In this document: positions 1-64,000 of the stretch, one piece after another
How the letters are laid out: the number at the start of each line of letters is the position of its first letter
How positions within the stretch are numbered: position 1 is the stretch's first letter
Origin: Candidatus Woesearchaeota archaeon
Lineage (GTDB): Archaea; Nanobdellota; Nanobdellia; Woesearchaeales; DSVV01
Assembly: GCA_016192995.1 (NCBI GenBank)
Contig: JACPTB010000006.1
Span: forward strand, 69,687 to 133,686
DNA: 64,000 nt
Direction: 5' to 3'
Position numbers and translations under genes: made by a program
Notes under the pieces: model-generated
What the model was told of the DNA's origin: nothing
The model's database searches: none
Seen by the model: only the letters and a program-made list of their open reading frames with translations

Positions 1-1
1 A

Positions 2-1579
2 GATGCTGCTGGAAACGCATGTGAACAAAGCGCAACAGCAGTTATCTCAGTCAATGAAAAACAACCGCCAGCTAATCTTTGTCCAACAGGAAATATTCAA
101 TTTACTCCTGAAAAGCCAAAGAAAGGAGATACTATGACCTTTACTGCTGTTAATATCAATGATGATGAGTTAGCAGACGAAAGTGTTACCTGCACATGGG
201 AAGTTAATGATAAAATAGCTTCAAATGAATGTACATTCGAATACACGGTAACCGATGAAACACAATTACATGTTGAATTGTATCTTTCAGATGGAGAACT
301 TGAATGTCTTTATCCACAGAATTTAGTAGATGAAGAATTCATTGATATTGTTATTGAGCCTGGCAACTTATGTCCAGTAGCGCCGATATTTCCAGAAGAG
401 AATCCTCTTTTCTTGACTAAAGGTGCAACACAGGAATTTGTTGCTCAATTTTTCGATCCAGATCAAAAACCAGAAGATAAACCAAGCTCTTGTCTTTGGC
501 AAGTTAATGGTGAATTCAAACTAGGTGCTGGTGCAAATGGATGTACTTTAACTGAAACATTTGATCAAGTTGGTCAATTTACGGTAGCTATGCAATTAAT
601 AACTGATCAAGTGGATGAAAATAACGAAGCATGCGCCTATGCAGATTCACGGCAAGTCGTTGTTGTTGAAGAACCAAATTCCTGTCCTGTTGGTAAGATT
701 GATTACACGCCAAAAGTAATCAAAGTTGGAGATGATATTACTTTTACTGCAGTTGAGGTAACAGATGCTCAAGGTGATGCACCTATTACCTGCACATGGG
801 AAGTTAATGATCAAAAAGTATCAGATCAATGTACATTCACGTTGCAGGATGCAGCAGTAGGTGATTATCACGTAGAATTATTTTTAGCTGACGCTAAAGC
901 TGCATGCGCTTATCCATTAAATGAAGTTGCTGAAGTTGATGTTACTGTTCCAACAGAACCTGAAAAACAACTATGTACTGCAATACTTGATGTTGTTCAG
1001 CAACAAACTGTTGAACCTGCAACGGTTGAATTCTCATGTGAAAACAGTAATGTACAGCCAAAAGGTACAAGCTTTACCTGTGCATGGGATTTAGGCGATG
1101 GCTCAGCAGAAACTAATAAAAATTTCAAGCATCAATATGCACTAGCAGGCAACTATCATGTTGGATTAAAGGTAACAACAGCTGATGGTACAACTTGTAA
1201 TGATTTGGCAGATATCAAAATTCAACATAAATCAGCTCCAGAAGAAGAGCCAAGAGAAGCCTTGGAATTAATTCAAGCAGACTTATTAAATGGTGAATTT
1301 TACTGCCCTGGCGAAGATGCAGAATTATTGCTTACTTTGCAGAATATTAGGGAAGATCCTTTAGAAGATCTAAAAACAACAGTGTATGTCACTGACTTGA
1401 ACGCATTTTGGCATGTAGGGGAATTTAATCTTAAAGTTAATGAAAAGAAAACAATCTTCATGCCATTGCATGTCCCTGATGATGCAGATCCAGGGGAATA
1501 TATTATTAGAGTATATGCAGGAAACGATGATTTAGCAAGAATCATCCATAGGCGTTTAGTCGTAGAAAAATGCCAGTAA
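2..1579 (+). CDS. PKD/Ig-like repeat surface protein, 5' truncated by window edge
   Basis: The reading frame is open from base 2, so the gene starts before the window; 525 residues are visible. It is built of Cys-containing beta-sandwich-like modules of about 95 residues. Two modules open with a CPxGxI motif followed by TFTAV and TCTWEVND; a more diverged module lies between them. Next comes a PKD-like module (CAWDLGDGS, then a YxLAGNYHVGLKV strand) and a C-terminal CARDB/NEW3-like domain of about 110 residues. No membrane anchor is visible at the C-terminus. Paired cysteines in each repeat suggest an extracellular, disulfide-stabilised protein. It probably acts in the cell envelope with the next two genes. 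The repeat nature is seen; adhesion or structural function is inferred. Confidence 0.75.
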   Translation, partial: DAAGNACEQSATAVISVNEKQPPANLCPTGNIQFTPEKPKKGDTMTFTAVNINDDELADESVTCTWEVNDKIASNECTFEYTVTDETQLHVELYLSDGELECLYPQNLVDEEFIDIVIEPGNLCPVAPIFPEENPLFLTKGATQEFVAQFFDPDQKPEDKPSSCLWQVNGEFKLGAGANGCTLTETFDQVGQFTVAMQLITDQVDENNEACAYADSRQVVVVEEPNSCPVGKIDYTPKVIKVGDDITFTAVEVTDAQGDAPITCTWEVNDQKVSDQCTFTLQDAAVGDYHVELFLADAKAACAYPLNEVAEVDVTVPTEPEKQLCTAILDVVQQQTVEPATVEFSCENSNVQPKGTSFTCAWDLGDGSAETNKNFKHQYALAGNYHVGLKVTTADGTTCNDLADIKIQHKSAPEEEPREALELIQADLLNGEFYCPGEDAELLLTLQNIREDPLEDLKTTVYVTDLNAFWHVGEFNLKVNEKKTIFMPLHVPDDADPGEYIIRVYAGNDDLARIIHRRLVVEKCQ

Positions 1580-1587
1580 ATTCACTA

Positions 1588-1622
1588 CTATTTATAAATG
1601 AAAGCACAATATTTATAAATAG
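1588..1622. repeat. AT-rich inverted repeat between surface genes
   Basis: Perfect 12 bp arms, CTATTTATAAAT and ATTTATAAATAG, are separated by 11 bp; a short nested AGCAC/GTGCT pair overlaps the right arm. It sits just after one stop codon and about 95 bp before the next start. Each arm also looks like a TATA box, so it could be a terminator, a promoter pair or both. Confidence 0.5.
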
Positions 1623-1715
1623 AGGTGCTTTTCCACTGCACAATGGTCAAAAGCCATAACTACTGGACAAGTAGTTACTCGTATGCTAATAATTGAGTAA
1701 TGGGGGTCATATAAA

Positions 1716-3164
1716 ATGATGAGAAAAATACTAAGTGTTTTGGTATTGCTCTTAGTGGTATTAATGGCAGTGCCTGTTAATACAGAAGCTAAAGTAGTAA
1801 CCACAAAATTGCCGTTACATATTGAATATGTAAAGATTAATGGCGACAAATTACATGAAAATGTGGAAACACAAAATCCACTAGCAATTGACGATCTCGA
1901 AAGAGAACAAGAAATTTCTGTGACGGTGCAAGTGACTGCAACAGGTGTCGAAGTTGATACCAATGGCGACGGTGTAACTGAACACGTTCCCGTTGACTTA
2001 GAAGATCTTGGCTTATATGCAAGCATTGGCGGTTTTGACATGCACAATGGTGAAATTACAGGATCTGAACAAGACCTTGAAGCAGACTTAGAAGATGGTC
2101 ACGCGCAAACATTCAAATTCACTATGAAGTTGCCTTATAACCTTGATCAAGGAGATTATGTTTTCTTTGTTCGAGCAAATGCTCGCGTTGCAAACGCAGA
2201 TGAAAAATTTGGTACTGTAGTTGTAGGGGATTTATTCCAACATACCTCATTAACAGTGACTAAAGAATATGCAATTACTGTTGATGCAAAAGACCATTCA
2301 GTAACTATTAAAGATGTTATGTTTTCACCTTCTTCAACCGTGAAAGCAGGTACAAGTTTATTAACCAAAGTACGGGTTAAAAACACTGGTAATATGGATG
2401 ATGAAGAAGGCGTTCAAGTTAAAGTAACTATTCCAGAACTTGGTTTAGAAGCAACTGATTGGTTAGAAAAACTTAATGAAGAAGAATCTTCAAGTTCAGA
2501 ACAATTATGGGTAATCATTCCAAAATGTACAAAAGCTGGAACATATGATGCTAAAGTTGATGTATATTTTGAAGATGGCGACCATAAAGCTTCAACCACA
2601 AAACAAATTACTGTTTATGAAAACGAAAACTGTGTTGAAGGCAAACAAGATGCTCCTCAAGAGCAGGAAACAACTGTTTTGACTGTCGGCACTGCAACTC
2701 AAAATGTAGTGAAAGGCCAAGCAGGAGTTGTGTATCCAGTAACTATTAGCAACATGGGTAAAACAGCAAAAACCTATGTAGTTAATGTTGATGGCTACCA
2801 AAATTGGGGGCAAGTTAGTGTTAGTCCTTCAAACGTTTTAGTAGTAAACCCAGGACAAGCAGCAGCATCATACGTTCATGTTGCAGCATTAGAAACCGCA
2901 ACACCAGGCGAACACATGTTCAGTGTTGTAGTTAACAGCGGTGCTGAACAACTAGAGCAGTTTGTGGTGAAAGCAAATGTCCAAGACAGTGGTAAAGCAG
3001 TTGCTCCAGTTGATGCAGGCAAAAGCACATCAGCGCGAGATGTTTTAACTGTTGTCTTAATCGTCTTAATCGTAGTGTTAGTATTGCTAGCATTAGTCAT
3101 TGGCTTTAATAAATTACGAAGCAAAAATGACGAAGATGAAGAAGACGACCAAACCTACTACTAA
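1716..3164 (+). CDS. Secreted, C-terminally anchored Ig-like surface protein (CARDB/NEW3-like)
   Basis: 482 residues. An N-terminal signal peptide (residues 1-25, hydrophobic VLVLLLVVLMAV) is followed by beta-rich domains. The part around residues 190-310 looks CARDB-like (KVRVKNTGNMDD) and the part around 325-430 NEW3-like (YPVTISNMGKTAKTYVV). A single C-terminal membrane helix (about 443-465) ends in a short acidic cytoplasmic tail. The topology is a pseudoperiplasmic protein anchored by its C-terminus, like archaeal COG1361/COG1470 S-layer-associated proteins. A GGGGGT sequence precedes the ATG. Its neighbours are also envelope proteins, so a shared envelope operon is likely. Exact function unknown. 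Confidence 0.75.
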   Translation: MMRKILSVLVLLLVVLMAVPVNTEAKVVTTKLPLHIEYVKINGDKLHENVETQNPLAIDDLEREQEISVTVQVTATGVEVDTNGDGVTEHVPVDLEDLGLYASIGGFDMHNGEITGSEQDLEADLEDGHAQTFKFTMKLPYNLDQGDYVFFVRANARVANADEKFGTVVVGDLFQHTSLTVTKEYAITVDAKDHSVTIKDVMFSPSSTVKAGTSLLTKVRVKNTGNMDDEEGVQVKVTIPELGLEATDWLEKLNEEESSSSEQLWVIIPKCTKAGTYDAKVDVYFEDGDHKASTTKQITVYENENCVEGKQDAPQEQETTVLTVGTATQNVVKGQAGVVYPVTISNMGKTAKTYVVNVDGYQNWGQVSVSPSNVLVVNPGQAAASYVHVAALETATPGEHMFSVVVNSGAEQLEQFVVKANVQDSGKAVAPVDAGKSTSARDVLTVVLIVLIVVLVLLALVIGFNKLRSKNDEDEEDDQTYY

Positions 3165-3240
3165 AATGTAGGTTCTTTTTTTATTTAATTTTTATTTAGA
3201 TTCAATAAGATCAAATATGATCTCCAATCTCAATTATGCG

Positions 3241-3272
3241 GGGAATATTATTCCCTTTTATTTTATTTATTT
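3241..3272 (+). terminator. Hairpin plus T-rich tract
   Basis: GGGAATA and TATTCCC form a 7 bp stem followed by TTTTATTTTATTTATTT. It lies about 75 bp downstream of the surface-protein stop codon. A second T-rich tract directly after that stop (about 3175-3195) could also terminate transcription. Confidence 0.45.
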
Positions 3273-3307
3273 CAAGATAATCAGTTTAATTAGTTTCATT
3301 AAAGTGG

Positions 3308-5380
3308 GTGTTATGGGTGTTAAGAGGGTTAAGATTACAAAAAAAGAGTTCTAGGCATTTCTTCACTATAATAATAGGTATCTCCTTATGGTTATTATTG
3401 TTAGTATCATCTCCTTCTTTAGTTGCTGGTCAAGATGATTTTACTGCAGTTACTTCTCCTTCAATAATTAATGCATGCGCTTGTAATACCCACAGCAGTA
3501 AAATCAGTATATTGAATACCGGAGAAATTGAGATACATTATCTTGTTCGCACAGAAGGAGAAAACCAAGAGCTTATCGCCCTTGCAAATCCGCAGTTTCT
3601 GTTAAAGCCATCTCAATCCAAAGAAGTTTTTTCGTTTATTAAAGTTCCTTGTGATACTTATAATTCATTTGATATCACGACATTAATTCAGACAGGTTTT
3701 GGCACAACAAAAGAGATTAAACAAACAATTCAGCCTATTGCCTGTGAATCTGCTTCATTGTTCGTTGATAAAGAGGATCAAGTAACCAATGCTTGTACAC
3801 CTGTCGTGTATAAACTTACTGTAAGAAATAGTATGAATTATTTGCAGGTATTGGAATTGAGCTTAAATCTCAAGCCGGAATATTATCGTTTAACGCATAA
3901 TCCTGTTGTCCTAGCGCCTTATGAAACAAAAGAAGCATTCTTGTATGTAACACTGCCTTGTGAATTTGCAGAAAAAGCATCGTTCACTTTAACAGCAAAA
4001 GACCAAGCTACTAAAAATCTTCAGACACTTCCTTTGAGTATTAGTATTAACCAAGGTTCTTATGGTTATGCTTTAGATACAGGGATGCTTATCACACCAA
4101 GCAATGATTCAGAAACTGTCTCATTTAATTATGTGTCTGCACAAGATCCAAGCTATAAAGTTTGTGAAAACACCAATACTATAATTCCTGTTAAATTAGG
4201 AAATACTGGTTATCTTTACAATGGTTACAAAGTGAGTATTAATCCAGGACAGTCATGGTTAGGATATGATGCTTCATATTTCTGGCTTCTTCCATCTCAA
4301 CAATATATTACTCCATTATATGTTCAGCCTCAAGGAAAAGATCGTGGTGATTATAATCTTGACCTTGTAGCAACATCGTATAAAGGAGATCTTTCTTATA
4401 AAATTCCTTTGCAGATTTCTGTAGTGAAATGTGAAGAAGTTTCAGCAGAGGTCAACGCAAAGCAATTTAAACAGCGTTTAATGATAAGTTTGCTTTTGTT
4501 TATATTATTGTTATTGATTATAGTAGTGCTTCTCGTCATAATTATTAAGAGAAGAAAAGCTCAAAAGCTTCATCCAATTGCAGAAGAATACTATAAAGAA
4601 CAAGAGAAAAGTAAAGAACAAGAGAAAAAACAGGAAAAAGTAGTTGCTTCCGCAATAGGATGGAAAGTTGTTGGCATTATAATGCTGATGTTGCTTGTCC
4701 TTGGTTTAATAGCATTAGCTTTTTTCAAATTTGCAACTCCTTCAAAGATTAATGAGTTTCGCAAAGATTTGCGAGAAAAGTTTGCAGGAAAAGATAATGT
4801 AACAGCAGCAGATAAAAAAATTAATATTTCATCAGTAGAAAAACTTCCAACAAAACCATCCAACATTACTAAAGACCTTCTTCAAAAAAAGGAATCAGAA
4901 AAGAAACCTGTCGAATTGTATGATCCTCAGAAAAAATACAAATTAAACGAAACACAGCTCAAAGTATTATATCACGAAATGTACGAAGATAAACCTTATA
5001 ATCTATTTTTGGATAGTTATTTTGTTGATGCTGATGAAGATTATTTAGTGATAACTCATTCACCGGTTAAAAATCTCAGTATTTATATGGATGGAACGTA
5101 TGTGAAAGTAATGCCAGACAAAAACTTTGTTGGTGAACGGAGAGTGGTATTCACTGCAGATGATAGCAAAGGAGGCGTTGCATACTCTCCAGAATTTATT
5201 TTCGTTGTTAAACCAATCCCGGAATTCATAACAAAAGCAGGCAGGAATATGCCTGGTATTATAACTACTGTTATCATCTTAATAATATTAGGAGCAATAA
5301 TTCTTTTGCTATGGATGAAACCGCCAAAGCAGCCAATAGTTAAGAAACAACCGAAGAATGGAATAGAGTTTGACTTATAG
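3308..5380 (+). CDS. Multi-span membrane protein with Ig-like ectodomain
   Basis: 690 residues from a GTG start; the start is uncertain because there is no clear ribosome binding site. A signal or anchor helix at about residues 20-40 is followed by about 350 residues of Cys-containing beta-rich ectodomain (NEW3-like repeats). Two membrane helices flank a Lys/Glu-rich cytoplasmic loop (about 397-420 and 457-480). Then comes a second extracellular module (about 550-650, Ig-like, YFVDADEDYLVITHSP) and a last membrane helix near 660-680. The gene follows two other surface-protein genes. Its stop codon lies within a 7 bp duplication made by the repeat element that follows. Role in the envelope inferred; molecular function unknown. 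Confidence 0.7.
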   Translation: MLWVLRGLRLQKKSSRHFFTIIIGISLWLLLLVSSPSLVAGQDDFTAVTSPSIINACACNTHSSKISILNTGEIEIHYLVRTEGENQELIALANPQFLLKPSQSKEVFSFIKVPCDTYNSFDITTLIQTGFGTTKEIKQTIQPIACESASLFVDKEDQVTNACTPVVYKLTVRNSMNYLQVLELSLNLKPEYYRLTHNPVVLAPYETKEAFLYVTLPCEFAEKASFTLTAKDQATKNLQTLPLSISINQGSYGYALDTGMLITPSNDSETVSFNYVSAQDPSYKVCENTNTIIPVKLGNTGYLYNGYKVSINPGQSWLGYDASYFWLLPSQQYITPLYVQPQGKDRGDYNLDLVATSYKGDLSYKIPLQISVVKCEEVSAEVNAKQFKQRLMISLLLFILLLLIIVVLLVIIIKRRKAQKLHPIAEEYYKEQEKSKEQEKKQEKVVASAIGWKVVGIIMLMLLVLGLIALAFFKFATPSKINEFRKDLREKFAGKDNVTAADKKINISSVEKLPTKPSNITKDLLQKKESEKKPVELYDPQKKYKLNETQLKVLYHEMYEDKPYNLFLDSYFVDADEDYLVITHSPVKNLSIYMDGTYVKVMPDKNFVGERRVVFTADDSKGGVAYSPEFIFVVKPIPEFITKAGRNMPGIITTVIILIILGAIILLLWMKPPKQPIVKKQPKNGIEFDL

Positions 5381-5383
5381 TTC

Positions 5384-5545
5384 GGCTCTGCCCCGAATCT
5401 CGGCATAGCCTCGGTTTTGGTGCCGTGATTATCCCCCTTGTTTATAATAAGGAAAAAATTCCCATTGGAATTCCCTTTTTTCTCACTTATTAATTAGAAG
5501 GATAATCACAGGTATGGCACCAAAAACTACATTCGGGGCAGAGCC
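5384..5545 (+). mobile_element. Family A palindromic element, copy A1 (MITE-like)
   Basis: 162 bp imperfect palindrome with 15 bp terminal inverted repeats GGCTCTGCCCCGAAT/ATTCGGGGCAGAGCC. The 7 bp sequence ATAGTTC flanks it directly on both sides (5377-5383 and 5546-5552), a perfect target-site duplication that includes the stop codon of the gene before it. Inner paired arms are TTTTGGTGCC/GGCACCAAAA and GTGATTATC/GATAATCAC. The left arm carries the extra module CTCGGCATAGCCTCGG. No coding capacity. It lies just upstream of the tRNA-Trp promoter. Confidence 0.85.
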
Positions 5546-5559
5546 ATAGTTCTTAAAAA

Positions 5560-5569
5560 CATTTAAATA
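5560..5569 (+). promoter_or_regulatory. TATA box of tRNA-Trp
   Basis: CATTTAAATA lies about 30 bp upstream of the tRNA gene, the expected archaeal TATA spacing. It begins 14 bp after the end of element A1. Confidence 0.55.
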
Positions 5570-5595
5570 CGCTGGCTTATTTTTTAATTAAAGAA

Positions 5596-5724
5596 GGGGA
5601 TATCGTCTAACCTGGCCAGGATAAGTGGCTCCAGTTGTGGAGCGATGAGCTATAGGTTGATTATAGCAATGATAATCTGATCAGAAGACACCACTGGGTC
5701 TGAGTTCGAATCTCAGTATCCCCA
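5596..5724 (+). tRNA. tRNA-Trp (CCA) with 55 bp intron
   Basis: Acceptor arms GGGGATA/TATCCCC, anticodon stem AGTGG/CCACT and T-arm CTGAG-TTCGAAT-CTCAG all pair. The anticodon is CCA at 5631-5633. An intron of about 55 bp (about 5635-5689) sits at the canonical position after base 37. It contains GCGATGA and CTGA, which resemble box C and box D; archaeal tRNA-Trp introns are known to carry box C/D guide RNAs. I could not match a guide to a target. Discriminator base A; CCA is not encoded. Confidence 0.9.
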
Positions 5725-5752
5725 TATTTATTTTAATCTCGAGGTGGAAAAC

Positions 5753-6349
5753 GTGAAAAAAATAGCAGTTTTTTTAGTAATAATGGCAGTAGCTCTTTTT
5801 TTGGTAAGTTGTAATAAAGAAGAAACAAAGAAAGAATCAGATGCAGTTAAGGAAATTCAGCCAGCTCAAGCAAAAACAGACGAAACACCAGCAGCTAAAC
5901 AAACTACTGATGAAACAAAGACTGAAGAATCAAAAGCAACAACAGTAACAGATGATGAGGATGATGAAAGCGATCAAGAGGATGCAGATGATGTAGGTAC
6001 AAATGAGGTAGATGAATCAGAAACAAACACAACAACAGCAAATGGAGAACAAGTAACCAACCTAACCAGTGAAGTAAAGGCAGAAGAAAAAATAGCAGGT
6101 TGTACTGATTCAGATAATGGAAAAGATTACAATGTCATGGGTACGGTCACCTTAAAAAATGGTTATAAAGAATCAGATCAATGCAGTACCAACACTAACA
6201 CACCTAATAAACTGTATGAAAAGTATTGTAAAGGAGATACGTACCTAACTGAAGGTTATACCTGCGAATATGGTTGTATGGCAGGAGCATGTGTTGCAGA
6301 TGACGATGAAACTAATGTTGAGGAGCAGCCAACTAATTCCACACAATAA
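5753..6349 (+). CDS. Acidic lipoprotein with Cys-rich C-terminus
   Basis: About 198 residues from the GTG at 5753, chosen because GAGGTG lies 6 bp upstream; an in-frame GTG at 5744 overlaps that ribosome binding site. The N-terminus is a lipoprotein signal (KKIAVFLVIMAVALFLVSC) with a lipobox ending LVSC. A long Glu/Asp/Thr/Lys-rich low-complexity stalk (about 20-110) leads to a small module of about 70 residues with six cysteines (CTDSDNGKDYNVMGTV, then CEYGCMAGACV). That module resembles short Cys-rich domains of archaeal secreted proteins. Function unknown. It follows tRNA-Trp and overlaps the convergent DUF192 gene by 17 bp. Confidence 0.65.
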   Translation: MKKIAVFLVIMAVALFLVSCNKEETKKESDAVKEIQPAQAKTDETPAAKQTTDETKTEESKATTVTDDEDDESDQEDADDVGTNEVDESETNTTTANGEQVTNLTSEVKAEEKIAGCTDSDNGKDYNVMGTVTLKNGYKESDQCSTNTNTPNKLYEKYCKGDTYLTEGYTCEYGCMAGACVADDDETNVEEQPTNSTQ

Positions 6350-6674
6350 TATCTTTTTCTTTTGTTTTTGTTTTTCTAATTATTCCAGCTTTTAATTCGA
6401 TGACATATTGTGCTTTTCTTTGTGGTTTATACAGAGTAAATGGCCTAAAATTTTCTTTTAGTTCAACAACTTGTTTCTTTTGATTTAAATAAATAATATC
6501 AATCGGGTAAAACACAAACCACATATGAAGTGGAATAATCTTTTCCTCATTAAAAACAAAGATAAGATTTTGGTGTTTTTTGAACATTAAGCCACAGGCT
6601 TTGCTCAATAAGGTTTTACAGACGTTATACTTTTTACCCAGGGTTGTTTTTTTAGTATCATTGTTAATAGGCAT
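6333..6674 (-). CDS. DUF192 family protein
   Basis: 113 residues. Family hallmarks are visible: CGLMFK near residue 27, PLHMWFVFYPIDIIYLNQKKQVV in the middle (the HMxF then PIDxxYL pattern), and VIELKAG near the C-terminus. DUF192 (COG1430) proteins are small beta-barrel proteins, often secreted, with no established biochemical role. No signal peptide is evident here. Its 3' end overlaps the convergent lipoprotein gene, and it is divergent from the glutaredoxin gene. Confidence 0.8.
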   Translation of the reverse strand: MPINNDTKKTTLGKKYNVCKTLLSKACGLMFKKHQNLIFVFNEEKIIPLHMWFVFYPIDIIYLNQKKQVVELKENFRPFTLYKPQRKAQYVIELKAGIIRKTKTKEKDIIVWN

Positions 6675-6695
6675 AGAATCATCTATAAGGAAAAA

Positions 6696-6705
6696 GTATA
6701 TAAAT
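6696..6705 (+). promoter_or_regulatory. TATA box of glutaredoxin gene
   Basis: GTATATAAAT lies 31 bp before the chosen ATG, so transcription would start about 10 bases before it. This argues against the upstream in-frame starts at 6580 and 6712. Confidence 0.6.
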
Positions 6706-6735
6706 TATCCTATGGTGCTTATCCATGGTGATACT

Positions 6736-6975
6736 ATGGATAAGCACAAAGTAACAGTTTATTCAACTAAAACATGTCCTTGGTGTGATAAATTAAAATC
6801 TTATCTTACCTCAAAAAAAGTTAAATTTCAGGTTATTGATGTTGGAGAAAACCAAGAACAAGCAGAAGAGATGGTGCGAAAATCAGGGCAAATGGGTGTT
6901 CCTGTAACAGACATAGATGGAAAAATAATTGTCGGTTTTGATCAAGATGAAATAGATAAAGTATTAGGATTATAA
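6736..6975 (+). CDS. Glutaredoxin-like thiol-disulfide protein
   Basis: 79 residues from the ATG at 6736, preceded by GGTGAT and a well-placed TATA box. Thioredoxin fold with redox motif CPWC (about residue 13) in VTVYSTKTCPWCDKLKSYL, cis-proline in GVPVTDIDG, and GFDQDEIDKVL at the end as in NrdH/Grx-like archaeal proteins. It probably reduces disulfides or serves as an electron donor in the cytoplasm. The reading frame could start further upstream but that region encodes nothing typical of the family. Downstream is a nested pair of repeat elements. Confidence 0.85.
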   Translation: MDKHKVTVYSTKTCPWCDKLKSYLTSKKVKFQVIDVGENQEQAEEMVRKSGQMGVPVTDIDGKIIVGFDQDEIDKVLGL

Positions 6976-6992
6976 TTATTCTTTATTTTACA

Positions 6993-7317
6993 GTACGTAA
7001 TAAGTCTGGGGTTTTAGCGCCTACATTCTTGGTTCTGTCCTGAATGAAGTTTTTGGTGCCATGCTTGTGATTATCCTTCAAATTAATACGTGGGAAAAAA
7101 GGAAATTACAATGGGAATTTTTTCCTTGTTATAAATAAGTGAGATAATCACGGCACCAAAATCGAGGCTATGCCGAGATTCAGGACAGAACCCCATTTTG
7201 TGAAGCTCTTCTTAAATTCACTTTGGGGATTTTTCGGAGTGCCAGAGAGAAAAATCCAATCGAAAACCACTTAAAAAGCTGAACCGGCGCTAAAACTAAA
7301 GAAGACTTATTACGTAC
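6993..7317 (+). mobile_element. Core-loop element, family B copy B1, interrupted by A3
   Basis: Outer arms GTACGTAATAAGTCT and AGACTTATTACGTAC pair, as do GTTTTAGCGCC/GGCGCTAAAAC. The core contains GTGAAGCTCTT, the hairpin GGATTTTT-CGGAGTGCCAGAGAG-AAAAATCC, and AAGCTGAACC. A complete family A element (7031-7192) interrupts the left arm between 7030 and 7193. Without it the element is about 163 bp, close to the other B copies. Its right end supplies the first base of the stop codon (7317-7319) of the gene to the right. Confidence 0.85.
7031..7192 (-). mobile_element. Family A element copy A3, nested inside B1
   Basis: 162 bp with termini GGTTCTGTCCTGAA/TTCAGGACAGAACC, compensatory relative to A1 (two base-pair changes kept paired). 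The subterminal module CGAGGCTATGCCGAG and the inner GTGATTATC/GATAATCAC arms are present. Flanks CATTCTT (left) and CCATTTTG (right) may be a degraded target duplication. Motif strand is minus relative to A1. Confidence 0.85.
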
Positions 7318-8048
7318 TATTCAAAAGTAAAACTCCATTTATTTTGTGCGTTAAGAACTCCTTCTCTTATATTTCCATTTCCGTCCCGATAAAAGAAGGT
7401 AATTTGAAAAGGCTCAAAAATTTGAAAAAAATTATGCACTTTCCGGGCAAAAATATAGCTTTTTTTGCATGTTTTTTGAAGATTGCAATCTAAACTGAAT
7501 TTTCCTCGTGAGCTTACATGGTTTTGTCCATAACCAGGTTCAAATTCAAAAACATCATAAGATAATTTCCCAACACCATCTTCGTCATAGAGATCAATAA
7601 CAAAATTAATCTCTCCAATTTCAGGGTATATGTTATAAGTTCTTTGTAAATAGACTTTTCCTTGCGGATTGTGGTCTTGGGTAAGTCTTTTATCAGTGTT
7701 TGTTGGATAAAAATTATAATTGAACCCGCCTTGGCGATCTACATATTTTGGTCGTACGCCCCATTTGCTTTCAGTCTGCACAGGTCTTTTTGAATCCCAC
7801 TCTGTAGCATCATAATCTACTCCATAAGGTTGAGAATATTGATTTCCTGCAGTATTTTGATAGAATCCAACACTATTAGTTCTTTTACTTTGATCAGGCG
7901 CTACATAATGCCAGTCATAAACGACATTTCCTGTTATCTCTGCGTTCTGTTGTGTTGTTTTAGAATAAGTTTTTATGACTATGAACATAATAATAACTAT
8001 GATCAATATAGCTACTATTGCTTTAATAGCACTGTAGTCCTTTTTCAT
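7317..8048 (-). CDS. Membrane-anchored protein of unknown function
   Basis: About 243 residues from the ATG at 8048, which has GAGG a few bases upstream. One N-terminal membrane helix (about 8-28, IKAIVAILIIVIIMFIVIKTYS) is followed by an aromatic-rich, probably extracytoplasmic domain with many Tyr/Asn/Gly (DYDATEW, GGFNYNFYPTNT, EINFVIDLYDEDGVGKLSYDVFEFEPGYG). The second half has a beta-sandwich look with one pair of cysteines (SLDCNLQKTCKKS). I do not recognise the family. Its stop codon touches the end of element B1, so the C-terminus may have been changed by that insertion. Confidence 0.6.
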   Translation of the reverse strand: MKKDYSAIKAIVAILIIVIIMFIVIKTYSKTTQQNAEITGNVVYDWHYVAPDQSKRTNSVGFYQNTAGNQYSQPYGVDYDATEWDSKRPVQTESKWGVRPKYVDRQGGFNYNFYPTNTDKRLTQDHNPQGKVYLQRTYNIYPEIGEINFVIDLYDEDGVGKLSYDVFEFEPGYGQNHVSSRGKFSLDCNLQKTCKKSYIFARKVHNFFQIFEPFQITFFYRDGNGNIREGVLNAQNKWSFTFE

Positions 8049-8105
8049 GAACATCCTCTTTTTATGTTGTATTTGGAATGTTATTATTTATAAATATTGC
8101 TGTAA

Positions 8106-8114
8106 CTTTAAATA
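8106..8114 (+). promoter_or_regulatory. TATA box of folP-folK gene
   Basis: CTTTAAATA is centred about 27 bp before the ATG at 8137, indicating a leaderless transcript. Confidence 0.55.
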
Positions 8115-8136
8115 GATTTAAGTCTTTCTATAAGAA

Positions 8137-9441
8137 ATGAACCAAGAAATAAGGGAGTTACTGCATTCAAACAAGAAAACCATGATTATTGGTATCCTTA
8201 ATGCTACTCATGATTCATTCTATGATGGCAATAAATACCTCGTATTGGAAAAAGCAATCCAGCATGCTGAAAAGATGATTCAAGAAAGTGCGGATATTAT
8301 TGATATAGGTGGCGAATCAACAAGACCTGGTTCTGAAGCAGTTTCTGAAGAAGAAGAATTAAACAGAGTTATTCCAGTGATCAAAACATTGCGAGAAAAA
8401 TATCCTCAGTTTCCGATTTCTATAGATTCCTGCAAACCAAGGGTTATTGAACAAGCGCTTCAAGCAGGCGCAACGATTATTAACGATATTACTGGCTTGC
8501 AAAATGGCGATGTTTGCATGCTTGCAGCAAAATACCAAGTTCCCGTTATTATGATGCATATGCAAGGCACGCCGAAAAATATGCAGCAAAATCCACAATA
8601 TAAAGATGTGGTGAAGGATATTGTGGATTTTTTCAAGCAGCAGATTGCAAACGCAGAAAAATATGGTATTAAAGAAATTATTGTTGATCCTGGGATCGGA
8701 TTTGGGAAAACCCTTAAGCATAATCTTGAAATCTTAAACCGCCTTAATGAATTTAAACAATTAGGCAAGCCTCTATTGATTGGTGCTTCTCGAAAATCAT
8801 TCATAAATATGATTCAACCAACGCCAGTCGAAGATCGTTTGGAAGGAACATTAGCAGCGCATGCAGTCGCAGTGATGCATGGAGCAAACATAGTAAGAGT
8901 GCATGATGTTAAAGAACATAAAAAAATGTTGGCAGTTTTAGATGCAATAAAAAATAACAAGAAAAATATAATTTTTCTTGGGTTAGGAACAAATCTTGGC
9001 AATAAAAAAGAAAATCTAGCAAGAGCTTTAGAGCTTTTGAAAGAGAAACTAATAATTGAAAAAATATCATCAATCTATGAAAGTAAACCTTATGGTTTTG
9101 GAAAGCAGGATAATTTCTACAACCAAGTGATTAAGGGAACAACAACGCTTTCCCCTTATGAACTGTTATACTTTGTTAAATGTATTGAAGAAATTATGGG
9201 AAGAAAAGTAACCTTCAAACATGGCCCAAGAATAATTGACATTGATATTTTATTATATAATGATGAAATTATTACAATAGATGATCTTATAATTCCCCAT
9301 CCTCAATTAGAAAAGCGTGATTTTGTTCTTATTCCTTTGTTAGAAATAGAACCAACATTAATATCTGTTGTTACTAAAAAATTGTTGCGAGAACGAGCTG
9401 AGCAACTGAAAGAAAAATATATCATTTCTAAAGTTACTTAA
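8137..9441 (+). CDS. folP-folK: Dihydropteroate synthase-HPPK fusion
   Basis: 434 residues with two folate-synthesis domains. Residues about 15-265 are dihydropteroate synthase: GILNATHDSFYDGN (usually LNVTPDSF), IDIGGESTRPGSE, TIINDIT, DPGIGFGKT and IGASRKSFI. Residues about 278-430 are 6-hydroxymethyl-dihydropterin pyrophosphokinase: LGLGTNLGNKKENL, FYNQVIKG, HGPRIIDIDILLY and IPHPQLEKRDFVLIPL. Together they make dihydropteroate from hydroxymethyl-dihydropterin, ATP and pABA. The order (synthase first, HPPK second) is the reverse of the eukaryotic HPPK-DHPS fusion. Start is leaderless. GTP cyclohydrolase, FolB and DHFR are not nearby. The 3' end overlaps the convergent DUF2283 gene by 8 bp. 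Confidence 0.9.
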   Translation: MNQEIRELLHSNKKTMIIGILNATHDSFYDGNKYLVLEKAIQHAEKMIQESADIIDIGGESTRPGSEAVSEEEELNRVIPVIKTLREKYPQFPISIDSCKPRVIEQALQAGATIINDITGLQNGDVCMLAAKYQVPVIMMHMQGTPKNMQQNPQYKDVVKDIVDFFKQQIANAEKYGIKEIIVDPGIGFGKTLKHNLEILNRLNEFKQLGKPLLIGASRKSFINMIQPTPVEDRLEGTLAAHAVAVMHGANIVRVHDVKEHKKMLAVLDAIKNNKKNIIFLGLGTNLGNKKENLARALELLKEKLIIEKISSIYESKPYGFGKQDNFYNQVIKGTTTLSPYELLYFVKCIEEIMGRKVTFKHGPRIIDIDILLYNDEIITIDDLIIPHPQLEKRDFVLIPLLEIEPTLISVVTKKLLRERAEQLKEKYIISKVT

Positions 9442-9643
9442 TTTGAGCATGTTGAAGAACGTTTTTGCTCAAAAACTTGCGAGCATCGAGAACTTCAACA
9501 CCTAAAAGTTTTCCTTGTTTATTAAAATCAACAATAATATTATCATTGATTTTAACAGTATTTACAGCATCCCCTTCTTTTATAGGGAATTCTATGTAAA
9601 TATAAGCTGCATCAACATCTTTATCATATTCAATTTTCATCAT
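9434..9643 (-). CDS. DUF2283 family protein (antitoxin-like partner)
   Basis: 69 residues. MKIEYDKDVDAAYIYI and VNDNIIVDFNKQGKLLGVEVLDARKFL fit DUF2283 (COG5428), a small family with the pattern YDxxxDxxYI and DxxGxxxGIEIL. It starts one base after the stop of the DUF4258 gene, so the two are co-transcribed and probably translationally coupled. The pairing resembles toxin-antitoxin layouts, with this as the candidate antitoxin; that role is inference. Confidence 0.75.
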   Translation of the reverse strand: MMKIEYDKDVDAAYIYIEFPIKEGDAVNTVKINDNIIVDFNKQGKLLGVEVLDARKFLSKNVLQHAQIK

Positions 9644-9644
9644 G

Positions 9645-9854
9645 TTATAGTACCGTTATAATCTTTATATGTTTTTCTTTTTGAACAAATATAATGATAA
9701 GTTCCCTATTATTGATCACGGTTGTAATTTGCTTTTTATCATCGTCTAAATACCTTACTTTTTTAGGATTTTCTAATCCATATTCTATTTCTAGTATACT
9801 AATACCTCTTTGTTTTAATCTTCTAATGGCATGATCTGAATATATGATTTTCAT
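9645..9854 (-). CDS. DUF4258 family protein (toxin-like)
   Basis: 69 residues. YSDHAIRRLKQRGIS near the N-terminus followed by IEYGLENPKKVRY, TTVINNRELIIIFVQKEKHIKIITVL is typical of DUF4258, a RelE/BrnT-like small fold (HAxxRxxxRGIS). It is the first gene of a two-gene unit with DUF2283, a common arrangement of mobile small modules. A ribonuclease toxin activity is possible but not shown here. Confidence 0.75.
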   Translation of the reverse strand: MKIIYSDHAIRRLKQRGISILEIEYGLENPKKVRYLDDDKKQITTVINNRELIIIFVQKEKHIKIITVL

Positions 9855-10055
9855 AGAAGATTTTAACGAAGAACTCTAATAAATAATCACCTACATTAAA
9901 ACCGAAAATAATTCAGAGAAACCGCAAATGTTTACTTTTTATTCGGAGGTTTTTCATTAGGAATAGGTAATTTCGAAAAATTTACGAAAATTCCGAAAAA
10001 TTAATTTGTTTTCTTTTTAGAAATAGTTAAATAGTAAGCCGACTTTCAAGATTTA

Positions 10056-10514
10056 ATGGTACATCAGCAGCTATCTCAAGATCAATATTTTAAACAATTA
10101 ATGGAGGAGTTTAATAAAGAACAAGAAATACGATCATTAGTTTTAACTGCTCATTTATTTATTGAATATTGGATTAATGAAATTATTATGAACATTTTTC
10201 CTCAAGGAAAAATTATTTTTAAGAACAAAGAGTTAAGGGGATTTTCATCGAAAATAGATATACTAACAGCTTTTGGAGTATTCGAAAAAGATGAAGATTT
10301 ACTTTATAATATTACTCAAATAAATCAACTTAGAAACAAATATGCACATAACTTAATAATTAAAGAAAGTGAGGTTAATAAAAGCATTAAACAACTCAAA
10401 TTAATTCCAAATAATTTGTCTGAAAATATTAATTCGTTTGATCTCATATCACAATTTAAGATGAAAACAGTGATAACTATTCTTACCTTACATAGTGTTT
10501 TTAATAGATTTTAG
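10056..10514 (+). CDS. HEPN-like helical protein
   Basis: 152 residues, mostly helical. It contains QINQLRNKYAH (about residues 90-100): the R-N-x-x-x-H pattern of HEPN nucleases and of MltR-like proteins. It also has SLVLTAHLFIEYWINEII near the N-terminus and the hydrophobic FSSKIDILTAFGVF segment. The HEPN motif suggests an RNase or RNA-binding role, but the family also contains inactive members. It stands alone with a probable TATA box (GTTAAATA, about 10026). Adjacent to the DUF4258/DUF2283 pair, giving a small defence-like neighbourhood; this link is inference. Confidence 0.5.
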   Translation: MVHQQLSQDQYFKQLMEEFNKEQEIRSLVLTAHLFIEYWINEIIMNIFPQGKIIFKNKELRGFSSKIDILTAFGVFEKDEDLLYNITQINQLRNKYAHNLIIKESEVNKSIKQLKLIPNNLSENINSFDLISQFKMKTVITILTLHSVFNRF

Positions 10515-10574
10515 TTACTTAAAAAGACAAGACAGACGATTAAAGAATAGATCTTACTAACTATTCCATAGGAA

Positions 10575-10584
10575 CCTTTAAAAA
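10575..10584 (+). promoter_or_regulatory. TATA box of MiaB-family gene
   Basis: CCTTTAAAAA lies 26-35 bp before the ATG at 10610, consistent with a leaderless mRNA. Confidence 0.5.
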
Positions 10585-10609
10585 CAAATAACCACTTCTT
10601 CATGACGAT

Positions 10610-11956
10610 ATGGATAAAGAAAATAGTAGCTCGACAGCAAATAAAAAAGTATTTTTCTATACTCAAGGATGTGCAAATAATCAGACCGATTCTGAAACAA
10701 TGGCTGGTATTTTGAAAGAAGATGGTTATGATATAGTTAATGCTCCTGAATCAGCAGATTGCTTAGTCATCAATTCATGCACCGTAAAAAATGCAACTGA
10801 AACAGAATTTTTTAGAACATTAAACAAATTACCAAAAAAGCCAACAGTCGTTGCAGGATGCATTGCCCAGACTGATCAAGAAAAATTAAAAGGATTTTCT
10901 TTGATTGGCACAACAAATATTCATCACATTACTGATGTTGTTGAAGAAACTTTGGAAGGAAATCAGGTTATTTTTACGAAACGTGAAAACAGTATAAGAT
11001 TAAATCTTCCAAAAATAAGAAAGAATCCAGTGATAGAAATCATTCCGATCAATCGTGGTTGTTTAGGACATTGCACCTTTTGCAAAACAAAAGCTGCACG
11101 GTTTAATTTACAGAGTTTTGAAAAACAAGCAATTTTGCAACAAGCGCAGCAAGCAATTAAAGAAGGTGTTAAAGAAATCTGGCTTACTTCACAGGATACC
11201 GCAGTTTACGGCCAAGATTTAGAAACAAGAGAGGAAGAAAACAACAGCAATAACAAAAACAAAGAATTGCCTGAACTCTTGAAAGCGCTTTGCAATTTAG
11301 AGGGAACTTTCATGGTAAAATTAGGCATGGGCAACCCGGACCATTATCTAAAAATGATTCCGAATTTAATTGAAGCATTTAAACATAAAAAAATGTTTAA
11401 ATTTTTGCATATTCCGCTACAAGCAGGTAATAATGAAGTGCTTGCAAACATGGAGCGAAATTATACTACTGAAGAATACAAATATATTATAACTGAATTC
11501 AAAAAAGCAATTCCTCAAATCCATATTATGACTGATATTATCTGTGGTTTTCCCGGCGAAACAGATGAACAATTTGAAGATACATTAAAAATAATTGAAG
11601 AAACAAAACCAGACTCAGTAAATATTTCACGTTATTCTGCACGACCAAAAACAGTAGCAGCAACTTGGAAACAGTTGCCAACACATGTTATTGCAGATCG
11701 TTCTCGAAAATTAACTGAGCTTTTTGATAAAATCACGTTGGAAAACAACGAGAAGTGGATTGCATGGGAAGGTGCAGTGCTTATTGATGAAGAAGGAAAG
11801 CAAGGAACTAAAACAATGAACGGTAAAAATGCCTGCTACCGACAAATTGTTGTCAATGATCCAGAACAAAAACTCAAATTAGGAGATATTGTGCACGTAA
11901 AAGTAATTGAAGCCAAAGAATATTATTTGTTGGCAACATTTAATAATAAATTATAA
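10610..11956 (+). CDS. tRNA methylthiotransferase, archaeal MtaB/CDKAL1 type
   Basis: 448 residues, usual length. N-terminal methylthiotransferase domain with cluster cysteines in QGCANNQTDSE, NSCTVKN and AGCIAQ. Radical SAM domain with CLGHCTFCKTKAAR (about residue 148), and a C-terminal TRAM-like RNA-binding domain (about 385-445). These enzymes add a methylthio group to N6-threonylcarbamoyl-adenosine 37 of ANN-decoding tRNAs, using SAM and two iron-sulfur clusters. An Asn/Glu-rich insertion (about residues 205-220) follows the SAM core. The archaeal CDKAL1-like subgroup is the best match. Confidence 0.88.
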   Translation: MDKENSSSTANKKVFFYTQGCANNQTDSETMAGILKEDGYDIVNAPESADCLVINSCTVKNATETEFFRTLNKLPKKPTVVAGCIAQTDQEKLKGFSLIGTTNIHHITDVVEETLEGNQVIFTKRENSIRLNLPKIRKNPVIEIIPINRGCLGHCTFCKTKAARFNLQSFEKQAILQQAQQAIKEGVKEIWLTSQDTAVYGQDLETREEENNSNNKNKELPELLKALCNLEGTFMVKLGMGNPDHYLKMIPNLIEAFKHKKMFKFLHIPLQAGNNEVLANMERNYTTEEYKYIITEFKKAIPQIHIMTDIICGFPGETDEQFEDTLKIIEETKPDSVNISRYSARPKTVAATWKQLPTHVIADRSRKLTELFDKITLENNEKWIAWEGAVLIDEEGKQGTKTMNGKNACYRQIVVNDPEQKLKLGDIVHVKVIEAKEYYLLATFNNKL

Positions 11957-11975
11957 TAAAAAATATAGGTGTATT

Positions 11976-12494
11976 ATGGTTAATACTGATGTCCTTTGGT
12001 CATTAAATGATATTATATACTATCACGTTTTAGCTGGGCATAGAAGTTTTGAGTCTAGAGGATTGGAAGTAGAATTTGATTTTGATCCTGATATGCCTTC
12101 GATCTATTGTAAAGATACTACACACGATTTATACCATGCTACACGAGATTTATCCCATATGCTACAGGAATTAACAGGGGAGCAACTTGATGCTAAAATT
12201 GTTGATAGAAGTATAACAAAGTTAAGATACAGTACGTTATTTGTTGATGGTATTCAAGTAATTATTATTGAGCATAATGGAAAACCAATCCCAGATGATA
12301 CAGTTGTTAAATTGAATCGTCAATTAGATGAAATATATAGAACAAGAGCAACAGTTAATCCTGGGGGAAGAGGTGGAAACAGAAGGGCTGCGATACAAAT
12401 AACTTCATACGATGGTAAAATCTACATTCAAAACTATCCCACATGGAAATACAGTGTTGATACAACAATAGAAATTCCTGTCAAAAACTCTTAA
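11976..12494 (+). CDS. Degenerate GHKL (histidine-kinase-like ATPase) domain protein
   Basis: 172 residues from the ATG at 11976, preceded by TAGGTG. A helix with THDLYHATRDLSHML stands where the N-box would be. DGIQVIIIEHNGKPIPDDT resembles the D-x-G-x-x-I/P segment (G1 box). NPGGRGGNRRAAIQITSYDGKIYIQNYP resembles the glycine-rich lid plus C-terminal strands of HATPase_c. The phosphoacceptor His domain is absent and some ATP-lid residues differ, so activity is uncertain. It is followed after 17 bp by a winged-helix regulator, suggesting a two-gene signalling or regulatory unit. Assignment rests on pattern reading only. Confidence 0.45.
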   Translation: MVNTDVLWSLNDIIYYHVLAGHRSFESRGLEVEFDFDPDMPSIYCKDTTHDLYHATRDLSHMLQELTGEQLDAKIVDRSITKLRYSTLFVDGIQVIIIEHNGKPIPDDTVVKLNRQLDEIYRTRATVNPGGRGGNRRAAIQITSYDGKIYIQNYPTWKYSVDTTIEIPVKNS

Positions 12495-12511
12495 GTATAA
12501 AAGGTAATAAC

Positions 12512-12817
12512 ATGGAAACAAAATCACTTTTTATCGAAGTCATGGGGGATTCACCTACTATTAAAATACTGGACTATCTCTTAACTGAGCGTCATTTAGA
12601 TTTTTCTATAACTGATATGGCAAATAATGCAGGTATTGGACGAGCAACATTATATAGGGTATGGGATGATTTAATCAAAAATAATATTATCATACCTACA
12701 AGAACTATTGGAAAAGCAAAATTATTCAAACTTAATGAAGAAAATCCAGTAATTAAAAAACTTATTGAAATAGATGATATGCTTATTTTGAAAGAATTAA
12801 GAAAGGTATGTGTATAG
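12512..12817 (+). CDS. Small winged-helix transcription regulator
   Basis: 101 residues. SPTIKILDYLLTERHLDFSITDMANNAGIGRATLYRVWDDLIKNNII is a winged helix-turn-helix. ATLYRVWDDL is the recognition helix, and the wing is PTRTIGKAKLFKLN. Such one-domain wHTH proteins are frequent in small archaeal genomes. It follows the ATPase-fold gene with GGTAATAAC ahead of its ATG, so the two are probably expressed together. Target genes unknown. Confidence 0.75.
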   Translation: METKSLFIEVMGDSPTIKILDYLLTERHLDFSITDMANNAGIGRATLYRVWDDLIKNNIIIPTRTIGKAKLFKLNEENPVIKKLIEIDDMLILKELRKVCV

Positions 12818-12873
12818 AATTTTATACCTTAAATACTAGCGAAAGTGATTGGATCAAAAATCTCTTTAATTGA

Positions 12874-13440
12874 TTATAGATAATAACCTCCTAATAACCC
12901 TCTTGATACTAAAGCACTTCTTTGATAAATCATTCGTGACACTCTATCAACCAAATCATGTGGCTTCACATATTGCCTTTGGTTTTTGAGCCACTCAAAG
13001 AAATCTGCATATGATTTGCCATGATCAGGTATTATCCATGTAAACATGAAATTTCTGCTCAAGTGACACAATGCTATTTGATCGATACGTTCTTGCAAAG
13101 ACTGTAATTCATTACCTTTATCACAATCACTAAATGTTGTTGTATTCGAATTATGAACTTCATGATTTTGAGGATTTATAGCATAGCCAACACCTTCTAT
13201 AATCCTATACGTATCTCTTTTCTGCCTATGTGAATTAACGCTTAGTTGAAACTCACCGCAATTTTTATTATCATATTGGGAGTAATAGTTACTAATAACA
13301 GCAGTAAGACCCATTCCTTGATCTCGTAAATATCTGTCAAACTCATAGATAAACACTAAAAATGCTTGTGAACCCATAACAGGTAAAGGATCAGTTTGAA
13401 TCTTCATTGTTCCAAGTTTTCCTAATATTAATTTTCTCAT
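12874..13440 (-). CDS. Hypothetical protein
   Basis: 188 residues, no recognised domain, no signal peptide or membrane segment. It has an alpha/beta look with several Cys and His (DNKNCGEF, TTFSDCDKGNEL, IALCHLSRNFMFTW). The 10 bp palindrome GTGTATACAC sits just upstream of the start (13443-13452) and might be an operator. Convergent with the wHTH gene. Confidence 0.5.
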   Translation of the reverse strand: MRKLILGKLGTMKIQTDPLPVMGSQAFLVFIYEFDRYLRDQGMGLTAVISNYYSQYDNKNCGEFQLSVNSHRQKRDTYRIIEGVGYAINPQNHEVHNSNTTTFSDCDKGNELQSLQERIDQIALCHLSRNFMFTWIIPDHGKSYADFFEWLKNQRQYVKPHDLVDRVSRMIYQRSALVSRGLLGGYYL

Positions 13441-13537
13441 CTTGTGTATACACTTCCCATGTTATATCAATATTTGTTGTAAGCTTCCTTACAGCAAGAG
13501 GAGATATTTTAAAAATGATAATGCACTACTTAAATAA

Positions 13538-14245
13538 ATGGAATCATTACAAAGATTAGGATTTAATGCGAATGAAGCAAAAATTTATTTGGCTTTGATT
13601 GATCTCGGTGAAGCTCAGGCAGGATTGATTAGTAAAACAGCGCAAATAAATAGAACAACAACCTATGATGCTTTAGAAAGATTAATTCAGAGAGGCTTGG
13701 TCAAATATGTCATTCAAGCAAATAGAAAAGTGTTTCAACCAGTTCCACCAAATAAATTGTTAGACAAAATAAAAGAACAAGAGAACATAGCAGAAGAAAT
13801 TCTTCCTGAATTAGAGGTAAGATTTAAGCAAAGAAAAGAAGGAGAAGAGTCAGCTATTTACAAAGGTCGAAAGGGAATAAAATCGATTTTAGTGGATATT
13901 CTCAAGTATAAGGAATATGTTTGTTTTGGTTCATCGGGAAAGTTTTTGGAATTGATGAAACATGATTTTATACAATTTCAAAAGCAGAAAAAGCAAAATA
14001 AAATCAAGGCGAGAGTTATTTTTGGGCAAAGTGCTAAACACTCCGAAAGTGTTGCAGTTGCTTATTCACAATTTCGTTATATTCCTGATAAGTTCTCTTC
14101 ACCTACAACTACTTTTATTTACGGAAAATATATTGCAATAATTCTCTGGAGTGAAACACCTATGGCAACGGTCATTAAAAGCAAAGAAATTGCATATTCT
14201 TATAACAACTACTTTAATTTGTTATGGAAAACTGCCAAAAAATAA
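13538..14245 (+). CDS. TrmB-family transcription regulator
   Basis: 235 residues. N-terminal winged helix typical of TrmB: LQRLGFNANEAKIYLALIDLGEAQAGLISKTAQINRTTTYDALERLIQRGLVKYV. This is followed by a coiled linker (about 75-105) and a C-terminal effector-like domain (GRKGIKSILVDILKYKEYVCFGSSGKFLEL). TrmB proteins are archaeal regulators of sugar metabolism that often sense sugars. It is convergent with a transaldolase and 1.1 kb from the sugar-nucleotide operon, so control of carbohydrate genes is plausible. A TATA-like ATTTTAAAAA sits about 30 bp upstream. Two more TrmB paralogs occur in the window. Confidence 0.85.
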   Translation: MESLQRLGFNANEAKIYLALIDLGEAQAGLISKTAQINRTTTYDALERLIQRGLVKYVIQANRKVFQPVPPNKLLDKIKEQENIAEEILPELEVRFKQRKEGEESAIYKGRKGIKSILVDILKYKEYVCFGSSGKFLELMKHDFIQFQKQKKQNKIKARVIFGQSAKHSESVAVAYSQFRYIPDKFSSPTTTFIYGKYIAIILWSETPMATVIKSKEIAYSYNNYFNLLWKTAKK

Positions 14246-14250
14246 ACTAA

Positions 14251-14898
14251 TTATTTATCCTTAACTTTCTCCCAATCAGCTAAGAAATTCTTCAATCCAA
14301 CATCAGTTAATGCATGTTTCCATAACTGTTCAATAACATTAGGCGGACACGTGACAACATCTGCTCCTAATAATGCAGATTCTTTGACATGAATGGGATT
14401 TCGGACACTGGCAACTAAAATTTTAGTTTTAAACCCATAATTTGAATAAATTGTTTTAATTTCTTCAATTAATTCCATTCCTGTTTGTCCAATATCATCC
14501 AATCTTCCGATAAAAGGACTAATATACGTTGAACCTACTTTTGCAGCAAGCAAAGCTTGATTTGCGCTAAAACATAAGGTTGCATTCACTTTCACTCCTT
14601 TAGAAGTTAATATTTTGATTGCCTTTAATCCTTCAGGAATTAAAGGGATTTTAATGACAATATTTTTATGAATTTTAACTAATTCTTTTGCTTCAGCTAA
14701 CATTCCTTCGCAATCAGTGCTGACAACTTCTGCGCTGATAGGGCCATTGACAATGGCAGCAATCTCTTTAACAACTTGCTTAAAATTTCTTCCTTCTTTG
14801 GCAATTAAACTAGGGTTAGTAGTAACGCCATCGATGATACCATAAGAATTCAATCTTTTTATTGCTTCAACATCAGCAGTATCAACAAATATTTGCAT
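14251..14898 (-). CDS. Transaldolase / fructose-6-phosphate aldolase family
   Basis: 215 residues, the short transaldolase (TalC/FSA) type. [14 protein letters not shown] and [13 protein letters not shown] are at the N-terminus. The catalytic lysine is in [13 protein letters not shown], then [19 protein letters not shown] and [13 protein letters not shown]. It forms a TIM barrel that moves dihydroxyacetone units between sugar phosphates, in the non-oxidative pentose phosphate route or as an aldolase. A strong inverted repeat lies immediately upstream in its leader, suggesting regulation. AGGAGGGG is the ribosome binding site. It converges on a TrmB regulator gene. Confidence 0.9.
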
Positions 14899-14911
14899 AA
14901 TAACACCCCTC

Positions 14912-14970
14912 CTTTCTTATTTTTAGATAGCATTATCTAAGTTAGATAATGCTGCCTAAAAATAAGAAAG
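14912..14970. promoter_or_regulatory. Long inverted repeat upstream of transaldolase
   Basis: Arms CTTTCTTATTTTTAG...AGCATTATCTAA and TTAGATAATGCT...CTAAAAATAAGAAAG pair with one 2 bp mismatch over about 29 bp with a 1-base centre. It starts 14 bp before the transaldolase ATG (minus strand), overlapping its leader. It could be an operator, a 5' UTR attenuating hairpin, or a small palindromic insertion. Confidence 0.6.
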
Positions 14971-14994
14971 AAAAGGTGTATATAAAATTACTGT

Positions 14995-15117
14995 TTATAA
15001 CAACCAAAGCATAAGTAAGACTAAACCTAATCCTAGTGAAATATATCTCACAAAAGGAATTGGTTCTCTTGGTGCTTCTTCATGTTCTGGTAATCCATGT
15101 CTGTTGTATTGCATCAT
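14995..15117 (-). CDS. Small single-helix membrane protein (40 aa)
   Basis: 40 residues, MMQYNRHGLPEHEEAPREP followed by one membrane helix (YISLGLGLVLLMLWLL) running to the C-terminus. GGAGAT lies 10 bp upstream of the ATG pair. The length, ribosome binding site and clean helix support a real small gene. It precedes the transaldolase on the same strand and fills an otherwise empty 430 bp gap. Function unknown. Confidence 0.6.
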   Translation of the reverse strand: MMQYNRHGLPEHEEAPREPIPFVRYISLGLGLVLLMLWLL

Positions 15118-15303
15118 AGCACTTCATATCTCCGTTATACTAAAACAATGCACTTTACTATCCCCTTAAAAAACATAAAACAATCAAATATAATATAAAC
15201 TATCTCTTTATAACCTACTAATATATAAATATTATGTTGATATTCGTAAAAATACAATATAAAATCGTAAATATACATCACACTTTATCATACAAATAGT
15301 AAT

Positions 15304-15312
15304 CTTTATATA
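15304..15312 (+). promoter_or_regulatory. TATA box of sugar-nucleotide operon
   Basis: CTTTATATA lies 25-33 bp before the ATG at 15337, a classic leaderless arrangement, and rules out the TTG at 15325 as start. Confidence 0.65.
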
Positions 15313-15336
15313 CCTTGTTCTAATTTGAGTTTTATC

Positions 15337-16179
15337 ATGAAAGAACGAATAACTTTAACCCTGGATACTGGTGTTCTTACAGCAGTAGATAAAAGTGTTG
15401 ATGGTTACAAGGTTAAGAATAGAAGTCATGCTGTTGAATTGCTTCTTTTAAAAGCATTAGGAAAAAATGCTCCTAAAATAGGGTTAATTCTTGCAGGTGG
15501 CAGAGGTACACGGTTAAAACCTATAACTGATGAAATTCCTAAACCATTAATTCCCGTGCATGGAAAACCAGTGATGGAGCATACGTTGGATCTTTTTAAA
15601 AAATATGGTGTTACTAATATCCTTATTTCTATTGGATACAAGGGTGATCAACTTAAACAATATTTTGGTGATGGGAAAAAGTTTGGAGTGTCAATTAATT
15701 ACATTGAAGAACAAACCCCCCAAGGCACAGCTGGTCCCTTGCGATTAGCTAAGGAGTATTTAACTGATACTTTTGTCATGTGCAATGCAGATGAATTAAA
15801 GAATATTGACCTTCAGGAAATGTATCTTTTTCATAAAGAAAATAAAGCTCTGGGAACTATTGCTTTGACAACTGTTGAAGATCCTTCAGCGTATGGTGTA
15901 GCGAAATTACAGGGAAGTAAAATCCTTGATTTTATAGAAAAACCAAAAAAAGAAGAAGCTCCTTCAACCCTGATTAATTCAGGATTATACATCCTTGAAC
16001 CAGAAGTATTATTGTATGTTGCTTCAGGTAATGATCCTACTTCTATTGAAATAGATGTTTTCCCTAAAATAGCGCAAGAGCAAAAACTCTTTGGCTATCC
16101 CTTTTCAGGACAGTGGTTTGATACAGGAACACTTGAGCGTTATGAAAAGGCATTGAAGGAATGGCAGGGTTTAAATTAG
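15337..16179 (+). CDS. NDP-sugar pyrophosphorylase with N-terminal RHH-like domain
   Basis: 280 residues. Residues about 1-45 (RITLTLDTGVLTAVDKSV, then NRSHAVELLLLKAL) have the ribbon-helix-helix (CopG/Arc) pattern: a basic beta strand, then helix with NRS cap, then helix. Residues about 50-280 are a sugar-1-phosphate nucleotidyltransferase: LILAGGRGTRLKPITDEIPKPLIPVHGKPVMEH, MCNADELKNID, SGLYILEP and FDTGTLERYEKAL. It would activate a hexose- or heptose-1-phosphate with an NTP. The RHH piece could bind DNA or mediate dimerisation. First gene of a four-gene operon. Confidence 0.85.
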   Translation: MKERITLTLDTGVLTAVDKSVDGYKVKNRSHAVELLLLKALGKNAPKIGLILAGGRGTRLKPITDEIPKPLIPVHGKPVMEHTLDLFKKYGVTNILISIGYKGDQLKQYFGDGKKFGVSINYIEEQTPQGTAGPLRLAKEYLTDTFVMCNADELKNIDLQEMYLFHKENKALGTIALTTVEDPSAYGVAKLQGSKILDFIEKPKKEEAPSTLINSGLYILEPEVLLYVASGNDPTSIEIDVFPKIAQEQKLFGYPFSGQWFDTGTLERYEKALKEWQGLN

Positions 16180-16209
16180 ATTTAAAAAACAGAAGTGATT
16201 TCAACAGTT

Positions 16210-17352
16210 ATGACGATGCTAAATATTCATGAAAAATTAGTGCAGGCAAAAGAGCAAAACAAGCTTCCGCAAATTACCGTGTTTAATCGAATTGATGGTC
16301 CTGGATCAAGTCTTGATCTGCGGTTGTTTCAAGAAACATTTTGGAAGTTCACGCCTTTACCTAAAGACCTGACCGAAGACCCGAGTAGGATTTGGTCTGC
16401 TTCTTTGCCAAGAACTATAGGTATGTCTATTAATATAGGCACTGATATTATTGCAACTCCTATTGATCAAGGAAAACTTGGTGTGGAATCACTTGATTTT
16501 GGTTTTAGTTTCACCTTTGATAAAGATGCTATTCCTCCTAAGAAAGAGTATTGGCTTCTTAAGCTGATGCAGGCATTTGATCTTGACGGAGTAAAGTTTA
16601 CTATTCGAAATAAATTTCCAGAATTAAAATCTGCAGGTTTAGGTGGGAGTGCAGCGTTAACGACTGGTGTTTGTTTGCTGGCAAATAAATTAAAAGGAAA
16701 CATTTTTTCTATGCCGCAGATTATTGGTATGGCTTCTCTTGTAGAAGAAGATCTTGGTGTAAGTATTACTGGCACCCAAGAGCAGTCATGTGCAGTATAT
16801 GGGGGAATCAGAGATTATATTTGGTTTCCTTGGGGGCTTCCTTTGCCTGGCCAGCAAAGTCTCTACGGAACTTCATTGCAGCAGGAATTATTAAATCCTT
16901 CAGAATATCAAGAATTACGAGAACATATCGATGTTTATTTTACTGCCGAGCGTCATAGCAGTGATGTAAATTCAAAATGGGTGGCAGAATTAAAAACAAC
17001 TAACGGGTATCTCTTGCATAAGCAAAAATGCCATCTAGCCTATGAATTTAGAGAAGCAATTAGAACAAAAAATTGGAAAGCTTTAGCTCAGCCAATAGAA
17101 GAATATAGAAAAATTCGTACACAGCTTTGCAGCTATTATATGTCGGATTCCCATAATGAATTAAAAGCAGTTATTCAACAGCATAATGCAGTTTGTTTTC
17201 CTATGGGCGGCGGTGGCGGCAGTGTTTTAGTATATGCAGAAAATCCTCAGGATTTAAAAAATCTGAGGCCAGTTCTTTGTCAAAAATTTAGATATTTGGA
17301 TTTCGAATTTATTCCTTATGGTCATGCTTTTCAAAATGCTGAGCGCTTTTGA
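16210..17352 (+). CDS. GHMP-family sugar kinase
   Basis: About 380 residues. GHMP motif FPELKSAGLGGSAALTTGV (about 145) is the ATP-binding Gly/Ser loop; FPMGGGGGSVLVYAE near the C-terminus is the third motif. The sequence is nearest in layout to heptose-7-phosphate kinase/fucokinase-like members (HddA type), which make sugar-1-phosphates from reducing sugars. ATG at 16210 was chosen because AAGTGATT precedes it; GTG at 16195 and ATG at 16216 are alternatives. Lies 30 bp after the nucleotidyltransferase. The exact sugar cannot be read from sequence. Confidence 0.8.
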   Translation: MTMLNIHEKLVQAKEQNKLPQITVFNRIDGPGSSLDLRLFQETFWKFTPLPKDLTEDPSRIWSASLPRTIGMSINIGTDIIATPIDQGKLGVESLDFGFSFTFDKDAIPPKKEYWLLKLMQAFDLDGVKFTIRNKFPELKSAGLGGSAALTTGVCLLANKLKGNIFSMPQIIGMASLVEEDLGVSITGTQEQSCAVYGGIRDYIWFPWGLPLPGQQSLYGTSLQQELLNPSEYQELREHIDVYFTAERHSSDVNSKWVAELKTTNGYLLHKQKCHLAYEFREAIRTKNWKALAQPIEEYRKIRTQLCSYYMSDSHNELKAVIQQHNAVCFPMGGGGGSVLVYAENPQDLKNLRPVLCQKFRYLDFEFIPYGHAFQNAERF

Positions 17353-17377
17353 GGTTTTTATTTTGAGGTTTATTATA

Positions 17378-18031
17378 ATGAAAAAAGCAGTTATTTTTGA
17401 TATGGATGGGGTATTGGTGGATACTGAAAATTTTCACTGCGATGCATGGATTAAAACCTTTGCAGATCATGGAATATTGCTAACCGAAGAGCAATACCAT
17501 CAAACATTTACCGGAACAAGCAGTCCTATTATTGTAAAAGAAATAATGCAAAAACATGATAAATCAATGCCGGATATTGAAGGTGTTGTCTACAAAAAAA
17601 CTGAATATGCTTCATCATTAATGCAAGGTAAACTCGTTCCTCTTCCCGGAGTCAGAGAATTAATTATGAATTTATACAAAAAGAAATACAAGTTAGGTTT
17701 AGCTTCTTCAAGCGGGATGCAAGTGGTGAGTACGGTGCTTTCTTCATTAGATCTAGAGGGGAAATTTATGGTGGTGCATAGTGGAGAAGCAGTTAAACAG
17801 GGAAAACCAAATCCAGATATTTATCTTCAGACTGCTGCATTGCTTGAAGTTCTTCCTGAATATTGTGTGGTTATTGAAGACTCAAAAGCAGGTATTATTG
17901 CAGCACGAAGCGCAGGTATGAAATGTATTGGTATAATGAATGGGAAAAATAAACGAGAAGATTTACAGCATGCAAATATTATTGCTGAACACTTTGATCA
18001 AATTACTGAAGAACTAATAAATGAATTGTAA
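17378..18031 (+). CDS. HAD-family phosphatase / beta-phosphoglucomutase-like
   Basis: 217 residues from the ATG at 17378 with GAGGTT upstream. HAD motif I is AVIFDMDGVLVDTENFH with nucleophile D8 and acid/base D10. Motif II is LASSSGMQV, the motif III lysine lies near GKPNPDIYL, and motif IV is VVIEDSKAGIIAARSAGM. The cap is helical (subclass I). The family includes beta-phosphoglucomutases and sugar phosphatases; the operon suggests a sugar-phosphate substrate. Confidence 0.85.
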   Translation: MKKAVIFDMDGVLVDTENFHCDAWIKTFADHGILLTEEQYHQTFTGTSSPIIVKEIMQKHDKSMPDIEGVVYKKTEYASSLMQGKLVPLPGVRELIMNLYKKKYKLGLASSSGMQVVSTVLSSLDLEGKFMVVHSGEAVKQGKPNPDIYLQTAALLEVLPEYCVVIEDSKAGIIAARSAGMKCIGIMNGKNKREDLQHANIIAEHFDQITEELINEL

Positions 18032-18062
18032 ATAAACAGATTGTTAAACAGATTGTAATACT

Positions 18063-19430
18063 ATGAAATTATTTGGAACATCAGGGATACGTGGATACAC
18101 CGTGGATTGTGGAGAAACAGATTATGTTATTCTGTCAGATGAATTCTGTTATGCAATTGTCAAAGCATTTATTCAGCATCTTACTAATCAAGGAATAAAC
18201 AAGGGAACTATTGCTGTGGGAAGAGATCTCAGAGCAACAAGTGAACATATTCAATCCATCATTATGCAAAGTATTGTTGATCAAGGATGGAAACCAATTA
18301 ATTGTGGAATTACGCCAACACCTGCATTAAATTATTATGTAAAAAATTCTGATTGCAGTGGTGGAATCATAATTACTGGCAGCCATATCAAAGCATCAAT
18401 GAATGGCTTAAAATTTATGAATGACAACGAAGAAATATCTAAAGCAGAAGAAAAACAGATTGAAGAACTTTATGATCAGGTTATTCTCCATTCATCACTA
18501 AAACTTGTTGATGTGCCAACAAGTTTTAGTGAAACTAACAATGCAAATGAAGCATATAATGGATTTCTCAAAAAACATGCTATGGACTACAGTAATTTAA
18601 AGATAGTGTTGGATGTAAGGAATAGTTGTCATCAAAAAACAATGCAGTTTATATTAAAGGATGCAGGAGCAAAAGTGTTCTTGCTAGCTAAAACTAAAAA
18701 CGAATTTATTGCGCTTGACACTGAATCAACTGAATACGAGAATCTTGAATTAAAGCAGGCAATCCTTGAAAACAATGCCGATATAGGGATTACTTATGAC
18801 AGTGATGGTGACAGGCCAGCATTTTATGATGAACAAGGTAATTTGATTCAAAGTGATGTGGTTGCCGCAGTTATTGCAGAGTATCTTGAAGCAAAGAATA
18901 TAGCAACTCCTATTAACTCTTCGAGCGTTATTGATACGCTTGGAAAAAAAATTTACCGTTGTAAAGTTGGTTCTCCTTATGTTATTGCAATGATGAAGCA
19001 GTACAACTGCAGTTTTGGTTTTGAAAGCAATGGCGGTTGTATTTTTGCAGATGTTATGTATACAAGGGATGGCGGTTATCCAACAATTATTATCCTTAAT
19101 CTTCTTGTTAAAAAAAAGCAGAAACTTTCTGAGCTTATTGCTCAATATCCGCGTTTTTTTATTTTCAGAACAAAAATAGATTGTCCAACAAGGCACAATG
19201 CTTTTATCGTACATTCGATAAAACAAAAATATCTCTCTGAGAACAAACAAATTGATGATCTTGATGGTTTAAAAATATACATGAATGAAAGTACATGGAT
19301 GTTATTCAGACCTTCATCAAATGCTCCTGAATTCAGAATATTTATTGAATCTAACGTTGAAGAAGAAACAAAAAGATTAGCTCGAAATGCAGTATCATTA
19401 GTGAAAGAATTATTAAATCAGGCAGTGTAG
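18063..19430 (+). CDS. Phosphohexomutase (ManB/GlmM family)
   Basis: 455 residues. GTSGIRG at the N-terminus, phosphoserine loop IIITGSHIKASMNGLKF (usually TASHNP; the serine is kept, the Asn-Pro is not), metal loop TYDSDGDRPAFYDE, sugar-binding GFESNGGCIF and C-terminal phosphate loop MLFRPSSNAPEFRIFIES. It interconverts hexose-6- and hexose-1-phosphates, feeding the nucleotidyltransferase at the start of the operon. The final residues (Ala-Val-stop) are supplied by a palindromic element inserted at the 3' end, so the native C-terminus was probably slightly longer. Confidence 0.88.
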   Translation: MKLFGTSGIRGYTVDCGETDYVILSDEFCYAIVKAFIQHLTNQGINKGTIAVGRDLRATSEHIQSIIMQSIVDQGWKPINCGITPTPALNYYVKNSDCSGGIIITGSHIKASMNGLKFMNDNEEISKAEEKQIEELYDQVILHSSLKLVDVPTSFSETNNANEAYNGFLKKHAMDYSNLKIVLDVRNSCHQKTMQFILKDAGAKVFLLAKTKNEFIALDTESTEYENLELKQAILENNADIGITYDSDGDRPAFYDEQGNLIQSDVVAAVIAEYLEAKNIATPINSSSVIDTLGKKIYRCKVGSPYVIAMMKQYNCSFGFESNGGCIFADVMYTRDGGYPTIIILNLLVKKKQKLSELIAQYPRFFIFRTKIDCPTRHNAFIVHSIKQKYLSENKQIDDLDGLKIYMNESTWMLFRPSSNAPEFRIFIESNVEEETKRLARNAVSLVKELLNQAV

Positions 19431-19582
19431 AAAATGTAGTTTTTGGCATCTTTTTGTGAGGCTCTTCAAGTTTAAGCATGGGGATTTTTCGGAGTTCCAG
19501 AGAGAAAAATCCAATAAAATATACTCTTAACAAGCCGAACTGATGCCAAAACCGAGGCTATGCCGAGATTTTCTACACTGCG
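19421..19582 (+). mobile_element. Chimeric core-loop element (family C)
   Basis: Terminal stem GCAGTGTAGAAAAT/ATTTTCTACACTGC. The next module is family A-like: GTAGTTTTTGG on the left and CCAAAACCGAGGCTATGCCG on the right. The inner core is B-like: GTGAGGCTCTTC, hairpin GGATTTTT-CGGAGTTCCAGAGAG-AAAAATCC, and AAGCCGAAC. ATTAAATCA flanks it on both sides (19412-19420, 19583-19591), a 9 bp target duplication. The left part lies inside the phosphohexomutase coding sequence and provides its stop codon. Confidence 0.8.
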
Positions 19583-19650
19583 ATTAAATCAAAGAAAACT
19601 TTATAAATAAGGCTTTGCTCTTATGCTTTAATCGAGAAAAGGAAAGAAGA

Positions 19651-19660
19651 GTTTATATAA
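19651..19660 (+). promoter_or_regulatory. TATA box of the Pop5-proteasome-exosome operon
   Basis: GTTTATATAA lies about 40 bp before the Pop5 ATG at 19699, giving a short leader of about 15 bases. Confidence 0.55.
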
Positions 19661-19698
19661 CCCTGGATACGATCTTTTCTCAACAGGTGTTATTCGAT

Positions 19699-20049
19699 AT
19701 GAAGTTAAAACCGTTATCATCAAGCTTACGGGAAAAAAAACGATATCTTGCATATCAGGTGATTACACCAAAGAACATAGCACTAACCCATGACGTTGTT
19801 GAAGAAGCTTTATACACAACATATGGGAAAATATATGGCTCTTATAATTTGGGAAAAGCAGGAATAATGCCGCTCTCTGAATATTACGATGATCAAAGAA
19901 ATATTGGAGTAGTGCGTGTCCATAATAAGTATGTTAAACAAGTGCAGGCAAGTCTGCCTTTTGTAACTGCCATTAATGATATGCCCGTTATCATGAGGAG
20001 CTTGCTGATCTCAGGTGTATTAACTAAGATAAGAAAATGTTATAATTAA
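19699..20049 (+). CDS. rnp2: RNase P protein component 2 (Pop5)
   Basis: 116 residues from the ATG at 19699. The N-terminal KLKPLSSSLREKKRYLAYQ is the family signature (usually LPPSLREKKRYI), which fixes the start; the frame is open further upstream but a TATA box lies there. YGKIYGSYNLGKAGI and GVVRVHNKYVKQVQASLPFV are also typical. With RNase P RNA and other proteins it matures the 5' ends of tRNAs. It heads the conserved archaeal superoperon that continues with proteasome alpha, SBDS and the exosome. Confidence 0.88.
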   Translation: MKLKPLSSSLREKKRYLAYQVITPKNIALTHDVVEEALYTTYGKIYGSYNLGKAGIMPLSEYYDDQRNIGVVRVHNKYVKQVQASLPFVTAINDMPVIMRSLLISGVLTKIRKCYN

Positions 20050-20075
20050 TTAAAATTGGTTAAGAGGTGTCAATT

Positions 20076-20816
20076 ATGCAACAAATGAATCATCAAATGA
20101 TGGGATACGATCGAGCAATAACAATGTTCAGTCCCGATGGAAGATTATTGCAAGTAGAATATGCTAAAAAAACAGTAAAACAAGGTTCAACAGCGATAGG
20201 CTTAGTATGTAAGGAAGGCGTGATCCTAGTAACAGATAAAAGAATTGTTGATCAATTTGTGGTTCCAGAATCAGTAGAAAAAATATTTCAAATTGATGAA
20301 CATATTGGAGCTACTGCAGCAGGTATTATTAGTGATGCTCGTGTTTTAGTTGAACGCGCGCAAATTCGCGCGCAGCAGTATCGTGTTACGTACGATGCTC
20401 CAGTAGATATTCTTACTATAGTAAAAGATATTGCAGATTTAAAACAAATGTGCACGCAATCAGGTGGTTTAAGACCGTTTGGGGTTTCTATACTTTTGGC
20501 AGGTGTTGATAATGGAACACCGAAACTCTTTGAAACAGATCCAACGGGAATTTTCTTCCAATACAACGCAGTTGTTATTGGTGAAGGTGAAACTAAAATT
20601 CAGGAATTGTTGCATAACGAATATACACCGAACATGACTTTAGATCAAGGATTGCGATTTGGAGTAAAACTACTCGCAGATTTTCTTGGAAAAGACCTCA
20701 CTATTGACCGATTAGATTGTGTTTATATTACACTTACTGATAAACTATTTACACGGGTACCTTCTGAGAAATTAAAAGATATCCTGCAAGATGCTAGAAA
20801 GAAAACAAATAAATAA
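20076..20816 (+). CDS. psmA: Proteasome alpha subunit
   Basis: 246 residues from the ATG at 20076, with GAGGTG 6 bp upstream. Signature MGYDRAITMFSPDGRLLQVEYA is the alpha-type N-terminal helix; KQGSTAIGLVCKEGVILVTDKR follows. Seven copies form the outer ring of the 20S proteasome, gating substrate entry. The beta subunit is not in this window. Placement beside exosome genes is the classical archaeal arrangement linking RNA and protein turnover. Confidence 0.95.
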   Translation: MQQMNHQMMGYDRAITMFSPDGRLLQVEYAKKTVKQGSTAIGLVCKEGVILVTDKRIVDQFVVPESVEKIFQIDEHIGATAAGIISDARVLVERAQIRAQQYRVTYDAPVDILTIVKDIADLKQMCTQSGGLRPFGVSILLAGVDNGTPKLFETDPTGIFFQYNAVVIGEGETKIQELLHNEYTPNMTLDQGLRFGVKLLADFLGKDLTIDRLDCVYITLTDKLFTRVPSEKLKDILQDARKKTNK

Positions 20817-20863
20817 ACAAGAAAAAACAAAGAAAACAAAGAAAACAAATAACGGGAGAGAAT

Positions 20864-21568
20864 ATGGTTGATGTTGATAAATCAGTAATTGCGCGTTATA
20901 AAAAACAGGGGAAAAATTTTGAAGTCGCAGTTGATTGCACTGCTGCCTTAGAATTGCGGGAAGGCAAAGACAAACCAATGGATGAAGTATTGGCAAGCGA
21001 TAAAATTTTTGCAGATTCAAAAAAAGGATTGGTGGCTTCTGAACATGAGTTAAAAGCAATTTTTGAAACAGATGATCATGAACAAATTGCAAAAAAAATT
21101 ATTATGGATGGCGAATTGCAGTTAACTGCTGAATACAAGGCAGCAATGCGTGAAAAAAAGCGCAAACAAATTATTGATTTTATCCGAAGAAATGGCATTG
21201 ACCCAAAAACAAGTTTGCCGCATCCTCAGCAAAGGATAGAATTAGCTTTTGAAGAGGGAAAAATCAAAATTGATGAGAAAAAGCCTGTGCAGAAGCAAAT
21301 AGAAGAAATTATCAAAAAACTAAAGACAATATTGCCGATTAGTTTCGCGAAAAAAGAAGTTGCTCTTAAATTTCCAGCTTCGTATGCAGGCAAGGGACAA
21401 AGTAGTGTAAGGGCAATGGCAGTTTTAAAGCGTGAAGAATGGGGTGCCGATGGATCATGGTTTGCAGTCGTAGAGATTCCAGCAGGTTTACAAAATGAGC
21501 TTTTTGATAAAGTTAATTCAATTAGTCATGGTGAAGCAGAGATTAAGATTCTAAAAGTTTCAGAATAA
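20864..21568 (+). CDS. Ribosome maturation protein SBDS
   Basis: 234 residues, full-length three-domain SBDS. The FYSH-like N-terminal domain (about 1-85) has ARYKKQGKNFEVAVDC and VLASDKIFADSKKG. The helical middle domain includes REKKRKQIIDFIRRNGIDPKT and the PHPQQRIELAFEE motif. The C-terminal ferredoxin-like domain follows. It acts in release of anti-association factor aIF6 from the large ribosomal subunit. GGGAGAG precedes the ATG. Located in the exosome superoperon as in most archaea. Confidence 0.93.
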   Translation: MVDVDKSVIARYKKQGKNFEVAVDCTAALELREGKDKPMDEVLASDKIFADSKKGLVASEHELKAIFETDDHEQIAKKIIMDGELQLTAEYKAAMREKKRKQIIDFIRRNGIDPKTSLPHPQQRIELAFEEGKIKIDEKKPVQKQIEEIIKKLKTILPISFAKKEVALKFPASYAGKGQSSVRAMAVLKREEWGADGSWFAVVEIPAGLQNELFDKVNSISHGEAEIKILKVSE

Positions 21569-21578
21569 GGTGAAAAAT

Positions 21579-22376
21579 ATGAGTAATAATACAAATAGTA
21601 ATGCAAGTAATATCCTAGCTAAGGAAAAAGATATTGTTGTTCCAGGTGAGGAATTGGCTAAGGGTATGGATTATGTTCCTGGTTTTGGGACATACAGGAA
21701 AGACGAAACCATAAGAGCTGCAAGATTAGGGCTGTTGTGTATTGAAGGTCGAGCGCTTAAAATAATTCCCCTTTCAGGAAGATATGTGCCTAAGAAATAC
21801 GATGTTATTATTGGTGAAGTGATAGATTTAACTATGAATGGCTGGCTTGTTGATACTAACTCGGCATATAAGGCTATGTTAAATGTAAAGGATGCTACAA
21901 CAAATTTTATTGAGCGGGGAGCAGATTTATCGCAAATTTATGATATTGGTGATTATATGGTTGCAAAGATTGTCAATGTAACCTCGCAAAAACTTGTTGA
22001 TTTGTCAACAAAAGCTCCAGGATTAAAAAAAGTATATGGTGGCAGGGTTATAAAAGTGAATCCTTACAAAGTGCCTCGTATTATTGGTAAACAAGGTTCT
22101 ATGGTAAGCATGATTAAACAAGCAACAGGATGTAAAATTATTGTTGGTCAAAATGGTGTTATTTGGCTTTCAGGGGATCCAGATAAAGAGATAATTGCTT
22201 TTGACACTATTAAAAAAATTGAAGCTGAAGCACATATCTCAGGATTAACTGAAAGTATTAAAGCGCATCTTGAAGCAACATGCGGAGTAACTTGTAATCC
22301 TGAATCTGGAGATAACAGTGCAAATGAACAGGTACATGATAATTCAGATAATTCAGAAGAAGGTATAGGTAGGTGA
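21579..22376 (+). CDS. rrp4: Exosome RNA-binding subunit Rrp4
   Basis: 265 residues from the ATG at 21579, chosen for the AAGGTG upstream. Domains are an N-terminal beta domain (VVPGEELAKGMDYVPGFGTYRKDE), an S1 domain (about 70-145, GEVIDLTMNGWLVDTNS) and a KH domain (RIIGKQGSMVSMIKQATGCKIIVGQNG). An acidic Asn/Ser-rich tail of about 25 residues follows. It caps the archaeal exosome hexamer and binds RNA. Its stop codon overlaps the ribosome binding site of rrp41. Confidence 0.93.
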   Translation: MSNNTNSNASNILAKEKDIVVPGEELAKGMDYVPGFGTYRKDETIRAARLGLLCIEGRALKIIPLSGRYVPKKYDVIIGEVIDLTMNGWLVDTNSAYKAMLNVKDATTNFIERGADLSQIYDIGDYMVAKIVNVTSQKLVDLSTKAPGLKKVYGGRVIKVNPYKVPRIIGKQGSMVSMIKQATGCKIIVGQNGVIWLSGDPDKEIIAFDTIKKIEAEAHISGLTESIKAHLEATCGVTCNPESGDNSANEQVHDNSDNSEEGIGR

Positions 22377-22382
22377 GTGGTA

Positions 22383-23081
22383 ATGGTTTATTCAAAAAGA
22401 TATGACGGAAGAAAAATTGATCAAATAAGGCCGATTCAGGCTAAAGCAGGAGTAATTCCTAATGCAGACGGTTCAGCATTTTTCAAAATAGGAAATACTG
22501 CAGCGTATGCAGCAGTTTACGGACCAAGAGAATTACATCCTAAATTTCTGCAGGATCCAGCAAAAGGTGTTTTGCGGTGTAATTATAATATGATGCCTTT
22601 TTCAGGGATGGGTGAACGAGTGAAACCTGGTCCAAGTAGAAGATCGAGAGAAATTTCTATGGTGACACAACAAGCTCTATATCCTGTGGTTGATTTATCA
22701 GAATTTCCTAATGCAGTTGTTGATGTTTTTATTGAACTTACTGAGACCGATGCAGGTTCTCGATGCGCAGGAATTTGCGCAGCGTCAATGGCATTGGCAG
22801 ATGCAGGAATTCCGATGAAAGACTTAGTTGCAGCAGTTTCTGTAGGCAGAGTTGATGATAAAATTGTTGTTGATTTGGATTATCAAGAAGAAGCATATGA
22901 AGACGGTCCTGTTGCAGATGTTCCAATAGCATTAATTCCTTCAACAAATGAGATTTCTCTTCTTCAAATGGATGGTGAAATTTCAAAAGAAGATCTCATA
23001 AAAGGATTGAAGCTCGGCCAAAAGGCATTGAAAGATATTATCCAAGTGCAGAAAGATGCATTGAAGGCAAAATATAAATAA
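22383..23081 (+). CDS. rrp41: Exosome catalytic subunit Rrp41
   Basis: 232 residues from ATG 22383 with AGGTGAG 5 bp upstream. RNase PH fold: YDGRKIDQIRPIQAKAGVIPNADGSAFFKIGNT at the N-terminus, GPRELHPKFLQDP, RSREISMVTQQAL and ETDAGSRCAGICAASMALADAGIPM. Phosphorolytic 3'-5' exoribonuclease active subunit, forming a hexameric ring with Rrp42. The active-site Asp region DLDYQEEAYEDGPVADVP is intact. Confidence 0.95.
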   Translation: MVYSKRYDGRKIDQIRPIQAKAGVIPNADGSAFFKIGNTAAYAAVYGPRELHPKFLQDPAKGVLRCNYNMMPFSGMGERVKPGPSRRSREISMVTQQALYPVVDLSEFPNAVVDVFIELTETDAGSRCAGICAASMALADAGIPMKDLVAAVSVGRVDDKIVVDLDYQEEAYEDGPVADVPIALIPSTNEISLLQMDGEISKEDLIKGLKLGQKALKDIIQVQKDALKAKYK

Positions 23082-23107
23082 AATAAGCTGGGATTAAAGG
23101 TGGAATT

Positions 23108-23878
23108 ATGAATACAAGTTTTAGGCAGCATATCATTAGCGCATTAGCATCAGGTCAAAGGTTAGATGGGAGAGCAATTACCAATTATCGTCAGATAGAA
23201 GTGGAAACAGGAATTTCCAAAACAGCTGAGGGTTCAGCCCGGGTAAAAATAGGAAATACTGAAGTTGTTGCTGGGGTTAAGTTAATTATTACAACGCCTT
23301 TTCCCGATACTCCTGATGTAGGAAGTATTATGGTAAATGCAGAATTTCTGCCGTTATCAAGTCCTAAATTTGAATCAGGGCCTCCAGGGGTTGATTCTAT
23401 TGAATTAGCGCGAGTTATTGATCGAGGGATTCGAGAAAGTAAAGGTATTGACATTAAGGAATTGTGTATTACTAAAGGTGAAAAGTGTTGGACTGTTTCA
23501 ATTGATGTTTGTACTATTAATGCTGATGGTAATCTATTAGATGCAGCAGCTTTAGCATCAATAATTGCAATTAAAGATGCGCGTTTTCCAGAATTCGATG
23601 GCGTCGAAGTAAATTACAAGAAAAAAACGAGCAAAATAGTGCCGTTGTCAAAGACACCGATTGCAGTAACGATTTATAAATTAGGGAAACATCTTCTTAT
23701 TGATCCTACTGCTGCTGAGGAAGAAGCTGCAGAAGCAAGACTAACCGTTACCACAACTAAAGACAATCATCTTTGTGCTTTACAAAAAGGCGGATCACTG
23801 CCGTTAGCTGTTGAAGAGATTACACAAATGATTGATTTAGCAGTAGAGAAAGCAAAAGAATTAAGGAAATTTGTATGA
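23108..23878 (+). CDS. rrp42: Exosome subunit Rrp42
   Basis: 256 residues, RNase PH fold without catalytic residues. LASGQRLDGRAITNYRQIEVETGI, GSARVKIGNTEVVAGVKL and SIDVCTINADGNLLDAAALASI are typical. It alternates with Rrp41 in the hexameric ring and helps bind RNA. AGGTGG precedes the ATG. Last gene of the superoperon in this window; a small convergent membrane-protein gene follows. Confidence 0.95.
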   Translation: MNTSFRQHIISALASGQRLDGRAITNYRQIEVETGISKTAEGSARVKIGNTEVVAGVKLIITTPFPDTPDVGSIMVNAEFLPLSSPKFESGPPGVDSIELARVIDRGIRESKGIDIKELCITKGEKCWTVSIDVCTINADGNLLDAAALASIIAIKDARFPEFDGVEVNYKKKTSKIVPLSKTPIAVTIYKLGKHLLIDPTAAEEEAAEARLTVTTTKDNHLCALQKGGSLPLAVEEITQMIDLAVEKAKELRKFV

Positions 23879-23907
23879 TTTTCTTTTTCTCTTATTATTT
23901 TTAACTT

Positions 23908-24087
23908 TTAACTTAAAGTATTAGTGGCAGTTCCGCAAACATCAAACCAAGTAATGACTCCTTTAGCTAGCAAAAACATTAAGACCAGTCCGACTACAAA
24001 TCCAATAAATAATCCTTTGAGGAGATCAATAGGGGATGTTACAAAACCACGCTTATGTAATAAAAGTGCTTGAAATAAACTGATCAT
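23908..24087 (-). CDS. Small membrane protein (59 aa)
   Basis: 59 residues with a strong AGGTGAT 5 bp before the ATG. MISLFQALLLHKRGF forms an amphipathic N-terminus, then SPIDLLKGLFIGFVVGLVLMFLLAKGVI is one membrane helix (about 23-42), with a short C-terminal tail bearing one Cys. It resembles no family I can name. It is the distal gene after the coiled-coil protein on the same strand. Confidence 0.6.
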   Translation of the reverse strand: MISLFQALLLHKRGFVTSPIDLLKGLFIGFVVGLVLMFLLAKGVITWFDVCGTATNTLS

Positions 24088-24170
24088 AGTATCACCTTTT
24101 TTCTCATCTTATGTTTCTTATGTTATACTAGTAAATTAATAATCTTTTAAGAATTGCCTCTATATAAATG

Positions 24171-24695
24171 TTATGCATTATAATAGACATTCCTAAAATC
24201 ACGGAGGTTTCGTCTGCATGTTTTTTTGATTTCAAAAGTCATATCTTTGCTCACTCTAATCATATCATCAATTTGTTCGATCATTCTTTTTAATTGAGCA
24301 TCATGTTGCGAGAAAGCGGTTTTAATACCTGAAATGTCTCCTTTGGTTTGTTGCACATGGTGAACTGCTTGATCAAACTCTTTATGAAGTTGTCTTCTTT
24401 GTTCAAATACTTGATTTTTTCTTAACATAAGCTGTTGCATGTTGCTTTTATTATTTTCAAGAATTCTAATAAATTTGACTTTAATATAAAATTCAATGGA
24501 TTCAAGGAGTTGCACTTGTTTATGTAATTCACTGATAAGGTTATGGTATTTATTCTCCTTCTTACTGCGAAGTGCTTTTAATTCTTGTATCTCTAATTCC
24601 CGTAATCTATTGACTATAAGTCTATCGATCTCTCTATTAGAATGAATTGTTTTCAAATAACCAATATCACGTGCAAAAAATCTGAATATACCCAT
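24171..24695 (-). CDS. Coiled-coil protein of unknown function
   Basis: 174 residues, almost entirely helical with heptad-like spacing (RLRELEIQELKALRSKKENKYHNLISELHKQ; MLRKNQVFEQRRQLHKEFDQAVHHVQQ). Rich in Lys, Arg, Gln; no signal peptide. Such coiled-coil proteins occur near membrane or chromosome genes, but the sequence gives no function. It and the 59-residue membrane protein are on the same strand and may form an operon, convergent with rrp42. Confidence 0.55.
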   Translation of the reverse strand: MGIFRFFARDIGYLKTIHSNREIDRLIVNRLRELEIQELKALRSKKENKYHNLISELHKQVQLLESIEFYIKVKFIRILENNKSNMQQLMLRKNQVFEQRRQLHKEFDQAVHHVQQTKGDISGIKTAFSQHDAQLKRMIEQIDDMIRVSKDMTFEIKKTCRRNLRDFRNVYYNA

Positions 24696-24780
24696 GCATT
24701 ATTTGTACTCAAGAGGTTAATAAATTTTTTCACCGAGGTCATGCTCAACGGCACAATCCAATTTGTAAGTGATATTGCGA

Positions 24781-24896
24781 AAAGTGCCACCATCTTTTTT
24801 GCGAGGCTCTTCTTATCTTTCATCGAGTGTTATCCGAGGTTCCAGAGAGGATAGCACAATCGATAACTGCATCTTAAGCCGAGCCGATGGCTTTAT
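24781..24896 (+). repeat. Core-loop element, divergent copy upstream of LSm
   Basis: Basal stem GCC(acc)ATC/GATGGC, GCGAGGCTCTTC and AAGCCGAGCC motifs, and the apical hairpin GTGTTATC-CGAGGTTCCAGAGAG-GATAGCAC. The apical stem sequence differs at most positions from the other copies yet still pairs (one G-U), while the loop is unchanged. The outer stem is short. It ends at the LSm TATA box. Confidence 0.75.
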
Positions 24897-24900
24897 AAAA
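24891..24900 (+). promoter_or_regulatory. TATA box of LSm-eL37 operon
   Basis: CTTTATAAAA, about 29 bp before the ATG at 24924 and 44 bp before the ATG at 24939. It overlaps the right edge of the preceding repeat element by a few bases. Confidence 0.5.
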
Positions 24901-24938
24901 CAACACTGGATTCTAATACTACAATGGAGGAAACGTCT

Positions 24939-25166
24939 ATGGAACAATCACGGCCTTTGGATGCACTTAATAAAGCTCGAAATAAGCGGGTAATTGTAGA
25001 ATTAAAAAATAATAAGCAATATATTGGAAGTTTATATGCTTTTGATATTCACATTAACATTGTTCTTAATAATGCAGAAGAACGTGTTGATAATGAGGTT
25101 AAACGAAAACTAGGCACAGTTTTTATTAGGGGAGATACTATTACGATCATTTCGCCATCAGAATAA
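24939..25166 (+). CDS. Archaeal Sm-like protein (LSm)
   Basis: 75 residues from ATG 24939, with GGAGG 8 bp upstream; a second in-frame ATG at 24924 is possible as a leaderless start. Sm1 motif: RVIVELKNNKQYIGSLYAFDIHINIVLNNA; Sm2 motif: GTVFIRGDTITIISPSE. It forms heptameric rings that bind U-rich RNA. It is followed by the eL37 gene, a conserved archaeal pair. Confidence 0.93.
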   Translation: MEQSRPLDALNKARNKRVIVELKNNKQYIGSLYAFDIHINIVLNNAEERVDNEVKRKLGTVFIRGDTITIISPSE

Positions 25167-25209
25167 TCAGGAATAATTTCCACCATCATAATATAAACAG
25201 GTATGAAGT

Positions 25210-25374
25210 ATGAGTAAAGGAACAGCATCTCATGGAAAAAAATCCCGTGGAAAGGCTCACATTATTTGTAGAAGATGTTCCCGACATTCATTTCATGTTT
25301 CTCGAAAAATATGCAGCTCTTGCGGTTATGGCAAGTCTGCTCGAATGAGATCTTATACTTGGCAGAAATTTTAA
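25210..25374 (+). CDS. rpl37e: Ribosomal protein eL37
   Basis: 54 residues. MSKGTASHGKKSRGKAHIICRRCSRHSF gives the basic N-terminus. Two CxxC pairs (CRRC and CSSC) form a zinc ribbon, followed by GYGKSARMRSYTWQKF. All are hallmarks of eL37 of the large ribosomal subunit. It follows LSm by 43 bp, as in many archaea. Confidence 0.95.
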   Translation: MSKGTASHGKKSRGKAHIICRRCSRHSFHVSRKICSSCGYGKSARMRSYTWQKF

Positions 25375-25413
25375 GTATTAAAATTATTAAATAGGAATGT
25401 TTATCTAATATTA

Positions 25414-26679
25414 ATGATGCCATCTATATCATTATGTATGATTGTCAAGAATGAGGAGCAACTTCTAGCTTCATGTTTGGAATCAGTTAAAGAGTTAGTC
25501 CAAGAAATGATTGTTGTGGATACTGGGTCGTCAGATAAAACTGTTGAGATTGCAGCATCATTTGGTGCAAAGATTTTTTCTTTTCATTGGTGTGATGATT
25601 TTGCTGCAGCAAGAAACGAAAGTTTAAAGCATGCTGCACAGCAATGGATTCTTGTTTTAGATGCAGATGAGATACTAGACGAAGAAAACAGAGATAAAAT
25701 AAAACAAGTACTGGAGCAAGCATCTGAAAAAAAGTATGTGGGGTTTGGAATTATCTCACGTCATTTTACAAATATTATCGATGAAATTGGTTGGCAAAAG
25801 AATAAGTATATGTTTACAGCTAATGCACTACCTTTATTAACCAAATTTAAGGGTTTTTATGATGATAAATGGAAAACAAGGCTTTTTCTTAATAATAAGC
25901 ATATCTTTTATCAAGGAAAAATCCACGAGGATGTAAACCCTTCAATAGAACTGTGGCACAGCAAAGAACCCTCCAAGCTTATAGCAAATACAGGTATTGT
26001 TATCCATCATCTCCATGCTATGAAAAATACTGATGTTGTTCAAGAAAAACAAAGAAAATACTTTGAATTAACTAAATCTGAGATCAACATTCATCCTTCA
26101 AAGAAGTTGTATGTTGATCTTGCAGTAGGGTATATCTATTTTGAAGCACAGCTTGCAAAAGCGCTTCATGCGCTTTTGCAAGCTCTGCTTCAAGATAATG
26201 AATATAATCGATTAACAAATCAGGAACAAGGTATGCTAACGAAATATATTCATGAAAATGATACAAGCAATGCATTTTCTCTTCTTTTAAATAAGTTAAA
26301 TTATAACGACTTAGATTATAATGTTCTTCTGAATCTTGCAAAAGCATGTTTTTCTAGAAAACTGTATAAAGAAACTGAAGTAATCTTGCAAACGCTTAGT
26401 TCTCAAGTAAAAGTTCTTGCTCAAGACAGGTATTTACATGAGCTTTTAGGAGTTACCTATGCCAAACAAGAAAAGAATAGAGAAGCTATTACAGTATTCA
26501 ATGGACTTCATCAAAAATATCTCAAAAATAGTCAATATATCTTTAACTTGGCCGCATTATATGAAAAAATAAAGGATTATGATAATGCTATAATAATGTT
26601 CTCTAAATTATTGGAGTTAAAACATCCTCAAGCAAACGAAATCAGGCAGAGAATAGAAGTACTGAAAAAAATAAGGTAA
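25414..26679 (+). CDS. Family 2 glycosyltransferase with TPR-like C-terminus
   Basis: 421 residues. N-terminal GT-A domain (about 1-230): ISLCMIVKNEEQLLASCLESVKELVQEMIVVDTGSSDKTVEIA, then WILVLDADEILDEENRD where DAD is the metal-binding DxD. The C-terminal half is helical with TPR-like repeats (VLAQDRYLHELLGVTYAKQEKNREAI). This fits SunS/WaaE-like GT2 enzymes that act on proteins or glycans. A perfect 15 bp-arm palindrome lies within the coding sequence (26150-26184) and encodes an Ala/Leu/Gln-rich stretch. Confidence 0.82.
   Translation: MMPSISLCMIVKNEEQLLASCLESVKELVQEMIVVDTGSSDKTVEIAASFGAKIFSFHWCDDFAAARNESLKHAAQQWILVLDADEILDEENRDKIKQVLEQASEKKYVGFGIISRHFTNIIDEIGWQKNKYMFTANALPLLTKFKGFYDDKWKTRLFLNNKHIFYQGKIHEDVNPSIELWHSKEPSKLIANTGIVIHHLHAMKNTDVVQEKQRKYFELTKSEINIHPSKKLYVDLAVGYIYFEAQLAKALHALLQALLQDNEYNRLTNQEQGMLTKYIHENDTSNAFSLLLNKLNYNDLDYNVLLNLAKACFSRKLYKETEVILQTLSSQVKVLAQDRYLHELLGVTYAKQEKNREAITVFNGLHQKYLKNSQYIFNLAALYEKIKDYDNAIIMFSKLLELKHPQANEIRQRIEVLKKIR
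26150..26184. repeat. Perfect palindrome inside the glycosyltransferase gene
   Basis: Arms AGCTTGCAAAAGCGC and GCGCTTTTGCAAGCT pair over 15 bp with a TTCAT loop. It encodes part of QLAKALHALLQALLQ in frame. It may be a small in-frame palindromic insertion or a chance duplication of an alpha-helical repeat. Confidence 0.6.
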
Positions 26680-26713
26680 ACACTTATATATAATTACATT
26701 TCTCAACACTAAT

Positions 26714-26797
26714 GAGGGAGTGCCGGAGTGGCCAAACGGAGCAGGTTTAGGCCCTGCTGGCTTAGTGCCTACGCGAGTTCGAATCTCGTCTCCCTCA
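26714..26797 (+). tRNA. tRNA-Leu (TAG)
   Basis: Acceptor GAGGGAG/CTCCCTC, anticodon stem GCAGG/CCTGC with loop TTTAGGC (anticodon TAG), and a long variable arm (TGGCTTAGTGCCTA) typical of leucine tRNAs. T-arm CGAGTTCGAATCTCG. No intron. A TATA-like CTTATATATAA lies upstream (about 26692-26702). The last 26 bases plus 3 downstream are duplicated at 27064-27092. Confidence 0.95.
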
Positions 26798-26801
26798 TAT
26801 C

Positions 26802-26954
26802 GTACGTATTAAGTCTTTTTCAGGTTTAGCGCCAGTTCAGCTTCAAAAGTAATTTAACATTGGATTTTTCTCTCTGGAACTCCGAAAAATCCTCAATGCG
26901 CTAAATCTTAGAGCTTCACAAAAGTAGGCGCTAAACCACAGACTTAATACGTAC
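26802..26954 (-). mobile_element. Core-loop element, family B copy B2
   Basis: 153 bp with termini GTACGTATTAAGTCT/AGACTTAATACGTAC and inner arms GGTTTAGCGCC/GGCGCTAAACC. On the minus strand the core reads GTGAAGCTCT, hairpin GGATTTTT-CGGAGTTCCAGAGAG-AAAAATCC, AAGCTGAAC. It begins 5 bp after the tRNA-Leu. Flanks CTCATATC and CTCCATATC look like an imperfect target duplication. Confidence 0.85.
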
Positions 26955-26995
26955 ACTCCATATCACTTCATATTTATGTCTTCAATCTTATAAAA

Positions 26996-27059
26996 ATGGG
27001 ACTGAACGCAGTGAATGTCCCATCGCTGTATTTTGGTCAAGCTTTTACGAACGTAAAAG
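26996..27059. repeat. Two small hairpins between repeat elements
   Basis: ATGGGAC/GTCCCAT (26996-27023) and CTTTTACG-AA-CGTAAAAG (27042-27059) are perfect small inverted repeats with no gene around them. They lie between element B2 and the tRNA-Leu 3' fragment and may be remnants of an inserted segment. Confidence 0.45.
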
Positions 27060-27063
27060 GTTG

Positions 27064-27092
27064 CGCGAGTTCGAATCTCGTCTCCCTCATAT
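27064..27092 (+). repeat. Duplicate of tRNA-Leu 3' end (att-like)
   Basis: 29 bp identical to 26772-26800, covering the T-arm and acceptor 3' strand of tRNA-Leu plus 3 bp beyond. Such tRNA 3'-end duplications are what tRNA-targeting integrases leave. Only about 265 bp lie between the copies, with no integrase gene, so this would be a decayed or excised remnant. Confidence 0.7.
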
Positions 27093-27106
27093 ATTCTTGA
27101 TCGTTA

Positions 27107-27267
27107 GAGAACTTTGCAAAATTATGGTTACTGCCAATTTCGTGAGCATTTTCGAAATACTTATCGGGCAATTTTCGGAGTTCCAGAGAGAAAATTGCTT
27201 TGTTTAACAAAGATCTCAATGCGAACTGGCAGTAACCCGAGCTTTGCGAGTATTTTGCAAAGTTCTC
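27107..27267 (+). repeat. Core-loop element, family D copy D1
   Basis: Outer arms GAGAACTTTGCAAAAT/ATTTTGCAAAGTTCTC, then GGTTACTGCC/GGCAGTAACC with the small branch CGAGCTTTGCGAG on the right. Core: GTGAGCATTTTC, hairpin GCAATTTT-CGGAGTTCCAGAGAG-AAAATTGC, and AATGCGAAC. Both inner helices differ from family B but still pair. No clear target duplication. Confidence 0.8.
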
Positions 27268-27340
27268 ATTGGTCTTTGATTATTTTAAATCCGTACATGT
27301 TCTTATGTTCTCCAATATTAACAAAACGAGGAAAATAAGT

Positions 27341-27583
27341 ATGTTACTCAAAAGTGATGACTTAATTAAACTACTGAATTGCAAGGTTAAACAAGTTATT
27401 AGCCTCGTTTGCATTTTTAGGAAAAATGCTTCTGGCGAAAACTTTATAAAGAAGTTTTCCCATTACTCGATTTTAGCAAGAAAAACTTATCTCAAACAAG
27501 AGATGAGAACGCCTAGAAAAATGGCAATCTTTAAATACAAGAAGATTGTCAAGCTAAAAAAAGGTTATATTCAGCAAAGATAG
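27341..27583 (+). CDS. Possible small basic protein (80 aa)
   Basis: 80 residues, Lys-rich (ARKTYLKQEMRTPRKMAIFKYKKIVKLKKGYIQQR), with GAGG about 9 bp before the ATG. No family recognised. It contains a strong BRE/TATA match (27435-27450) that fits the downstream S-layer gene, so the frame may be only leader sequence. Listed with low confidence. Confidence 0.3.
   Translation: MLLKSDDLIKLLNCKVKQVISLVCIFRKNASGENFIKKFSHYSILARKTYLKQEMRTPRKMAIFKYKKIVKLKKGYIQQR
27435..27450 (+). promoter_or_regulatory. BRE-TATA promoter of S-layer gene
   Basis: GCGAAAACTTTATAAA closely matches the strong archaeal BRE plus TATA consensus. It would start transcription near 27475, giving a leader of about 140 bases before the S-layer ATG. 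Confidence 0.55.
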
Positions 27584-27614
27584 CCTAAACATAACACGTG
27601 GAGGTGTTAAGAAC

Positions 27615-30284
27615 ATGAAAGTACAAAAGACAGTTAAGAAAATCGCAGCACTAGGATTAGGTGCAAGCATGATGGGTGCTACCTTAATCGGTGCAATGGC
27701 TGCTGCTGATTTGTCTAGCTTCCCTACGATGTTCGTGAATGCGGAAGGTCAATTTAATGGATTAATTGTTTATGGTGCAGGTGCAAAAGCAGAAGACGTT
27801 TTAGCTTCTAACAACATTCAATCTGCAATCCAAGGAGTAGCAGTAAAGAAAACTGCAATTCAACCTGACACGTCTGGTGAGAAGAAAGTCAAAGTTGAGC
27901 AAGGTGCTGAACTAGGTAATAATAACCTATATTACAACCAATCATTAAATGAAGTTGAAGTTGGTATTGATGACTCAGATCTGCCTGCGCTATTATATGA
28001 AGGGCACTACACCGACAGTGAAGGTGAAATTGAAAATGAAGAAGGATACACACAAGAAATCAACTTTCCAAGTGCAAGCACAGGTCGTTTAATTTTTGAT
28101 CAAGACGATCAAGACGCTCCTGAAGCTGGATCATACCTTTGGATTGATGATGCAAGTGGTGTTTATTTCTTCAACTATCAAGTTGAGTTCGACACTTCTG
28201 TAGAATACAGTAACGAATCTGCAAGCAAATTAGCTGAAGATTTAGAAGGAACTGAACTTAGTTTACTTGGTAAAACATTTACTCTGACTGATGTTCGTTC
28301 AAAAAAATCATCAGCAACTGTAAGCACAAATAGCTTAATCATTGATGAAGTCCAGTTAATGGCTGGAGATAATAATCAATGGTTAAGCCAAGGTGAAACA
28401 GTAACCGTTACTATTGATGGTACTGAACACGTTATTGAACTGCTTGATGTAACTGAAGATGCTGCTGAATCAGCAGGGTCTTGTGGATTCAGTGTTGACG
28501 GTACAGTAATGTGGGTTGATGTTGATGAAACACGAACTACAAATGGTGTGAGAATTGGCGTTGTGGATGCAAAAGCATTGCACTCTCAAGCACAAGACAC
28601 CGACGTATGTCAAACAGTTATTGGTGCAACTAAAATCACCTTAAAAGATGCTGATGAAGTTGAGTTCAACGATGAAGAACTTGATGGAACAGTGACTGAT
28701 ATTGATATAGCTTCAACAACTACTTCAGGTAAATGGTCTGGATTCAAAGTAAGCTGGGCTCCTGAAAATGATGAAATCTACTTAGCTCCTGGAGATGAAT
28801 TCGTAGATCCTATATTTGGTGGATGGAAATTAGTCTTCGGTGGTCTAGTTTCATCAGGGAGGGAAGAAGTAAGTTTTGTTGGTGGTTCTTCATCAGGTGA
28901 AATTGTATTCACTAACGAAGATGGTCAAGAAGTTACTTTACCATTATCTGCAGATGCTGATTGTTCAGAGTTAAGTACTGAACTTGGAGTAACTACAGTT
29001 GTGTTCAACTTTACTGGACGAACTTTTAGTTCATGTTCTGGTTCAAATGCTGAAGAATTTGTATTCTGGGGAACAGATGCGCCAGTAAGCGGCGATCAGA
29101 ATCAAGACGAGAAGGTTTATCTCCAGAGTGAGTTCTGTCAAGGAAACTTGACTACAAGTACTGGTGACGTTACAGATTGTCAGGATGCTTACTTCCTTGT
29201 TGTTACTAGTGCTAGGGAAGCGCATTTGTTGCAAATTGGAACAATTGATCGTGGAGACACTGAAATTGATTTAAAAGACGTTACTTATGGTACGCAAGAT
29301 AACGATGAAGACTATACTGAAAACGCAACATCAACTATTAATTTAGGTGGTGGAATTGGAGATATTCAGCTAAACATCTCTCAAATAGGTATATACTTTA
29401 CCTCTATTGGTAGTAGTAATGGTGCGTCAATAGAAACCTTGCAGGAAGCATTCATCATTATTAACAACAGTAACTTAAACAGTACAAGATTTGAAGGTTT
29501 AGGTTTCAACGAATACAACGATGGAAAGTTTAGTGGTGGTGATACGCCAGCAGCACTTTATCTAGCAGCATCAGAACTAGCAGTAAACGCAAGTTATGAT
29601 GATACTGACGATGATGTCATTGAATTTGTGTTTAACAGAAAGCTAACAGGTGCAGGTAAGTCTGGACAAACAAGCAACAATGGAATAACAGCTGCTGGAT
29701 TTGGATTCCATGATGTCAGTAGTACAAACGATGACTTCAGTAAATTCTTGTCGTTTAAAGGTACATTAATTACCTATGATGATGAAGATAAGAAGTCAGT
29801 ATTAATTGACCACCCACACGACACAGTTCATGCTGAGATGTTTGTAGCTCCAGTTGCTGTTGAATCAACAGAAGATGTTGGTTTATACACTACAGACATA
29901 CAATTAATCAGTGTTGATCAAGTTAAACTTGACAAAGAAGTTACTTCAGTAACAGACAAAAACATGGTCTCAATCGGAGGTCCATGTGCTAACTCAGTTA
30001 CTGCAGCTTTGATGAGCAACCCTGAAAGTTGTGAAACAGCTTTAGGTGTTGAAGTTGGTCAAGCGCTTGTTAAATTGTATGAAAATGGTGAATTTGTATC
30101 CATGGTTGTAGCAGGTCAAACTGCTCAAGACACAAGGGATGCAGGTGAAGTCTTATACAACTGGAAGAACAATAAAAACTTACTTAAAGGTATGGAAGTT
30201 GTTCTTAACTTTGTAGAAGATGTTGTTGTTGAAACAGCAGAACCTCTAGACGCAGCACCATCAGTACCAGCTGCAACTGAATAA
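27615..30284 (+). CDS. S-layer protein
   Basis: 889 residues with GTGGAGGTG 8 bp before the ATG. A signal peptide (about 1-30, KKIAALGLGASMMGATLIGAMAAA) is followed by DLSSFPTMFVNAEGQFNGLIVYGAGAKAEDVLASNNIQSAI. This is the conserved N-terminal region of methanogen/DPANN-type S-layer proteins. The rest is long, acidic, Ser/Thr/Asp-rich and beta-sheet-like, with few Lys. A helix-poor C-terminus (AEPLDAAPSVPAATE) follows VVLNFVEDVVVETAEPL. It probably forms the paracrystalline cell surface layer and is highly expressed (strong promoter, ribosome site and terminator). Confidence 0.88.
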   Translation: MKVQKTVKKIAALGLGASMMGATLIGAMAAADLSSFPTMFVNAEGQFNGLIVYGAGAKAEDVLASNNIQSAIQGVAVKKTAIQPDTSGEKKVKVEQGAELGNNNLYYNQSLNEVEVGIDDSDLPALLYEGHYTDSEGEIENEEGYTQEINFPSASTGRLIFDQDDQDAPEAGSYLWIDDASGVYFFNYQVEFDTSVEYSNESASKLAEDLEGTELSLLGKTFTLTDVRSKKSSATVSTNSLIIDEVQLMAGDNNQWLSQGETVTVTIDGTEHVIELLDVTEDAAESAGSCGFSVDGTVMWVDVDETRTTNGVRIGVVDAKALHSQAQDTDVCQTVIGATKITLKDADEVEFNDEELDGTVTDIDIASTTTSGKWSGFKVSWAPENDEIYLAPGDEFVDPIFGGWKLVFGGLVSSGREEVSFVGGSSSGEIVFTNEDGQEVTLPLSADADCSELSTELGVTTVVFNFTGRTFSSCSGSNAEEFVFWGTDAPVSGDQNQDEKVYLQSEFCQGNLTTSTGDVTDCQDAYFLVVTSAREAHLLQIGTIDRGDTEIDLKDVTYGTQDNDEDYTENATSTINLGGGIGDIQLNISQIGIYFTSIGSSNGASIETLQEAFIIINNSNLNSTRFEGLGFNEYNDGKFSGGDTPAALYLAASELAVNASYDDTDDDVIEFVFNRKLTGAGKSGQTSNNGITAAGFGFHDVSSTNDDFSKFLSFKGTLITYDDEDKKSVLIDHPHDTVHAEMFVAPVAVESTEDVGLYTTDIQLISVDQVKLDKEVTSVTDKNMVSIGGPCANSVTAALMSNPESCETALGVEVGQALVKLYENGEFVSMVVAGQTAQDTRDAGEVLYNWKNNKNLLKGMEVVLNFVEDVVVETAEPLDAAPSVPAATE

Positions 30285-30320
30285 GGTTTTACAACCTTTT
30301 TCTTCTTTTTCTTTTATATT
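30283..30320 (+). terminator. Terminator of S-layer gene
   Basis: AAGGTT/AACCTT hairpin overlapping the stop codon, followed by a T-rich tract (TTTTTCTTCTTTTTCTTTT). Confidence 0.6.
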
Positions 30321-30338
30321 TATTCTAAAATCTAATAA

Positions 30339-30348
30339 CATATAAATA
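30339..30348 (+). promoter_or_regulatory. TATA box of GINS gene
   Basis: CATATAAATA, centred about 27 bp before the ATG at 30370: a leaderless start. Confidence 0.6.
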
Positions 30349-30369
30349 CCTATCAATTCTTCTTTAATT

Positions 30370-31020
30370 ATGGTCCAAGAGCAAGTTGTTATTAAGCGTG
30401 AAATTAACATTACGTATGAAACTCTTTTTGATCTTCTGGTAAGAGAAAAAAATCGTGATGAGCTTCAGAAGCTTTCTGAATCTTATTTTAACGATGTCAA
30501 TGTCTATCTTCGGGAGAAAGAAAGGGCGTTGGATACGGTTAATAATACTGTTAGTAAAGATGATCTGAAGCGGGTTGAGCAACAGCTTGAAAATGCAAAG
30601 AGAATTATTAAAGAATTATATGATCGAAGAGAAAAGAAGATTGTGATGATGGCTTTAAATTGTACGCGGGTTAATGAAACCAAGAGTAATACGGATACTT
30701 TGTTAGAGCATGAAAAACAATTATTTTCTGCGTTAATTAAACTTTTAATACAAGTAAGAGAAGGAATATTAACAACAACTTTGGAGCAGCAGATCGGAAA
30801 AACAAATGAGAACGTAAATGAAGCCAGTAAAGTTTTAGAACAAGATCAGCAAACGACTAAACGTGTCAGAATGAATGTTCAACTGAGTAAGTTTGTTGAT
30901 ACAAATTTGCAATCATACGGTCCTTTTGAATCAGGAGAAATCACTACACTACCCTTAAAATTTGCTAATCTTCTGATAAGTGCTGGAAAAGCAACTGAGG
31001 AAGAAGAAAAACATTTATAA
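30370..31020 (+). CDS. GINS complex subunit Gins51
   Basis: 216 residues. INITYETLFDLLVREKNRDELQKLSESYFNDVNVYLREKE is the N-terminal A domain typical of archaeal Gins51. VREGILTTTLEQQIGK and a C-terminal B-domain-like strand segment (SKFVDTNLQSYGPFESGEITTLPLKFANLLISAGKATEEE) follow. GINS joins MCM and Cdc45/RecJ at the replicative helicase; the A-then-B order defines Gins51. A DHH-family protein is encoded elsewhere in the window. Upstream of the eL42 gene by 35 bp. Confidence 0.85.
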   Translation: MVQEQVVIKREINITYETLFDLLVREKNRDELQKLSESYFNDVNVYLREKERALDTVNNTVSKDDLKRVEQQLENAKRIIKELYDRREKKIVMMALNCTRVNETKSNTDTLLEHEKQLFSALIKLLIQVREGILTTTLEQQIGKTNENVNEASKVLEQDQQTTKRVRMNVQLSKFVDTNLQSYGPFESGEITTLPLKFANLLISAGKATEEEEKHL

Positions 31021-31055
31021 ATGAACAACAGTCCCAAATAAAAGGTGTATACCTC

Positions 31056-31364
31056 ATGAAAATGCCTAAAACAATGAATAGATTATGTCCTTACTGCAAA
31101 AAACATACTGAACATAAAGTTTCTCAAAATAAAAAGAAAGCTGCTTCTTCATTAAGTCATGGTTCTAAACAACGCGCTCGAAAGCGTGGTCGTGCGCGAG
31201 GAACAGGTAATTTAGGCCGTTATTCAAAACCAGCAGTAACACAATTTAAAATGACCGGTAAAAAGGTCACTAAAAAGACAGATCTGCGTTATGAGTGCAA
31301 AGAATGTAAAAAAACTCATGTTCAACGAAAAGGCTTTCGTGCTAAGCGTGTTGAGTTTACATAA
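31056..31364 (+). CDS. rpl44e: Ribosomal protein eL42 (L44e)
   Basis: 102 residues. MPKTMNRLCPYCKKHTEHKVSQNKK, the basic SLSHGSKQRARKRGRARGTGNLGRYSKPAV and YECKECKKTHVQRKGFRAKRVEF are all typical; the CPYC and CKEC pairs bind zinc. The eS27 gene, often next to it in archaea, does not follow; instead there is a repeat element. The first Met codon is at 31056; ATG at 31062 is also possible. Confidence 0.95.
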   Translation: MKMPKTMNRLCPYCKKHTEHKVSQNKKKAASSLSHGSKQRARKRGRARGTGNLGRYSKPAVTQFKMTGKKVTKKTDLRYECKECKKTHVQRKGFRAKRVEFT

Positions 31365-31398
31365 CCATTTAAATAAATAATATTTTTTCTTTTATTTA

Positions 31399-31561
31399 GG
31401 CTCTGCCCCGAATCTCGGCTTACGCCTCGGTTTTGGTGCCGTGATTATCTCACTTGTGTATAACAGGGAAAAAATTCCTATTGGAATTTCCTTTTTTCCC
31501 ACGTATTAATTTGAAGGATAATCACCAGCATGGCACCAAAAACTACATTCGGGGCAGAGCC
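31399..31561 (+). mobile_element. Family A palindromic element, copy A2
   Basis: 163 bp, termini GGCTCTGCCCCGAAT/ATTCGGGGCAGAGCC. A perfect 8 bp target duplication TTTATTTA flanks it (31391-31398, 31562-31569). The subterminal module is CTCGGCTTACGCCTCGG, with a variable loop but kept stem compared with A1. It sits between eL42 and the ProRS promoter. Confidence 0.88.
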
Positions 31562-31574
31562 TTTATTTAACAAA

Positions 31575-31584
31575 TTTTATATAC
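31575..31584 (+). promoter_or_regulatory. TATA box of ProRS gene
   Basis: TTTTATATAC lies 22-31 bp before the ATG at 31606, a leaderless start. It begins 14 bp after the end of element A2 (6 bp after its target duplication). Confidence 0.6.
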
Positions 31585-31605
31585 TATTACTCTTGACAAA
31601 GAACT

Positions 31606-33069
31606 ATGAGTTATAAACCTCAAAATGAAGCAAAACAGAATACTCTTGGTTTAACAGCAAAGAAAGAAGAAGATACAGCTGAATGGTATAGTCAAGTAAT
31701 TCTCAAAAGTGAGATGGCTGAATATGCTCCAGTAAAGGGCTGCATGATTATAAGGCCGTTAGGATATGCTATTTGGGAAAAAATTCAAGAATATTTTAAC
31801 CAGCGTTTAAAGGAATTTAAAGTGAAAAATGCTTATTTTCCGCTATTTATTCCTGAGTCTTTTTTCAAAAAAGAAGCTTCTCATGCTGCAGGTTTTAAGC
31901 CAGAAGTAGCTTGGATCGCCAATAAATATGAAGGCGAGCGTTTAGCAGTCCGTCCTACTTCAGAAACAATTATTTATGATGCTTATGCTCGTTGGATTAG
32001 GAGTTACAGAGATTTACCTTTGCGTTTAAATCAATGGTGCAATGTGGTGCGTTGGGAAACAGAAGCAACAAAAATCTTTCTTCGCACACGAGAATTTCTC
32101 TGGCAAGAAGGTCATTGTGCTTATGCTACTTTAGACGAATGTGAGCAAGAAACAAAGCAATATATTCAATTCTATCAAGAGCTTGTTGAAAAACTGTTGG
32201 CAATTCCAGTATTATTAGGTGAAAAAACAGAGAAAGAGCGATTTGCAGGCGCTATAAAAACATACACGATTGAAGCATTTATGCCTGATGGAAAAACATT
32301 GCAGTGTGGTACTTCCCACAATCTCGGACAGAACTTTGGAAAAGCATTTTCTATTCAATATCGGGGAGAAGACGAACAGGAGCATTATGTTTGGCAAAAC
32401 TCATGGGGATTATCAACGCGTCTTTTAGGGGCAATTGTTTTATTGCATAGCGATAATAAGGGATTAGTGTTGCCGCCAAAAATAGCTCCGCTTCAGATAG
32501 TTATTGTCCCAATCCTCTTTGAAAAAACAAAAGAAGCTGTTATTAAAAAAGCAAAAGAAATTGAAAAAGTATTAGTTGGCAAAGGTTTTCTAGTTGAACT
32601 TGATGTCCGTGAAGACTATTCTCCAGGTTTTAAGTTCAATGAGTGGGAATTAAAAGGTGTTCCTTTAAGACTTGAGCTAGGTCCAAAAGATCTAGAAAAA
32701 GACAATGTTGTTTTAGTAAGGCGTGACACCAGTGAAAAAACAATAGTTCCAACAAATAAAACAGTGGCTACTGTTGAAAAACTTCTGGAGAATATTCAAG
32801 AAAATCTCTATATTAAAGCAAAAAAATGGCGTGATGATAATATTGTTATAGTGAAAGAAGCAAAGAAATTTGCAGAAACTATCAGCGCAAGAAAAATAGC
32901 TAAAACAGCTTTTTGCGGCAAGCCAGCATGTGAAGAAATCATTAAAGAAAAAACACAAGGTGCTTCATCACGATGCATTGATATTCACGATAAAAAATTA
33001 ATCATGGACAAATGTATTGACTGCGGTGAAAAGGCAAAATACAATGTATATTTTAGCAGGAGTTATTAG
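31606..33069 (+). CDS. proS: Prolyl-tRNA synthetase, archaeal/eukaryal type
   Basis: 487 residues, class II synthetase without the bacterial editing insert. AEWYSQVILKSEMAEYAPVKGCMIIRP at the N-terminus, RPTSETIIYDAYARWIRSYRDLPLRLNQW (motif 2 region), RTREFLWQEGHCAYAT, and GTSHNLGQNFGKAF then SWGLSTRLLGAIVLLHSD. The C-terminal zinc domain (CGKPACEEII...CIDCGEKAKYNVYFSRSY) is present. It charges tRNA-Pro. Leaderless start. A family D element follows 12 bp after the stop. Confidence 0.95.
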   Translation: MSYKPQNEAKQNTLGLTAKKEEDTAEWYSQVILKSEMAEYAPVKGCMIIRPLGYAIWEKIQEYFNQRLKEFKVKNAYFPLFIPESFFKKEASHAAGFKPEVAWIANKYEGERLAVRPTSETIIYDAYARWIRSYRDLPLRLNQWCNVVRWETEATKIFLRTREFLWQEGHCAYATLDECEQETKQYIQFYQELVEKLLAIPVLLGEKTEKERFAGAIKTYTIEAFMPDGKTLQCGTSHNLGQNFGKAFSIQYRGEDEQEHYVWQNSWGLSTRLLGAIVLLHSDNKGLVLPPKIAPLQIVIVPILFEKTKEAVIKKAKEIEKVLVGKGFLVELDVREDYSPGFKFNEWELKGVPLRLELGPKDLEKDNVVLVRRDTSEKTIVPTNKTVATVEKLLENIQENLYIKAKKWRDDNIVIVKEAKKFAETISARKIAKTAFCGKPACEEIIKEKTQGASSRCIDIHDKKLIMDKCIDCGEKAKYNVYFSRSY

Positions 33070-33081
33070 GTTTTTCACCAG

Positions 33082-33296
33082 AGAGAACTTTGCAAAATTA
33101 TGGTTACTGCCTATTTTGTGAGCATTTTCGAAATACTTATCGAGCAATTTTCGAGGTTCCTTGCCGACAGGCAAGTCTTATAATCCCGATCTTTAGTCGA
33201 GATTATATTTATAGAGAGAAAATTGCTTTGTCAAGCATATATCTCAATGCGAACTGGCAGTAACCCGAGCTTTGCGAGTATTTTGCAAAGTTCTCT
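33082..33296 (+). repeat. Core-loop element, family D copy D2 with loop insertion
   Basis: Outer arms AGAGAACTTTGCAAAAT/ATTTTGCAAAGTTCTCT and core as D1. The apical loop CGAGGTTCC|AGAGAG is split by about 52 extra bases (near 33160-33211) that contain their own hairpins (TTGCC/GGCAA and ATAATC/GATTAT). The flanking apical stem GCAATTTT/AAAATTGC is intact. No clear target duplication. Confidence 0.8.
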
Positions 33297-33311
33297 AGAT
33301 TCATTACCTAG

Positions 33312-33689
<378 letters not shown>

Positions 33690-33709
33690 CTAGTGCCTCA
33701 AAGTATTAA

Positions 33710-34264
33710 TCATTGATAACTACTGTTAGTATAACTTGTTTTAGAGTTCCCTGTTAAGGGAAGATTGTAATTACTAAATAATTCTGAAGAACTTGTAGTA
33801 GTATAAGGAGTATCAACCTCTAAAAAGTAGGTAATATTTTTCCCTGAATTTTTAGTTTGCGGCGATTTAAATAATCCCTTTGTTGCTCTTTCCCATGAAA
33901 TATCACAACAATCACATCCAACACGCAAATTAAGAGATTGGGTTGTATAACTGACAGAATTGTCTAGTCCTTGAACAAGAACAATATCTTCTGGTTTTTG
34001 ATCAGATGCTTTATAATCATTTTTTCCAATTACATCTACCGGTTTTGTAAGCAACTCAGGGCTATCAATAATTTCAACAACAGGGGCGATTTCCTGATCT
34101 TCAACAAATACACTTAAGGCTCCTTCACACCCTGTTTTTAGGTGCTGGTTATTAATTTGTAATAATTGACCCTTTATAAGGTCTGATTCATTAAAAGAAG
34201 CACTAATATTCTCTAAACTTTTAAGATACAAGCCTTTATTATTAGTCATAACGCTTATTTCCAT
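33710..34264 (-). CDS. Hypothetical protein, Ser/Thr/Asn-rich
   Basis: 184 residues, no signal peptide or membrane segment. Beta-rich composition with one Cys-rich spot (LRVGCDCCDISWERATKG) that could bind metal, and a low-complexity Ser/Thr/Tyr tail (PYTTTSSSELFSNYN...SYTNSSYQ). It is separated from the downstream poly-Asn gene by 20 bp. I recognise no family. Both genes have composition unlike the surrounding core genes. Confidence 0.45.
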   Translation of the reverse strand: MEISVMTNNKGLYLKSLENISASFNESDLIKGQLLQINNQHLKTGCEGALSVFVEDQEIAPVVEIIDSPELLTKPVDVIGKNDYKASDQKPEDIVLVQGLDNSVSYTTQSLNLRVGCDCCDISWERATKGLFKSPQTKNSGKNITYFLEVDTPYTTTSSSELFSNYNLPLTGNSKTSYTNSSYQ

Positions 34265-34437
34265 AGTTCAACACCGAATATTTCATTGGTTATCTTATAT
34301 ATAAACCTTTCTATATTAATCACTAACAAGTGGTATTATTAACTAAAACCATTAGGGCACTATGGGTGGTTATGGAGTTATATATAAACTTAATGTTTAG
34401 TGTCACTAAAACGTCATATTTTTGCCAATTCACAACT

Positions 34438-34447
34438 CATTTAAAAC
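34438..34447 (+). promoter_or_regulatory. TATA box of RlmH gene
   Basis: CATTTAAAAC, centred about 25 bp before the ATG at 34467: a leaderless start. Confidence 0.5.
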
Positions 34448-34466
34448 ACCTTAATAATATATAGTC

Positions 34467-34904
34467 ATGAAATTCATAACAGTGGGTAAAATAAAAGAAT
34501 CATGGATAATCCAAGGTTGTTCAGAGTATGAAAAGCGCTTAAAACCATTTTGCAAGCTTGAAATAACCATACTTAAAGATAAACAAACTATTGAACAAGA
34601 AGCTGAAGTAATCTTGAAACATATTAAAGATGATGATTTTGTTATTGTTTTAGATGAGCGTGGTAAAGAAGCTTCATCAAAGCTCTTGGCAGAATTTATT
34701 CGGAAAAAAACAATTGATGAAAACAAAAAGCTCTGTTTTGTCATAGGCAGCGCCTTAGGGTTATCAGAACAAATAAAACAGCGAGCAAATCTCTTATTAA
34801 GCCTAAGTCAAATGACCTTCACCCATGAAATGGCAAGATTATTCCTTCTTGAGCAGATATATAGGGCACATATGATTAATAGTAATAGAGAATATCATAA
34901 ATAA
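34467..34904 (+). CDS. rlmH: 23S rRNA pseudouridine N3-methyltransferase (RlmH/SPOUT)
   Basis: 145 residues. MKFITVGKIKESWIIQGCSEYEKRLKPF at the N-terminus, FVIVLDERGKEASSKLLAEFI in the middle. The SPOUT trefoil-knot motifs FVIGSALGLSEQIKQRA and LSLSQMTFTHEMARLFLLEQIYRAHMI end in NREYHK, where the C-terminal Tyr-His is typical. It uses SAM to methylate pseudouridine 1915 (E. coli numbering) in helix 69 of 23S rRNA. Followed by a convergent tRNA-Arg. Confidence 0.9.
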   Translation: MKFITVGKIKESWIIQGCSEYEKRLKPFCKLEITILKDKQTIEQEAEVILKHIKDDDFVIVLDERGKEASSKLLAEFIRKKTIDENKKLCFVIGSALGLSEQIKQRANLLLSLSQMTFTHEMARLFLLEQIYRAHMINSNREYHK

Positions 34905-34910
34905 ATAATA

Positions 34911-35031
34911 CGAGCCTGCCCGGATTCGAACCGGAGTTTGCGGGTATCTGCAAACAGACATTTTCATAGTTGTTTATGATATGCTTCGTTTTCCGAAGCC
35001 CGCCGTCCTATCCAGGCTAGACTACAGGCCC
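34911..35031 (-). tRNA. tRNA-Arg (TCG) with 47 bp intron
   Basis: On the minus strand: acceptor GGGCCTG/CAGGCTC (one G-U), anticodon stem GCGGG/CCCGC with loop CTTCGG...A (anticodon TCG), T-arm TCCGG-TTCGAAT-CCGGG, discriminator G as in arginine tRNAs. The intron at 34946-34992 sits at the canonical site after base 37. CCA is not encoded. Confidence 0.9.
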
Positions 35032-35083
35032 ATATTTGAATTAATAACAGAAAAATTAAATCTAATATAAAAAGTTATGTAAA

Positions 35084-35244
35084 AAGAACTTTGCAGAATT
35101 ATGGTTACTGCCTATTTTGTGAGCATTTTCGAAATACTTATCGAGCAATTTTCGAGGTTCCAGAGAGAAAATTGCTTTGTTAAAAAGATATCTCAATGCG
35201 AACTGGCAGTAAACCGAGCTTTGCGAGTATTTTGCAAAGTTCTT
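35084..35244 (+). repeat. Core-loop element, family D copy D3
   Basis: Outer arms AAGAACTTTGCA/TGCAAAGTTCTT and core identical in layout to D1: GTGAGCATTTTC, hairpin GCAATTTT-CGAGGTTCCAGAGAG-AAAATTGC, AATGCGAAC, side branch CGAGCTTTGCGAG. The intact loop shows what D2 looked like before its insertion. It lies between tRNA-Arg and the Alba gene. Confidence 0.82.
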
Positions 35245-35269
35245 AAAGCTGAATAGAAACCAGCTATTA

Positions 35270-35554
35270 TTAACTCTTTTTCGCCAAGACTAATTCAATA
35301 CTGCTAACTCTTACCTGTTTGCCTTCTTTATTGGTAAATTCTTCACTATCTACTTTAATATCTTTCAAATATATCTGCCCTTCAAGAAAGCGCTTGACGG
35401 CAATTTCTGCTACATCAACAGCCCGTGAAATAAACTTCCCTCGTGCTTTGATAATGACTTCTGGAGCATCTTTTGTAGTGAATTGCATAACAACGCTTGT
35501 CACATAATTCATGAACGGTTTATCGCCGATAAATATAGAGTTGTCCTGTGTCAT
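35270..35554 (-). CDS. Chromatin protein Alba
   Basis: 94 residues from the ATG at 35554, with AGGTGA a few bases upstream; the in-frame GTG three codons earlier overlaps that site. IFIGDKPFMNYVTSVVMQFTTKDAPEVIIKARGKFISRAVDVAEIAVKRFL is the Alba signature; the lysine usually in GDKPVMNYV is present. It is a dimeric DNA/RNA-binding protein. The pair Alba-eS17 on the minus strand is probably co-transcribed with eS17 first. Confidence 0.93.
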   Translation of the reverse strand: MTQDNSIFIGDKPFMNYVTSVVMQFTTKDAPEVIIKARGKFISRAVDVAEIAVKRFLEGQIYLKDIKVDSEEFTNKEGKQVRVSSIELVLAKKS

Positions 35555-35607
35555 AGCAATCACCTACTGTTCAATTACTTTCTTTAATCGTGCGTAATAA
35601 GTTTGTT

Positions 35608-35802
35608 TTAGTTGTTTGCTGCTTTTTTTACTAATCTGCTTGCATATCCAGCAATAATATTCCTTAACTTATTTGAGGTGCAAGTCGTCAATCTTTGAAC
35701 AACAAGTTTATTATCATTAAAGTCTTTAGTAAATGATTCACCATGCAGTTTAATGAGTTGGTTTGTTATTCGTTTAGCTAATTTTGTTTTAATTCTGCCC
35801 AT
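35608..35802 (-). CDS. rps17e: Ribosomal protein eS17
   Basis: 64 residues from ATG 35802, with GGTGA upstream. MGRIKTKLAKRITNQLIKLHGESFTKDFNDNK and SNKLRNIIAGYASRLVK are hallmarks of archaeal eS17. It belongs to the small ribosomal subunit. A TATA-like TTTTATAAACAT lies upstream (35843-35855). Confidence 0.92.
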   Translation of the reverse strand: MGRIKTKLAKRITNQLIKLHGESFTKDFNDNKLVVQRLTTCTSNKLRNIIAGYASRLVKKAANN

Positions 35803-35874
35803 GTAGTTCACCTATGTTAATACTCAAGAGGGTGTACCGAATGTTTATAAAATTTTTGGAACAATAAATCAAAA

Positions 35875-35884
35875 CATTTAAATA
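35875..35884 (+). promoter_or_regulatory. TATA box of grpE-dnaK cluster
   Basis: CATTTAAATA about 160 bp upstream of grpE, followed by a palindromic operator candidate and a leader hairpin. Confidence 0.45.
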
Positions 35885-35912
35885 TTAGTTTAGTCAACCT
35901 TAAGTAATGTAT

Positions 35913-35929
35913 GTTGACTTAAAGTCAAC
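35913..35929. promoter_or_regulatory. Operator-like palindrome upstream of grpE
   Basis: GTTGACTTAAAGTCAAC is a perfect 17 bp palindrome with an A centre, about 30 bp downstream of the TATA box, near the expected transcription start. A related half site, AGTCAAC, lies 20 bp upstream. The position suits a heat-shock repressor. Confidence 0.6.
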
Positions 35930-35953
35930 AAACACCTCTGTGCAGTTGTCTGG

Positions 35954-35976
35954 ATAACTCCTTTCAAAGGGGTTAT
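35954..35976 (+). promoter_or_regulatory. Leader hairpin before grpE
   Basis: ATAACTCC/GGGGTTAT forms an 8 bp stem (one G-U) with a 7-base loop in the predicted 5' leader, 60 bp before the grpE start. No T tract follows. Confidence 0.4.
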
Positions 35977-36036
35977 TCATGACATTTTATCTGGTAAAAC
36001 CAAAGAATTAAAAAGAAGAAAAAACAGGGAAATGAA

Positions 36037-36531
36037 ATGAAGAAAGAAAATAGTCCTGCTCACGCTGAGCATGAAGAACAAAAAGAACAAAAACAAGAAC
36101 AAAAAGATCCTAAAGATGTTCAGATTGAAGATTTAACTAATACCTTAAAACGGTTGCAGGCAGATTTTGAAAATTATAAAAAAAGAGTGGAAAAAGATCG
36201 GGAGCAAATGTGCGCAGATGCGTATAAAGAAATTATCATTAAATTGCTGCCGTTGATAGACACCTTTGATCTTGCAATTAAGAATAAAAATAATGTTGAG
36301 GAATATATTAAAGGAACTGAATTGATTTATGCTGAATTGATGTGTATTTTAGAAAATGTTGGTGTTGAACCGATCGCTACAACAGGAGAATTATTTGATC
36401 CTCATCAACATCAGGCATTAGTCAAAGTTGATTCAGATAAACCTTCCAACACAATTATTGAAGAATTACAAAAAGGATATATATTGAAGAATAACGTAAT
36501 CAGGTTTGCAAAAGTAACGGTTGCAAAATAA
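36037..36531 (+). CDS. grpE: Nucleotide exchange factor GrpE
   Basis: 164 residues. A Glu/Lys/Gln-rich N-terminus leads to the coiled coil LTNTLKRLQADFENYKKRVEKDREQ. Then come IIIKLLPLIDTFDLAIKN and the C-terminal beta domain with VGVEPIATTGELFDPHQHQALVKVDSDKPSNTIIEELQKGYIL, all typical. It releases ADP from DnaK. First gene of a chaperone cluster that continues through dnaK and dnaJ. Confidence 0.95.
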   Translation: MKKENSPAHAEHEEQKEQKQEQKDPKDVQIEDLTNTLKRLQADFENYKKRVEKDREQMCADAYKEIIIKLLPLIDTFDLAIKNKNNVEEYIKGTELIYAELMCILENVGVEPIATTGELFDPHQHQALVKVDSDKPSNTIIEELQKGYILKNNVIRFAKVTVAK

Positions 36532-36563
36532 TTTCGTTGTATCCTCAAGAGATTATCATATTC

Positions 36564-37103
36564 ATGCAAAAAAAAGAGTTTGATACCTTTACTATAACTA
36601 AAAAGACGCCACTTCATGTAGTCGAGCATTATGGTAAGGAATGTACAGGTTGCGGTAAATGTTGCTCTCTTGATTCAGGCATTGTGCTTGAAGAAGATAT
36701 TCCACGGTTGGCAGCACACTTTGGGCTAAGTAAAAAAGAATTTACTGAAAAATATTTAGTTGAGCATGAAAAATTTAATACAAATGCTTGGAAATTAAAA
36801 CAAGAAAAAAAAAATGGTTTGCCGTATGGGAGATGCGTGTTCCTTAATGAAAAGAATCAATGTGGCGTTCACGAAATAAAACCGTTGCATTGTAAAGTAT
36901 GCAGCACCGCAAGCAAACATGGCGAGCAATTAAGTTTATGGTTTACCTTAAATTATTTAGTTAATCCTCATGATCCTGAATCGATAAGACAATGGGCGCA
37001 ATACTTGAAGACGCATCCGACTATTCCTGGAGGGGATCTTCATGAATTAGTTCCTGATGAAGAAAGATTGCAAAAAATATTGTCGTATGAGCTATTCAGA
37101 TAA
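36564..37103 (+). CDS. YkgJ-type Cys-cluster protein
   Basis: About 179 residues from ATG 36564 (a TTG start at 36537 is less likely). CTGCGKCCSLDSGIVLEEDIPRLA matches the CxxCGxCC motif of the zinc/iron-chelating YkgJ family. CVFLNEKNQCGVHEIKPLHCKVC supplies the second cysteine set. These proteins bind a metal or iron-sulfur centre; biochemical role unknown. Embedded between grpE and dnaK, with 3 to 35 bp gaps, so probably co-expressed. Confidence 0.82.
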   Translation: MQKKEFDTFTITKKTPLHVVEHYGKECTGCGKCCSLDSGIVLEEDIPRLAAHFGLSKKEFTEKYLVEHEKFNTNAWKLKQEKKNGLPYGRCVFLNEKNQCGVHEIKPLHCKVCSTASKHGEQLSLWFTLNYLVNPHDPESIRQWAQYLKTHPTIPGGDLHELVPDEERLQKILSYELFR

Positions 37104-37106
37104 TTG

Positions 37107-37454
37107 ATGAAAATACATGGCGAAAAAATGTATAAAATAGTTCCGCAAAAAAAACAGGTGATCTATTTAAAAGCTGAAATGATATTGCAGTTTTTGAATA
37201 GTGGAAATGACGAGCTTGATACACTAATACTCTGCAAACCAGAGGTAAAACTAGTGACCAGTGATCAAAGTTTATACGAAGCGCTTGCAGCTGTGAAGGA
37301 TAAAGAAAATATTCATTATCAGAAATTAACTAAATTGCTTGAAAACGTAGAAGTGTTGTCCTATGAGAAAACATTTGGTTTTCCTCGGCATATTCTGTCG
37401 TTTGAGAGGATAGAAGAATTACAAAAAAGAGTGTATGGTGATAAGCATGAATAA
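37107..37454 (+). CDS. PIN-like domain protein
   Basis: About 115 residues. YLKAEMILQFLNSG, LDTLILCKPEVKLVTSDQSLYEALAAV and VEVLSYEKTFGFPRHILSFERIEEL fit a short PIN-like fold (VTSDQSLYEA is reminiscent of the PIN acidic helix), but not all acidic residues are clear. ATG 37107 is used; ATG 37128 is possible. It overlaps the start of the next gene. Nuclease function is tentative. Confidence 0.45.
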   Translation: MKIHGEKMYKIVPQKKQVIYLKAEMILQFLNSGNDELDTLILCKPEVKLVTSDQSLYEALAAVKDKENIHYQKLTKLLENVEVLSYEKTFGFPRHILSFERIEELQKRVYGDKHE

Positions 37455-37800
37455 AGAATTGAATTTTTCCATTGATGAAGGAAATGTATTTTTTTCCCAT
37501 GAAGTTTCGCTTAATTTCACACCGCTTCATTTTTACCTTGATTTCAAATCAGTGACGCCAAGGCTTGATGTCCGATCAAAAAACGGCCCATTCCTGCATA
37601 TGAAACATAACGTAATTATGCTAGATCCATTTCATATTAAGGAAATGCATCGTTTGTTAGGTGACGTTTTAAAAAGATATGAAACAGAATTTGGAAAAAT
37701 AAAACGTCCAGCACAGTTTGAAAAATTAGACAAAAAAAGGAAAAAAAATAATCCAGATGTCGAAGAGCCAAAACTCAGCAATCCTGGATATTTTGGTTAG
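37447..37800 (+). CDS. DUF3467 family protein
   Basis: 117 residues from ATG 37447 with GGTGAT upstream. ELNFSIDEGNVFFSHEVSLNFTPLHFYLDF, MLDPFHIKEMHRLLGDVLKRYETEFGKI match the DUF3467 pattern (SPxHAKxLLxxLxxNIxxYExxFG). A basic C-terminal tail (KKRKKNNPD) follows. Function unknown. It lies just upstream of dnaK. Confidence 0.75.
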   Translation: MNKELNFSIDEGNVFFSHEVSLNFTPLHFYLDFKSVTPRLDVRSKNGPFLHMKHNVIMLDPFHIKEMHRLLGDVLKRYETEFGKIKRPAQFEKLDKKRKKNNPDVEEPKLSNPGYFG

Positions 37801-37882
37801 CGATATCTTTGTAATCATAATGATCAACGTATACTGCTACAGGGGAATTAAATAAAATATTAAAGTTGAGGAGGAAGAAACC

Positions 37883-39763
37883 ATGTCAAAAATAATTGGA
37901 ATAGATTTAGGAACAACATTTTCAGCAGTAGCAGTTATGGAGGGTGGTAAACCATCCATTATTCCTAATGCAGAAGGGTATAGAACAACGCCTTCAGTTG
38001 TTGCTATCACTGAGAGCGGTGAGCGTTTGGTTGGTCATGTTGCTCGTAACCAAGCAATTACTAATCCTGAACATACCATCAGAAGTATTAAGCGTCACAT
38101 GGGTGAAGATTATAATGTAGATATTTGGGATAAAGAGTATACTCCTCAAGAAATTTCAGCAATGATTCTTCAGAAATTAAAAGCAGATGCTGAAGCGTAT
38201 CTTGGTGAAAAAATCACCAAAGCAGTTATTACAACACCAGCTTATTTTACTGATGCCCAGCGGCAAGCAACAAAGGATGCAGGAAAAATAGCAGGCTTGG
38301 AAGTTTTAAGAATCATTAATGAGCCGACTGCAGCTTCTCTTGCGTATGGATTAGATAAAGGAAATGACCACACTATTCTTGTCTTTGATTTTGGGGGAGG
38401 AACATTTGATGTTTCTATCCTTGAATTAGGGGATGGTGTTTTTGAAGTTAAAGCAACTAATGGCGACAATCATCTAGGCGGCGATGATATTGATGACAAG
38501 ATAATTGATTGGTTGGCAGAAGAATTCAAAAAAGAACAAGGTGTTGATTTGCGCCAGGATAAAACAGCGCATCAGCGATTAAAAGAAGCTGCAGAAAAAG
38601 CAAAAATTGAATTGTCTTCAAAATCAAAAACAATGATTAACTTGCCTTTTATTACTGCAACAAATACAGGTCCAAAACATCTCAATAAAGAATTGACACG
38701 TGCTAAATTTGAGCAGTTGATAGTGGATATTCTTGACCGGTTAAAAACACCGACAAAAAAAGCATTAGATGATGCAAAGCTGTCTTCTAAACAAATTGAT
38801 AAAATTATTTTTGTCGGTGGTTCGACGCGAATTCCAGCAGTTGAACAAATAGTAAAAGATTTGATTGGGAAAGAAGCTGATAAGTCAGTCAATCCTGATG
38901 AAGCAGTAGCATTAGGAGCTGCAATTCAAGCAGGAATTCTTGGAGGAGAAGTTAAGGATATCTTGTTATTAGATGTCACTCCGCTTAGTTTAGGGCTTGA
39001 AACATTAGGTGGTGTATCCACAGTATTAATTACAAGAAATACTACTATCCCTACAAAGAAAAGCCAGATTTTCTCTACAGCAGCAGACAATCAAACTGCA
39101 GTAAGTATTCATGTATTGCAGGGTGAGCGTCCAATGGCAGGAGATAATAAGACATTAGGACGATTTGATCTTATTGGAATTCCACCTGCTCCTCGAGGGA
39201 TACCGCAGATTGAAGTAACATTTGACATTGATGCCAATGGTATTGCGCATGTCTCTGCCAAAGATTTAGGCACAGGTAAAGAGCAGTCAATAAAAATTAC
39301 AAGTTCGACAAATCTTTCTGAGCAGGAAATCAAGCAAATGCAGAAAGAAGCAGAAGCTCATGCTGCAGAAGATAAAAAGCGTAAAGAAGAAGCAGAGATT
39401 ATTAACCAGGCGGATACATTAGTGTATTCAACTGAGAAACTCTTCAAAGATTTTGAAGGAAAAGTTGATGGCAAAGAGCTTGATGAAGTTAAGAAAGAAA
39501 TAGAAGCTTTAAAAAAACTGCTTGAGCCTGAAAAGAAGGATGTTGCTGAAGTTAAGAAAAAACTAGATGAGGTCAACAAGAAAGTTCAGAATTTATCAAC
39601 GCAAATGTATCAACAGGCAGCAAAACAACATGAGCAGAAAGAAAGCAGCGAAAGCAGTCAAACTAAGGATAACAGCGAAAACAGATCATCAAGCAATAAG
39701 AAAGCTAAGCATAAACACCATGATGAAAAAGTTGTTGATGCAGATTATGAAGTTAAAGAGTAA
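37883..39763 (+). CDS. dnaK: Hsp70 chaperone DnaK
   Basis: 626 residues, full length. ATPase motifs [32 protein letters not shown] and [15 protein letters not shown]; peptide-binding domain [23 protein letters not shown]-terminal lid then ending DADYEVKE. Strong GAGGAGG ribosome site. In archaea DnaK was acquired from bacteria. It works with GrpE and DnaJ encoded in the same cluster. A low-complexity Ser/Lys/His-rich spacer precedes the C-terminal motif. Confidence 0.97.
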
Positions 39764-39812
39764 TTTTTTATTTTTTTATCTTTTCTCGTAAATCCAGCGC
39801 AAGAGGATATCT

Positions 39813-40448
39813 ATGAAGTTGCCTTCAAGAGAAGAATGTGAACAATTATTTGATCAATATAAAGTTCCAGATAATATTCGAATGCATTGTTACAAAGTAA
39901 ATGAAGTAGCTATTTTCATCGCCAAAAAACTGTCTCAAAAAAACAGCATCCTTAATGTTGATCTTGTTGACCGAGTTTCACTGCTTCATGATCTTTTCAA
40001 GCCATTTGTTTTCGAGCTTAAAAAAGATCCAAAATTCAAATCAAATCCAACTAAAGAACAAATCTTGTTTTGGAAGGAAATGAAGAAAAAATATCCTCCT
40101 TCTCTTCATGAAACAGCGTTATTCTCCCTTATATTTAAGGATAAATATCCTGACCTTGCAGCAGCAATGGCTTTAGAAGGGAAAATGAGTTCAAGCGTCG
40201 ATAAATCTCACTACCCTCTTGAGTTTCAAATAGTCCATTATGCGGATTGGCGTGTTTTTGTTGATGAAATTATTCCGCTCAATGATAGAATAGACGATCT
40301 TTTCGAGCGTTATAAGGATAAACATTCTGGTCTGCGGCAAGATTTTTGGGAAAAAATTAAAGAAAGTGAATTCAGGCTAGAAAGAAAGCTTTTTGAACAA
40401 CTTGATTTTTCACCAGATGAATTATCAAAAGTAATTGAAAAAAAATAA
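39813..40448 (+). CDS. HD-domain protein
   Basis: 211 residues. RMHCYKVNEVAIFIAKKL contains the first His, and VSLLHDLFKPFVFEL is the HD motif; the later ADWRVF region supplies an Asp. This is a metal-dependent phosphohydrolase fold (COG1418-like). Substrate unknown. Between dnaK and a HAD phosphatase gene, whose start lies just after its stop. Confidence 0.75.
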   Translation: MKLPSREECEQLFDQYKVPDNIRMHCYKVNEVAIFIAKKLSQKNSILNVDLVDRVSLLHDLFKPFVFELKKDPKFKSNPTKEQILFWKEMKKKYPPSLHETALFSLIFKDKYPDLAAAMALEGKMSSSVDKSHYPLEFQIVHYADWRVFVDEIIPLNDRIDDLFERYKDKHSGLRQDFWEKIKESEFRLERKLFEQLDFSPDELSKVIEKK

Positions 40449-40458
40449 GGTCAAAAAC

Positions 40459-41094
40459 ATGCCAAAAACAAAACTGATTATGTTTGATTATGACGGAACC
40501 ATTGCAGATACATTTACGTTAACCTGCCACATATACAACGAAATATTCAGACAGTTTAAGATTGAAAAAAGCTTAACCAAGCGGCAATATCAGGATTTAT
40601 TTGAGACAGATTGGAAAGAATGCATTAAAAAATTGGGTATTACTAACAAAGATGATGTCCATAGATGTTCAGAAATCTATTTCAATATTTCTCAAGATTT
40701 TCTTAGTGAGATCAGGTTATATCCTAAAGTAAGAACTATGCTTCATGAATTAAGCAAACAATATAAGCTAGCTATTGTTTCAAACGGAAAAAAAGAACAT
40801 ATTATTGATCGTATAACCTTTTTGGATATTGCAAAATATTTCGCCTATGTTGGTGGATTTGAAAGCGGTGAAAAACCCTCAGCTGAACCGCTCTTAAAAT
40901 GCGTGCGATATTTTGGTTTTGCTCCAGAAGAGGCTATATATGTAGGGGACATGGATGGAGACATTGCATCAGCAAAAAATGCAAAGTTAAAAAAAGCAAT
41001 AGCAGTAAGCTATGGCTATCATCATAACGATCGTTTGAAGGCTGCTGATATTATTGTAAATCATCCTCTTGAAATAATCAAAAATGTGGAATAG
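40459..41094 (+). CDS. HAD-family phosphatase
   Basis: 211 residues from ATG 40459. Motif I LIMFDYDGTIADTF, motif II LAIVSNGKK, motif III lysine near GEKPSAEP, motif IV AIYVGDMDGDIASAKNAKLKKAIAVSYGYH. Phosphoglycolate-phosphatase-like HAD with a helical cap. Ten bp before dnaJ, so likely co-transcribed. Confidence 0.83.
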   Translation: MPKTKLIMFDYDGTIADTFTLTCHIYNEIFRQFKIEKSLTKRQYQDLFETDWKECIKKLGITNKDDVHRCSEIYFNISQDFLSEIRLYPKVRTMLHELSKQYKLAIVSNGKKEHIIDRITFLDIAKYFAYVGGFESGEKPSAEPLLKCVRYFGFAPEEAIYVGDMDGDIASAKNAKLKKAIAVSYGYHHNDRLKAADIIVNHPLEIIKNVE

Positions 41095-41104
41095 GTGCTA
41101 AGCT

Positions 41105-42229
41105 ATGACAAAAAAAGATTATTATGAAACGCTTGCTGTTCCAAGAACAGCAAGTAAGGAAGAAATTAAAAAAGCATATAAAAAATTAGCTAAGCAGTAT
41201 CATCCAGATTTGAATAAAACTGATCCGCACGCAGCTGAAAAATTTAAAGAAATTAACGAAGCAGCTTCAGTATTAGGCGATGACAAGAAGCGGGCAACCT
41301 ATGACAAATACGGTTCTGCTGAACCAAGCTTTGGTGGTTTTGAACAAGGCGGTTTTGATGTCAATGATTTTGCAAGCTTTTCCGATCAATTTGATTTTGG
41401 TGATATCTTCGATACTTTTTTTGGCGGTGGTGGAAGAGGCCGTCATCGTGAACAAAGAGGCATGGATTTAGAATATAATCTTGACATTACCCTTGAAGAA
41501 TCTGCGCAAGGCACTAAAAAAATACTTATTATTCCTAAATTAGATACTTGCGAAAAATGTCATGGCAAAGGAGCATCTGATGCTTCTGAAGTAATTACTT
41601 GTAAAACCTGTCAGGGAACAGGAGTTTTTAGGCGCCAGCAGCGAACACCATTTGGAATATTTCAAACAACATCTACTTGTCAACACTGTCATGGCGAAGG
41701 CCGCACTATTAAAAATCCTTGTCGCCACTGTGATGGTTCAGGCCGTGAGAAAAAGAATAAAAAAATAGAAATTGATATTCCTCGCGGTATTGAAGCTGGT
41801 TCAAGATTAAGAGTTAGGGGTGAGGGTGAAGCTGGAGAACGAGGATCCCATCCGGGAGATTTATATGTTGTTATTAATGTTCTTGAACATGCAATCTTTC
41901 AAAGAGATAGGAATAATCTATATTTGGAAGTTCCCATTAGTTTTACGCAAGCTAGTTTAGGAGCTGAAATTGAAGTGCCTACCTTAGAAGGAAGTGTCAA
42001 CATGACCATTCCTCCTGGAACCCAAACACATACTTTATTTAGGTTAAAAGGAAAAGGGCTTCATAGTATCCAAGGATACGGCGTTGGTGATGAATTAGTG
42101 CGTGTTATCATTGAAACACCTAAAAAATTGAGCAAAAAACAGCGGGAATTATTGGAGAAATTTCAGGAAGACCTTCAAGAAAATCCTCAGAAATCATTGT
42201 TTGATAAATTAAAAAAAGTGTGGGAATAA
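41105..42229 (+). CDS. dnaJ: Chaperone DnaJ (Hsp40)
   Basis: 374 residues. J domain with YHPDLN (HPD), a Gly/Phe-rich linker ([15 protein letters not shown]), four CxxCxGxG zinc repeats ([32 protein letters not shown]) and two C-terminal substrate domains. Class I DnaJ. It delivers clients to DnaK. Last gene of the chaperone cluster, ending at a bidirectional terminator. Confidence 0.97.
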
Positions 42230-42254
42230 TAACATTTATTCCCATACTTTTTTT
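42211..42254. terminator. Bidirectional terminator between dnaJ and panC
   Basis: AAAAAAAGTGTGGGAATAA and TTATTCCCATACTTTTTTT pair over 19 bp with one G-U pair, giving a hairpin with a T tract on either strand. It overlaps the end of dnaJ and ends 1 base past the panC stop. Confidence 0.7.
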
Positions 42255-43104
42255 AATTTATAACACAATTATCAATCAACCTTGTTTTTCCAACAAAAAC
42301 AGCGAGCATAATAACGTCTCCTGATGAAACAGTATTAACTGATTCAAGTGTTTTTGCATTAACAATCTCAATATAATCAATCGTTGTATTCTTTTCTTTA
42401 AGAATATTTGTTCTCATCTCTTTTTTTATCAGGTGAGGATTTCTTTCTCCCCCAGTAATTAATTGTTTTGCTTTTAACAATGAAGTATATAATGACAATG
42501 CACTTTCCCTTTCTTCTTTATTCAGATAAACATTGCGAGAACTCATCGCAAGCCCATCTTTTTCCCGAACAATGGTATGAACAACAATTTCAACAGGAAA
42601 TTTTAAATCATGGATCATCTGTTTGATAATCACTGTTTGTTGAAAATCTTTTTGTCCAAAATAAGCTTTTGTTGGATAAATAATCTCAAATAATCTTTTT
42701 ACGATAGTCACAACGCCTTGGAAATGCCCTGGTCTTGTTTTTCCACAGAGTTTATCAAACAAAGGAGTATGGTAATCAATAACGTTTAAACCATGTGGAT
42801 ATATCTCTTTGTCAGAAGGATAAAAGATTACCTCAACACCACTGCCTAATGCCAATGCCTCATCACGAAGAAAATCTCGAGGATATCTCTCAAAATCTTC
42901 TCCTTGAACAAATTGGGTAGGATTAACATAAATACTCATAACGATGATATCATTTTCTTTTTTTGCCTGGTGAACTAAGCTAAGATGCCCAGGATGTAAA
43001 TATCCCATAGTTGGAACAAAACCTATTGTTTTCTTCTCGAAGAGGGCTTTTTTAACAAATTCTTTCATTTCTTTAATTGTTTTAAAAATATGCATCTTTT
43101 TCAC
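42253..43104 (-). CDS. panC: Pantothenate synthetase, bacterial type
   Basis: 283 residues. GFVPTMGYLHPGHLSLVHQAKKEND with HxGH, SIYVNPTQFVQGEDFERYPR, YFGQKDFQQTVIIKQM and GLAMSSRNVYLNKEER are the family signatures. It joins pantoate and beta-alanine with ATP. Most archaea use unrelated pantoate kinase and phosphopantothenate synthetase, so this is a bacterial-type gene, probably acquired. Last gene of a panE-panB-panC operon; no PanD in the window. Confidence 0.94.
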   Translation of the reverse strand: MKKMHIFKTIKEMKEFVKKALFEKKTIGFVPTMGYLHPGHLSLVHQAKKENDIIVMSIYVNPTQFVQGEDFERYPRDFLRDEALALGSGVEVIFYPSDKEIYPHGLNVIDYHTPLFDKLCGKTRPGHFQGVVTIVKRLFEIIYPTKAYFGQKDFQQTVIIKQMIHDLKFPVEIVVHTIVREKDGLAMSSRNVYLNKEERESALSLYTSLLKAKQLITGGERNPHLIKKEMRTNILKEKNTTIDYIEIVNAKTLESVNTVSSGDVIMLAVFVGKTRLIDNCVIN

Positions 43105-43113
43105 ATACTAATT

Positions 43114-43905
43114 TTATTGGTAGGAGTGTTCTTGATCAGGAAATTTTCCCGAAACAACATCAGATCGGTAGGATGATATAGCCTCTCTTATCATTGGAGC
43201 AAGTCTAGCATATTGTTTAACAAATTTTGGTTTAAATGCTTCAAACAATCCTAATAAATCATGGATGACAAGTACTTGCCCATCGCAATAAGCTCCAGCG
43301 CCAATGCCAATAGTTGGAATGGTAAGTTGTGAAGTGATTTGTTGTGCTAGACCCACAGGAATACATTCTAAAACAATTGAGAAGCACCCAGCATCTTCAA
43401 GAAGCTGAGCTTCTTGTAATAATCTTTGTTTTGATTCAGCATCTTTTCCTTGTAGTTTAAATGAGGTAATAGTTTGCGGTGTTAAACCAATATGCCCCAT
43501 GACTTCTATGCCATTATTTTTCAATGCTTTGACGATCCCTGGTTTGTTTCCTTCAATCTTAACAACATCAGCGCCTGCGCTAATAAGTTTTCTAGCATTA
43601 AAAAGCGCAGAGTCAGGAGTTTCATACGTTAAATAAGGCATATCTCCAACTATCAAAGCAGTTTTTACAGCCCGAGCAACAGTCTTGGTGTGATAGATCA
43701 TATCTTCAATAGTTACCTGCCGCGTGTTTGTATGACCTTGGACAACCATTCCTAAGGAATCGCCAACAAGAATTATGTCAATGCCAGCTTCATCTTCAAT
43801 TTTTGCTGTTAGAAAATCATACGCAGTAAGCATAGTGATTTTACTTTTCTTTTGTTTAAATGCAATAATATCCGCAGCTGTTATTTTTTTGTGGTTAGGC
43901 ATCAT
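43114..43905 (-). CDS. panB: 3-methyl-2-oxobutanoate hydroxymethyltransferase
   Basis: 263 residues. ITMLTAYDFLTAKIEDEAGIDIILVGDSLGMVVQGHTNTRQVTIEDMIYHT, GADVVKIEG, GHIGLTPQTI and IGIGAGAYCDGQVLVIHDLLG are typical. It makes ketopantoate from ketoisovalerate and methylene-tetrahydrofolate, which also links it to the folate genes in this window. Its ATG overlaps the panE 3' end by 11 bp; panC follows after 9 bp. Confidence 0.95.
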   Translation of the reverse strand: MMPNHKKITAADIIAFKQKKSKITMLTAYDFLTAKIEDEAGIDIILVGDSLGMVVQGHTNTRQVTIEDMIYHTKTVARAVKTALIVGDMPYLTYETPDSALFNARKLISAGADVVKIEGNKPGIVKALKNNGIEVMGHIGLTPQTITSFKLQGKDAESKQRLLQEAQLLEDAGCFSIVLECIPVGLAQQITSQLTIPTIGIGAGAYCDGQVLVIHDLLGLFEAFKPKFVKQYARLAPMIREAISSYRSDVVSGKFPDQEHSYQ

Positions 43906-44806
43906 TGTTCTGCTCCAATGTTTTAATCAAAGTAACTAACGCAGTATTCAAAGGTGCCTGAAGATGATGTTTTTTAGCAAGCTCAACAAATTTTCCATTA
44001 ATATAATCAATCTCTGTTTTTTTCCCTCGTTCAATATCCTGGAGCATTGAAGATTTATTATTTGATGTTTCTTGTATGTTAGTTTTAAAGTCTAATAGGA
44101 AATCTTCTTTAAATACAACTCCCTCTTTTTCTGCAATACACTTACATTCACTGATCAGTTTATTGATCAGATTTTCGTATCTTTTTTCTGCAAGAACACA
44201 CGTATAACAATTAAAAATACTTGTCAGTGGATTAATCATTGCGTTCATAATTGCTTTTTTGAATTCACGTTCCTTAAAATTCTGGTACGTTTTTAAGTTT
44301 AAACCAGTATTCTCAAACATTTGATGGAATTGTTGATCATGGGAAGTTTTTTCAAGTTCTGTAAAACTACCGCCTGTATATACTATTTTTCCTGGCTCAA
44401 GAAAAATACATCCTAAATAAGAAATTCCCCTTATAACAGTGCAATAATCGCCAATTTCTTTAAGAACAAGTTCTTTAATTTCTAATCCATTGGATAAACA
44501 AACTAAAATAGTATCTTTTCTTAGTGTAGGTTTAATACTTTTTAAGGTAGGAATAATATCATAACATTTAACCATAAGAAAAATAATAGTCTGAGGAGAT
44601 AGTGACGTTATTTTTTCTTGCACGGCAAGAGCAAAAGACTCATTGACCCTGCCTTGGATCTGAAGTTTGTTGTTCTTAATAACTGCAATATGTTTTTTAT
44701 TTCCTACTAAAACTACCTTATTATCTTTATTCTTGCTAAGCAATGCTCCATACACACTTCCTAAGGCACCTGCACCAAGGATAATGATGTTATTAATGTT
44801 CTTCAT
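43895..44806 (-). CDS. panE: 2-dehydropantoate 2-reductase
   Basis: 303 residues. IIILGAGALGSVYGALLSKN is the NADPH-binding GxGAxG; KCYDIIPTLKSIKP and LSNGLEIKELVLKEIG follow. The C-terminal domain has KAIMNAMINPLTSIF and SSMLQDIERGKKTEIDYINGKFVELAKKH with the catalytic Lys/Asn/Ser/Asp set. It reduces ketopantoate to pantoate. First gene of the pantothenate operon, divergent from an aminotransferase. Confidence 0.92.
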   Translation of the reverse strand: MKNINNIIILGAGALGSVYGALLSKNKDNKVVLVGNKKHIAVIKNNKLQIQGRVNESFALAVQEKITSLSPQTIIFLMVKCYDIIPTLKSIKPTLRKDTILVCLSNGLEIKELVLKEIGDYCTVIRGISYLGCIFLEPGKIVYTGGSFTELEKTSHDQQFHQMFENTGLNLKTYQNFKEREFKKAIMNAMINPLTSIFNCYTCVLAEKRYENLINKLISECKCIAEKEGVVFKEDFLLDFKTNIQETSNNKSSMLQDIERGKKTEIDYINGKFVELAKKHHLQAPLNTALVTLIKTLEQNNDA

Positions 44807-44830
44807 CGGAATAAAAGGAAAGAGAGAAGG

Positions 44831-44840
44831 TTTTTAAATA
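44831..44840 (+). promoter_or_regulatory. TATA box of aminotransferase gene
   Basis: TTTTTAAATA, centred about 26 bp before ATG 44861: a leaderless start. Confidence 0.55.
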
Positions 44841-44860
44841 TAGTTATATTCTGCTACTAA

Positions 44861-46063
44861 ATGCCACATTTAGCAAAAAAAGCAGCTCAAGTGATAGTAT
44901 CACCGATTAGAAAGATTGTTGAAGAAATTGAAAAAGCAGGTGATGATACGTCAATTATCTCATTTGGTGGTGGTGCATCGAATATAGCTCCACCTCAAGA
45001 GGTTCTTGATTATTTGAAAAACCAGTTGGATAGAAATCCTCAACAAGCTACCGCGTATGGTTCAACAAAAGGTCATTACAAAACAAGAAAAATAATTACT
45101 AATTATATACTAAAAAATGAAGGAATTAATGTTAATCCATCTACTGAAATTATGATAACAACTGGCTCCACAGAAGCAATATTTCTTGCATTTCTTGCTC
45201 TTATTGAACAGGGTGATGAAGTGATTCTTGCAGATCCCACATATTGTTATGCTGAACCATTAGGATTATTAGGTGGAATAATTAAAACAATTCCTGTTGT
45301 GTTGGAGGATGGTTTTCAAATTAACATTAGTGGTGTTAAAAAAAATTTAACAAAAAAGACAAAGTTATTGTTATTATTAAGTCCGGATAATCCAACAGGA
45401 AGAGTAGCGTCTAGAGAAATAGTGCAAGAATTAGTGCTTCTAGCAGAAAAACATGATTTTTGGTTGTTGAGTGACGAAACTTATAAGGATATTATTTATG
45501 ATAAAACACATTATGCTCCGAGAGTTTTTGGAGGCAAAAATCATGTTATCACGTGCTGTTCATTTTCAAAAACAGCCTGTATTCCAGGGTTAAGGATAGG
45601 TTATATGTATGGTCCTGAAAATTTTATTCAAGTAGCAGCAGCTTTGCGTCAATACACTACCATGTTCCCGAGCAAACCTGCGCAATTAATAGTGGAGAAG
45701 TTCTTAGAAAATAATAGTGCTATCAAACATAGTTTTGTTATGAATAACATTCTTCCTGAATACAAAAGACGGCGTCAGATAATGGATACCTGTTTGAAAA
45801 AATATCTTCCTCAAGCTAAATATATCGTTCCTGAAGGTGCATTTTATTTTTTCGTTAATATTTCTTCTTATCTCAATAAGAAGAAAGTCACCTCTGTTAA
45901 AGAATTCTCAGAAAAGTTATTACTTGAAGAAAAGTTAGTTACTATTCCTGGATCATTTTTTGGTAAACAAGGTGAAAATTATCTCCGTTTAACTTTTGCA
46001 GCAGAAACAGAATCAAGAATTAAAGAAGGATTTGAAAGATTCTCGAAGTTTGTTGAAGAATAA
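44861..46063 (+). CDS. PLP-dependent class I/II aminotransferase
   Basis: 400 residues. IISFGGGASNIAPPQEVLDYL at the N-terminus, TTGSTEAIFLAFLALIEQGDEVI, PDNPTGRV, LSDETYKDIIYD and the PLP lysine in SFSKTACIPGLRIGYMYGP. Fold type I. Substrate specificity cannot be read; aspartate- or valine-type amination is possible. Divergent from the pan operon, so a link to ketoisovalerate/valine or beta-alanine metabolism is conceivable but unproven. Confidence 0.88.
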   Translation: MPHLAKKAAQVIVSPIRKIVEEIEKAGDDTSIISFGGGASNIAPPQEVLDYLKNQLDRNPQQATAYGSTKGHYKTRKIITNYILKNEGINVNPSTEIMITTGSTEAIFLAFLALIEQGDEVILADPTYCYAEPLGLLGGIIKTIPVVLEDGFQINISGVKKNLTKKTKLLLLLSPDNPTGRVASREIVQELVLLAEKHDFWLLSDETYKDIIYDKTHYAPRVFGGKNHVITCCSFSKTACIPGLRIGYMYGPENFIQVAAALRQYTTMFPSKPAQLIVEKFLENNSAIKHSFVMNNILPEYKRRRQIMDTCLKKYLPQAKYIVPEGAFYFFVNISSYLNKKKVTSVKEFSEKLLLEEKLVTIPGSFFGKQGENYLRLTFAAETESRIKEGFERFSKFVEE

Positions 46064-46083
46064 AAACAGAATTGGGCAAAAAA

Positions 46084-46299
46084 TTATTTACGTTTTAATA
46101 GAATTTTGTCTAATTCTTTAATAAGCCATTTTCTCCAGTGACGTTCAAGTTGTGTTCTTATCAGTTTAATTAAAAACTTCTCGTCTTTAGTTAATTTTAA
46201 TTTTTCAAGTTGTTTAACTTTAGAAAGAATTTCATAATCTTGATCAACCGACATTACATATTTCTTTTTCTCTGTTAGTGTTAATGAGATTTTATTCAT
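46084..46299 (-). CDS. Hypothetical basic helical protein (71 aa)
   Basis: 71 residues, highly charged and helical ([53 protein letters not shown]). The start follows the DHH gene by 3 bp, with GGTGTTGATC inside that gene's end, so the two are coupled. No family recognised. Confidence 0.55.
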   Translation of the reverse strand: MNKISLTLTEKKKYVMSVDQDYEILSKVKQLEKLKLTKDEKFLIKLIRTQLERHWRKWLIKELDKILLKRK

Positions 46300-46302
46300 T
46301 GA

Positions 46303-47487
46303 TCAACACCTTTTACAATATTCTAGAACTTCTTTAATTACTTCTTCACGGCTAGCTTCAATGAAATTAATTGATCCAGCTACTCTATGTCCACCTCCAT
46401 CAACTTGTGCTTCAGGAAATTTCTTTTGAAGCAATGCTATAATCTGATTTACATCAAAATTTTTGATTTCTGTTGAGCATCTAAAGCTAATGCCTGTTTT
46501 TGTATAGCCGCAAGTAATAACTGGTTTTTTATGTTTTGTTTTCAACCAATCATGAAGCATTCCTGTTGTTTTTCCACGTGGTGGAAAACCAGTAGTGTTT
46601 TTCACTTTATCTATGTCTATCTCTGCAATGATTTTATCTTTTTGTTCATGAACTTTATGGTATTTGATATTGCTTTCTAATTGAAGCTTTTTCTTTTGAT
46701 TGAGTTGCTTTCGAAATATATGTAATAAAGGAAGATTGCGTTCGCTTTTAGGATTAAGAATATCAGTAACAATTTCCCTGCTTTCAGCATTGCTTACTAA
46801 AAATCCAAGATAATCAAGGCATTCAGCAGTATTGTAAATATGTTCTTTGGAAATTATTTGTTCAGCAAGTTTCAGGTATTGTTTAAACTCATCACTTTCA
46901 ACGCGGTCAGCTACGCCGCCAACAGCTGCTATAAACGCTAAATCGTAGGCATGAGGATTAACTAAATGGGCTAATTCACTGCATAACATGCCGGTGCAGT
47001 AATCATAAGTAGAACCAACTTTGTGGGGATTAATATGACTTCCAGTAAGTGTATCAATTTCAGGCGATGGAGGATGATGGTCAACAACAAGGACTGTCGC
47101 GCCATAAAGTTTCACTAGTTTAATCCCATCAATATCCTGTTGGCAACTGCCATTATCGCAAATGATAATGACCGGGGCTTTGGCATGTCCTCGGACATCA
47201 GTGAACGTGCTAATATCGCGAAGCGCGTCTTCTTGACTATAAAAAGGAGCTTTACAAGGAAGCCGTCTGAAATAATAAAATGCATCTCTTTCCCGAGTAT
47301 GTTTTTTATTAACTAAAGGTAAAATTGCTCGTTCAAGGGCAACGCCTCCTGTATACCCATCACTATCAAGATGATGTCGAACAATAATTGGTGTTCGAGA
47401 TTCAATAGCATCAATAATAATGTCTGCAGCTTTTTTCATCTCTGGTAAAAGCTGGTCTAATATGTTGCTTGATATCATTGTTTTCAT
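46303..47487 (-). CDS. DHH-family phosphoesterase (archaeal RecJ-like)
   Basis: 394 residues. RHHLDSDGYTGGVALERAI (motif I-like), IIICDNGSCQQDIDG, VLVVDHHPPSPEID (DHH motif) and the DHHA1-like DGGGHRVAGSINFIEA near the C-terminus. Archaeal members include GINS-associated nucleases (GAN) and Cdc45-like proteins; a GINS51 gene occurs in this window. Nuclease or nano-RNase activity likely. Downstream of a truncated Dph2 gene. Confidence 0.85.
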   Translation of the reverse strand: MKTMISSNILDQLLPEMKKAADIIIDAIESRTPIIVRHHLDSDGYTGGVALERAILPLVNKKHTRERDAFYYFRRLPCKAPFYSQEDALRDISTFTDVRGHAKAPVIIICDNGSCQQDIDGIKLVKLYGATVLVVDHHPPSPEIDTLTGSHINPHKVGSTYDYCTGMLCSELAHLVNPHAYDLAFIAAVGGVADRVESDEFKQYLKLAEQIISKEHIYNTAECLDYLGFLVSNAESREIVTDILNPKSERNLPLLHIFRKQLNQKKKLQLESNIKYHKVHEQKDKIIAEIDIDKVKNTTGFPPRGKTTGMLHDWLKTKHKKPVITCGYTKTGISFRCSTEIKNFDVNQIIALLQKKFPEAQVDGGGHRVAGSINFIEASREEVIKEVLEYCKRC

Positions 47488-47534
47488 GCTTTCACGTTAT
47501 TTCATAATTTTAACTTTAGTTTCAATTTCTTGTT

Positions 47535-47795
47535 TTATTGCCATCGCCACTCACTATGGCCCCAAGCTACAAGGAGATCAACACCTATTTTACTTAGTTC
47601 TAAGGGGAAATCACATGCTCCATAATTGCTTCCTTCCCAAATCAAAAGTTCTGCAGATGTTGCAGCATGGATTGCATCTTGTATCTCTTCAGCGCGAGGT
47701 TTTAAACCATCAGGTAGTTGAATGCAGACAGTTTTTGCCTGAGTTTCCTTTATCTTTTCAATAACTCGATTAAGCTCTAAATCATAGGTTTGCAT
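47535..47795 (-). pseudogene. Truncated Dph2-like protein (diphthamide synthesis)
   Basis: 86 residues. YDLELNRVIEKIKETQAKTVCIQLPDGLKPRAEEIQDAIHAATSAELLIWEGSNYGACDFPLELSKIGVDLLVAWGHSEW closely follows the N-terminal part of diphthamide synthase Dph2. The full protein is about 330 residues, and its later Cys ligands are missing here because the frame ends soon after GHSE. No remainder of the gene is found before the next gene start 47 bp on. Either a gene remnant or a conserved short form. Confidence 0.7.
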
Positions 47796-47825
47796 AATAT
47801 AATAAATGATTATTTGTTTAAAAAG

Positions 47826-47981
47826 TTAACCCAACAACTGTCCTGAAATAGCCAAAGAAGAATCCTGCATATACCAGGTCATAAAAAAAGCAACGCCGAA
47901 GAATATCACAACGATTACCCCTATAAGAAAAAAGCTAAACAAACTATGGCTGTAATTGTCTTCATATTCGTATCCAAACAT
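47826..47981 (-). CDS. Small membrane protein (about 51 aa)
   Basis: From ATG 47981, chosen because a TATA-like AAAATATATAAAC lies 20-30 bp upstream; a TTG start at 48035 would overlap the previous gene. MFGYEYEDNYSHSLFSFFLIGVIVVIFFGVAFFMTWYMQDS contains one clear membrane helix (about 14-36). Function unknown. Confidence 0.5.
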   Translation of the reverse strand: MFGYEYEDNYSHSLFSFFLIGVIVVIFFGVAFFMTWYMQDSSLAISGQLLG

Positions 47982-48013
47982 TACTTTTCTTGGGAAATAT
48001 TTGTTTATATATT

Positions 48014-48397
48014 TTACCTTAGTTCTCGTATCCAAAGAAGTCCAATTTTAATCATTGCTTTGTTAAATTTGTCACTAATTCTGTAAGTTTTCTTGTAAAG
48101 ATCATAATCAATCAAACCCATGCCTTTCATAGGTGTTAAAATCCGATCATAAAATTGCCGTTTATTATAACTAAGCTTTACTTGCTTGCCTTTATACTGG
48201 GGTAAATCAAGTTGTGTTACTAATTGCCCATCATGTAATGCCATGGCAAAAGCACTCATCTCAGATTTAGTGATTTCTCCGCCTTTCATTTTCATATCAT
48301 TGATAAGAAGCTTGCCAACTATTCTTTGTTGATCTGTTGCAAAAATGATCTCATAAACATCTTCTGGAAGATTAAATATGTCAAACAACATTACCAT
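48014..48397 (-). CDS. Hypothetical protein, possible winged-helix fold
   Basis: 127 residues. Two-thirds is alpha/beta; the C-terminal YDRILTPMKGMGLIDYDLYKKTYRISDKFNKAMIKIGLLWI resembles a winged helix with a wing (YKKTYRI). No signal peptide. Divergent from the TFE gene across a region with a 24 bp palindrome, so it may be autoregulated or linked to TFE. Family unknown. Confidence 0.5.
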   Translation of the reverse strand: MVMLFDIFNLPEDVYEIIFATDQQRIVGKLLINDMKMKGGEITKSEMSAFAMALHDGQLVTQLDLPQYKGKQVKLSYNKRQFYDRILTPMKGMGLIDYDLYKKTYRISDKFNKAMIKIGLLWIRELR

Positions 48398-48461
48398 AAC
48401 TATATACCCCCTTGAGCCATATAAAGCATACAGCTATATAAATATTGTTATTAGTATACTG

Positions 48462-48485
48462 GGGTTGTGCATATATGCACAACCC
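48462..48485. promoter_or_regulatory. Perfect 24 bp palindrome upstream of TFE
   Basis: GGGTTGTGCATA followed by its exact reverse complement, between divergent genes and just upstream of the TFE TATA box. It overlaps the expected TFB-binding region. A dimeric repressor or activator site is likely. Confidence 0.65.
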
Positions 48486-48489
48486 TCTC

Positions 48490-48502
48490 TTTTATATAAA
48501 AT
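48490..48502 (+). promoter_or_regulatory. TATA box of TFE gene
   Basis: CTTTTATATAAAA lies about 110 bp before the TFE ATG, giving a leader of about 85 bases. A second TATA-like element (ATCTTTATAAAG, about 48531) is nearer. Confidence 0.45.
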
Positions 48503-48610
48503 ATATATCCTCAAAGATATAAATCTTTATAAAGCAGGGTATGAAGAAAATGACAGTTTATTACGTTTATTCAGGGGGTGTAAGTACTTTAACCTTTAGG
48601 TATACCTATC

Positions 48611-49126
48611 ATGACCAAAAAAATACGTTTAACGCCTAAATTAACTGAAGAAATCCTTACTGAAGTAGTAGGGCAGGACACGCTTCCATTAATTGAATTT
48701 CTAAAAAATCGAAAGAATATATCTGAATTTATTATAGCTGAAAAGACTAAAATTGAGATTCATCAAGTGAGAAATATTCTCTATCGTATGCATAGTCAAA
48801 ACCTCGCAACTTATAGGAGAAAAAAAGACTCTAAAAAAGGTTATTATATCAGTTATTGGACTTATAATGCTAAACGGATAAAAGACCTTGTTTTGGCGTT
48901 ACATCAACAAAAATTAGATCGTTTAATGGTTCGTTTGGAACGAGAGGAAAAGAATAAAGGATGTTTCTTCTTATGTGCTAATGCTTGTGCGAGGTTAGAT
49001 TTCGAGCAAAGCTCAGAATTAAGCTTTAAGTGTCCTGAATGCGGTTCATTATTAAATCAGCAAGATAACTCTCGAACAATAGATCACATTAAACAGCAAA
49101 TAAAGGAATTAGAAGCTTTGATGTAA
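48611..49126 (+). CDS. tfe: Transcription initiation factor TFE alpha
   Basis: 171 residues. N-terminal extended winged helix: LTEEILTEVVGQDTLPLIEFLKNRKNISEFIIAEKTKIEIHQVRNILYRMHSQNLATYRRKKDSKKGYYISYWTYN. A coiled segment leads to the zinc ribbon CFFLCANACARLDFEQSSELSFKCPECGSLL, with an irregular first cysteine set. It assists promoter opening with TBP, TFB and RNA polymerase. AGGTATACCT, a palindrome containing the ribosome binding site, lies just before the ATG. Confidence 0.93.
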   Translation: MTKKIRLTPKLTEEILTEVVGQDTLPLIEFLKNRKNISEFIIAEKTKIEIHQVRNILYRMHSQNLATYRRKKDSKKGYYISYWTYNAKRIKDLVLALHQQKLDRLMVRLEREEKNKGCFFLCANACARLDFEQSSELSFKCPECGSLLNQQDNSRTIDHIKQQIKELEALM

Positions 49127-49235
49127 TGATATTTCTTATGGATTTGGCGTTTTGAGGTACTTTGTAACTAACAAGTAACAACAGTTCCGAAACATTTATA
49201 TATAAGCACTTCCAGTAAAAGCATAGGTGGTTACT

Positions 49236-49475
49236 ATGGAAGAAAAACTAGGAAAGGAAGGTAAAGAGTTGGAAGTTACTGTAGATAATACGCCTAGTCA
49301 TAATAAAGAGCATTCTTCTGGTGTTGCTGTTAATAATCAAGTAGTAGTTGAATATGAAGACCCTCTTACTGAGGATTATAAAATAGAACGAAGCAATAAT
49401 ATTGAATCTAAAACATTCCTTGTACAAGAAGTATGGGCAAAAAAAGACATTGAACATAATATAAGATTACATTAA
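49236..49475 (+). CDS. Small acidic hypothetical protein (79 aa)
   Basis: 79 residues from ATG 49236 with GGTGG upstream, acidic, with YEDPLTEDYKIERSNN in the middle. A TATA-like ATTTATATATAAG lies about 40 bp upstream. No family recognised. It overlaps the convergent HIT gene by 9 bp. Confidence 0.5.
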   Translation: MEEKLGKEGKELEVTVDNTPSHNKEHSSGVAVNNQVVVEYEDPLTEDYKIERSNNIESKTFLVQEVWAKKDIEHNIRLH

Positions 49476-49883
49476 TTTTGCTTTAATTTTTTCTTGATAA
49501 GATTCTTTTTCCTTGTCATCTACGTATTCATCCACTGGCCAGGTAAATTTAATTTCATCATGGTTATAACGCGGAATAATATGGAAATGAACATGAGGCA
49601 CTATTTGGCCTGCCGCTTTATGGTTATTCATTAATACATTGTAACCGTCAGGATCAAGAGCAAGCTGTATTGCATGCGCAATTTTCTTAACTCTGATTAC
49701 TAATTCTTGCGCTAGCTTATCAGGAAGCTTATCAAGCACTTCGACATGTTGTTTGGGAACTACTAAGGTATGCCCTTTATTGCCTGGTGCAATATCAAGA
49801 AAACCAATAAAATGCTCATCATCATATACTATTTGCGTTTTAATTTTACCAGTTACTATATTACAAAAAACACAGTCTGCCAT
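49467..49883 (-). CDS. HIT-family protein
   Basis: 138 residues from ATG 49883, with GGAGATGAT upstream. DCVFCNIVTGKIKTQIVYDDEHFIGFLDIAPGNKGHTLVVPKQH, LNHNHKAAGQIVPHVHFHIIPRY: the His triad HVHFH identifies the family, which hydrolyses nucleotide phosphoramidates and dinucleoside polyphosphates. The CxxC near the N-terminus may bind zinc. Followed downstream on the other strand by a small hypothetical gene. Confidence 0.92.
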   Translation of the reverse strand: MADCVFCNIVTGKIKTQIVYDDEHFIGFLDIAPGNKGHTLVVPKQHVEVLDKLPDKLAQELVIRVKKIAHAIQLALDPDGYNVLMNNHKAAGQIVPHVHFHIIPRYNHDEIKFTWPVDEYVDDKEKESYQEKIKAKLM

Positions 49884-49922
49884 TACTATCATCTCCTTAT
49901 TGCTTGGAGTTGCCCTTTGTTT

Positions 49923-50339
49923 TTATGTTTTGTTGTTTTTACGTTTTTCCTCTTTCAAACGCTTTTCTTCTGCTTTAGTTTTTTTCCAATGTGCTTTGAT
50001 TTCTTCGAGAGATCCAAAGGTAGCATTGCCAAAAACATGAGGATGGCGGCGTACAATTTTCTCTTCAACTTGTTTGATTACGTCCTTATACGAGAACAAA
50101 CTTTGTTGTTTTGCCAAGGTGCAGATATGAGTAATATTCAATAATAAATCTCCTAATTCTTCTCGTAATTCATCATAATCCTTTTTATCAATTGCTTCAG
50201 CTATCTCTTCTGCTTCTTCAAGAATATACTTTTTCATGGATTCAATGGTTTGTTCTTTATCCCAGAGACAACCCTCGTGGTCATGCAAACCATGCAGTTG
50301 CTCTACTTTTTTGACAAAAGATTCAAAGGATTCTTTCAT
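49923..50339 (-). CDS. MazG-type nucleotide pyrophosphohydrolase
   Basis: 138 residues. LHDHEGCLWDKEQTIESMKKYILEEAEEIAEAIDKKDYDELREELGDLLLNITHI has the EExxE and ExxD metal sites. HPHVFGNATFGSLEEIKAHW matches classic MazG; a basic tail follows. It removes pyrophosphate from (non-canonical) NTPs. Same strand as and 40 bp upstream of the HIT gene: likely a nucleotide-hygiene pair. Confidence 0.9.
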   Translation of the reverse strand: MKESFESFVKKVEQLHGLHDHEGCLWDKEQTIESMKKYILEEAEEIAEAIDKKDYDELREELGDLLLNITHICTLAKQQSLFSYKDVIKQVEEKIVRRHPHVFGNATFGSLEEIKAHWKKTKAEEKRLKEEKRKNNKT

Positions 50340-50367
50340 GAAGGAGTAAAACTCTTATGAGTTATAA

Positions 50368-50430
50368 AAAGTTATTGAAACTGCGGTTCTGTCTCAAATC
50401 TCGGGACAGAACCGCAGTTTCAATAACTTT
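50368..50430. repeat. Perfect hairpin, probable family A deletion derivative
   Basis: 26 bp arms (AAAGTTATTGAAACTGCGG...and its complement) close on an 11-base loop. The inner part reads GGTTCTGTCTCAAATCTCGG then GGACAGAACC, i.e. both family A termini with the interior lost. The flanks extend the palindrome as GTTATTGAAACTGC/GCAGTTTCAATAAC. Located upstream of the DsbA gene. Confidence 0.6.
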
Positions 50431-50490
50431 AAATATAAACTATTATTGAGCATTTAAATTAAGTTTAAGTACAAATGAGGTGGGTAGGGC

Positions 50491-52095
50491 ATGGCTAAGA
50501 AAAAACAACACGTAGATGTTCCAGCAGAGGTTCGAAGTATTCAAGATAATATTCAAGATAATGTTCAACAAAGTGAAAAAACAGGTTCTCAAATAGATGT
50601 ACAATTAATAGTTAAAGTATTAGCAGGCTTGTTCTTATTAATTATCATTATCTCTGGTTTTAAAGGGATGTCTGGTGGAATAACAAGTGGTGTAAGCGAT
50701 GATGGTTATTTCAAAGGTGCAAAAGATGCTAAAATAACGATGATTGAGTGGAGTGATTTTCAATGTCCATTTTGCGGTAAATTTTACACAGATACATTAT
50801 CTCAAATTCAAAAGGATTACATAGATACTGGCAAAGTTAAGCTCGTTTTCAAGCATTTCCCTTTAAGCTTCCATGAAAATGCGCAGAAAGCAGCAGAATC
50901 AGCAGAATGCGCAGGAGAGCAGAATAAAGAGAAATTCTGGGCAATGCATGATAAAATGTTTGAAAATCAGGAAGCATTAACGGTTGTGGATCTTAAAAAA
51001 TATGCAAAAGAGCTTGGATTAAAAGAAGATAAGTTCAATGATTGTTTAGGTACTAGTAAATATGCGCAGAAAGTTGCTGATGATATGCAGCAAGGTCAAA
51101 AAGCAGGAATTTCAGGGACACCAGGGTTTACTATTAATGGTGTATTAATTTCAGGCGCTCAACCCTATGAGAATTTTAAAAAAGTATTTGAGCAGATACT
51201 TTCAGGTGAAACACCGGCAGGAGATGAGCCTGAACCGTCAGCTGATAGTCAATTAGCAGATTCATCAAAAGATCCAGAGATTCTGTTAACCATTGTTAAT
51301 GATAAGAATTGCAAAGCTTGTGTCACGACAGGTGTTTCTAATATTAATCAGCAGGCATTTAAAACAGTAAAAGAAACACTTGTTGATATAAGCAGCAAAG
51401 AAGGGAAAGAATTAATGAAAAAATATGATATTAAGGCATTGCCTTTTTACATCTATGACAACAAGATAAAAGAAGCAGCTAATTTTGATAAAATTCAGCA
51501 GGCTCTTGTTGAAAAAGACGGGAGTTATTACATCAATCCTGAAGCAGGGGTTGCAGTAAAACTTTTAGAAGTGCCTAAAATGACTTTAGATCATGTAAAA
51601 GGTAAAGCAGATGCTAAAATAACAATGATAGAATGGAGTGATTTTCAATGCCCATTCTGCGGAAAATTTTATAGTGAAACACTGCCTGAACTGCAAAAAC
51701 AGTTTATAGATACTGGCCAGGTAAAATTAGTTTACAAGCATTTCCCTTTAAGTTTCCATGAAAATGCGCAAAAAGCAGCAGAAGCATCAGAATGCGCAAG
51801 TGAGCAGAATAAAGAGAAATTCTGGGCAATGCATGATAAAATATTTGAGAATCAAGGTGCATTAACTTTAGTCGATCTTAAAAAATATGCAGCTGACTTG
51901 AAGTTGGACAGCAAAAAATTTGATGAATGCCTTGACACCGGTAAATATGCAGACAGAGTTAAAGCTGACATGGAAGTAGGCGCAAAAGTAGGTGTCTCAG
52001 GAACACCAGGGTTCCTTATCAATGGGATTATAATCAGCGGAGCCCAACCATTAGCAGCATTTGAAGAGCTGTTTAAAGCTGAACTCCAAGAGTAA
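50491..52095 (+). CDS. Membrane-anchored triple thioredoxin-fold DsbA-like protein
   Basis: 534 residues. One N-terminal membrane helix (about 41-58, VLAGLFLLIIIISGF). Domain 1 (about 72-240) is a DsbA-like thioredoxin with CPFC at 92 and cis-Pro GISGTPGFTINGVLI. A middle thioredoxin-like domain (about 262-360) has CKAC at 274. Domain 3 (about 370-530) is a near copy of domain 1 with CPFC at 387. It probably oxidises or isomerises disulfides of the many Cys-bearing surface proteins. Followed by a B-family element at the stop codon. GGTGGGTAGGGC precedes the ATG. Confidence 0.87.
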   Translation: MAKKKQHVDVPAEVRSIQDNIQDNVQQSEKTGSQIDVQLIVKVLAGLFLLIIIISGFKGMSGGITSGVSDDGYFKGAKDAKITMIEWSDFQCPFCGKFYTDTLSQIQKDYIDTGKVKLVFKHFPLSFHENAQKAAESAECAGEQNKEKFWAMHDKMFENQEALTVVDLKKYAKELGLKEDKFNDCLGTSKYAQKVADDMQQGQKAGISGTPGFTINGVLISGAQPYENFKKVFEQILSGETPAGDEPEPSADSQLADSSKDPEILLTIVNDKNCKACVTTGVSNINQQAFKTVKETLVDISSKEGKELMKKYDIKALPFYIYDNKIKEAANFDKIQQALVEKDGSYYINPEAGVAVKLLEVPKMTLDHVKGKADAKITMIEWSDFQCPFCGKFYSETLPELQKQFIDTGQVKLVYKHFPLSFHENAQKAAEASECASEQNKEKFWAMHDKIFENQGALTLVDLKKYAADLKLDSKKFDECLDTGKYADRVKADMEVGAKVGVSGTPGFLINGIIISGAQPLAAFEELFKAELQE

Positions 52096-52097
52096 AG

Positions 52098-52251
52098 GTA
52101 CGTAATAAGTCTTCCTTTAGTTTTAGCGCCGGTTCAGCTTTTGAAGTGTGTTTCAATTGGATTTTTCTCTATGGAACTCCGAAAAATCCCCGATGTTGAC
52201 TAAGAAGAGCTTCACAAAAGTAGGCGCTAAAACCCAAGACTTATTACGTAC
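52098..52251 (-). mobile_element. Core-loop element, family B copy B3
   Basis: 154 bp, termini GTACGTAATAAGTCT/AGACTTATTACGTAC. The minus strand carries GTGAAGCTCTTC, hairpin GGATTTTT-CGGAGTTCCATAGAG-AAAAATCC, and AAGCTGAACCGG. A 14 bp direct repeat flanks it with one mismatch: CTCCAAGAGTAAAG (52084-52097) and CTCAAAGAGTAAAG (52252-52265). The left repeat includes the stop codon of the DsbA gene. Confidence 0.88.
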
Positions 52252-52299
52252 CTCAAAGAGTAAAGCTTAAATTCTCTTTTCTTTTTCTTTATTATCATT

Positions 52300-53487
52300 A
52301 TGCAATCTCCAGTCTATTATCCAAAAGAAGATTCGTATCTTCTCCAAAAACATATTCAGGAATATGCGGAAAAAGCGCATAACGTATTGGATGTAGGTAC
52401 AGGAACAGGAATATTAGCAATTGAAGCAGCAAAATATGCTCAAAAGGTAGTTGCCGTAGATATTAATCCTCAAGCTCTTGCTATTGCAAAGGCAAATATG
52501 TATAAAGAGAATAAAGGCAAATTAACTCATTTGGTTTTCAAGTACGCTGATATCTTTTCTGAAATCAAAGAAAAATTTGATCTCATCATATGCAATCCTC
52601 CGTATTTGCCTGCAGATCCAAACTATCCGGACATTGCTTTAGATGGCGGGAAAAAAGGATATGAATTTATTGAAAAATTCCTTAACAAAGTGAATGATGT
52701 TCTTACAAAAGATGGAAAAGTATTATTATTATTCAGTTCATTAACAAAAAAAGATAAAGTAGAGGAATTTATAAAAAAAAATCTTCTTACCTTTGAAAAG
52801 ATTGACCAGGAAAAGTTTTCTTTTGAATTGCTGTATGTTTATGAGCTTCAAAAGACAGCATTAAGAAAAAAATTAGAATCTTTGAACATTAAGGACATTG
52901 CGTATTTTACCAAAGGACGCCGCGGAATTTTATTTAAAGGAATTTTGAACAAAAAACAGATAGTAGTCAAAGCAACCAATGAAACATCAAAAGCGTTTAA
53001 TAGAATAGCAAATGAAGCAACGATATTGAGAAAATTAGAACAATATAATATCGCTCCAAAAATAGTCTGCGCTGAAGAGAATTTTTTAGTATATGAATTT
53101 ATTGAAGGAACTTTAATTTTAAATTTTATCGAAAAAGCAATTAAAAGCGAAATTATAACTGTCATCAAAACATTATTTGAAATGATGTATCTTTTAGACA
53201 CGCTTAATATTACTAAAGAAGAAATGCATCATCCTATTAAGCATATTATTATAACAACAGGTAATGATGTTAAATTGCTTGATTTTGAACGCGCTCATAG
53301 GACAGATCATCCTAAAAATGTAACTCAATTCTGCCAGTTTTTAATTAATACAGGCACAAACAATCTGCTTAAAGAAAAGGAGATTGTTATTGATAAAAAG
53401 AAAATAATTAACGCAAGTAAAATGTATCGGAAGAGAATGGATCGAAATTCATTTGGTGCGATTCTTGATTTGTTGAATGTGAACTAG
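52300..53487 (+). CDS. HemK-type methyltransferase fused to a protein-kinase-like domain
   Basis: 395 residues. Residues about 1-180 form an AdoMet methyltransferase: VLDVGTGTGILAIEAAKYAQKVVAVDINPQAL and NPPYLP, as in HemK/PrmC/Mtq2 enzymes that methylate the Gln of release factors. Residues about 185-395 are a minimal kinase of the COG2112 type: KGRRGILFKGIL (Gly loop), IVVKATNE (Lys), NEATIL (Glu), HHPIKHIIITTGNDVKLLDFERAH (catalytic loop and DFE). Both halves look intact. A fusion may couple translation termination with a kinase activity. Confidence 0.85.
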   Translation: MQSPVYYPKEDSYLLQKHIQEYAEKAHNVLDVGTGTGILAIEAAKYAQKVVAVDINPQALAIAKANMYKENKGKLTHLVFKYADIFSEIKEKFDLIICNPPYLPADPNYPDIALDGGKKGYEFIEKFLNKVNDVLTKDGKVLLLFSSLTKKDKVEEFIKKNLLTFEKIDQEKFSFELLYVYELQKTALRKKLESLNIKDIAYFTKGRRGILFKGILNKKQIVVKATNETSKAFNRIANEATILRKLEQYNIAPKIVCAEENFLVYEFIEGTLILNFIEKAIKSEIITVIKTLFEMMYLLDTLNITKEEMHHPIKHIIITTGNDVKLLDFERAHRTDHPKNVTQFCQFLINTGTNNLLKEKEIVIDKKKIINASKMYRKRMDRNSFGAILDLLNVN

Positions 53488-54255
53488 TTATAACTTCTCC
53501 TCATTTATTTTTTTAGCTTTCTTCCATAGTTTCTCAAAATATTCTCTTAATACAATTAATAATGCTTTATTTTTGCTGAGTAAATTTATTCTTTCCTCTT
53601 TCATTCTATAATCCTCTAATCCTAAGATAAACTCATCATTATCTTTAATCAGAAAGTTGATTAAATCAGGAGAATTCAAGCTGCGAATATCAGCGCCTGC
53701 TTTTAAAAACTGTTTTATAACATTCTTATTTTCTTTTGTAATCTTTTTTACGATTACTTGTATTTTTACGCCACGTTCAAGAGTTCTATAAATACTTGTA
53801 TTGCTTGAGAATGTTCCAATAAAAAGCGGAGCAACTTGAATTAACTGCTTTTTTGCCTTGTTCCGCAATGAAATTAATGCATGAATATGCTGTTCTCTTC
53901 CAGCGAATGTATAAACAGAAGGTGTATTTTTTTCTAGTTGAAATTGTTTAGTGTTAACGTCAAGTTGTTCTATTTCATTAATTTTTTTGTCAATATTCAG
54001 TTTTTTTGATTCTAAATAGTTATAGAGCGTACTCTTAATATCTTCAATAGCATATTTCTTAGGATTTGTGGGGATAATGCTAATAAATCCTTTGTCAACA
54101 AGATCATTAAGAACTGAATATATTCTTCCTTTCGGTACTTTTGTTTTTTTATAAATAAGATAAGCATTTGCATGGTCAATGCTTGTGAGAAAGAGTATTA
54201 TTTCTTTTTCATAACTATTCAAGTCTAATTGGTTAATGAACTGTGCCGTATCCAT
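53488..54255 (-). CDS. TrmB-family transcription regulator
   Basis: 255 residues. Winged helix LNSYEKEIILFLTSIDHANAYLIYKKTKVPKGRIYSVLNDLVDKGFISIIPTNPKKYAIEDI, a coiled linker (about 75-100), then the C-terminal PLD-like effector region VYTFAGREQHIHALISLRNKAKKQLIQVAPLFIG. Divergent from an HD-domain gene, which it may regulate. Convergent with the HemK fusion, sharing the 3' boundary with no gap. Confidence 0.85.
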   Translation of the reverse strand: MDTAQFINQLDLNSYEKEIILFLTSIDHANAYLIYKKTKVPKGRIYSVLNDLVDKGFISIIPTNPKKYAIEDIKSTLYNYLESKKLNIDKKINEIEQLDVNTKQFQLEKNTPSVYTFAGREQHIHALISLRNKAKKQLIQVAPLFIGTFSSNTSIYRTLERGVKIQVIVKKITKENKNVIKQFLKAGADIRSLNSPDLINFLIKDNDEFILGLEDYRMKEERINLLSKNKALLIVLREYFEKLWKKAKKINEEKL

Positions 54256-54280
54256 AATAAACTTTTAAAAGTTGTTTCAC

Positions 54281-54291
54281 CTATTTAAATA
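54281..54291 (+). promoter_or_regulatory. TATA box of HD-domain gene
   Basis: CTATTTAAATA lies 26-36 bp before ATG 54317 and downstream of the longer in-frame start at 54272, so 54317 is preferred (leaderless). Confidence 0.6.
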
Positions 54292-54316
54292 TTTCTTAAT
54301 GCAGCTATTTGATATA

Positions 54317-54898
54317 ATGGATAACTATTTTACCTTACATGAACTTATAGCTCAAATTGATGGGCCCAATGGAACTATTTGTCAAAAACTCCTTGATGAA
54401 AATCTTCCTTTGTTTAGTTCTGCTCGAGGTTCAAGCCATAATCATCAGGCATGGAGAGGCGGATACTTAGATCATATTGCAGAAGTAATGAATATTGGTG
54501 TTGTTCTTTATGATCAATTAAATCGGTGTAGGAGATTGCCTTTTTCATTATCCGATGCGCTCCTTATTCTTTATCTTCATGATTTAGAAAAACCGTGGAA
54601 ACATATAGAATGCGAAGATGGAACAGTAATGAGAAATCCTCAATTACTTGATAAAGAAAGTCAGATATGGCCATTTGTTGAGAAGAAGATACGAGAATAC
54701 GGATTTCTCATTACAGCAGATCATTGGACAGCGCTTAAGTATGTAGAGGGTGAAAAGAAGGATTATTCATCTCAGAGAAGGGTGCAAACTCCTTTAGCAG
54801 CATTTGCTCATATTTGTGATACATGGAGCGCGCGCGGCTGGTTTGATTATCCATTAAAAAATGGTGATTCTTGGCAAGGTGCTAAGAGAAGTTTGTAA
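54317..54898 (+). CDS. HD-domain phosphohydrolase-like protein
   Basis: 193 residues from ATG 54317. SSHNHQAWRGGYLDHIAEVMN provides the first His residues, LLILYLHDLEKPWKHIECEDG the HD motif, and FAHICDTWSARGWFDY the later Asp. Metal-dependent phosphohydrolase fold; substrate unknown (nucleotide or RNA 3' end are options). The leaderless start and divergent TrmB suggest regulated expression. Confidence 0.78.
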   Translation: MDNYFTLHELIAQIDGPNGTICQKLLDENLPLFSSARGSSHNHQAWRGGYLDHIAEVMNIGVVLYDQLNRCRRLPFSLSDALLILYLHDLEKPWKHIECEDGTVMRNPQLLDKESQIWPFVEKKIREYGFLITADHWTALKYVEGEKKDYSSQRRVQTPLAAFAHICDTWSARGWFDYPLKNGDSWQGAKRSL

Positions 54899-54954
54899 AA
54901 AAAGGAAGATTGATAAAATAGACAATATTCCATAGTTATGGTAAGGTTGAAACA

Positions 54955-55509
54955 ATGGATGTAATTATTTTAGGTGGAATGAGTAAAAAATCAAACCAAC
55001 AATGGGTTGAATATTTAACAGCAGCATTGCAATCTTCTTTTCCTAACGCAGCGTACCATACTATAAGATATGACCATTGGAACACTAGTGATCAGGATTT
55101 TGATCGAGACAAAGAAGAAAATAAATTAGAAGAAGAAATTGCACAAATAACAGGAGATTATGTGGTTGTTGCAAAATCAGTTGGTTCTATAATTACACTT
55201 GATGCAGCTGTATCCGGAAGAATACAGCCAAAATTCTCTGTTTTAATGGGCTTTCCTTTATATGATTCTTTTGATGTTAACAAAAATGTTCAAGAAAAAT
55301 ATGCGCAATTGTTGCAGGGATATCAAGTTCCTTCTTTAATTATACAAAATCCAGATGAAAGATATATACATCCTCAACCATTAAGAGATCTTTTGGCAGT
55401 TCTTGGAGTGAGAAATACAACTGTTGTAGAAGGATATGGTGGAAAAGAACATAGTTATAATATTGATTGTGTAAGAGCAGTATTTCTTAAGGAAATTAGG
55501 AGACTTTAA
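54955..55509 (+). CDS. Alpha/beta-hydrolase-like protein
   Basis: 184 residues. DVIILGGMSKKSNQQWVEYLTAAL at the N-terminus, VVVAKSVGSIITLDAAV contains the nucleophile elbow (K-S-x-G), SLIIQNPDERYIHPQP holds the acidic residue region and EGYGGKEHSYN the His. The AKSVGS elbow in place of GxSxG resembles RBBP9/YdeN or dienelactone-like small hydrolases. Substrate unknown. Confidence 0.65.
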   Translation: MDVIILGGMSKKSNQQWVEYLTAALQSSFPNAAYHTIRYDHWNTSDQDFDRDKEENKLEEEIAQITGDYVVVAKSVGSIITLDAAVSGRIQPKFSVLMGFPLYDSFDVNKNVQEKYAQLLQGYQVPSLIIQNPDERYIHPQPLRDLLAVLGVRNTTVVEGYGGKEHSYNIDCVRAVFLKEIRRL

Positions 55510-55511
55510 TA

Positions 55512-56018
55512 CTAATCAAACCAGCTCCAAACATTAACAAAAAACCCTGCAGTGCCAGTTTTGATCTTGGTGCTCCAGTCAATAGATTCATAAACTATTT
55601 TTTCATTATCTAATGCTTCTTCAATCGCACTGACAATCTTTTCACTTTCTTTTATTTCCTGCAAAGTTTTAAGATCAGAATAGATTATTAATGAAGGCTC
55701 ATCAAACGTGCCTTTTTCAAAGGAAATAATTTGATCATCCTTAGTTTCAAGCTTTAATTTAGTTAACCCATCATTATTATCATCTAATACAATATTGACC
55801 TTTTCATTATCAATAATGGTTTTGATAAATGAAGGAATTTTATCAAGATTTTCGTTATAAGTCGCTTTTGTTTTTGCAAGATTTTCATCTTGAATAAAAT
55901 AAGAAACATCATTCTCAAATACAACATAACCCGTTGGATTTGGACCAAACTTAATAGTTAACACCATAACTGCTATTACTAACACCGCAACAAAACTAAT
56001 ATCTCGAACTAATCCCAT
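55512..56018 (-). CDS. Membrane-anchored hypothetical protein
   Basis: 168 residues. N-terminal membrane helix (about 6-24, ISFVAVLVIAVMVLTIKFG) then PNPTGYVV, a region seen in archaeal surface proteins. The ectodomain is charged, alpha/beta, with VNIVLDDNNDGLTKLKLETKDDQIISF in the middle. The C-terminus ends FFVNVWSWFD. No family recognised. Convergent with the hydrolase gene with a 2 bp gap. Confidence 0.6.
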   Translation of the reverse strand: MGLVRDISFVAVLVIAVMVLTIKFGPNPTGYVVFENDVSYFIQDENLAKTKATYNENLDKIPSFIKTIIDNEKVNIVLDDNNDGLTKLKLETKDDQIISFEKGTFDEPSLIIYSDLKTLQEIKESEKIVSAIEEALDNEKIVYESIDWSTKIKTGTAGFFVNVWSWFD

Positions 56019-56065
56019 AGAAACATTGACTAGGTATAGGTGTATTTAAAGATTTTCATTTACGT

Positions 56066-56229
56066 GCGTTATTGAAAAGCTCGGATGTTGCCATCAATAT
56101 TGCGAAGCTTATCACTTAAAAATATTGAGTACTTTTCGAGGTTCCAGAGAGAAAAGTACCATCTATGAACTACGCCAAAGCTGAGCCGATGGCAACCTTT
56201 GCTTTGCAAAGAGAGCTTTTCAATAACGC
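56066..56229 (+). repeat. Core-loop element, family E
   Basis: Outer arms GCGTTATTGAAAAGCTC/GAGCTTTTCAATAACGC, basal stem GTTGCCATC/GATGGCAAC, side branch CTTTGC-TTT-GCAAAG, GCGAAGCTTATC and AAGCTGAGCC motifs, and the apical hairpin GTACTTTT-CGAGGTTCCAGAGAG-AAAAGTAC. Its apical stem is a third, fully paired sequence. Flanks CATTTACGT/TCATTACGT may be an imperfect target duplication. The right arm overlaps the 3' end of the next gene. Confidence 0.82.
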
Positions 56230-57500
56230 TCATTACGTATAGCATAGGTCTTTAACCATTGAGGGTCAACATTTCCTAAATCTTTACAAGTATATTGGTG
56301 ATCTAAATCCATGCAAATCATGTTTCCATACCTTTGAGGTGTTGTAAATCCAGTTCTAACTTCAGGTGATAATAGAGGACTATAAAATGAAGTTTCAGGA
56401 GTAAGTATCGATATCAGTAAAGCGAGTGTCATTCCTGCAGTATATGCTAATGGTTGCAGAGATGTTTTGTGTCTGGGAACAAAGTCCCTCTTGTCAGGAT
56501 TTTCTAGTCTTAAGCAAGATTTTATTAATTGATCAGTGAAAAACCCTACTCTTGTTTTATCAACTGCACGTCTTTCTTCAAGTGCTAAGATATATTCTGC
56601 TACAGCGTCATTAGCTGGTGTTCTAAAACCATACTCCTGTGCTTTTCTCGATAGCTCGCAGTTTAATGCTTCAATTTCAGTTCTTCTTCCAGCATTTAAG
56701 TCTTGACATAAAGAAGATTTATGATTACCAAGTTGCGGCGAAGTCGTTACTAAATAATTAAAATAAGATTTTGGTGTTGGTAATCCGTCTATAACAATAC
56801 CTTCTCTCTCGATAATTTGATACGCTTCTTTAATAATACTCTTGAGTAAATGTCGCTCTTGCCATGAAGTCAAAGAACTATTAGGTTTATTCAAAATACC
56901 GCTTAAAGCATTGTAGGCAAGATTAAAAACATACTTTTTCCATTGTTGTCCTGCAAAATTAGGATCTGTTCTTGCAGGGAAATCTACTTCAGTGCATATT
57001 TTAACAATCGCTTCTAACGTAGTATCTTGAACATTCCCTCCAAAAATGACTTTATCACCAACAAAAGTAATTTCAGTAGTTCTCATGCCTTGTTTTTGAA
57101 AACCAATAGGTATCACTGATTCAACAAGGGGATTTGTTTTAAAATATCTTCTTAATAACTCAGAATTGGTTACACCATTTTGTAAGCTGACGATCGGGAT
57201 GGTATCGCCTACATGATCCACTAAGTTGTTTATTGTGGTTGCCGTATCACCATATTTTGTAGCAATAAAAATAACATCATAATCTGCAGGTTTGAATTCT
57301 GATGCTGCAGAAATGCGTAAATTATTATGATCTCCAAGTTTTCCAGAAATATCTATTCCCTCTTTGTTTATTGCGCTTGCTTGGGTATCAGTTCTGCATA
57401 AAAGCGAAACGTCATTGCCTTGAGAGAGAAAACCAGCAATAGCTAAACCAACTGCTCCGCCTCCAACAACTAAAATATGATGATAGTGTTTTTGTTTCAT
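56220..57500 (-). CDS. 2-dehydropantoate 2-reductase-like protein, extended C-terminus
   Basis: 426 residues. ILVVGGGAVGLAIAGFLSQGNDVSLLCRT is the NADP loop, FIATKYGDTATTINNLV and SLQNGVTN follow. The C-terminal helical domain is KYVFNLAYNALSGI and HKSSLCQDLNAGRRTEIEALNCELSRKAQEYGFRTPANDAV. It is PanE/ApbA-family but diverged from the panE in the pantothenate operon, with about 100 extra C-terminal residues. It may act on another 2-keto acid. The last four codons lie in the arm of the family E element. Confidence 0.83.
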   Translation of the reverse strand: MKQKHYHHILVVGGGAVGLAIAGFLSQGNDVSLLCRTDTQASAINKEGIDISGKLGDHNNLRISAASEFKPADYDVIFIATKYGDTATTINNLVDHVGDTIPIVSLQNGVTNSELLRRYFKTNPLVESVIPIGFQKQGMRTTEITFVGDKVIFGGNVQDTTLEAIVKICTEVDFPARTDPNFAGQQWKKYVFNLAYNALSGILNKPNSSLTSWQERHLLKSIIKEAYQIIEREGIVIDGLPTPKSYFNYLVTTSPQLGNHKSSLCQDLNAGRRTEIEALNCELSRKAQEYGFRTPANDAVAEYILALEERRAVDKTRVGFFTDQLIKSCLRLENPDKRDFVPRHKTSLQPLAYTAGMTLALLISILTPETSFYSPLLSPEVRTGFTTPQRYGNMICMDLDHQYTCKDLGNVDPQWLKTYAIRNERY

Positions 57501-57576
57501 GTTAAAAAATATAAAAACGTGCTTACGTTATTCACCACTTTTAATTAAAATAAGAAGAATAAAAAGTATTTTGGAA

Positions 57577-58491
57577 TTATTTCTTCTTAACCTTCTTAAT
57601 CTCCTTCTCAAGCTTCAATTCATCAAGCAGTTCTTTGTATCTATTTCTGATTGTTACTTCGGTGACTCCTGCAACATCAGCAACTTCGCGCTGAGTTCTT
57701 TTCTCTCCATGAATTAAAGCGCTGACGTATAATGCAGCAGCTGCAATCCCGGTTGGTCCTCTTCCTGAAGTTAATTCAGATTTTTGTGCTGATTCAAGAA
57801 TTTCAATTGCTCTTGATTGTGTTTCTGCGCTTAATTTTAATGCAGAAGCAAATCGCGCAATATAATCAGCAGGATTGCTTGGTAAAATAGTTATCCCTAG
57901 TTCCCTGGTAACAAAACGATAGGTTCTTCCGATTTCTTTCTTTTCTATCCCAGAAGCTTCGCTTAATTCATCTAAGGTTCGTGGAACATCATGCCTTCTG
58001 CAGGCAGCATATAATGCTCCAGCTACAACACTTTCCATGCTTCTTCCTCGAACTAAACCTCGCTGAACTGCTAACGTATAAATGCGAGCTGATTCTTCCT
58101 CAACACTTTGAGGTAGTTTTAAAAAAGAGGATACTCGCTTTAATTCAGCTAACGCTAATTTCAAGTTTCTTTCAATAGCAGTTGAAATACGATACTGCCA
58201 TTTTCGCAATCTGAAGAATTTGTTTCTATCTCGATTGCCAAGAGCATACAAATCAGCTTTCCTTCCTACTTCAGTGCCTAAACCGCGGTCATATTGGGTA
58301 TAGGTCATAGGCGCTCCAGTTCGTCTTTTTCTTTCAGCTGACTCTGAATCCATTTCACGCCATTCTTGACCGAAATCAACCATTTTCTCTTCTACAACTA
58401 AACCGCAGTCTTTACAGATGATTTCGCCTTTTTCTTTATTTAAGAATAAGTTTATGCCTGCGCATTCAGGACATTTCTTCACATAATGCAT
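57577..58491 (-). CDS. tfb: Transcription initiation factor TFB (TFIIB)
   Basis: 304 residues from ATG 58491, with AGGTGGG upstream. Zinc ribbon CPECAGINLFLNKEKGEIICKDCGLVVEEKMVDFGQEWREMDSE. Reader/linker FDY-like region with RRTGAPMTYTQYDRGLGTEVG. Two cyclin repeats (about 120-300), ending with the helix-turn-helix TQREVADVAGVTEVTIRNRYKELL. It recruits RNA polymerase to TATA promoters with TBP. The final residues are Lys-rich. Confidence 0.96.
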   Translation of the reverse strand: MHYVKKCPECAGINLFLNKEKGEIICKDCGLVVEEKMVDFGQEWREMDSESAERKRRTGAPMTYTQYDRGLGTEVGRKADLYALGNRDRNKFFRLRKWQYRISTAIERNLKLALAELKRVSSFLKLPQSVEEESARIYTLAVQRGLVRGRSMESVVAGALYAACRRHDVPRTLDELSEASGIEKKEIGRTYRFVTRELGITILPSNPADYIARFASALKLSAETQSRAIEILESAQKSELTSGRGPTGIAAAALYVSALIHGEKRTQREVADVAGVTEVTIRNRYKELLDELKLEKEIKKVKKK

Positions 58492-58672
58492 ATTACCCAC
58501 CTACCCACAACATGAATTTAAGTGATATGATTGATTTTCGAAAGTATAATCTATATATTTTATTTCAATTAACTTTATAAAGGGAATTAGAAGTTATATT
58601 TAAATGTTTCGGTCATTCTCGAGGGAAATACAATAATTAATCTTTTCTGAAATAAATCCTCTGGAATAAAAA

Positions 58673-58756
58673 CGCTGCGGCCCAGATTTGAACTGGGATA
58701 TCCTTGCGGAAACGAGCTCTCAAGGCTCGCGCATTACCAGGTTGTGCCACCGCAGC
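58673..58756 (-). tRNA. tRNA-Ser (TGA)
   Basis: On the minus strand: acceptor GCTGCGG/CCGCAGC, anticodon stem CGAGC/GCTCG with loop CTTGAGA (anticodon TGA), long variable arm TTTCCGCAAGGATAT, T-arm CCCAG-TTCAAAT-CTGGG, discriminator G. No intron. Confidence 0.95.
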
Positions 58757-58802
58757 GTATAAAACAAGACTTATAAGCCGTATTTAAAAGTTATGGAAAT
58801 AC

Positions 58803-58965
58803 GGCTCTGTCCCGAATGAAGTTTTTGGTGCCATGCTGGTGATTATCCTTCAAATTAATACGTGGGAAAAAAGGAAATTCCAATAGGAATTTTTTCTTTC
58901 TTATAAACAAGTGGGATAATCACGGCACCAAAACCGAGGCGTGAGCCGAGATTAGGGACAGAGCC
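58803..58965 (-). mobile_element. Family A palindromic element, copy A4
   Basis: 163 bp; termini GGCTCTGTCCCGAAT/ATTAGGGACAGAGCC (one mismatch). Module CGAGGCGTGAGCCGAG keeps the GGC/GCC stem with another loop. Flanks AAATAC and AAATCT are at best a partial duplication. The outer flank AGCCGTATTT/AAATACGGCT extends the palindrome on the left. Between tRNA-Ser and a small zinc-ribbon gene. Confidence 0.82.
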
Positions 58966-58981
58966 AAATCTTATAGGATAA

Positions 58982-58990
58982 CTTTATATA
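58982..58990 (+). promoter_or_regulatory. TATA box of zinc-ribbon gene
   Basis: CTTTATATA about 55 bp before the ATG at 59039; AGGTGAAG sits between them as ribosome binding site. Confidence 0.45.
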
Positions 58991-59038
58991 GCTTGATCAT
59001 AAATACTCATTAAAGCTTAAACAGGTGAAGTATCCTTT

Positions 59039-59209
59039 ATGGAAACGATCCAGAAAGCAAAAGGTAATAACGCATATACTGGCTCATTAACCACCTATCT
59101 TGTTCTAAAGTGTAAGCAATGCTCACACGAATTGCATCTTGAAAGAAGCACTGCAGAAATCACGAGAGTATTTCTTTGTCATTATTGCAGGAGTATAATC
59201 GATTTTTAA
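59039..59209 (+). CDS. Small zinc-ribbon protein (56 aa)
   Basis: 56 residues. METIQKAKGNNAYTGSLTTYLVLKCKQCSHELHL and VFLCHYCRSIIDF carry two CxxC pairs 18 residues apart, a compact zinc ribbon. AGGTGAAG lies upstream. The spacing does not match ribosomal eS27. Function unknown; nucleic-acid binding is likely for such ribbons. The stop codon overlaps the 8 bp duplication made by element B4. Confidence 0.6.
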   Translation: METIQKAKGNNAYTGSLTTYLVLKCKQCSHELHLERSTAEITRVFLCHYCRSIIDF

Positions 59210-59213
59210 ATCC

Positions 59214-59367
59214 GTACGTATTAAGTCTTCTTCAGGTTTAGCGCCAGTTCAGCTTCAAAAGTAATTTAACATTGGATTTTTCTCTCTGGAACCCCGAAAA
59301 ATCCCCGAAGTAAAGCTAAGTAGAGCTTCACAAAAGTAGGCGCTAAACCACCAGACTTAATACGTAC
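59214..59367 (-). mobile_element. Core-loop element, family B copy B4
   Basis: 154 bp, termini GTACGTATTAAGTCT/AGACTTAATACGTAC. The minus strand core is GTGAAGCTCT, hairpin GGATTTTT-CGGGGTTCCAGAGAG-AAAAATCC, AAGCTGAACTGGCGC. A perfect 8 bp duplication TTAAATCC flanks it (59206-59213, 59368-59375). Confidence 0.9.
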
Positions 59368-59385
59368 TTAAATCCCTTAAATTAA

Positions 59386-60879
59386 TTAACCTATTACAAA
59401 ACCATCTTTCTTCTTATACTCCTGCAAAGCATAACTCAATCGCTCTTTATTATCAGAATAAACAGTAAATAATAAGTCTCCTTTCTTCACATGATCTCCT
59501 TTATGTTGATAGAGGAAAACACCCGCTTCTTTGTCAAAAGGCGCTCCTGCTACTCGAGCGAGTCTATTCATCATGCCGTTATCAATATGGGTTACTTTTC
59601 CGCTTTTTTTAGCAATAATATCATGTTTGAAATAAGCATAGCGTATTCTTTTTAATGAAGGCATGCTGCCGCCTTGTACCGTGATAATTTGAACAAATTT
59701 TTTCCAAGCTTTGCCTTCATCAAGAATTTTCTTGGCAAGTAAATAGCCGTCTGCAGACGTCTTTGCTTTTTTAACCAGACAAAACATTTCACCAGCGAGC
59801 ATCAATGATTTTTCCCTTAATAAGGTGCTTTGATCAGGCAAGTGCTGCAATACTTTAATAACATCCTTTGCCTCAAGCGCAGGGCCGATGCCGTTGCCAA
59901 TAGGTTGTGAACCATCAGTAATGACTACTTGGAGTTTCACGCGTAAGCGTTTAGCCACAGCCAAAAATTTCTGTTTTAATTGAAGTGCATGTTTTAGATT
60001 TTCAATTTTTGAACCTTTTCCAACAGGAATATCAATGAGAATATGTGTTGAAGAGACAGATTTCTTTTTGCCAAGGATGCTTGCAATAAGTTGCCCGACA
60101 GGATCAAGTGACATGGGATATTCTACTTTGATAATTTTGTCATCTGCAGGAGCTAAATTCATTGATCCTCCCCAGGCAAGGCAAGCGCCAGTTTTTCTGA
60201 TGATTTTTTTCATCTGAGTGATGTCAAAGTCAACAGGTGAAAACACTTCAACAGTATCAGCAGTTCCTGCAGCGCTGGTAATTGATCGTGAACTTGTTTT
60301 AGGGATGGTTAAGCCGGCTGCTGCAAGAATAGGCACGACAATCATCGTTGTTCTATTGGCAGCTACTCCGCCGATGCAGTGTTTATCAACAATAATTTTC
60401 TTGTTTAATGTTAGAACATCTCCGGTATTGATAATTGCTTTTGTCAATGAAGCAGTTTCGTCAATAGTAAGTTCATGCACATATCCTGCTGCAACAAAGT
60501 AACTGATTTCAATTTCACTAAGCTTTCCAGCAACTATATCTTTGATAATGGTGAAAAATTCATTATAATTTAAGCGTTTGCCTTTTAATTTTTTCTTAAT
60601 AATCGCGATAGATTTTGGTTTTTTCTCGAGTTTTACTTCGAGAGCGCAAATAATTTTACCAAATGCTTTGCTCGTTTCAAGAAACAGTCCTATTTCACCA
60701 GGTTTAATAAAACTCTGGGAGGTGGTTATGTCAACACTGGCAATGACTGTTCGATCACAAGCATTTAATCTCACTTTATCACCAGAGTAAACTTCCATTA
60801 AACTCGCATCTCTTTTATGGATCATAACAATAGGGGAATTTCCTGTTCGTATCTTCAAATGCTTAGGTTTGAGCTTCAT
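59386..60879 (-). CDS. deoA: AMP phosphorylase
   Basis: 497 residues from ATG 60879, with GGGAGG upstream. Archaeal N-terminal domain (about 1-85, MKLKPKHLKIRTGNSPIVMIHK), then the nucleoside phosphorylase core: DKHCIGGVAANRTTMIVVPI, SSRSITSAAGTADTVEVF, MSLDPVGQLIASILGKKKSVSSTHILIDIPVGKGSKI. It turns AMP plus phosphate into adenine and ribose-1,5-bisphosphate, the first step of the archaeal nucleotide pathway with R15P isomerase and type III RuBisCO. Those two are not in this window. Overlaps the previous gene by 17 bp. Confidence 0.9.
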   Translation of the reverse strand: MKLKPKHLKIRTGNSPIVMIHKRDASLMEVYSGDKVRLNACDRTVIASVDITTSQSFIKPGEIGLFLETSKAFGKIICALEVKLEKKPKSIAIIKKKLKGKRLNYNEFFTIIKDIVAGKLSEIEISYFVAAGYVHELTIDETASLTKAIINTGDVLTLNKKIIVDKHCIGGVAANRTTMIVVPILAAAGLTIPKTSSRSITSAAGTADTVEVFSPVDFDITQMKKIIRKTGACLAWGGSMNLAPADDKIIKVEYPMSLDPVGQLIASILGKKKSVSSTHILIDIPVGKGSKIENLKHALQLKQKFLAVAKRLRVKLQVVITDGSQPIGNGIGPALEAKDVIKVLQHLPDQSTLLREKSLMLAGEMFCLVKKAKTSADGYLLAKKILDEGKAWKKFVQIITVQGGSMPSLKRIRYAYFKHDIIAKKSGKVTHIDNGMMNRLARVAGAPFDKEAGVFLYQHKGDHVKKGDLLFTVYSDNKERLSYALQEYKKKDGFVIG

Positions 60880-61945
60880 GATGATGTTCCTCCCAATAAA
60901 TTCTAACCATAGTAACAAGAATACTTAAAACTAACGGTCCAAGAATCATGCCTAATGCTCCAAAAAAAGCAATGCCACCAATAACGCCGACAAATATAAT
61001 GAGGGAATGAAGTTTTGCGCGATCGCCAATAACACGAGGTTTTAAAATAAATTCAAGCGGCCAAACTATGATGCCATACAAGATCAAAAGTAAGACTCCT
61101 TTGATAACCATGCTTTCTATATCTTGAGATATGCCGGTAATAAGATAGTAAAATGCAATAGGGAGCCATACTAAACCAACGCCAACCATGGGCAGGATAG
61201 CAAGAATAGTCATAGCAAGACCTAAAAGTAATGCATGCGAAACGCCAAATATGAAAAAGATAACAGTTCCTGAAATTCCTTGAAGTATTGAAATAACTAC
61301 TTGTCCATACATGACTGCATACGTGGTGTCTTTAATTTGTTGCATAAGGTGTTGGGCATGCTTTTTCTTAAGAGGGAGCATTTCTACAAACCAATGGTAG
61401 ATCTTTTTTCCATCAATAAAGAGATAAAATAAGGTGATTATCATAATCACAAATTGGAAAATTTTCTTAGGCAGGGTGAAAATAATTTGGGATGAAAATT
61501 GATATACTGCTTTTCCAAGATGAATTAAACTGCTTGATGCAGTCTTTTGCAGGCCGTAATGTTCCAGAATTTGTACAAAATTACTATATACTTCACAAAG
61601 CTTGCTGGTTGCTTCTGTGCAGGTTACTGAACCATCTTCTTGGAGTGTTGATTTTAGTGCTGAATAAGTTATTTGGGTTTGTTGCACTAATGCCTGTGTT
61701 ATAAATATCATCGGAGTAAAAATAATAATCAAAATAAGTAGAATGGTTAAGAATGAAGCAAAATGGTTGCTCTTTACTTTTCTGCCGAGCCATTCATAAG
61801 CAGGATAAAAAAGATATGCTAAAAGAACAGCGCTGATCAGAGCGCCAAGAAGTTCCTGAATAATGAGATATGACATATAAATGATCAATAAAAACAACAC
61901 AATAAAGAAATATTTACTATATCCTTTTTCATGATCTTCAATCAT
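60863..61945 (-). CDS. AI-2E-family membrane protein (PerM type)
   Basis: 360 residues from ATG 61945. A longer start at 61990 exists, but that codon lies inside a large palindrome, so the extra 15 residues may be palindrome-derived. About eight membrane helices; the FGVSHALLLGLAMTILAILPMVGVGLVWLPIAFYY and PLEFILKPRVIGDRAKLHSLIIFVGVIGGIAFFGALGMILGPLVL segments are the AI-2E transporter signature (PF01594). The family includes exporters and sodium/proton exchangers. Shared 17 bp overlap with AMP phosphorylase indicates co-transcription. Confidence 0.83.
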   Translation of the reverse strand: MIEDHEKGYSKYFFIVLFLLIIYMSYLIIQELLGALISAVLLAYLFYPAYEWLGRKVKSNHFASFLTILLILIIIFTPMIFITQALVQQTQITYSALKSTLQEDGSVTCTEATSKLCEVYSNFVQILEHYGLQKTASSSLIHLGKAVYQFSSQIIFTLPKKIFQFVIMIITLFYLFIDGKKIYHWFVEMLPLKKKHAQHLMQQIKDTTYAVMYGQVVISILQGISGTVIFFIFGVSHALLLGLAMTILAILPMVGVGLVWLPIAFYYLITGISQDIESMVIKGVLLLILYGIIVWPLEFILKPRVIGDRAKLHSLIIFVGVIGGIAFFGALGMILGPLVLSILVTMVRIYWEEHHHEAQT

Positions 61946-61973
61946 ACATTCTTTTGGATATAAGCGGTATTTA

Positions 61974-62032
61974 AAATTATTGATATACATAGCTCTATTT
62001 ATTTATAAATAGAGCTATGATATCAATAATTT
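61974..62032. repeat. Long inverted repeat at start of AI-2E gene
   Basis: Arms AAATTATTGATAT(a)CATAGC... and ...GCTATG(a)TATCAATAATTT pair over about 28 bp with one internal mismatch and a short AT centre. The arms contain TATTTATAAATAG, TATA-like on both strands. It spans the upstream start codon at 61990. Could be a divergent promoter, an operator or a small palindromic insertion. Confidence 0.6.
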
Positions 62033-62187
62033 ATATAATTCTTACATTCTTGTGTCACTCTTGGATAATAACATTTATAAATGCCTTTATATTCCTGTGA
62101 ATAAAAAGGGTTTTAATAGTTAGTAGTACTTAATGATACCATGTAGAACATATCAACAGAAAATTGACTGTGATGGGGGAGTCTTCC

Positions 62188-63000
62188 ATGATCGTAGGAG
62201 AAAAATTCGTAGGAAAATTAAAAGAATTTGGTTTAAACAGTTATGAAGCAAAAATTTGGATTGCATTGCTTTCTCGAGGCGTTTCAAGCGCAGGCGAGTT
62301 GTCTGATATTTCTAATGTTCCAAGATCAAGAGCTTATGATGTTCTCGAAAGTTTAGAGAAAAAAGGTTTTATTGTGATGAAGATTGGCAAGCCAATAAAA
62401 TACATTGCAGTTAAGCCTCAAGAAGTTCTTGAAAGAGTTAAAAAGAGAATTCAGGAAGATGCAGTTAAACAAGCTGACTTGCTTGATGAAATCAAAAAAG
62501 ATCCTCTTTTAAAAGAACTTGAATTGCTTTATTCTAAAGGCGTTGAAGTTGTTGATCCTTCAGAATTATCAGGTTCATTAAGGGATAGAACAAACTTATA
62601 CAATAATATCAATATGTTGATTAACAATGCTCAGGATAACATTACTATTATGACAACTGAAGAAGGCTTAGTAAGAAAATCAGAGTCATTAAAGAAAGCT
62701 TTGGAAAAAGCAAGTAAACGCGGCATAAGTATAAGAATTGCTGCACCTATAACTAATAAATCAGAAAAAGCAGCAGAACTATTGCAGCAATTTGCAGAAG
62801 TAAGGCATGTTGATGTTGTCAAATCAAGATTCTGCATTGTTGATAACAAAGAGATTACCTTTGGCTTGCTTGATGATGCAAAATCAGTAGCAAGTTACGA
62901 TGTTGGCTTATGGGTAACTAGTGAATTCTTTGCAAAAGCGTTGGAAGGAATGTTTAACCAAGTTTGGAATACCAAAGCTGCAAAGTTATTGAAACATTAA
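62188..63000 (+). CDS. TrmB-family transcription regulator
   Basis: 270 residues from ATG 62188, chosen for GGGGGAG 7 bp upstream. Winged helix LKEFGLNSYEAKIWIALLSRGVSSAGELSDISNVPRSRAYDVLESLEKKGFIVMKIGKPIKYIAVKPQEV; coiled linker (about 80-115); C-terminal PLD-like domain with NINMLINNAQDNITIMTTEEGLV and SRFCIVDNKEITFGLLDD. Closest in layout to DPANN TrmB regulators. Third TrmB in the window. Confidence 0.88.
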   Translation: MIVGEKFVGKLKEFGLNSYEAKIWIALLSRGVSSAGELSDISNVPRSRAYDVLESLEKKGFIVMKIGKPIKYIAVKPQEVLERVKKRIQEDAVKQADLLDEIKKDPLLKELELLYSKGVEVVDPSELSGSLRDRTNLYNNINMLINNAQDNITIMTTEEGLVRKSESLKKALEKASKRGISIRIAAPITNKSEKAAELLQQFAEVRHVDVVKSRFCIVDNKEITFGLLDDAKSVASYDVGLWVTSEFFAKALEGMFNQVWNTKAAKLLKH

Positions 63001-63045
63001 TTTTTCACTAACTTTTTAAATTATAATTCATTTCTTAGTTTTTAA

Positions 63046-63483
63046 ATGACAGCACCTCAAAGTATCTCTGATTTTGGATTTTGTCCAGACGAACAGATGA
63101 ATGGAAGTTTGTATAGTGGCAAAGTACGAAATTTTGGGCCACTGACTCCAAGATCTTTTGAAAATAACGATCGTTTTCTTTCTGATCCAAGAAGCGTTCT
63201 CCTTAAATTAGGATATACAGAGTATGATCCCAGTACAGGAAGAATGCCTTCTGGCCAATTAGTACCAAATGAAGTCACCTATCGTAGTCTCTATACTGGG
63301 TTGGGCGATATTTATGTCTATAAATTGTTCTCAGGAGATCTTGTTGTTGTTGGTTGTTCAAGAGAATATTTTCCTGATGACGAATTGCCGGTGTGGCGTC
63401 GAAAGGGTAGAATCGTATCACTATTCGGTTTAGAAGCTACAGTTCTACATGCGCTTGAAGAATTAGACATAACTGCATCATAA
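63046..63483 (+). CDS. Hypothetical protein
   Basis: 145 residues. MTAPQSISDFGFCPDEQMNGSLYSGKVRNFGPLTPRSFEND and VYKLFSGDLVVVGCSREYFPDDELPVWRRKGRIVSLFGLEATVLHALEEL show an alpha/beta protein with no known domain. A TATA-like TTTTTAAATTATA lies about 30 bp upstream, implying a leaderless start. No signal peptide. Confidence 0.55.
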   Translation: MTAPQSISDFGFCPDEQMNGSLYSGKVRNFGPLTPRSFENNDRFLSDPRSVLLKLGYTEYDPSTGRMPSGQLVPNEVTYRSLYTGLGDIYVYKLFSGDLVVVGCSREYFPDDELPVWRRKGRIVSLFGLEATVLHALEELDITAS

Positions 63484-63576
63484 TATTTTGTTACTATTAT
63501 TTCCGTAAATCTTTCGATTTTTCTATAAAGCTTTTCGGTTTTATCGACGATACTTTTATTAAGGAGTTCTTACACT

Positions 63577-63738
63577 ATGAGTGATATGGCTAAAACATCA
63601 ATAACTATTACAACTATGGATTCGCAAGCAGTTTTGAATAAAATTGCAAAAAAAAAACTATCTAAAGAAGAAAGCGATTATTTTAAGAAAGTTATTGCTA
63701 TGATCAATGAGGTTTACAAACATGGTAAGAGAGCATGA
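63577..63738 (+). CDS. Small helical protein (53 aa)
   Basis: 53 residues: MSDMAKTSITITTMDSQ then NKIAKKKLSKEESDYFKKVIAMINEVYKHGKRA. AAGGAG lies about 12 bp upstream. The 3' end overlaps the next small gene by 17 bp, suggesting translational coupling. No family recognised. Confidence 0.5.
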   Translation: MSDMAKTSITITTMDSQAVLNKIAKKKLSKEESDYFKKVIAMINEVYKHGKRA

Positions 63739-63925
63739 AGATAAAATATTTGCTTTTGCAATCAAAGTAATTAGTGATGAAGAAGGAAATAAGAAATATC
63801 AATCCATAGCTCTTAATAATGATATACCTACTGAAACAATTATTATGCAAATGAAAGCATACCTTAAAAATTTAGAAGATCAATACTACGACGATTTTGA
63901 AGCTGGCACTCCTAATTCTACATAA
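63722..63925 (+). CDS. Small hypothetical protein (67 aa)
   Basis: 67 residues from ATG 63722, preceded by GAGGTTTACAAAC inside the previous gene. MVREHEDKIFAFAIKVISDEEGNKKYQSIALNNDIPTETIIMQMKAYLKNLEDQYYDDFEAG. A helical C-terminus with acidic residues. The pair of tiny overlapping genes looks like a toxin-antitoxin or regulator pair, but there is no sequence match to one. Confidence 0.5.
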   Translation: MVREHEDKIFAFAIKVISDEEGNKKYQSIALNNDIPTETIIMQMKAYLKNLEDQYYDDFEAGTPNST

Positions 63926-63957
63926 ATCTTTAAAAACAATGAAACTATTCTTTCTGT

Positions 63958-64000
63958 ATGTCTCGAGGTCTTATAGGTATTATTGCTTGTAATGCAGGCA
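63958..64000 (+). CDS. Partial coding sequence at window end
   Basis: ATG at 63958 opens a frame, MSRGLIGIIACNAG, continuing past the window. A TATA-like CTTTAAAAAC lies about 25-30 bp upstream, supporting a leaderless start. Too short to identify. Confidence 0.35.
   Translation, partial: MSRGLIGIIACNAG

Follow-up and report, generated by a model that had tools for sequence, protein, structure and literature searches.

The window analyzed here, a 64,000-nucleotide stretch from the genome of a Candidatus Woesearchaeota archaeon (1.62 Mb in 16 contigs, with an S_layer_C protein, TATA-type promoters and a gene content that mark it as archaeal), contains at one locus an inverted-repeat element lodged within another, which raises the question of whether this arrangement records an insertion that took place here or is a unit that has itself been moving around the genome. 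A preliminary description had recognized a complete element of family A inside an element of family B, and the ends, lengths and register of the two proved to be just as it described (Table 1): removal of A leaves a B of 325 - 162 = 163 bp, whose arms are in register with those of the three uninterrupted B copies of the window, which are 153-154 bp long. The outer arms are paired at 15/15 positions in the composite and likewise in A; folded as DNA, the composite scores 8 standard deviations better than shuffled sequences, and it contains no open reading frame (ORF) of 100 aa in its 325 bp (the units being 154-163 bp). A occupies a short unpaired joint, reading TACTTTTGT in intact copies, that links stems P1 and P2 of the B core, so that the fold of both elements can persist in the composite. 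To the right of the composite, a 245-aa ORF (window 7317-8054, minus strand) ends at the last base of the composite, and its stop codon may have been supplied by the insertion.

Table 1. Coordinates of the composite, its parts and related elements (window positions, unless a position is preceded by the name of another stretch)
Feature	Position	Strand	Remarks
Composite element: B (GTAC ends, 8-bp-duplication class) holding A	6993-7317	+	325 bp
B outer arm, left	6993-7007	+	GTACGTAATAAGTCT
B outer arm, right	7303-7317	+	AGACTTATTACGTAC
B core stem P1, 5' strand (B inner arm)	7011-7021	+	GTTTTAGCGCC
B core stem P1, 3' strand (B inner arm)	7286-7296	+	GGCGCTAAAAC
Presumed 9-bp target duplication, left copy	7022-7030	+	TACATTCTT (intact B: TACTTTTGT)
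Presumed 9-bp target duplication, right copy	7193-7201	+	CCATTTTGT
Complete A element	7031-7192	+	GGC-type ends, 9-bp-duplication class
A arms	7031-7045 / 7178-7192	+	GGTTCTGTCCTGAAT / ATTCAGGACAGAACC
A core, a divergent version of folded core K	7048-7162	+	29 bits, E 6e-4
Remainder of B core K	7192-7287	+	70 bits, E 1e-14; model positions 12-107
Core hairpin P3	7227-7257	+	conserved loop CGGAGTGCCAGAGAG
Uninterrupted B	26802-26954	+	adjoins tRNA-Leu gene
Uninterrupted B	52098-52251	+	
Uninterrupted B	59214-59367	+	8-bp duplication TTAAATCC
Free A	5384-5545	-	TATA-like motif 16 bp off on gene-start side; nearest ORF start 198 bp
Free A	31399-31561	-	duplication TTTATTTA; TATA 14 bp off; start codon 44 bp off
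Free A	58803-58965	+	
Insert TTGCCG..TTTATA in P3 loop	33082-33296; L018 14828-15070; L021 11505-11746; L023 19362-19584; L019 14389-14603		
45-nt double hairpin in P1	L028 13678-13877; L017 19225-19432; L021 1549-1760		TTAAAAATCACTATTTTTAATCCCTGAGATCCTTCGGATTCAGG
IS5-like elements with GGC ends	L165 1467-2370; L176 1142-2031; L179 1073-2148; L169 1076-2093		

A and B are related and belong to a single superfamily of gene-less inverted-repeat elements of about 155-165 bp, both of which bear versions of one folded core. Each family has at least 40 matches in the genome at E < 1e-35, the candidates numbering 98 for A and 191 for B. By end type, a census of the window together with about 389 kb of further stretches from the same genome yielded 42 GTAC, 40 GGC and 13 AGAGAACTTTGC elements (the last 10-11 under stricter filters), along with some others. 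GTAC ends are bordered by an 8-bp duplication in 27/42 cases and by a 9-bp duplication in none, and GGC..AAAT ends by a 9-bp duplication in 27/40, with offset controls at 0-1 for both (end type versus duplication length, Fisher 3e-13); ends of the type GGCGTTATTG.. are accompanied by 8-bp duplications, as are the GTAC.. ends. The ends are interchangeable, and they dictate the length of the duplication. When a 19-base B pattern was run against the GTDB r220 contigs, excluding the source genome, it returned 2 matches, approximately the chance expectation, and in viral contigs a core pattern matched coding DNA that lacks the fold.

A structure written by hand on an alignment of 15 cores defines the stems P1, P2 (with tandem G.A) and P3; paired cells make up 97.6% of this alignment and 19 of the 25 pairs are changed on both sides. 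A covariance model built for the core returned it from 51/353 genomes of the order, though it gave no hit in any of the 10 relatives belonging to the same family. Across 140 aligned cores, two-sided stem changes were counted in 852 cells as against 244 in shuffles, although this alignment was fitted to the model, so that the counts lean towards it.

The left junction between A and B occurs exactly three times in the genome, at C2:16910, C6:76697 (the present locus) and C6:155180, with no occurrence of the reversed-pattern control, and this rules out a unique recent nested insertion at this locus. For the same reason, the expectation that related strains would hold an uninterrupted B here is not supported. 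All three composites carry a paired and compensated change in the A arms, CTGTCCTGAAT/ATTCAGGACAG, which is found in 0/19 of the other TCTG-arm A elements sampled, and all three have the altered left flank TAsATTCTT in common; these shared features are most readily understood as inherited marks of one event, and we infer a single origin for the three. Two of them are complete, each with a 163-bp B part, and the third is without its right end; one of the two complete composites has an additional 63-nt hairpin within A. The A core of the present copy is 89-90% identical to those of the other two composites, which share 97% with each other, and it is 112/112 identical to that of a free A with different arms (L030:2026), an identity that points to exchange as the source of the odd core. 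The best reading of these data is that A entered B once, that the composite then spread, presumably by way of its B ends, and that internal segments were later exchanged. Accordingly, the earlier proposal that A transposed after B was in place stands insofar as A is mobile and once entered a B, but not as a record of that event at this locus, the identical junction being present three times. The counter-possibility then raised, of one fixed larger element in many copies, captures part of the picture, in that there are three copies, two with an identical 163-bp B part.

At this locus the outer ends of the composite lack a clean duplication (4/8 match) and the flanks of A at the junction with B match each other at only 3/9 positions; in the C2 composite, the second complete one, the outer 8-bp flanks TTTATTTT/TTTAGTTT match at 7/8. 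The flanks of A had been put forward as a possible decayed duplication, for which the comparison of TACATTCTT with CCATTTTGT is weak evidence taken alone; however, the excess of 163-154 = 9 bp fits the size of the duplications found at A-type ends elsewhere (the above 27/40), and hence A is presumed to have generated a 9-bp duplication in B.

Nesting is common in the superfamily. A clear parallel to the composite is provided by L018 5311-5646, where an A with an 8-bp repeat at its ends is held by a GGCTTCATCC-type element whose own outer 9-bp duplication is perfect, and at L026 12104-12425 a AGAGAACTTTGC element lies within a B. Three elements display stacked ends, with GGCACAATCC outside AGTGATATTGCG; there are chimeras with A ends and B cores, and also a B shell around an A-type core. 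In yet other cases A and B adjoin, with one target in three copies (TSD-A-TSD-B-TSD), namely L030 15036-15359 (target GATAGCCA/GATAGCCAA), L017 13784-14106 and L023 10196-10519. Smaller modules also recur: two different types of element carry an extra insert, TTGCCG..TTTATA, at one and the same position in the P3 loop, and a 45-nt double hairpin breaks stem P1 at one fixed place in different backbones (Table 1). In L104 1483-1740, from a genome (G257) of another family of the order, the 63-nt hairpin and A-type end known from the present genome come after the same AGAGAACTTTGC element, indicating that modules are shared between families of the order. Separately, several contigs (C5, C6, C31 and C82 of genome G139; C81 and C119 of G245) break off about 10 bases or less from core copies of equal score, which suggests that near-identical elements recently expanded in these two genomes.

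We then observed that the elements occupy a characteristic position with respect to genes. On 38/61 gene-start sides a TATA motif starts at a distance of 13-20 bp, with a peak at 14-17 bp, as opposed to 2/77 gene-end sides (Fisher 1e-15), and the start codon usually lies about 44 bp away. Elsewhere in the order, a set of 31 elements with unambiguous duplications has 27 motif starts within 14-17 bp, every other position receiving 0-2. The preferred distances are 14 and 16 bp for GTAC ends (8-bp class) and 15-17 bp for GGC ends (9-bp class); as the longer duplication goes with the longer distance, the far edge of the duplication is nearly constant, at 6-8 bp from the TATA box. The composite is an exception to this usual target, being flanked by convergent gene ends with no promoter. 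Elements 14-17 bp upstream of a TATA-like motif are found beside gene starts at window positions 31399-31561, 5384-5545 and 19421-19582, and in L017-L036 and L084-L151, which cover this genome and others of the order. Transcription from the TATA box into the element can be ruled out, because the box is that of the neighbouring gene and points away from the element.

The enzymes that might mobilize such elements were sought in this and related genomes. Genomes of the order that carry the core also encode IS5-like elements of 0.9-1.1 kb, whose ends (GGCTCTGTCCTGAATC, GGCTCAGTAGAAAATC and GGCTCTGTAGAAAAC) match the GGC ends (Table 1), and which have 8-9 bp duplications and a TATA motif at 14-17 bp. 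The GGC ends, the 8-9 bp duplications and the TATA-proximal target are shared with these IS5-like insertion sequences of related genomes (models NF033579, PF01609), whose transposases lie just under the NCBIfam cut-off: the three full-length proteins reach 127-139 bits against NF033579 (E 1e-37 to 2e-40; cut-off 140), and they score above the cut-off of PF01609. The present genome has no match to DDE_Tnp_1, IS1595 or ISKra4, and an IS5-like transposase query of it gave a chance-level match only. For the GTAC ends, neither this genome nor the others of the order yielded an autonomous counterpart. Other candidate drivers were rejected: IS1595 has no representative in this genome; ISKra4 occurs in just 3/338 genomes, this one not among them, and the ends of the order's single intact ISKra4 (GGGTGCATGTAG) are different; a DDE_Tnp_1 is present in G057, but its ends differ from those of that genome's elements; and lone shells in G141 could not be taken as the ends of a long insertion sequence, since no transposase was recognised next to them.

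Two other histories for the composite need to be weighed against a single entry of A into B. Three independent insertions of A at the same hot spot in three B elements might be envisaged, given that the site is the unpaired joint of P1 and P2, that further inserts, namely the 63-nt hairpin in A and the P3-loop insert, likewise turn up repeatedly at set points of the fold, and that the A core here stands apart from those of the other two composites. We nevertheless consider this very unlikely, as independent events would each have had to involve the arm change confined to the composites together with the same altered left flank, and the divergent core is accounted for by exchange with a free A. 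Somewhat less improbable, but still unlikely, is an origin of the composite in which two related foldback elements recombined, or a template switch joined them, without any transposition of A. The superfamily is indeed mosaic, combining A ends with B cores, B ends with A-type cores and stacked ends; the flanks of A make a poor duplication; and the insertion site within B is without the TATA motif usually chosen by A-type elements. Against it stand the integrity of A up to its terminal base, the 9-bp excess, which is of the size made by A transposition, and the nested pair at L018 5311-5646, which has repeats at both levels.

A different kind of alternative concerns the fold itself, which could act in a transcript if the elements were structured RNAs, either retro-elements or riboregulators. 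The massive covariation, the conserved loops and the tandem G.A motif are all features that such RNAs would display. However, G-T accounts for just 28/3312 standard pairs (0.85%) in the cores compared to 13/162 (8.0%) in the folds predicted for tRNAs of this genome, a control of six sequences only, folded by energy; no family model of Rfam 15 is matched by the elements; and the duplications and matching insertion sequences are of the DDE-transposase type. We consider an RNA role very unlikely, about as much so as the repeated use of a hot spot. Instead, pairing is strictly Watson-Crick and one-sided intermediates are all but absent, which points to upkeep at the level of DNA and suggests that the fold is constrained there and not in RNA, which might come about, for example, through cruciform or hairpin repair or whole-arm replacement.

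Returning to the single entry of A into B, we propose that the locus is very probably a propagated two-in-one module made up of MITE-like transposons that are gene-less, folded and members of one superfamily. An A element, with GGC ends and mobilized by an IS5-like transposase generating 9-bp duplications, would have inserted into the unpaired joint of P1 and P2 in a B with GTAC ends and 8-bp duplications; with its outer ends still usable and its fold intact, the composite would then have been copied to at least three sites, followed by swaps of internal segments between it and other copies. By such nesting one core could come to lie behind different ends.

Miniature inverted-repeat transposable elements (MITEs) usually have only their ends in common with one parent insertion sequence. 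Like prokaryotic MITEs (reviewed in PMC10969869; archaeal examples are described, for instance, in Sulfolobus islandicus, PMC3718332), the present elements are short and gene-less, with terminal inverted repeats, target duplications and many intergenic copies, and their GGC ends have insertion sequences with the same ends in related genomes. They differ from usual MITEs in that a long folded core has been preserved throughout an archaeal order in combination with three end types, and in the propagation of nested composites. As regards the target, the bacterial p-MULT group (TnGBS, ISLre2 and ISKra4), inserting at a fixed 15-17 bp upstream of the sigma-A -35 element, comes closest (PMC3942029). 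The elements work like p-MULT in keeping a set distance from a core-promoter element downstream of them, but they are not p-MULT, which uses bacterial promoters and a different transposase superfamily, as opposed to the archaeal TATA at 14-17 bp and IS5-like enzymes here. The bcr repeats of Bacillus cereus are also dispersed, of 100-400 bp and with mobile features but no transposase gene (PMC6542083); they are tied to TTTAT motifs and not, as here, to 8/9-bp duplications at TATA boxes. The open-access literature yielded no paper on MITEs in DPANN or Woesearchaeota, most of the subscription literature lying outside the search.

The main interest of the composite lies in promoter targeting, exchangeable ends and a strictly paired core. 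Tentatively, and as a conjecture that we would at present sooner doubt than accept, the folded DNA core (P1-P3, with tandem G.A and the conserved P3 loop) might be the heritable unit across the order, changing transposases by nesting and outer-end swaps and kept in strict Watson-Crick pairing by a DNA-level process, with all end types setting the edge of the duplication 6-8 bp short of the TATA box, where the archaeal promoter complex has its upstream border, possibly via TBP/TFB. The elements offer a natural record of gene-less elements changing transposases by nesting, and their covariation in the near absence of G-T pairs is a warning against calling a conserved fold RNA. Targeting of transposons by promoter complexes is known from Ty3 of yeast and TnGBS of bacteria; with elements found across an archaeal order at a fixed distance from the TATA box, it becomes testable in archaea.
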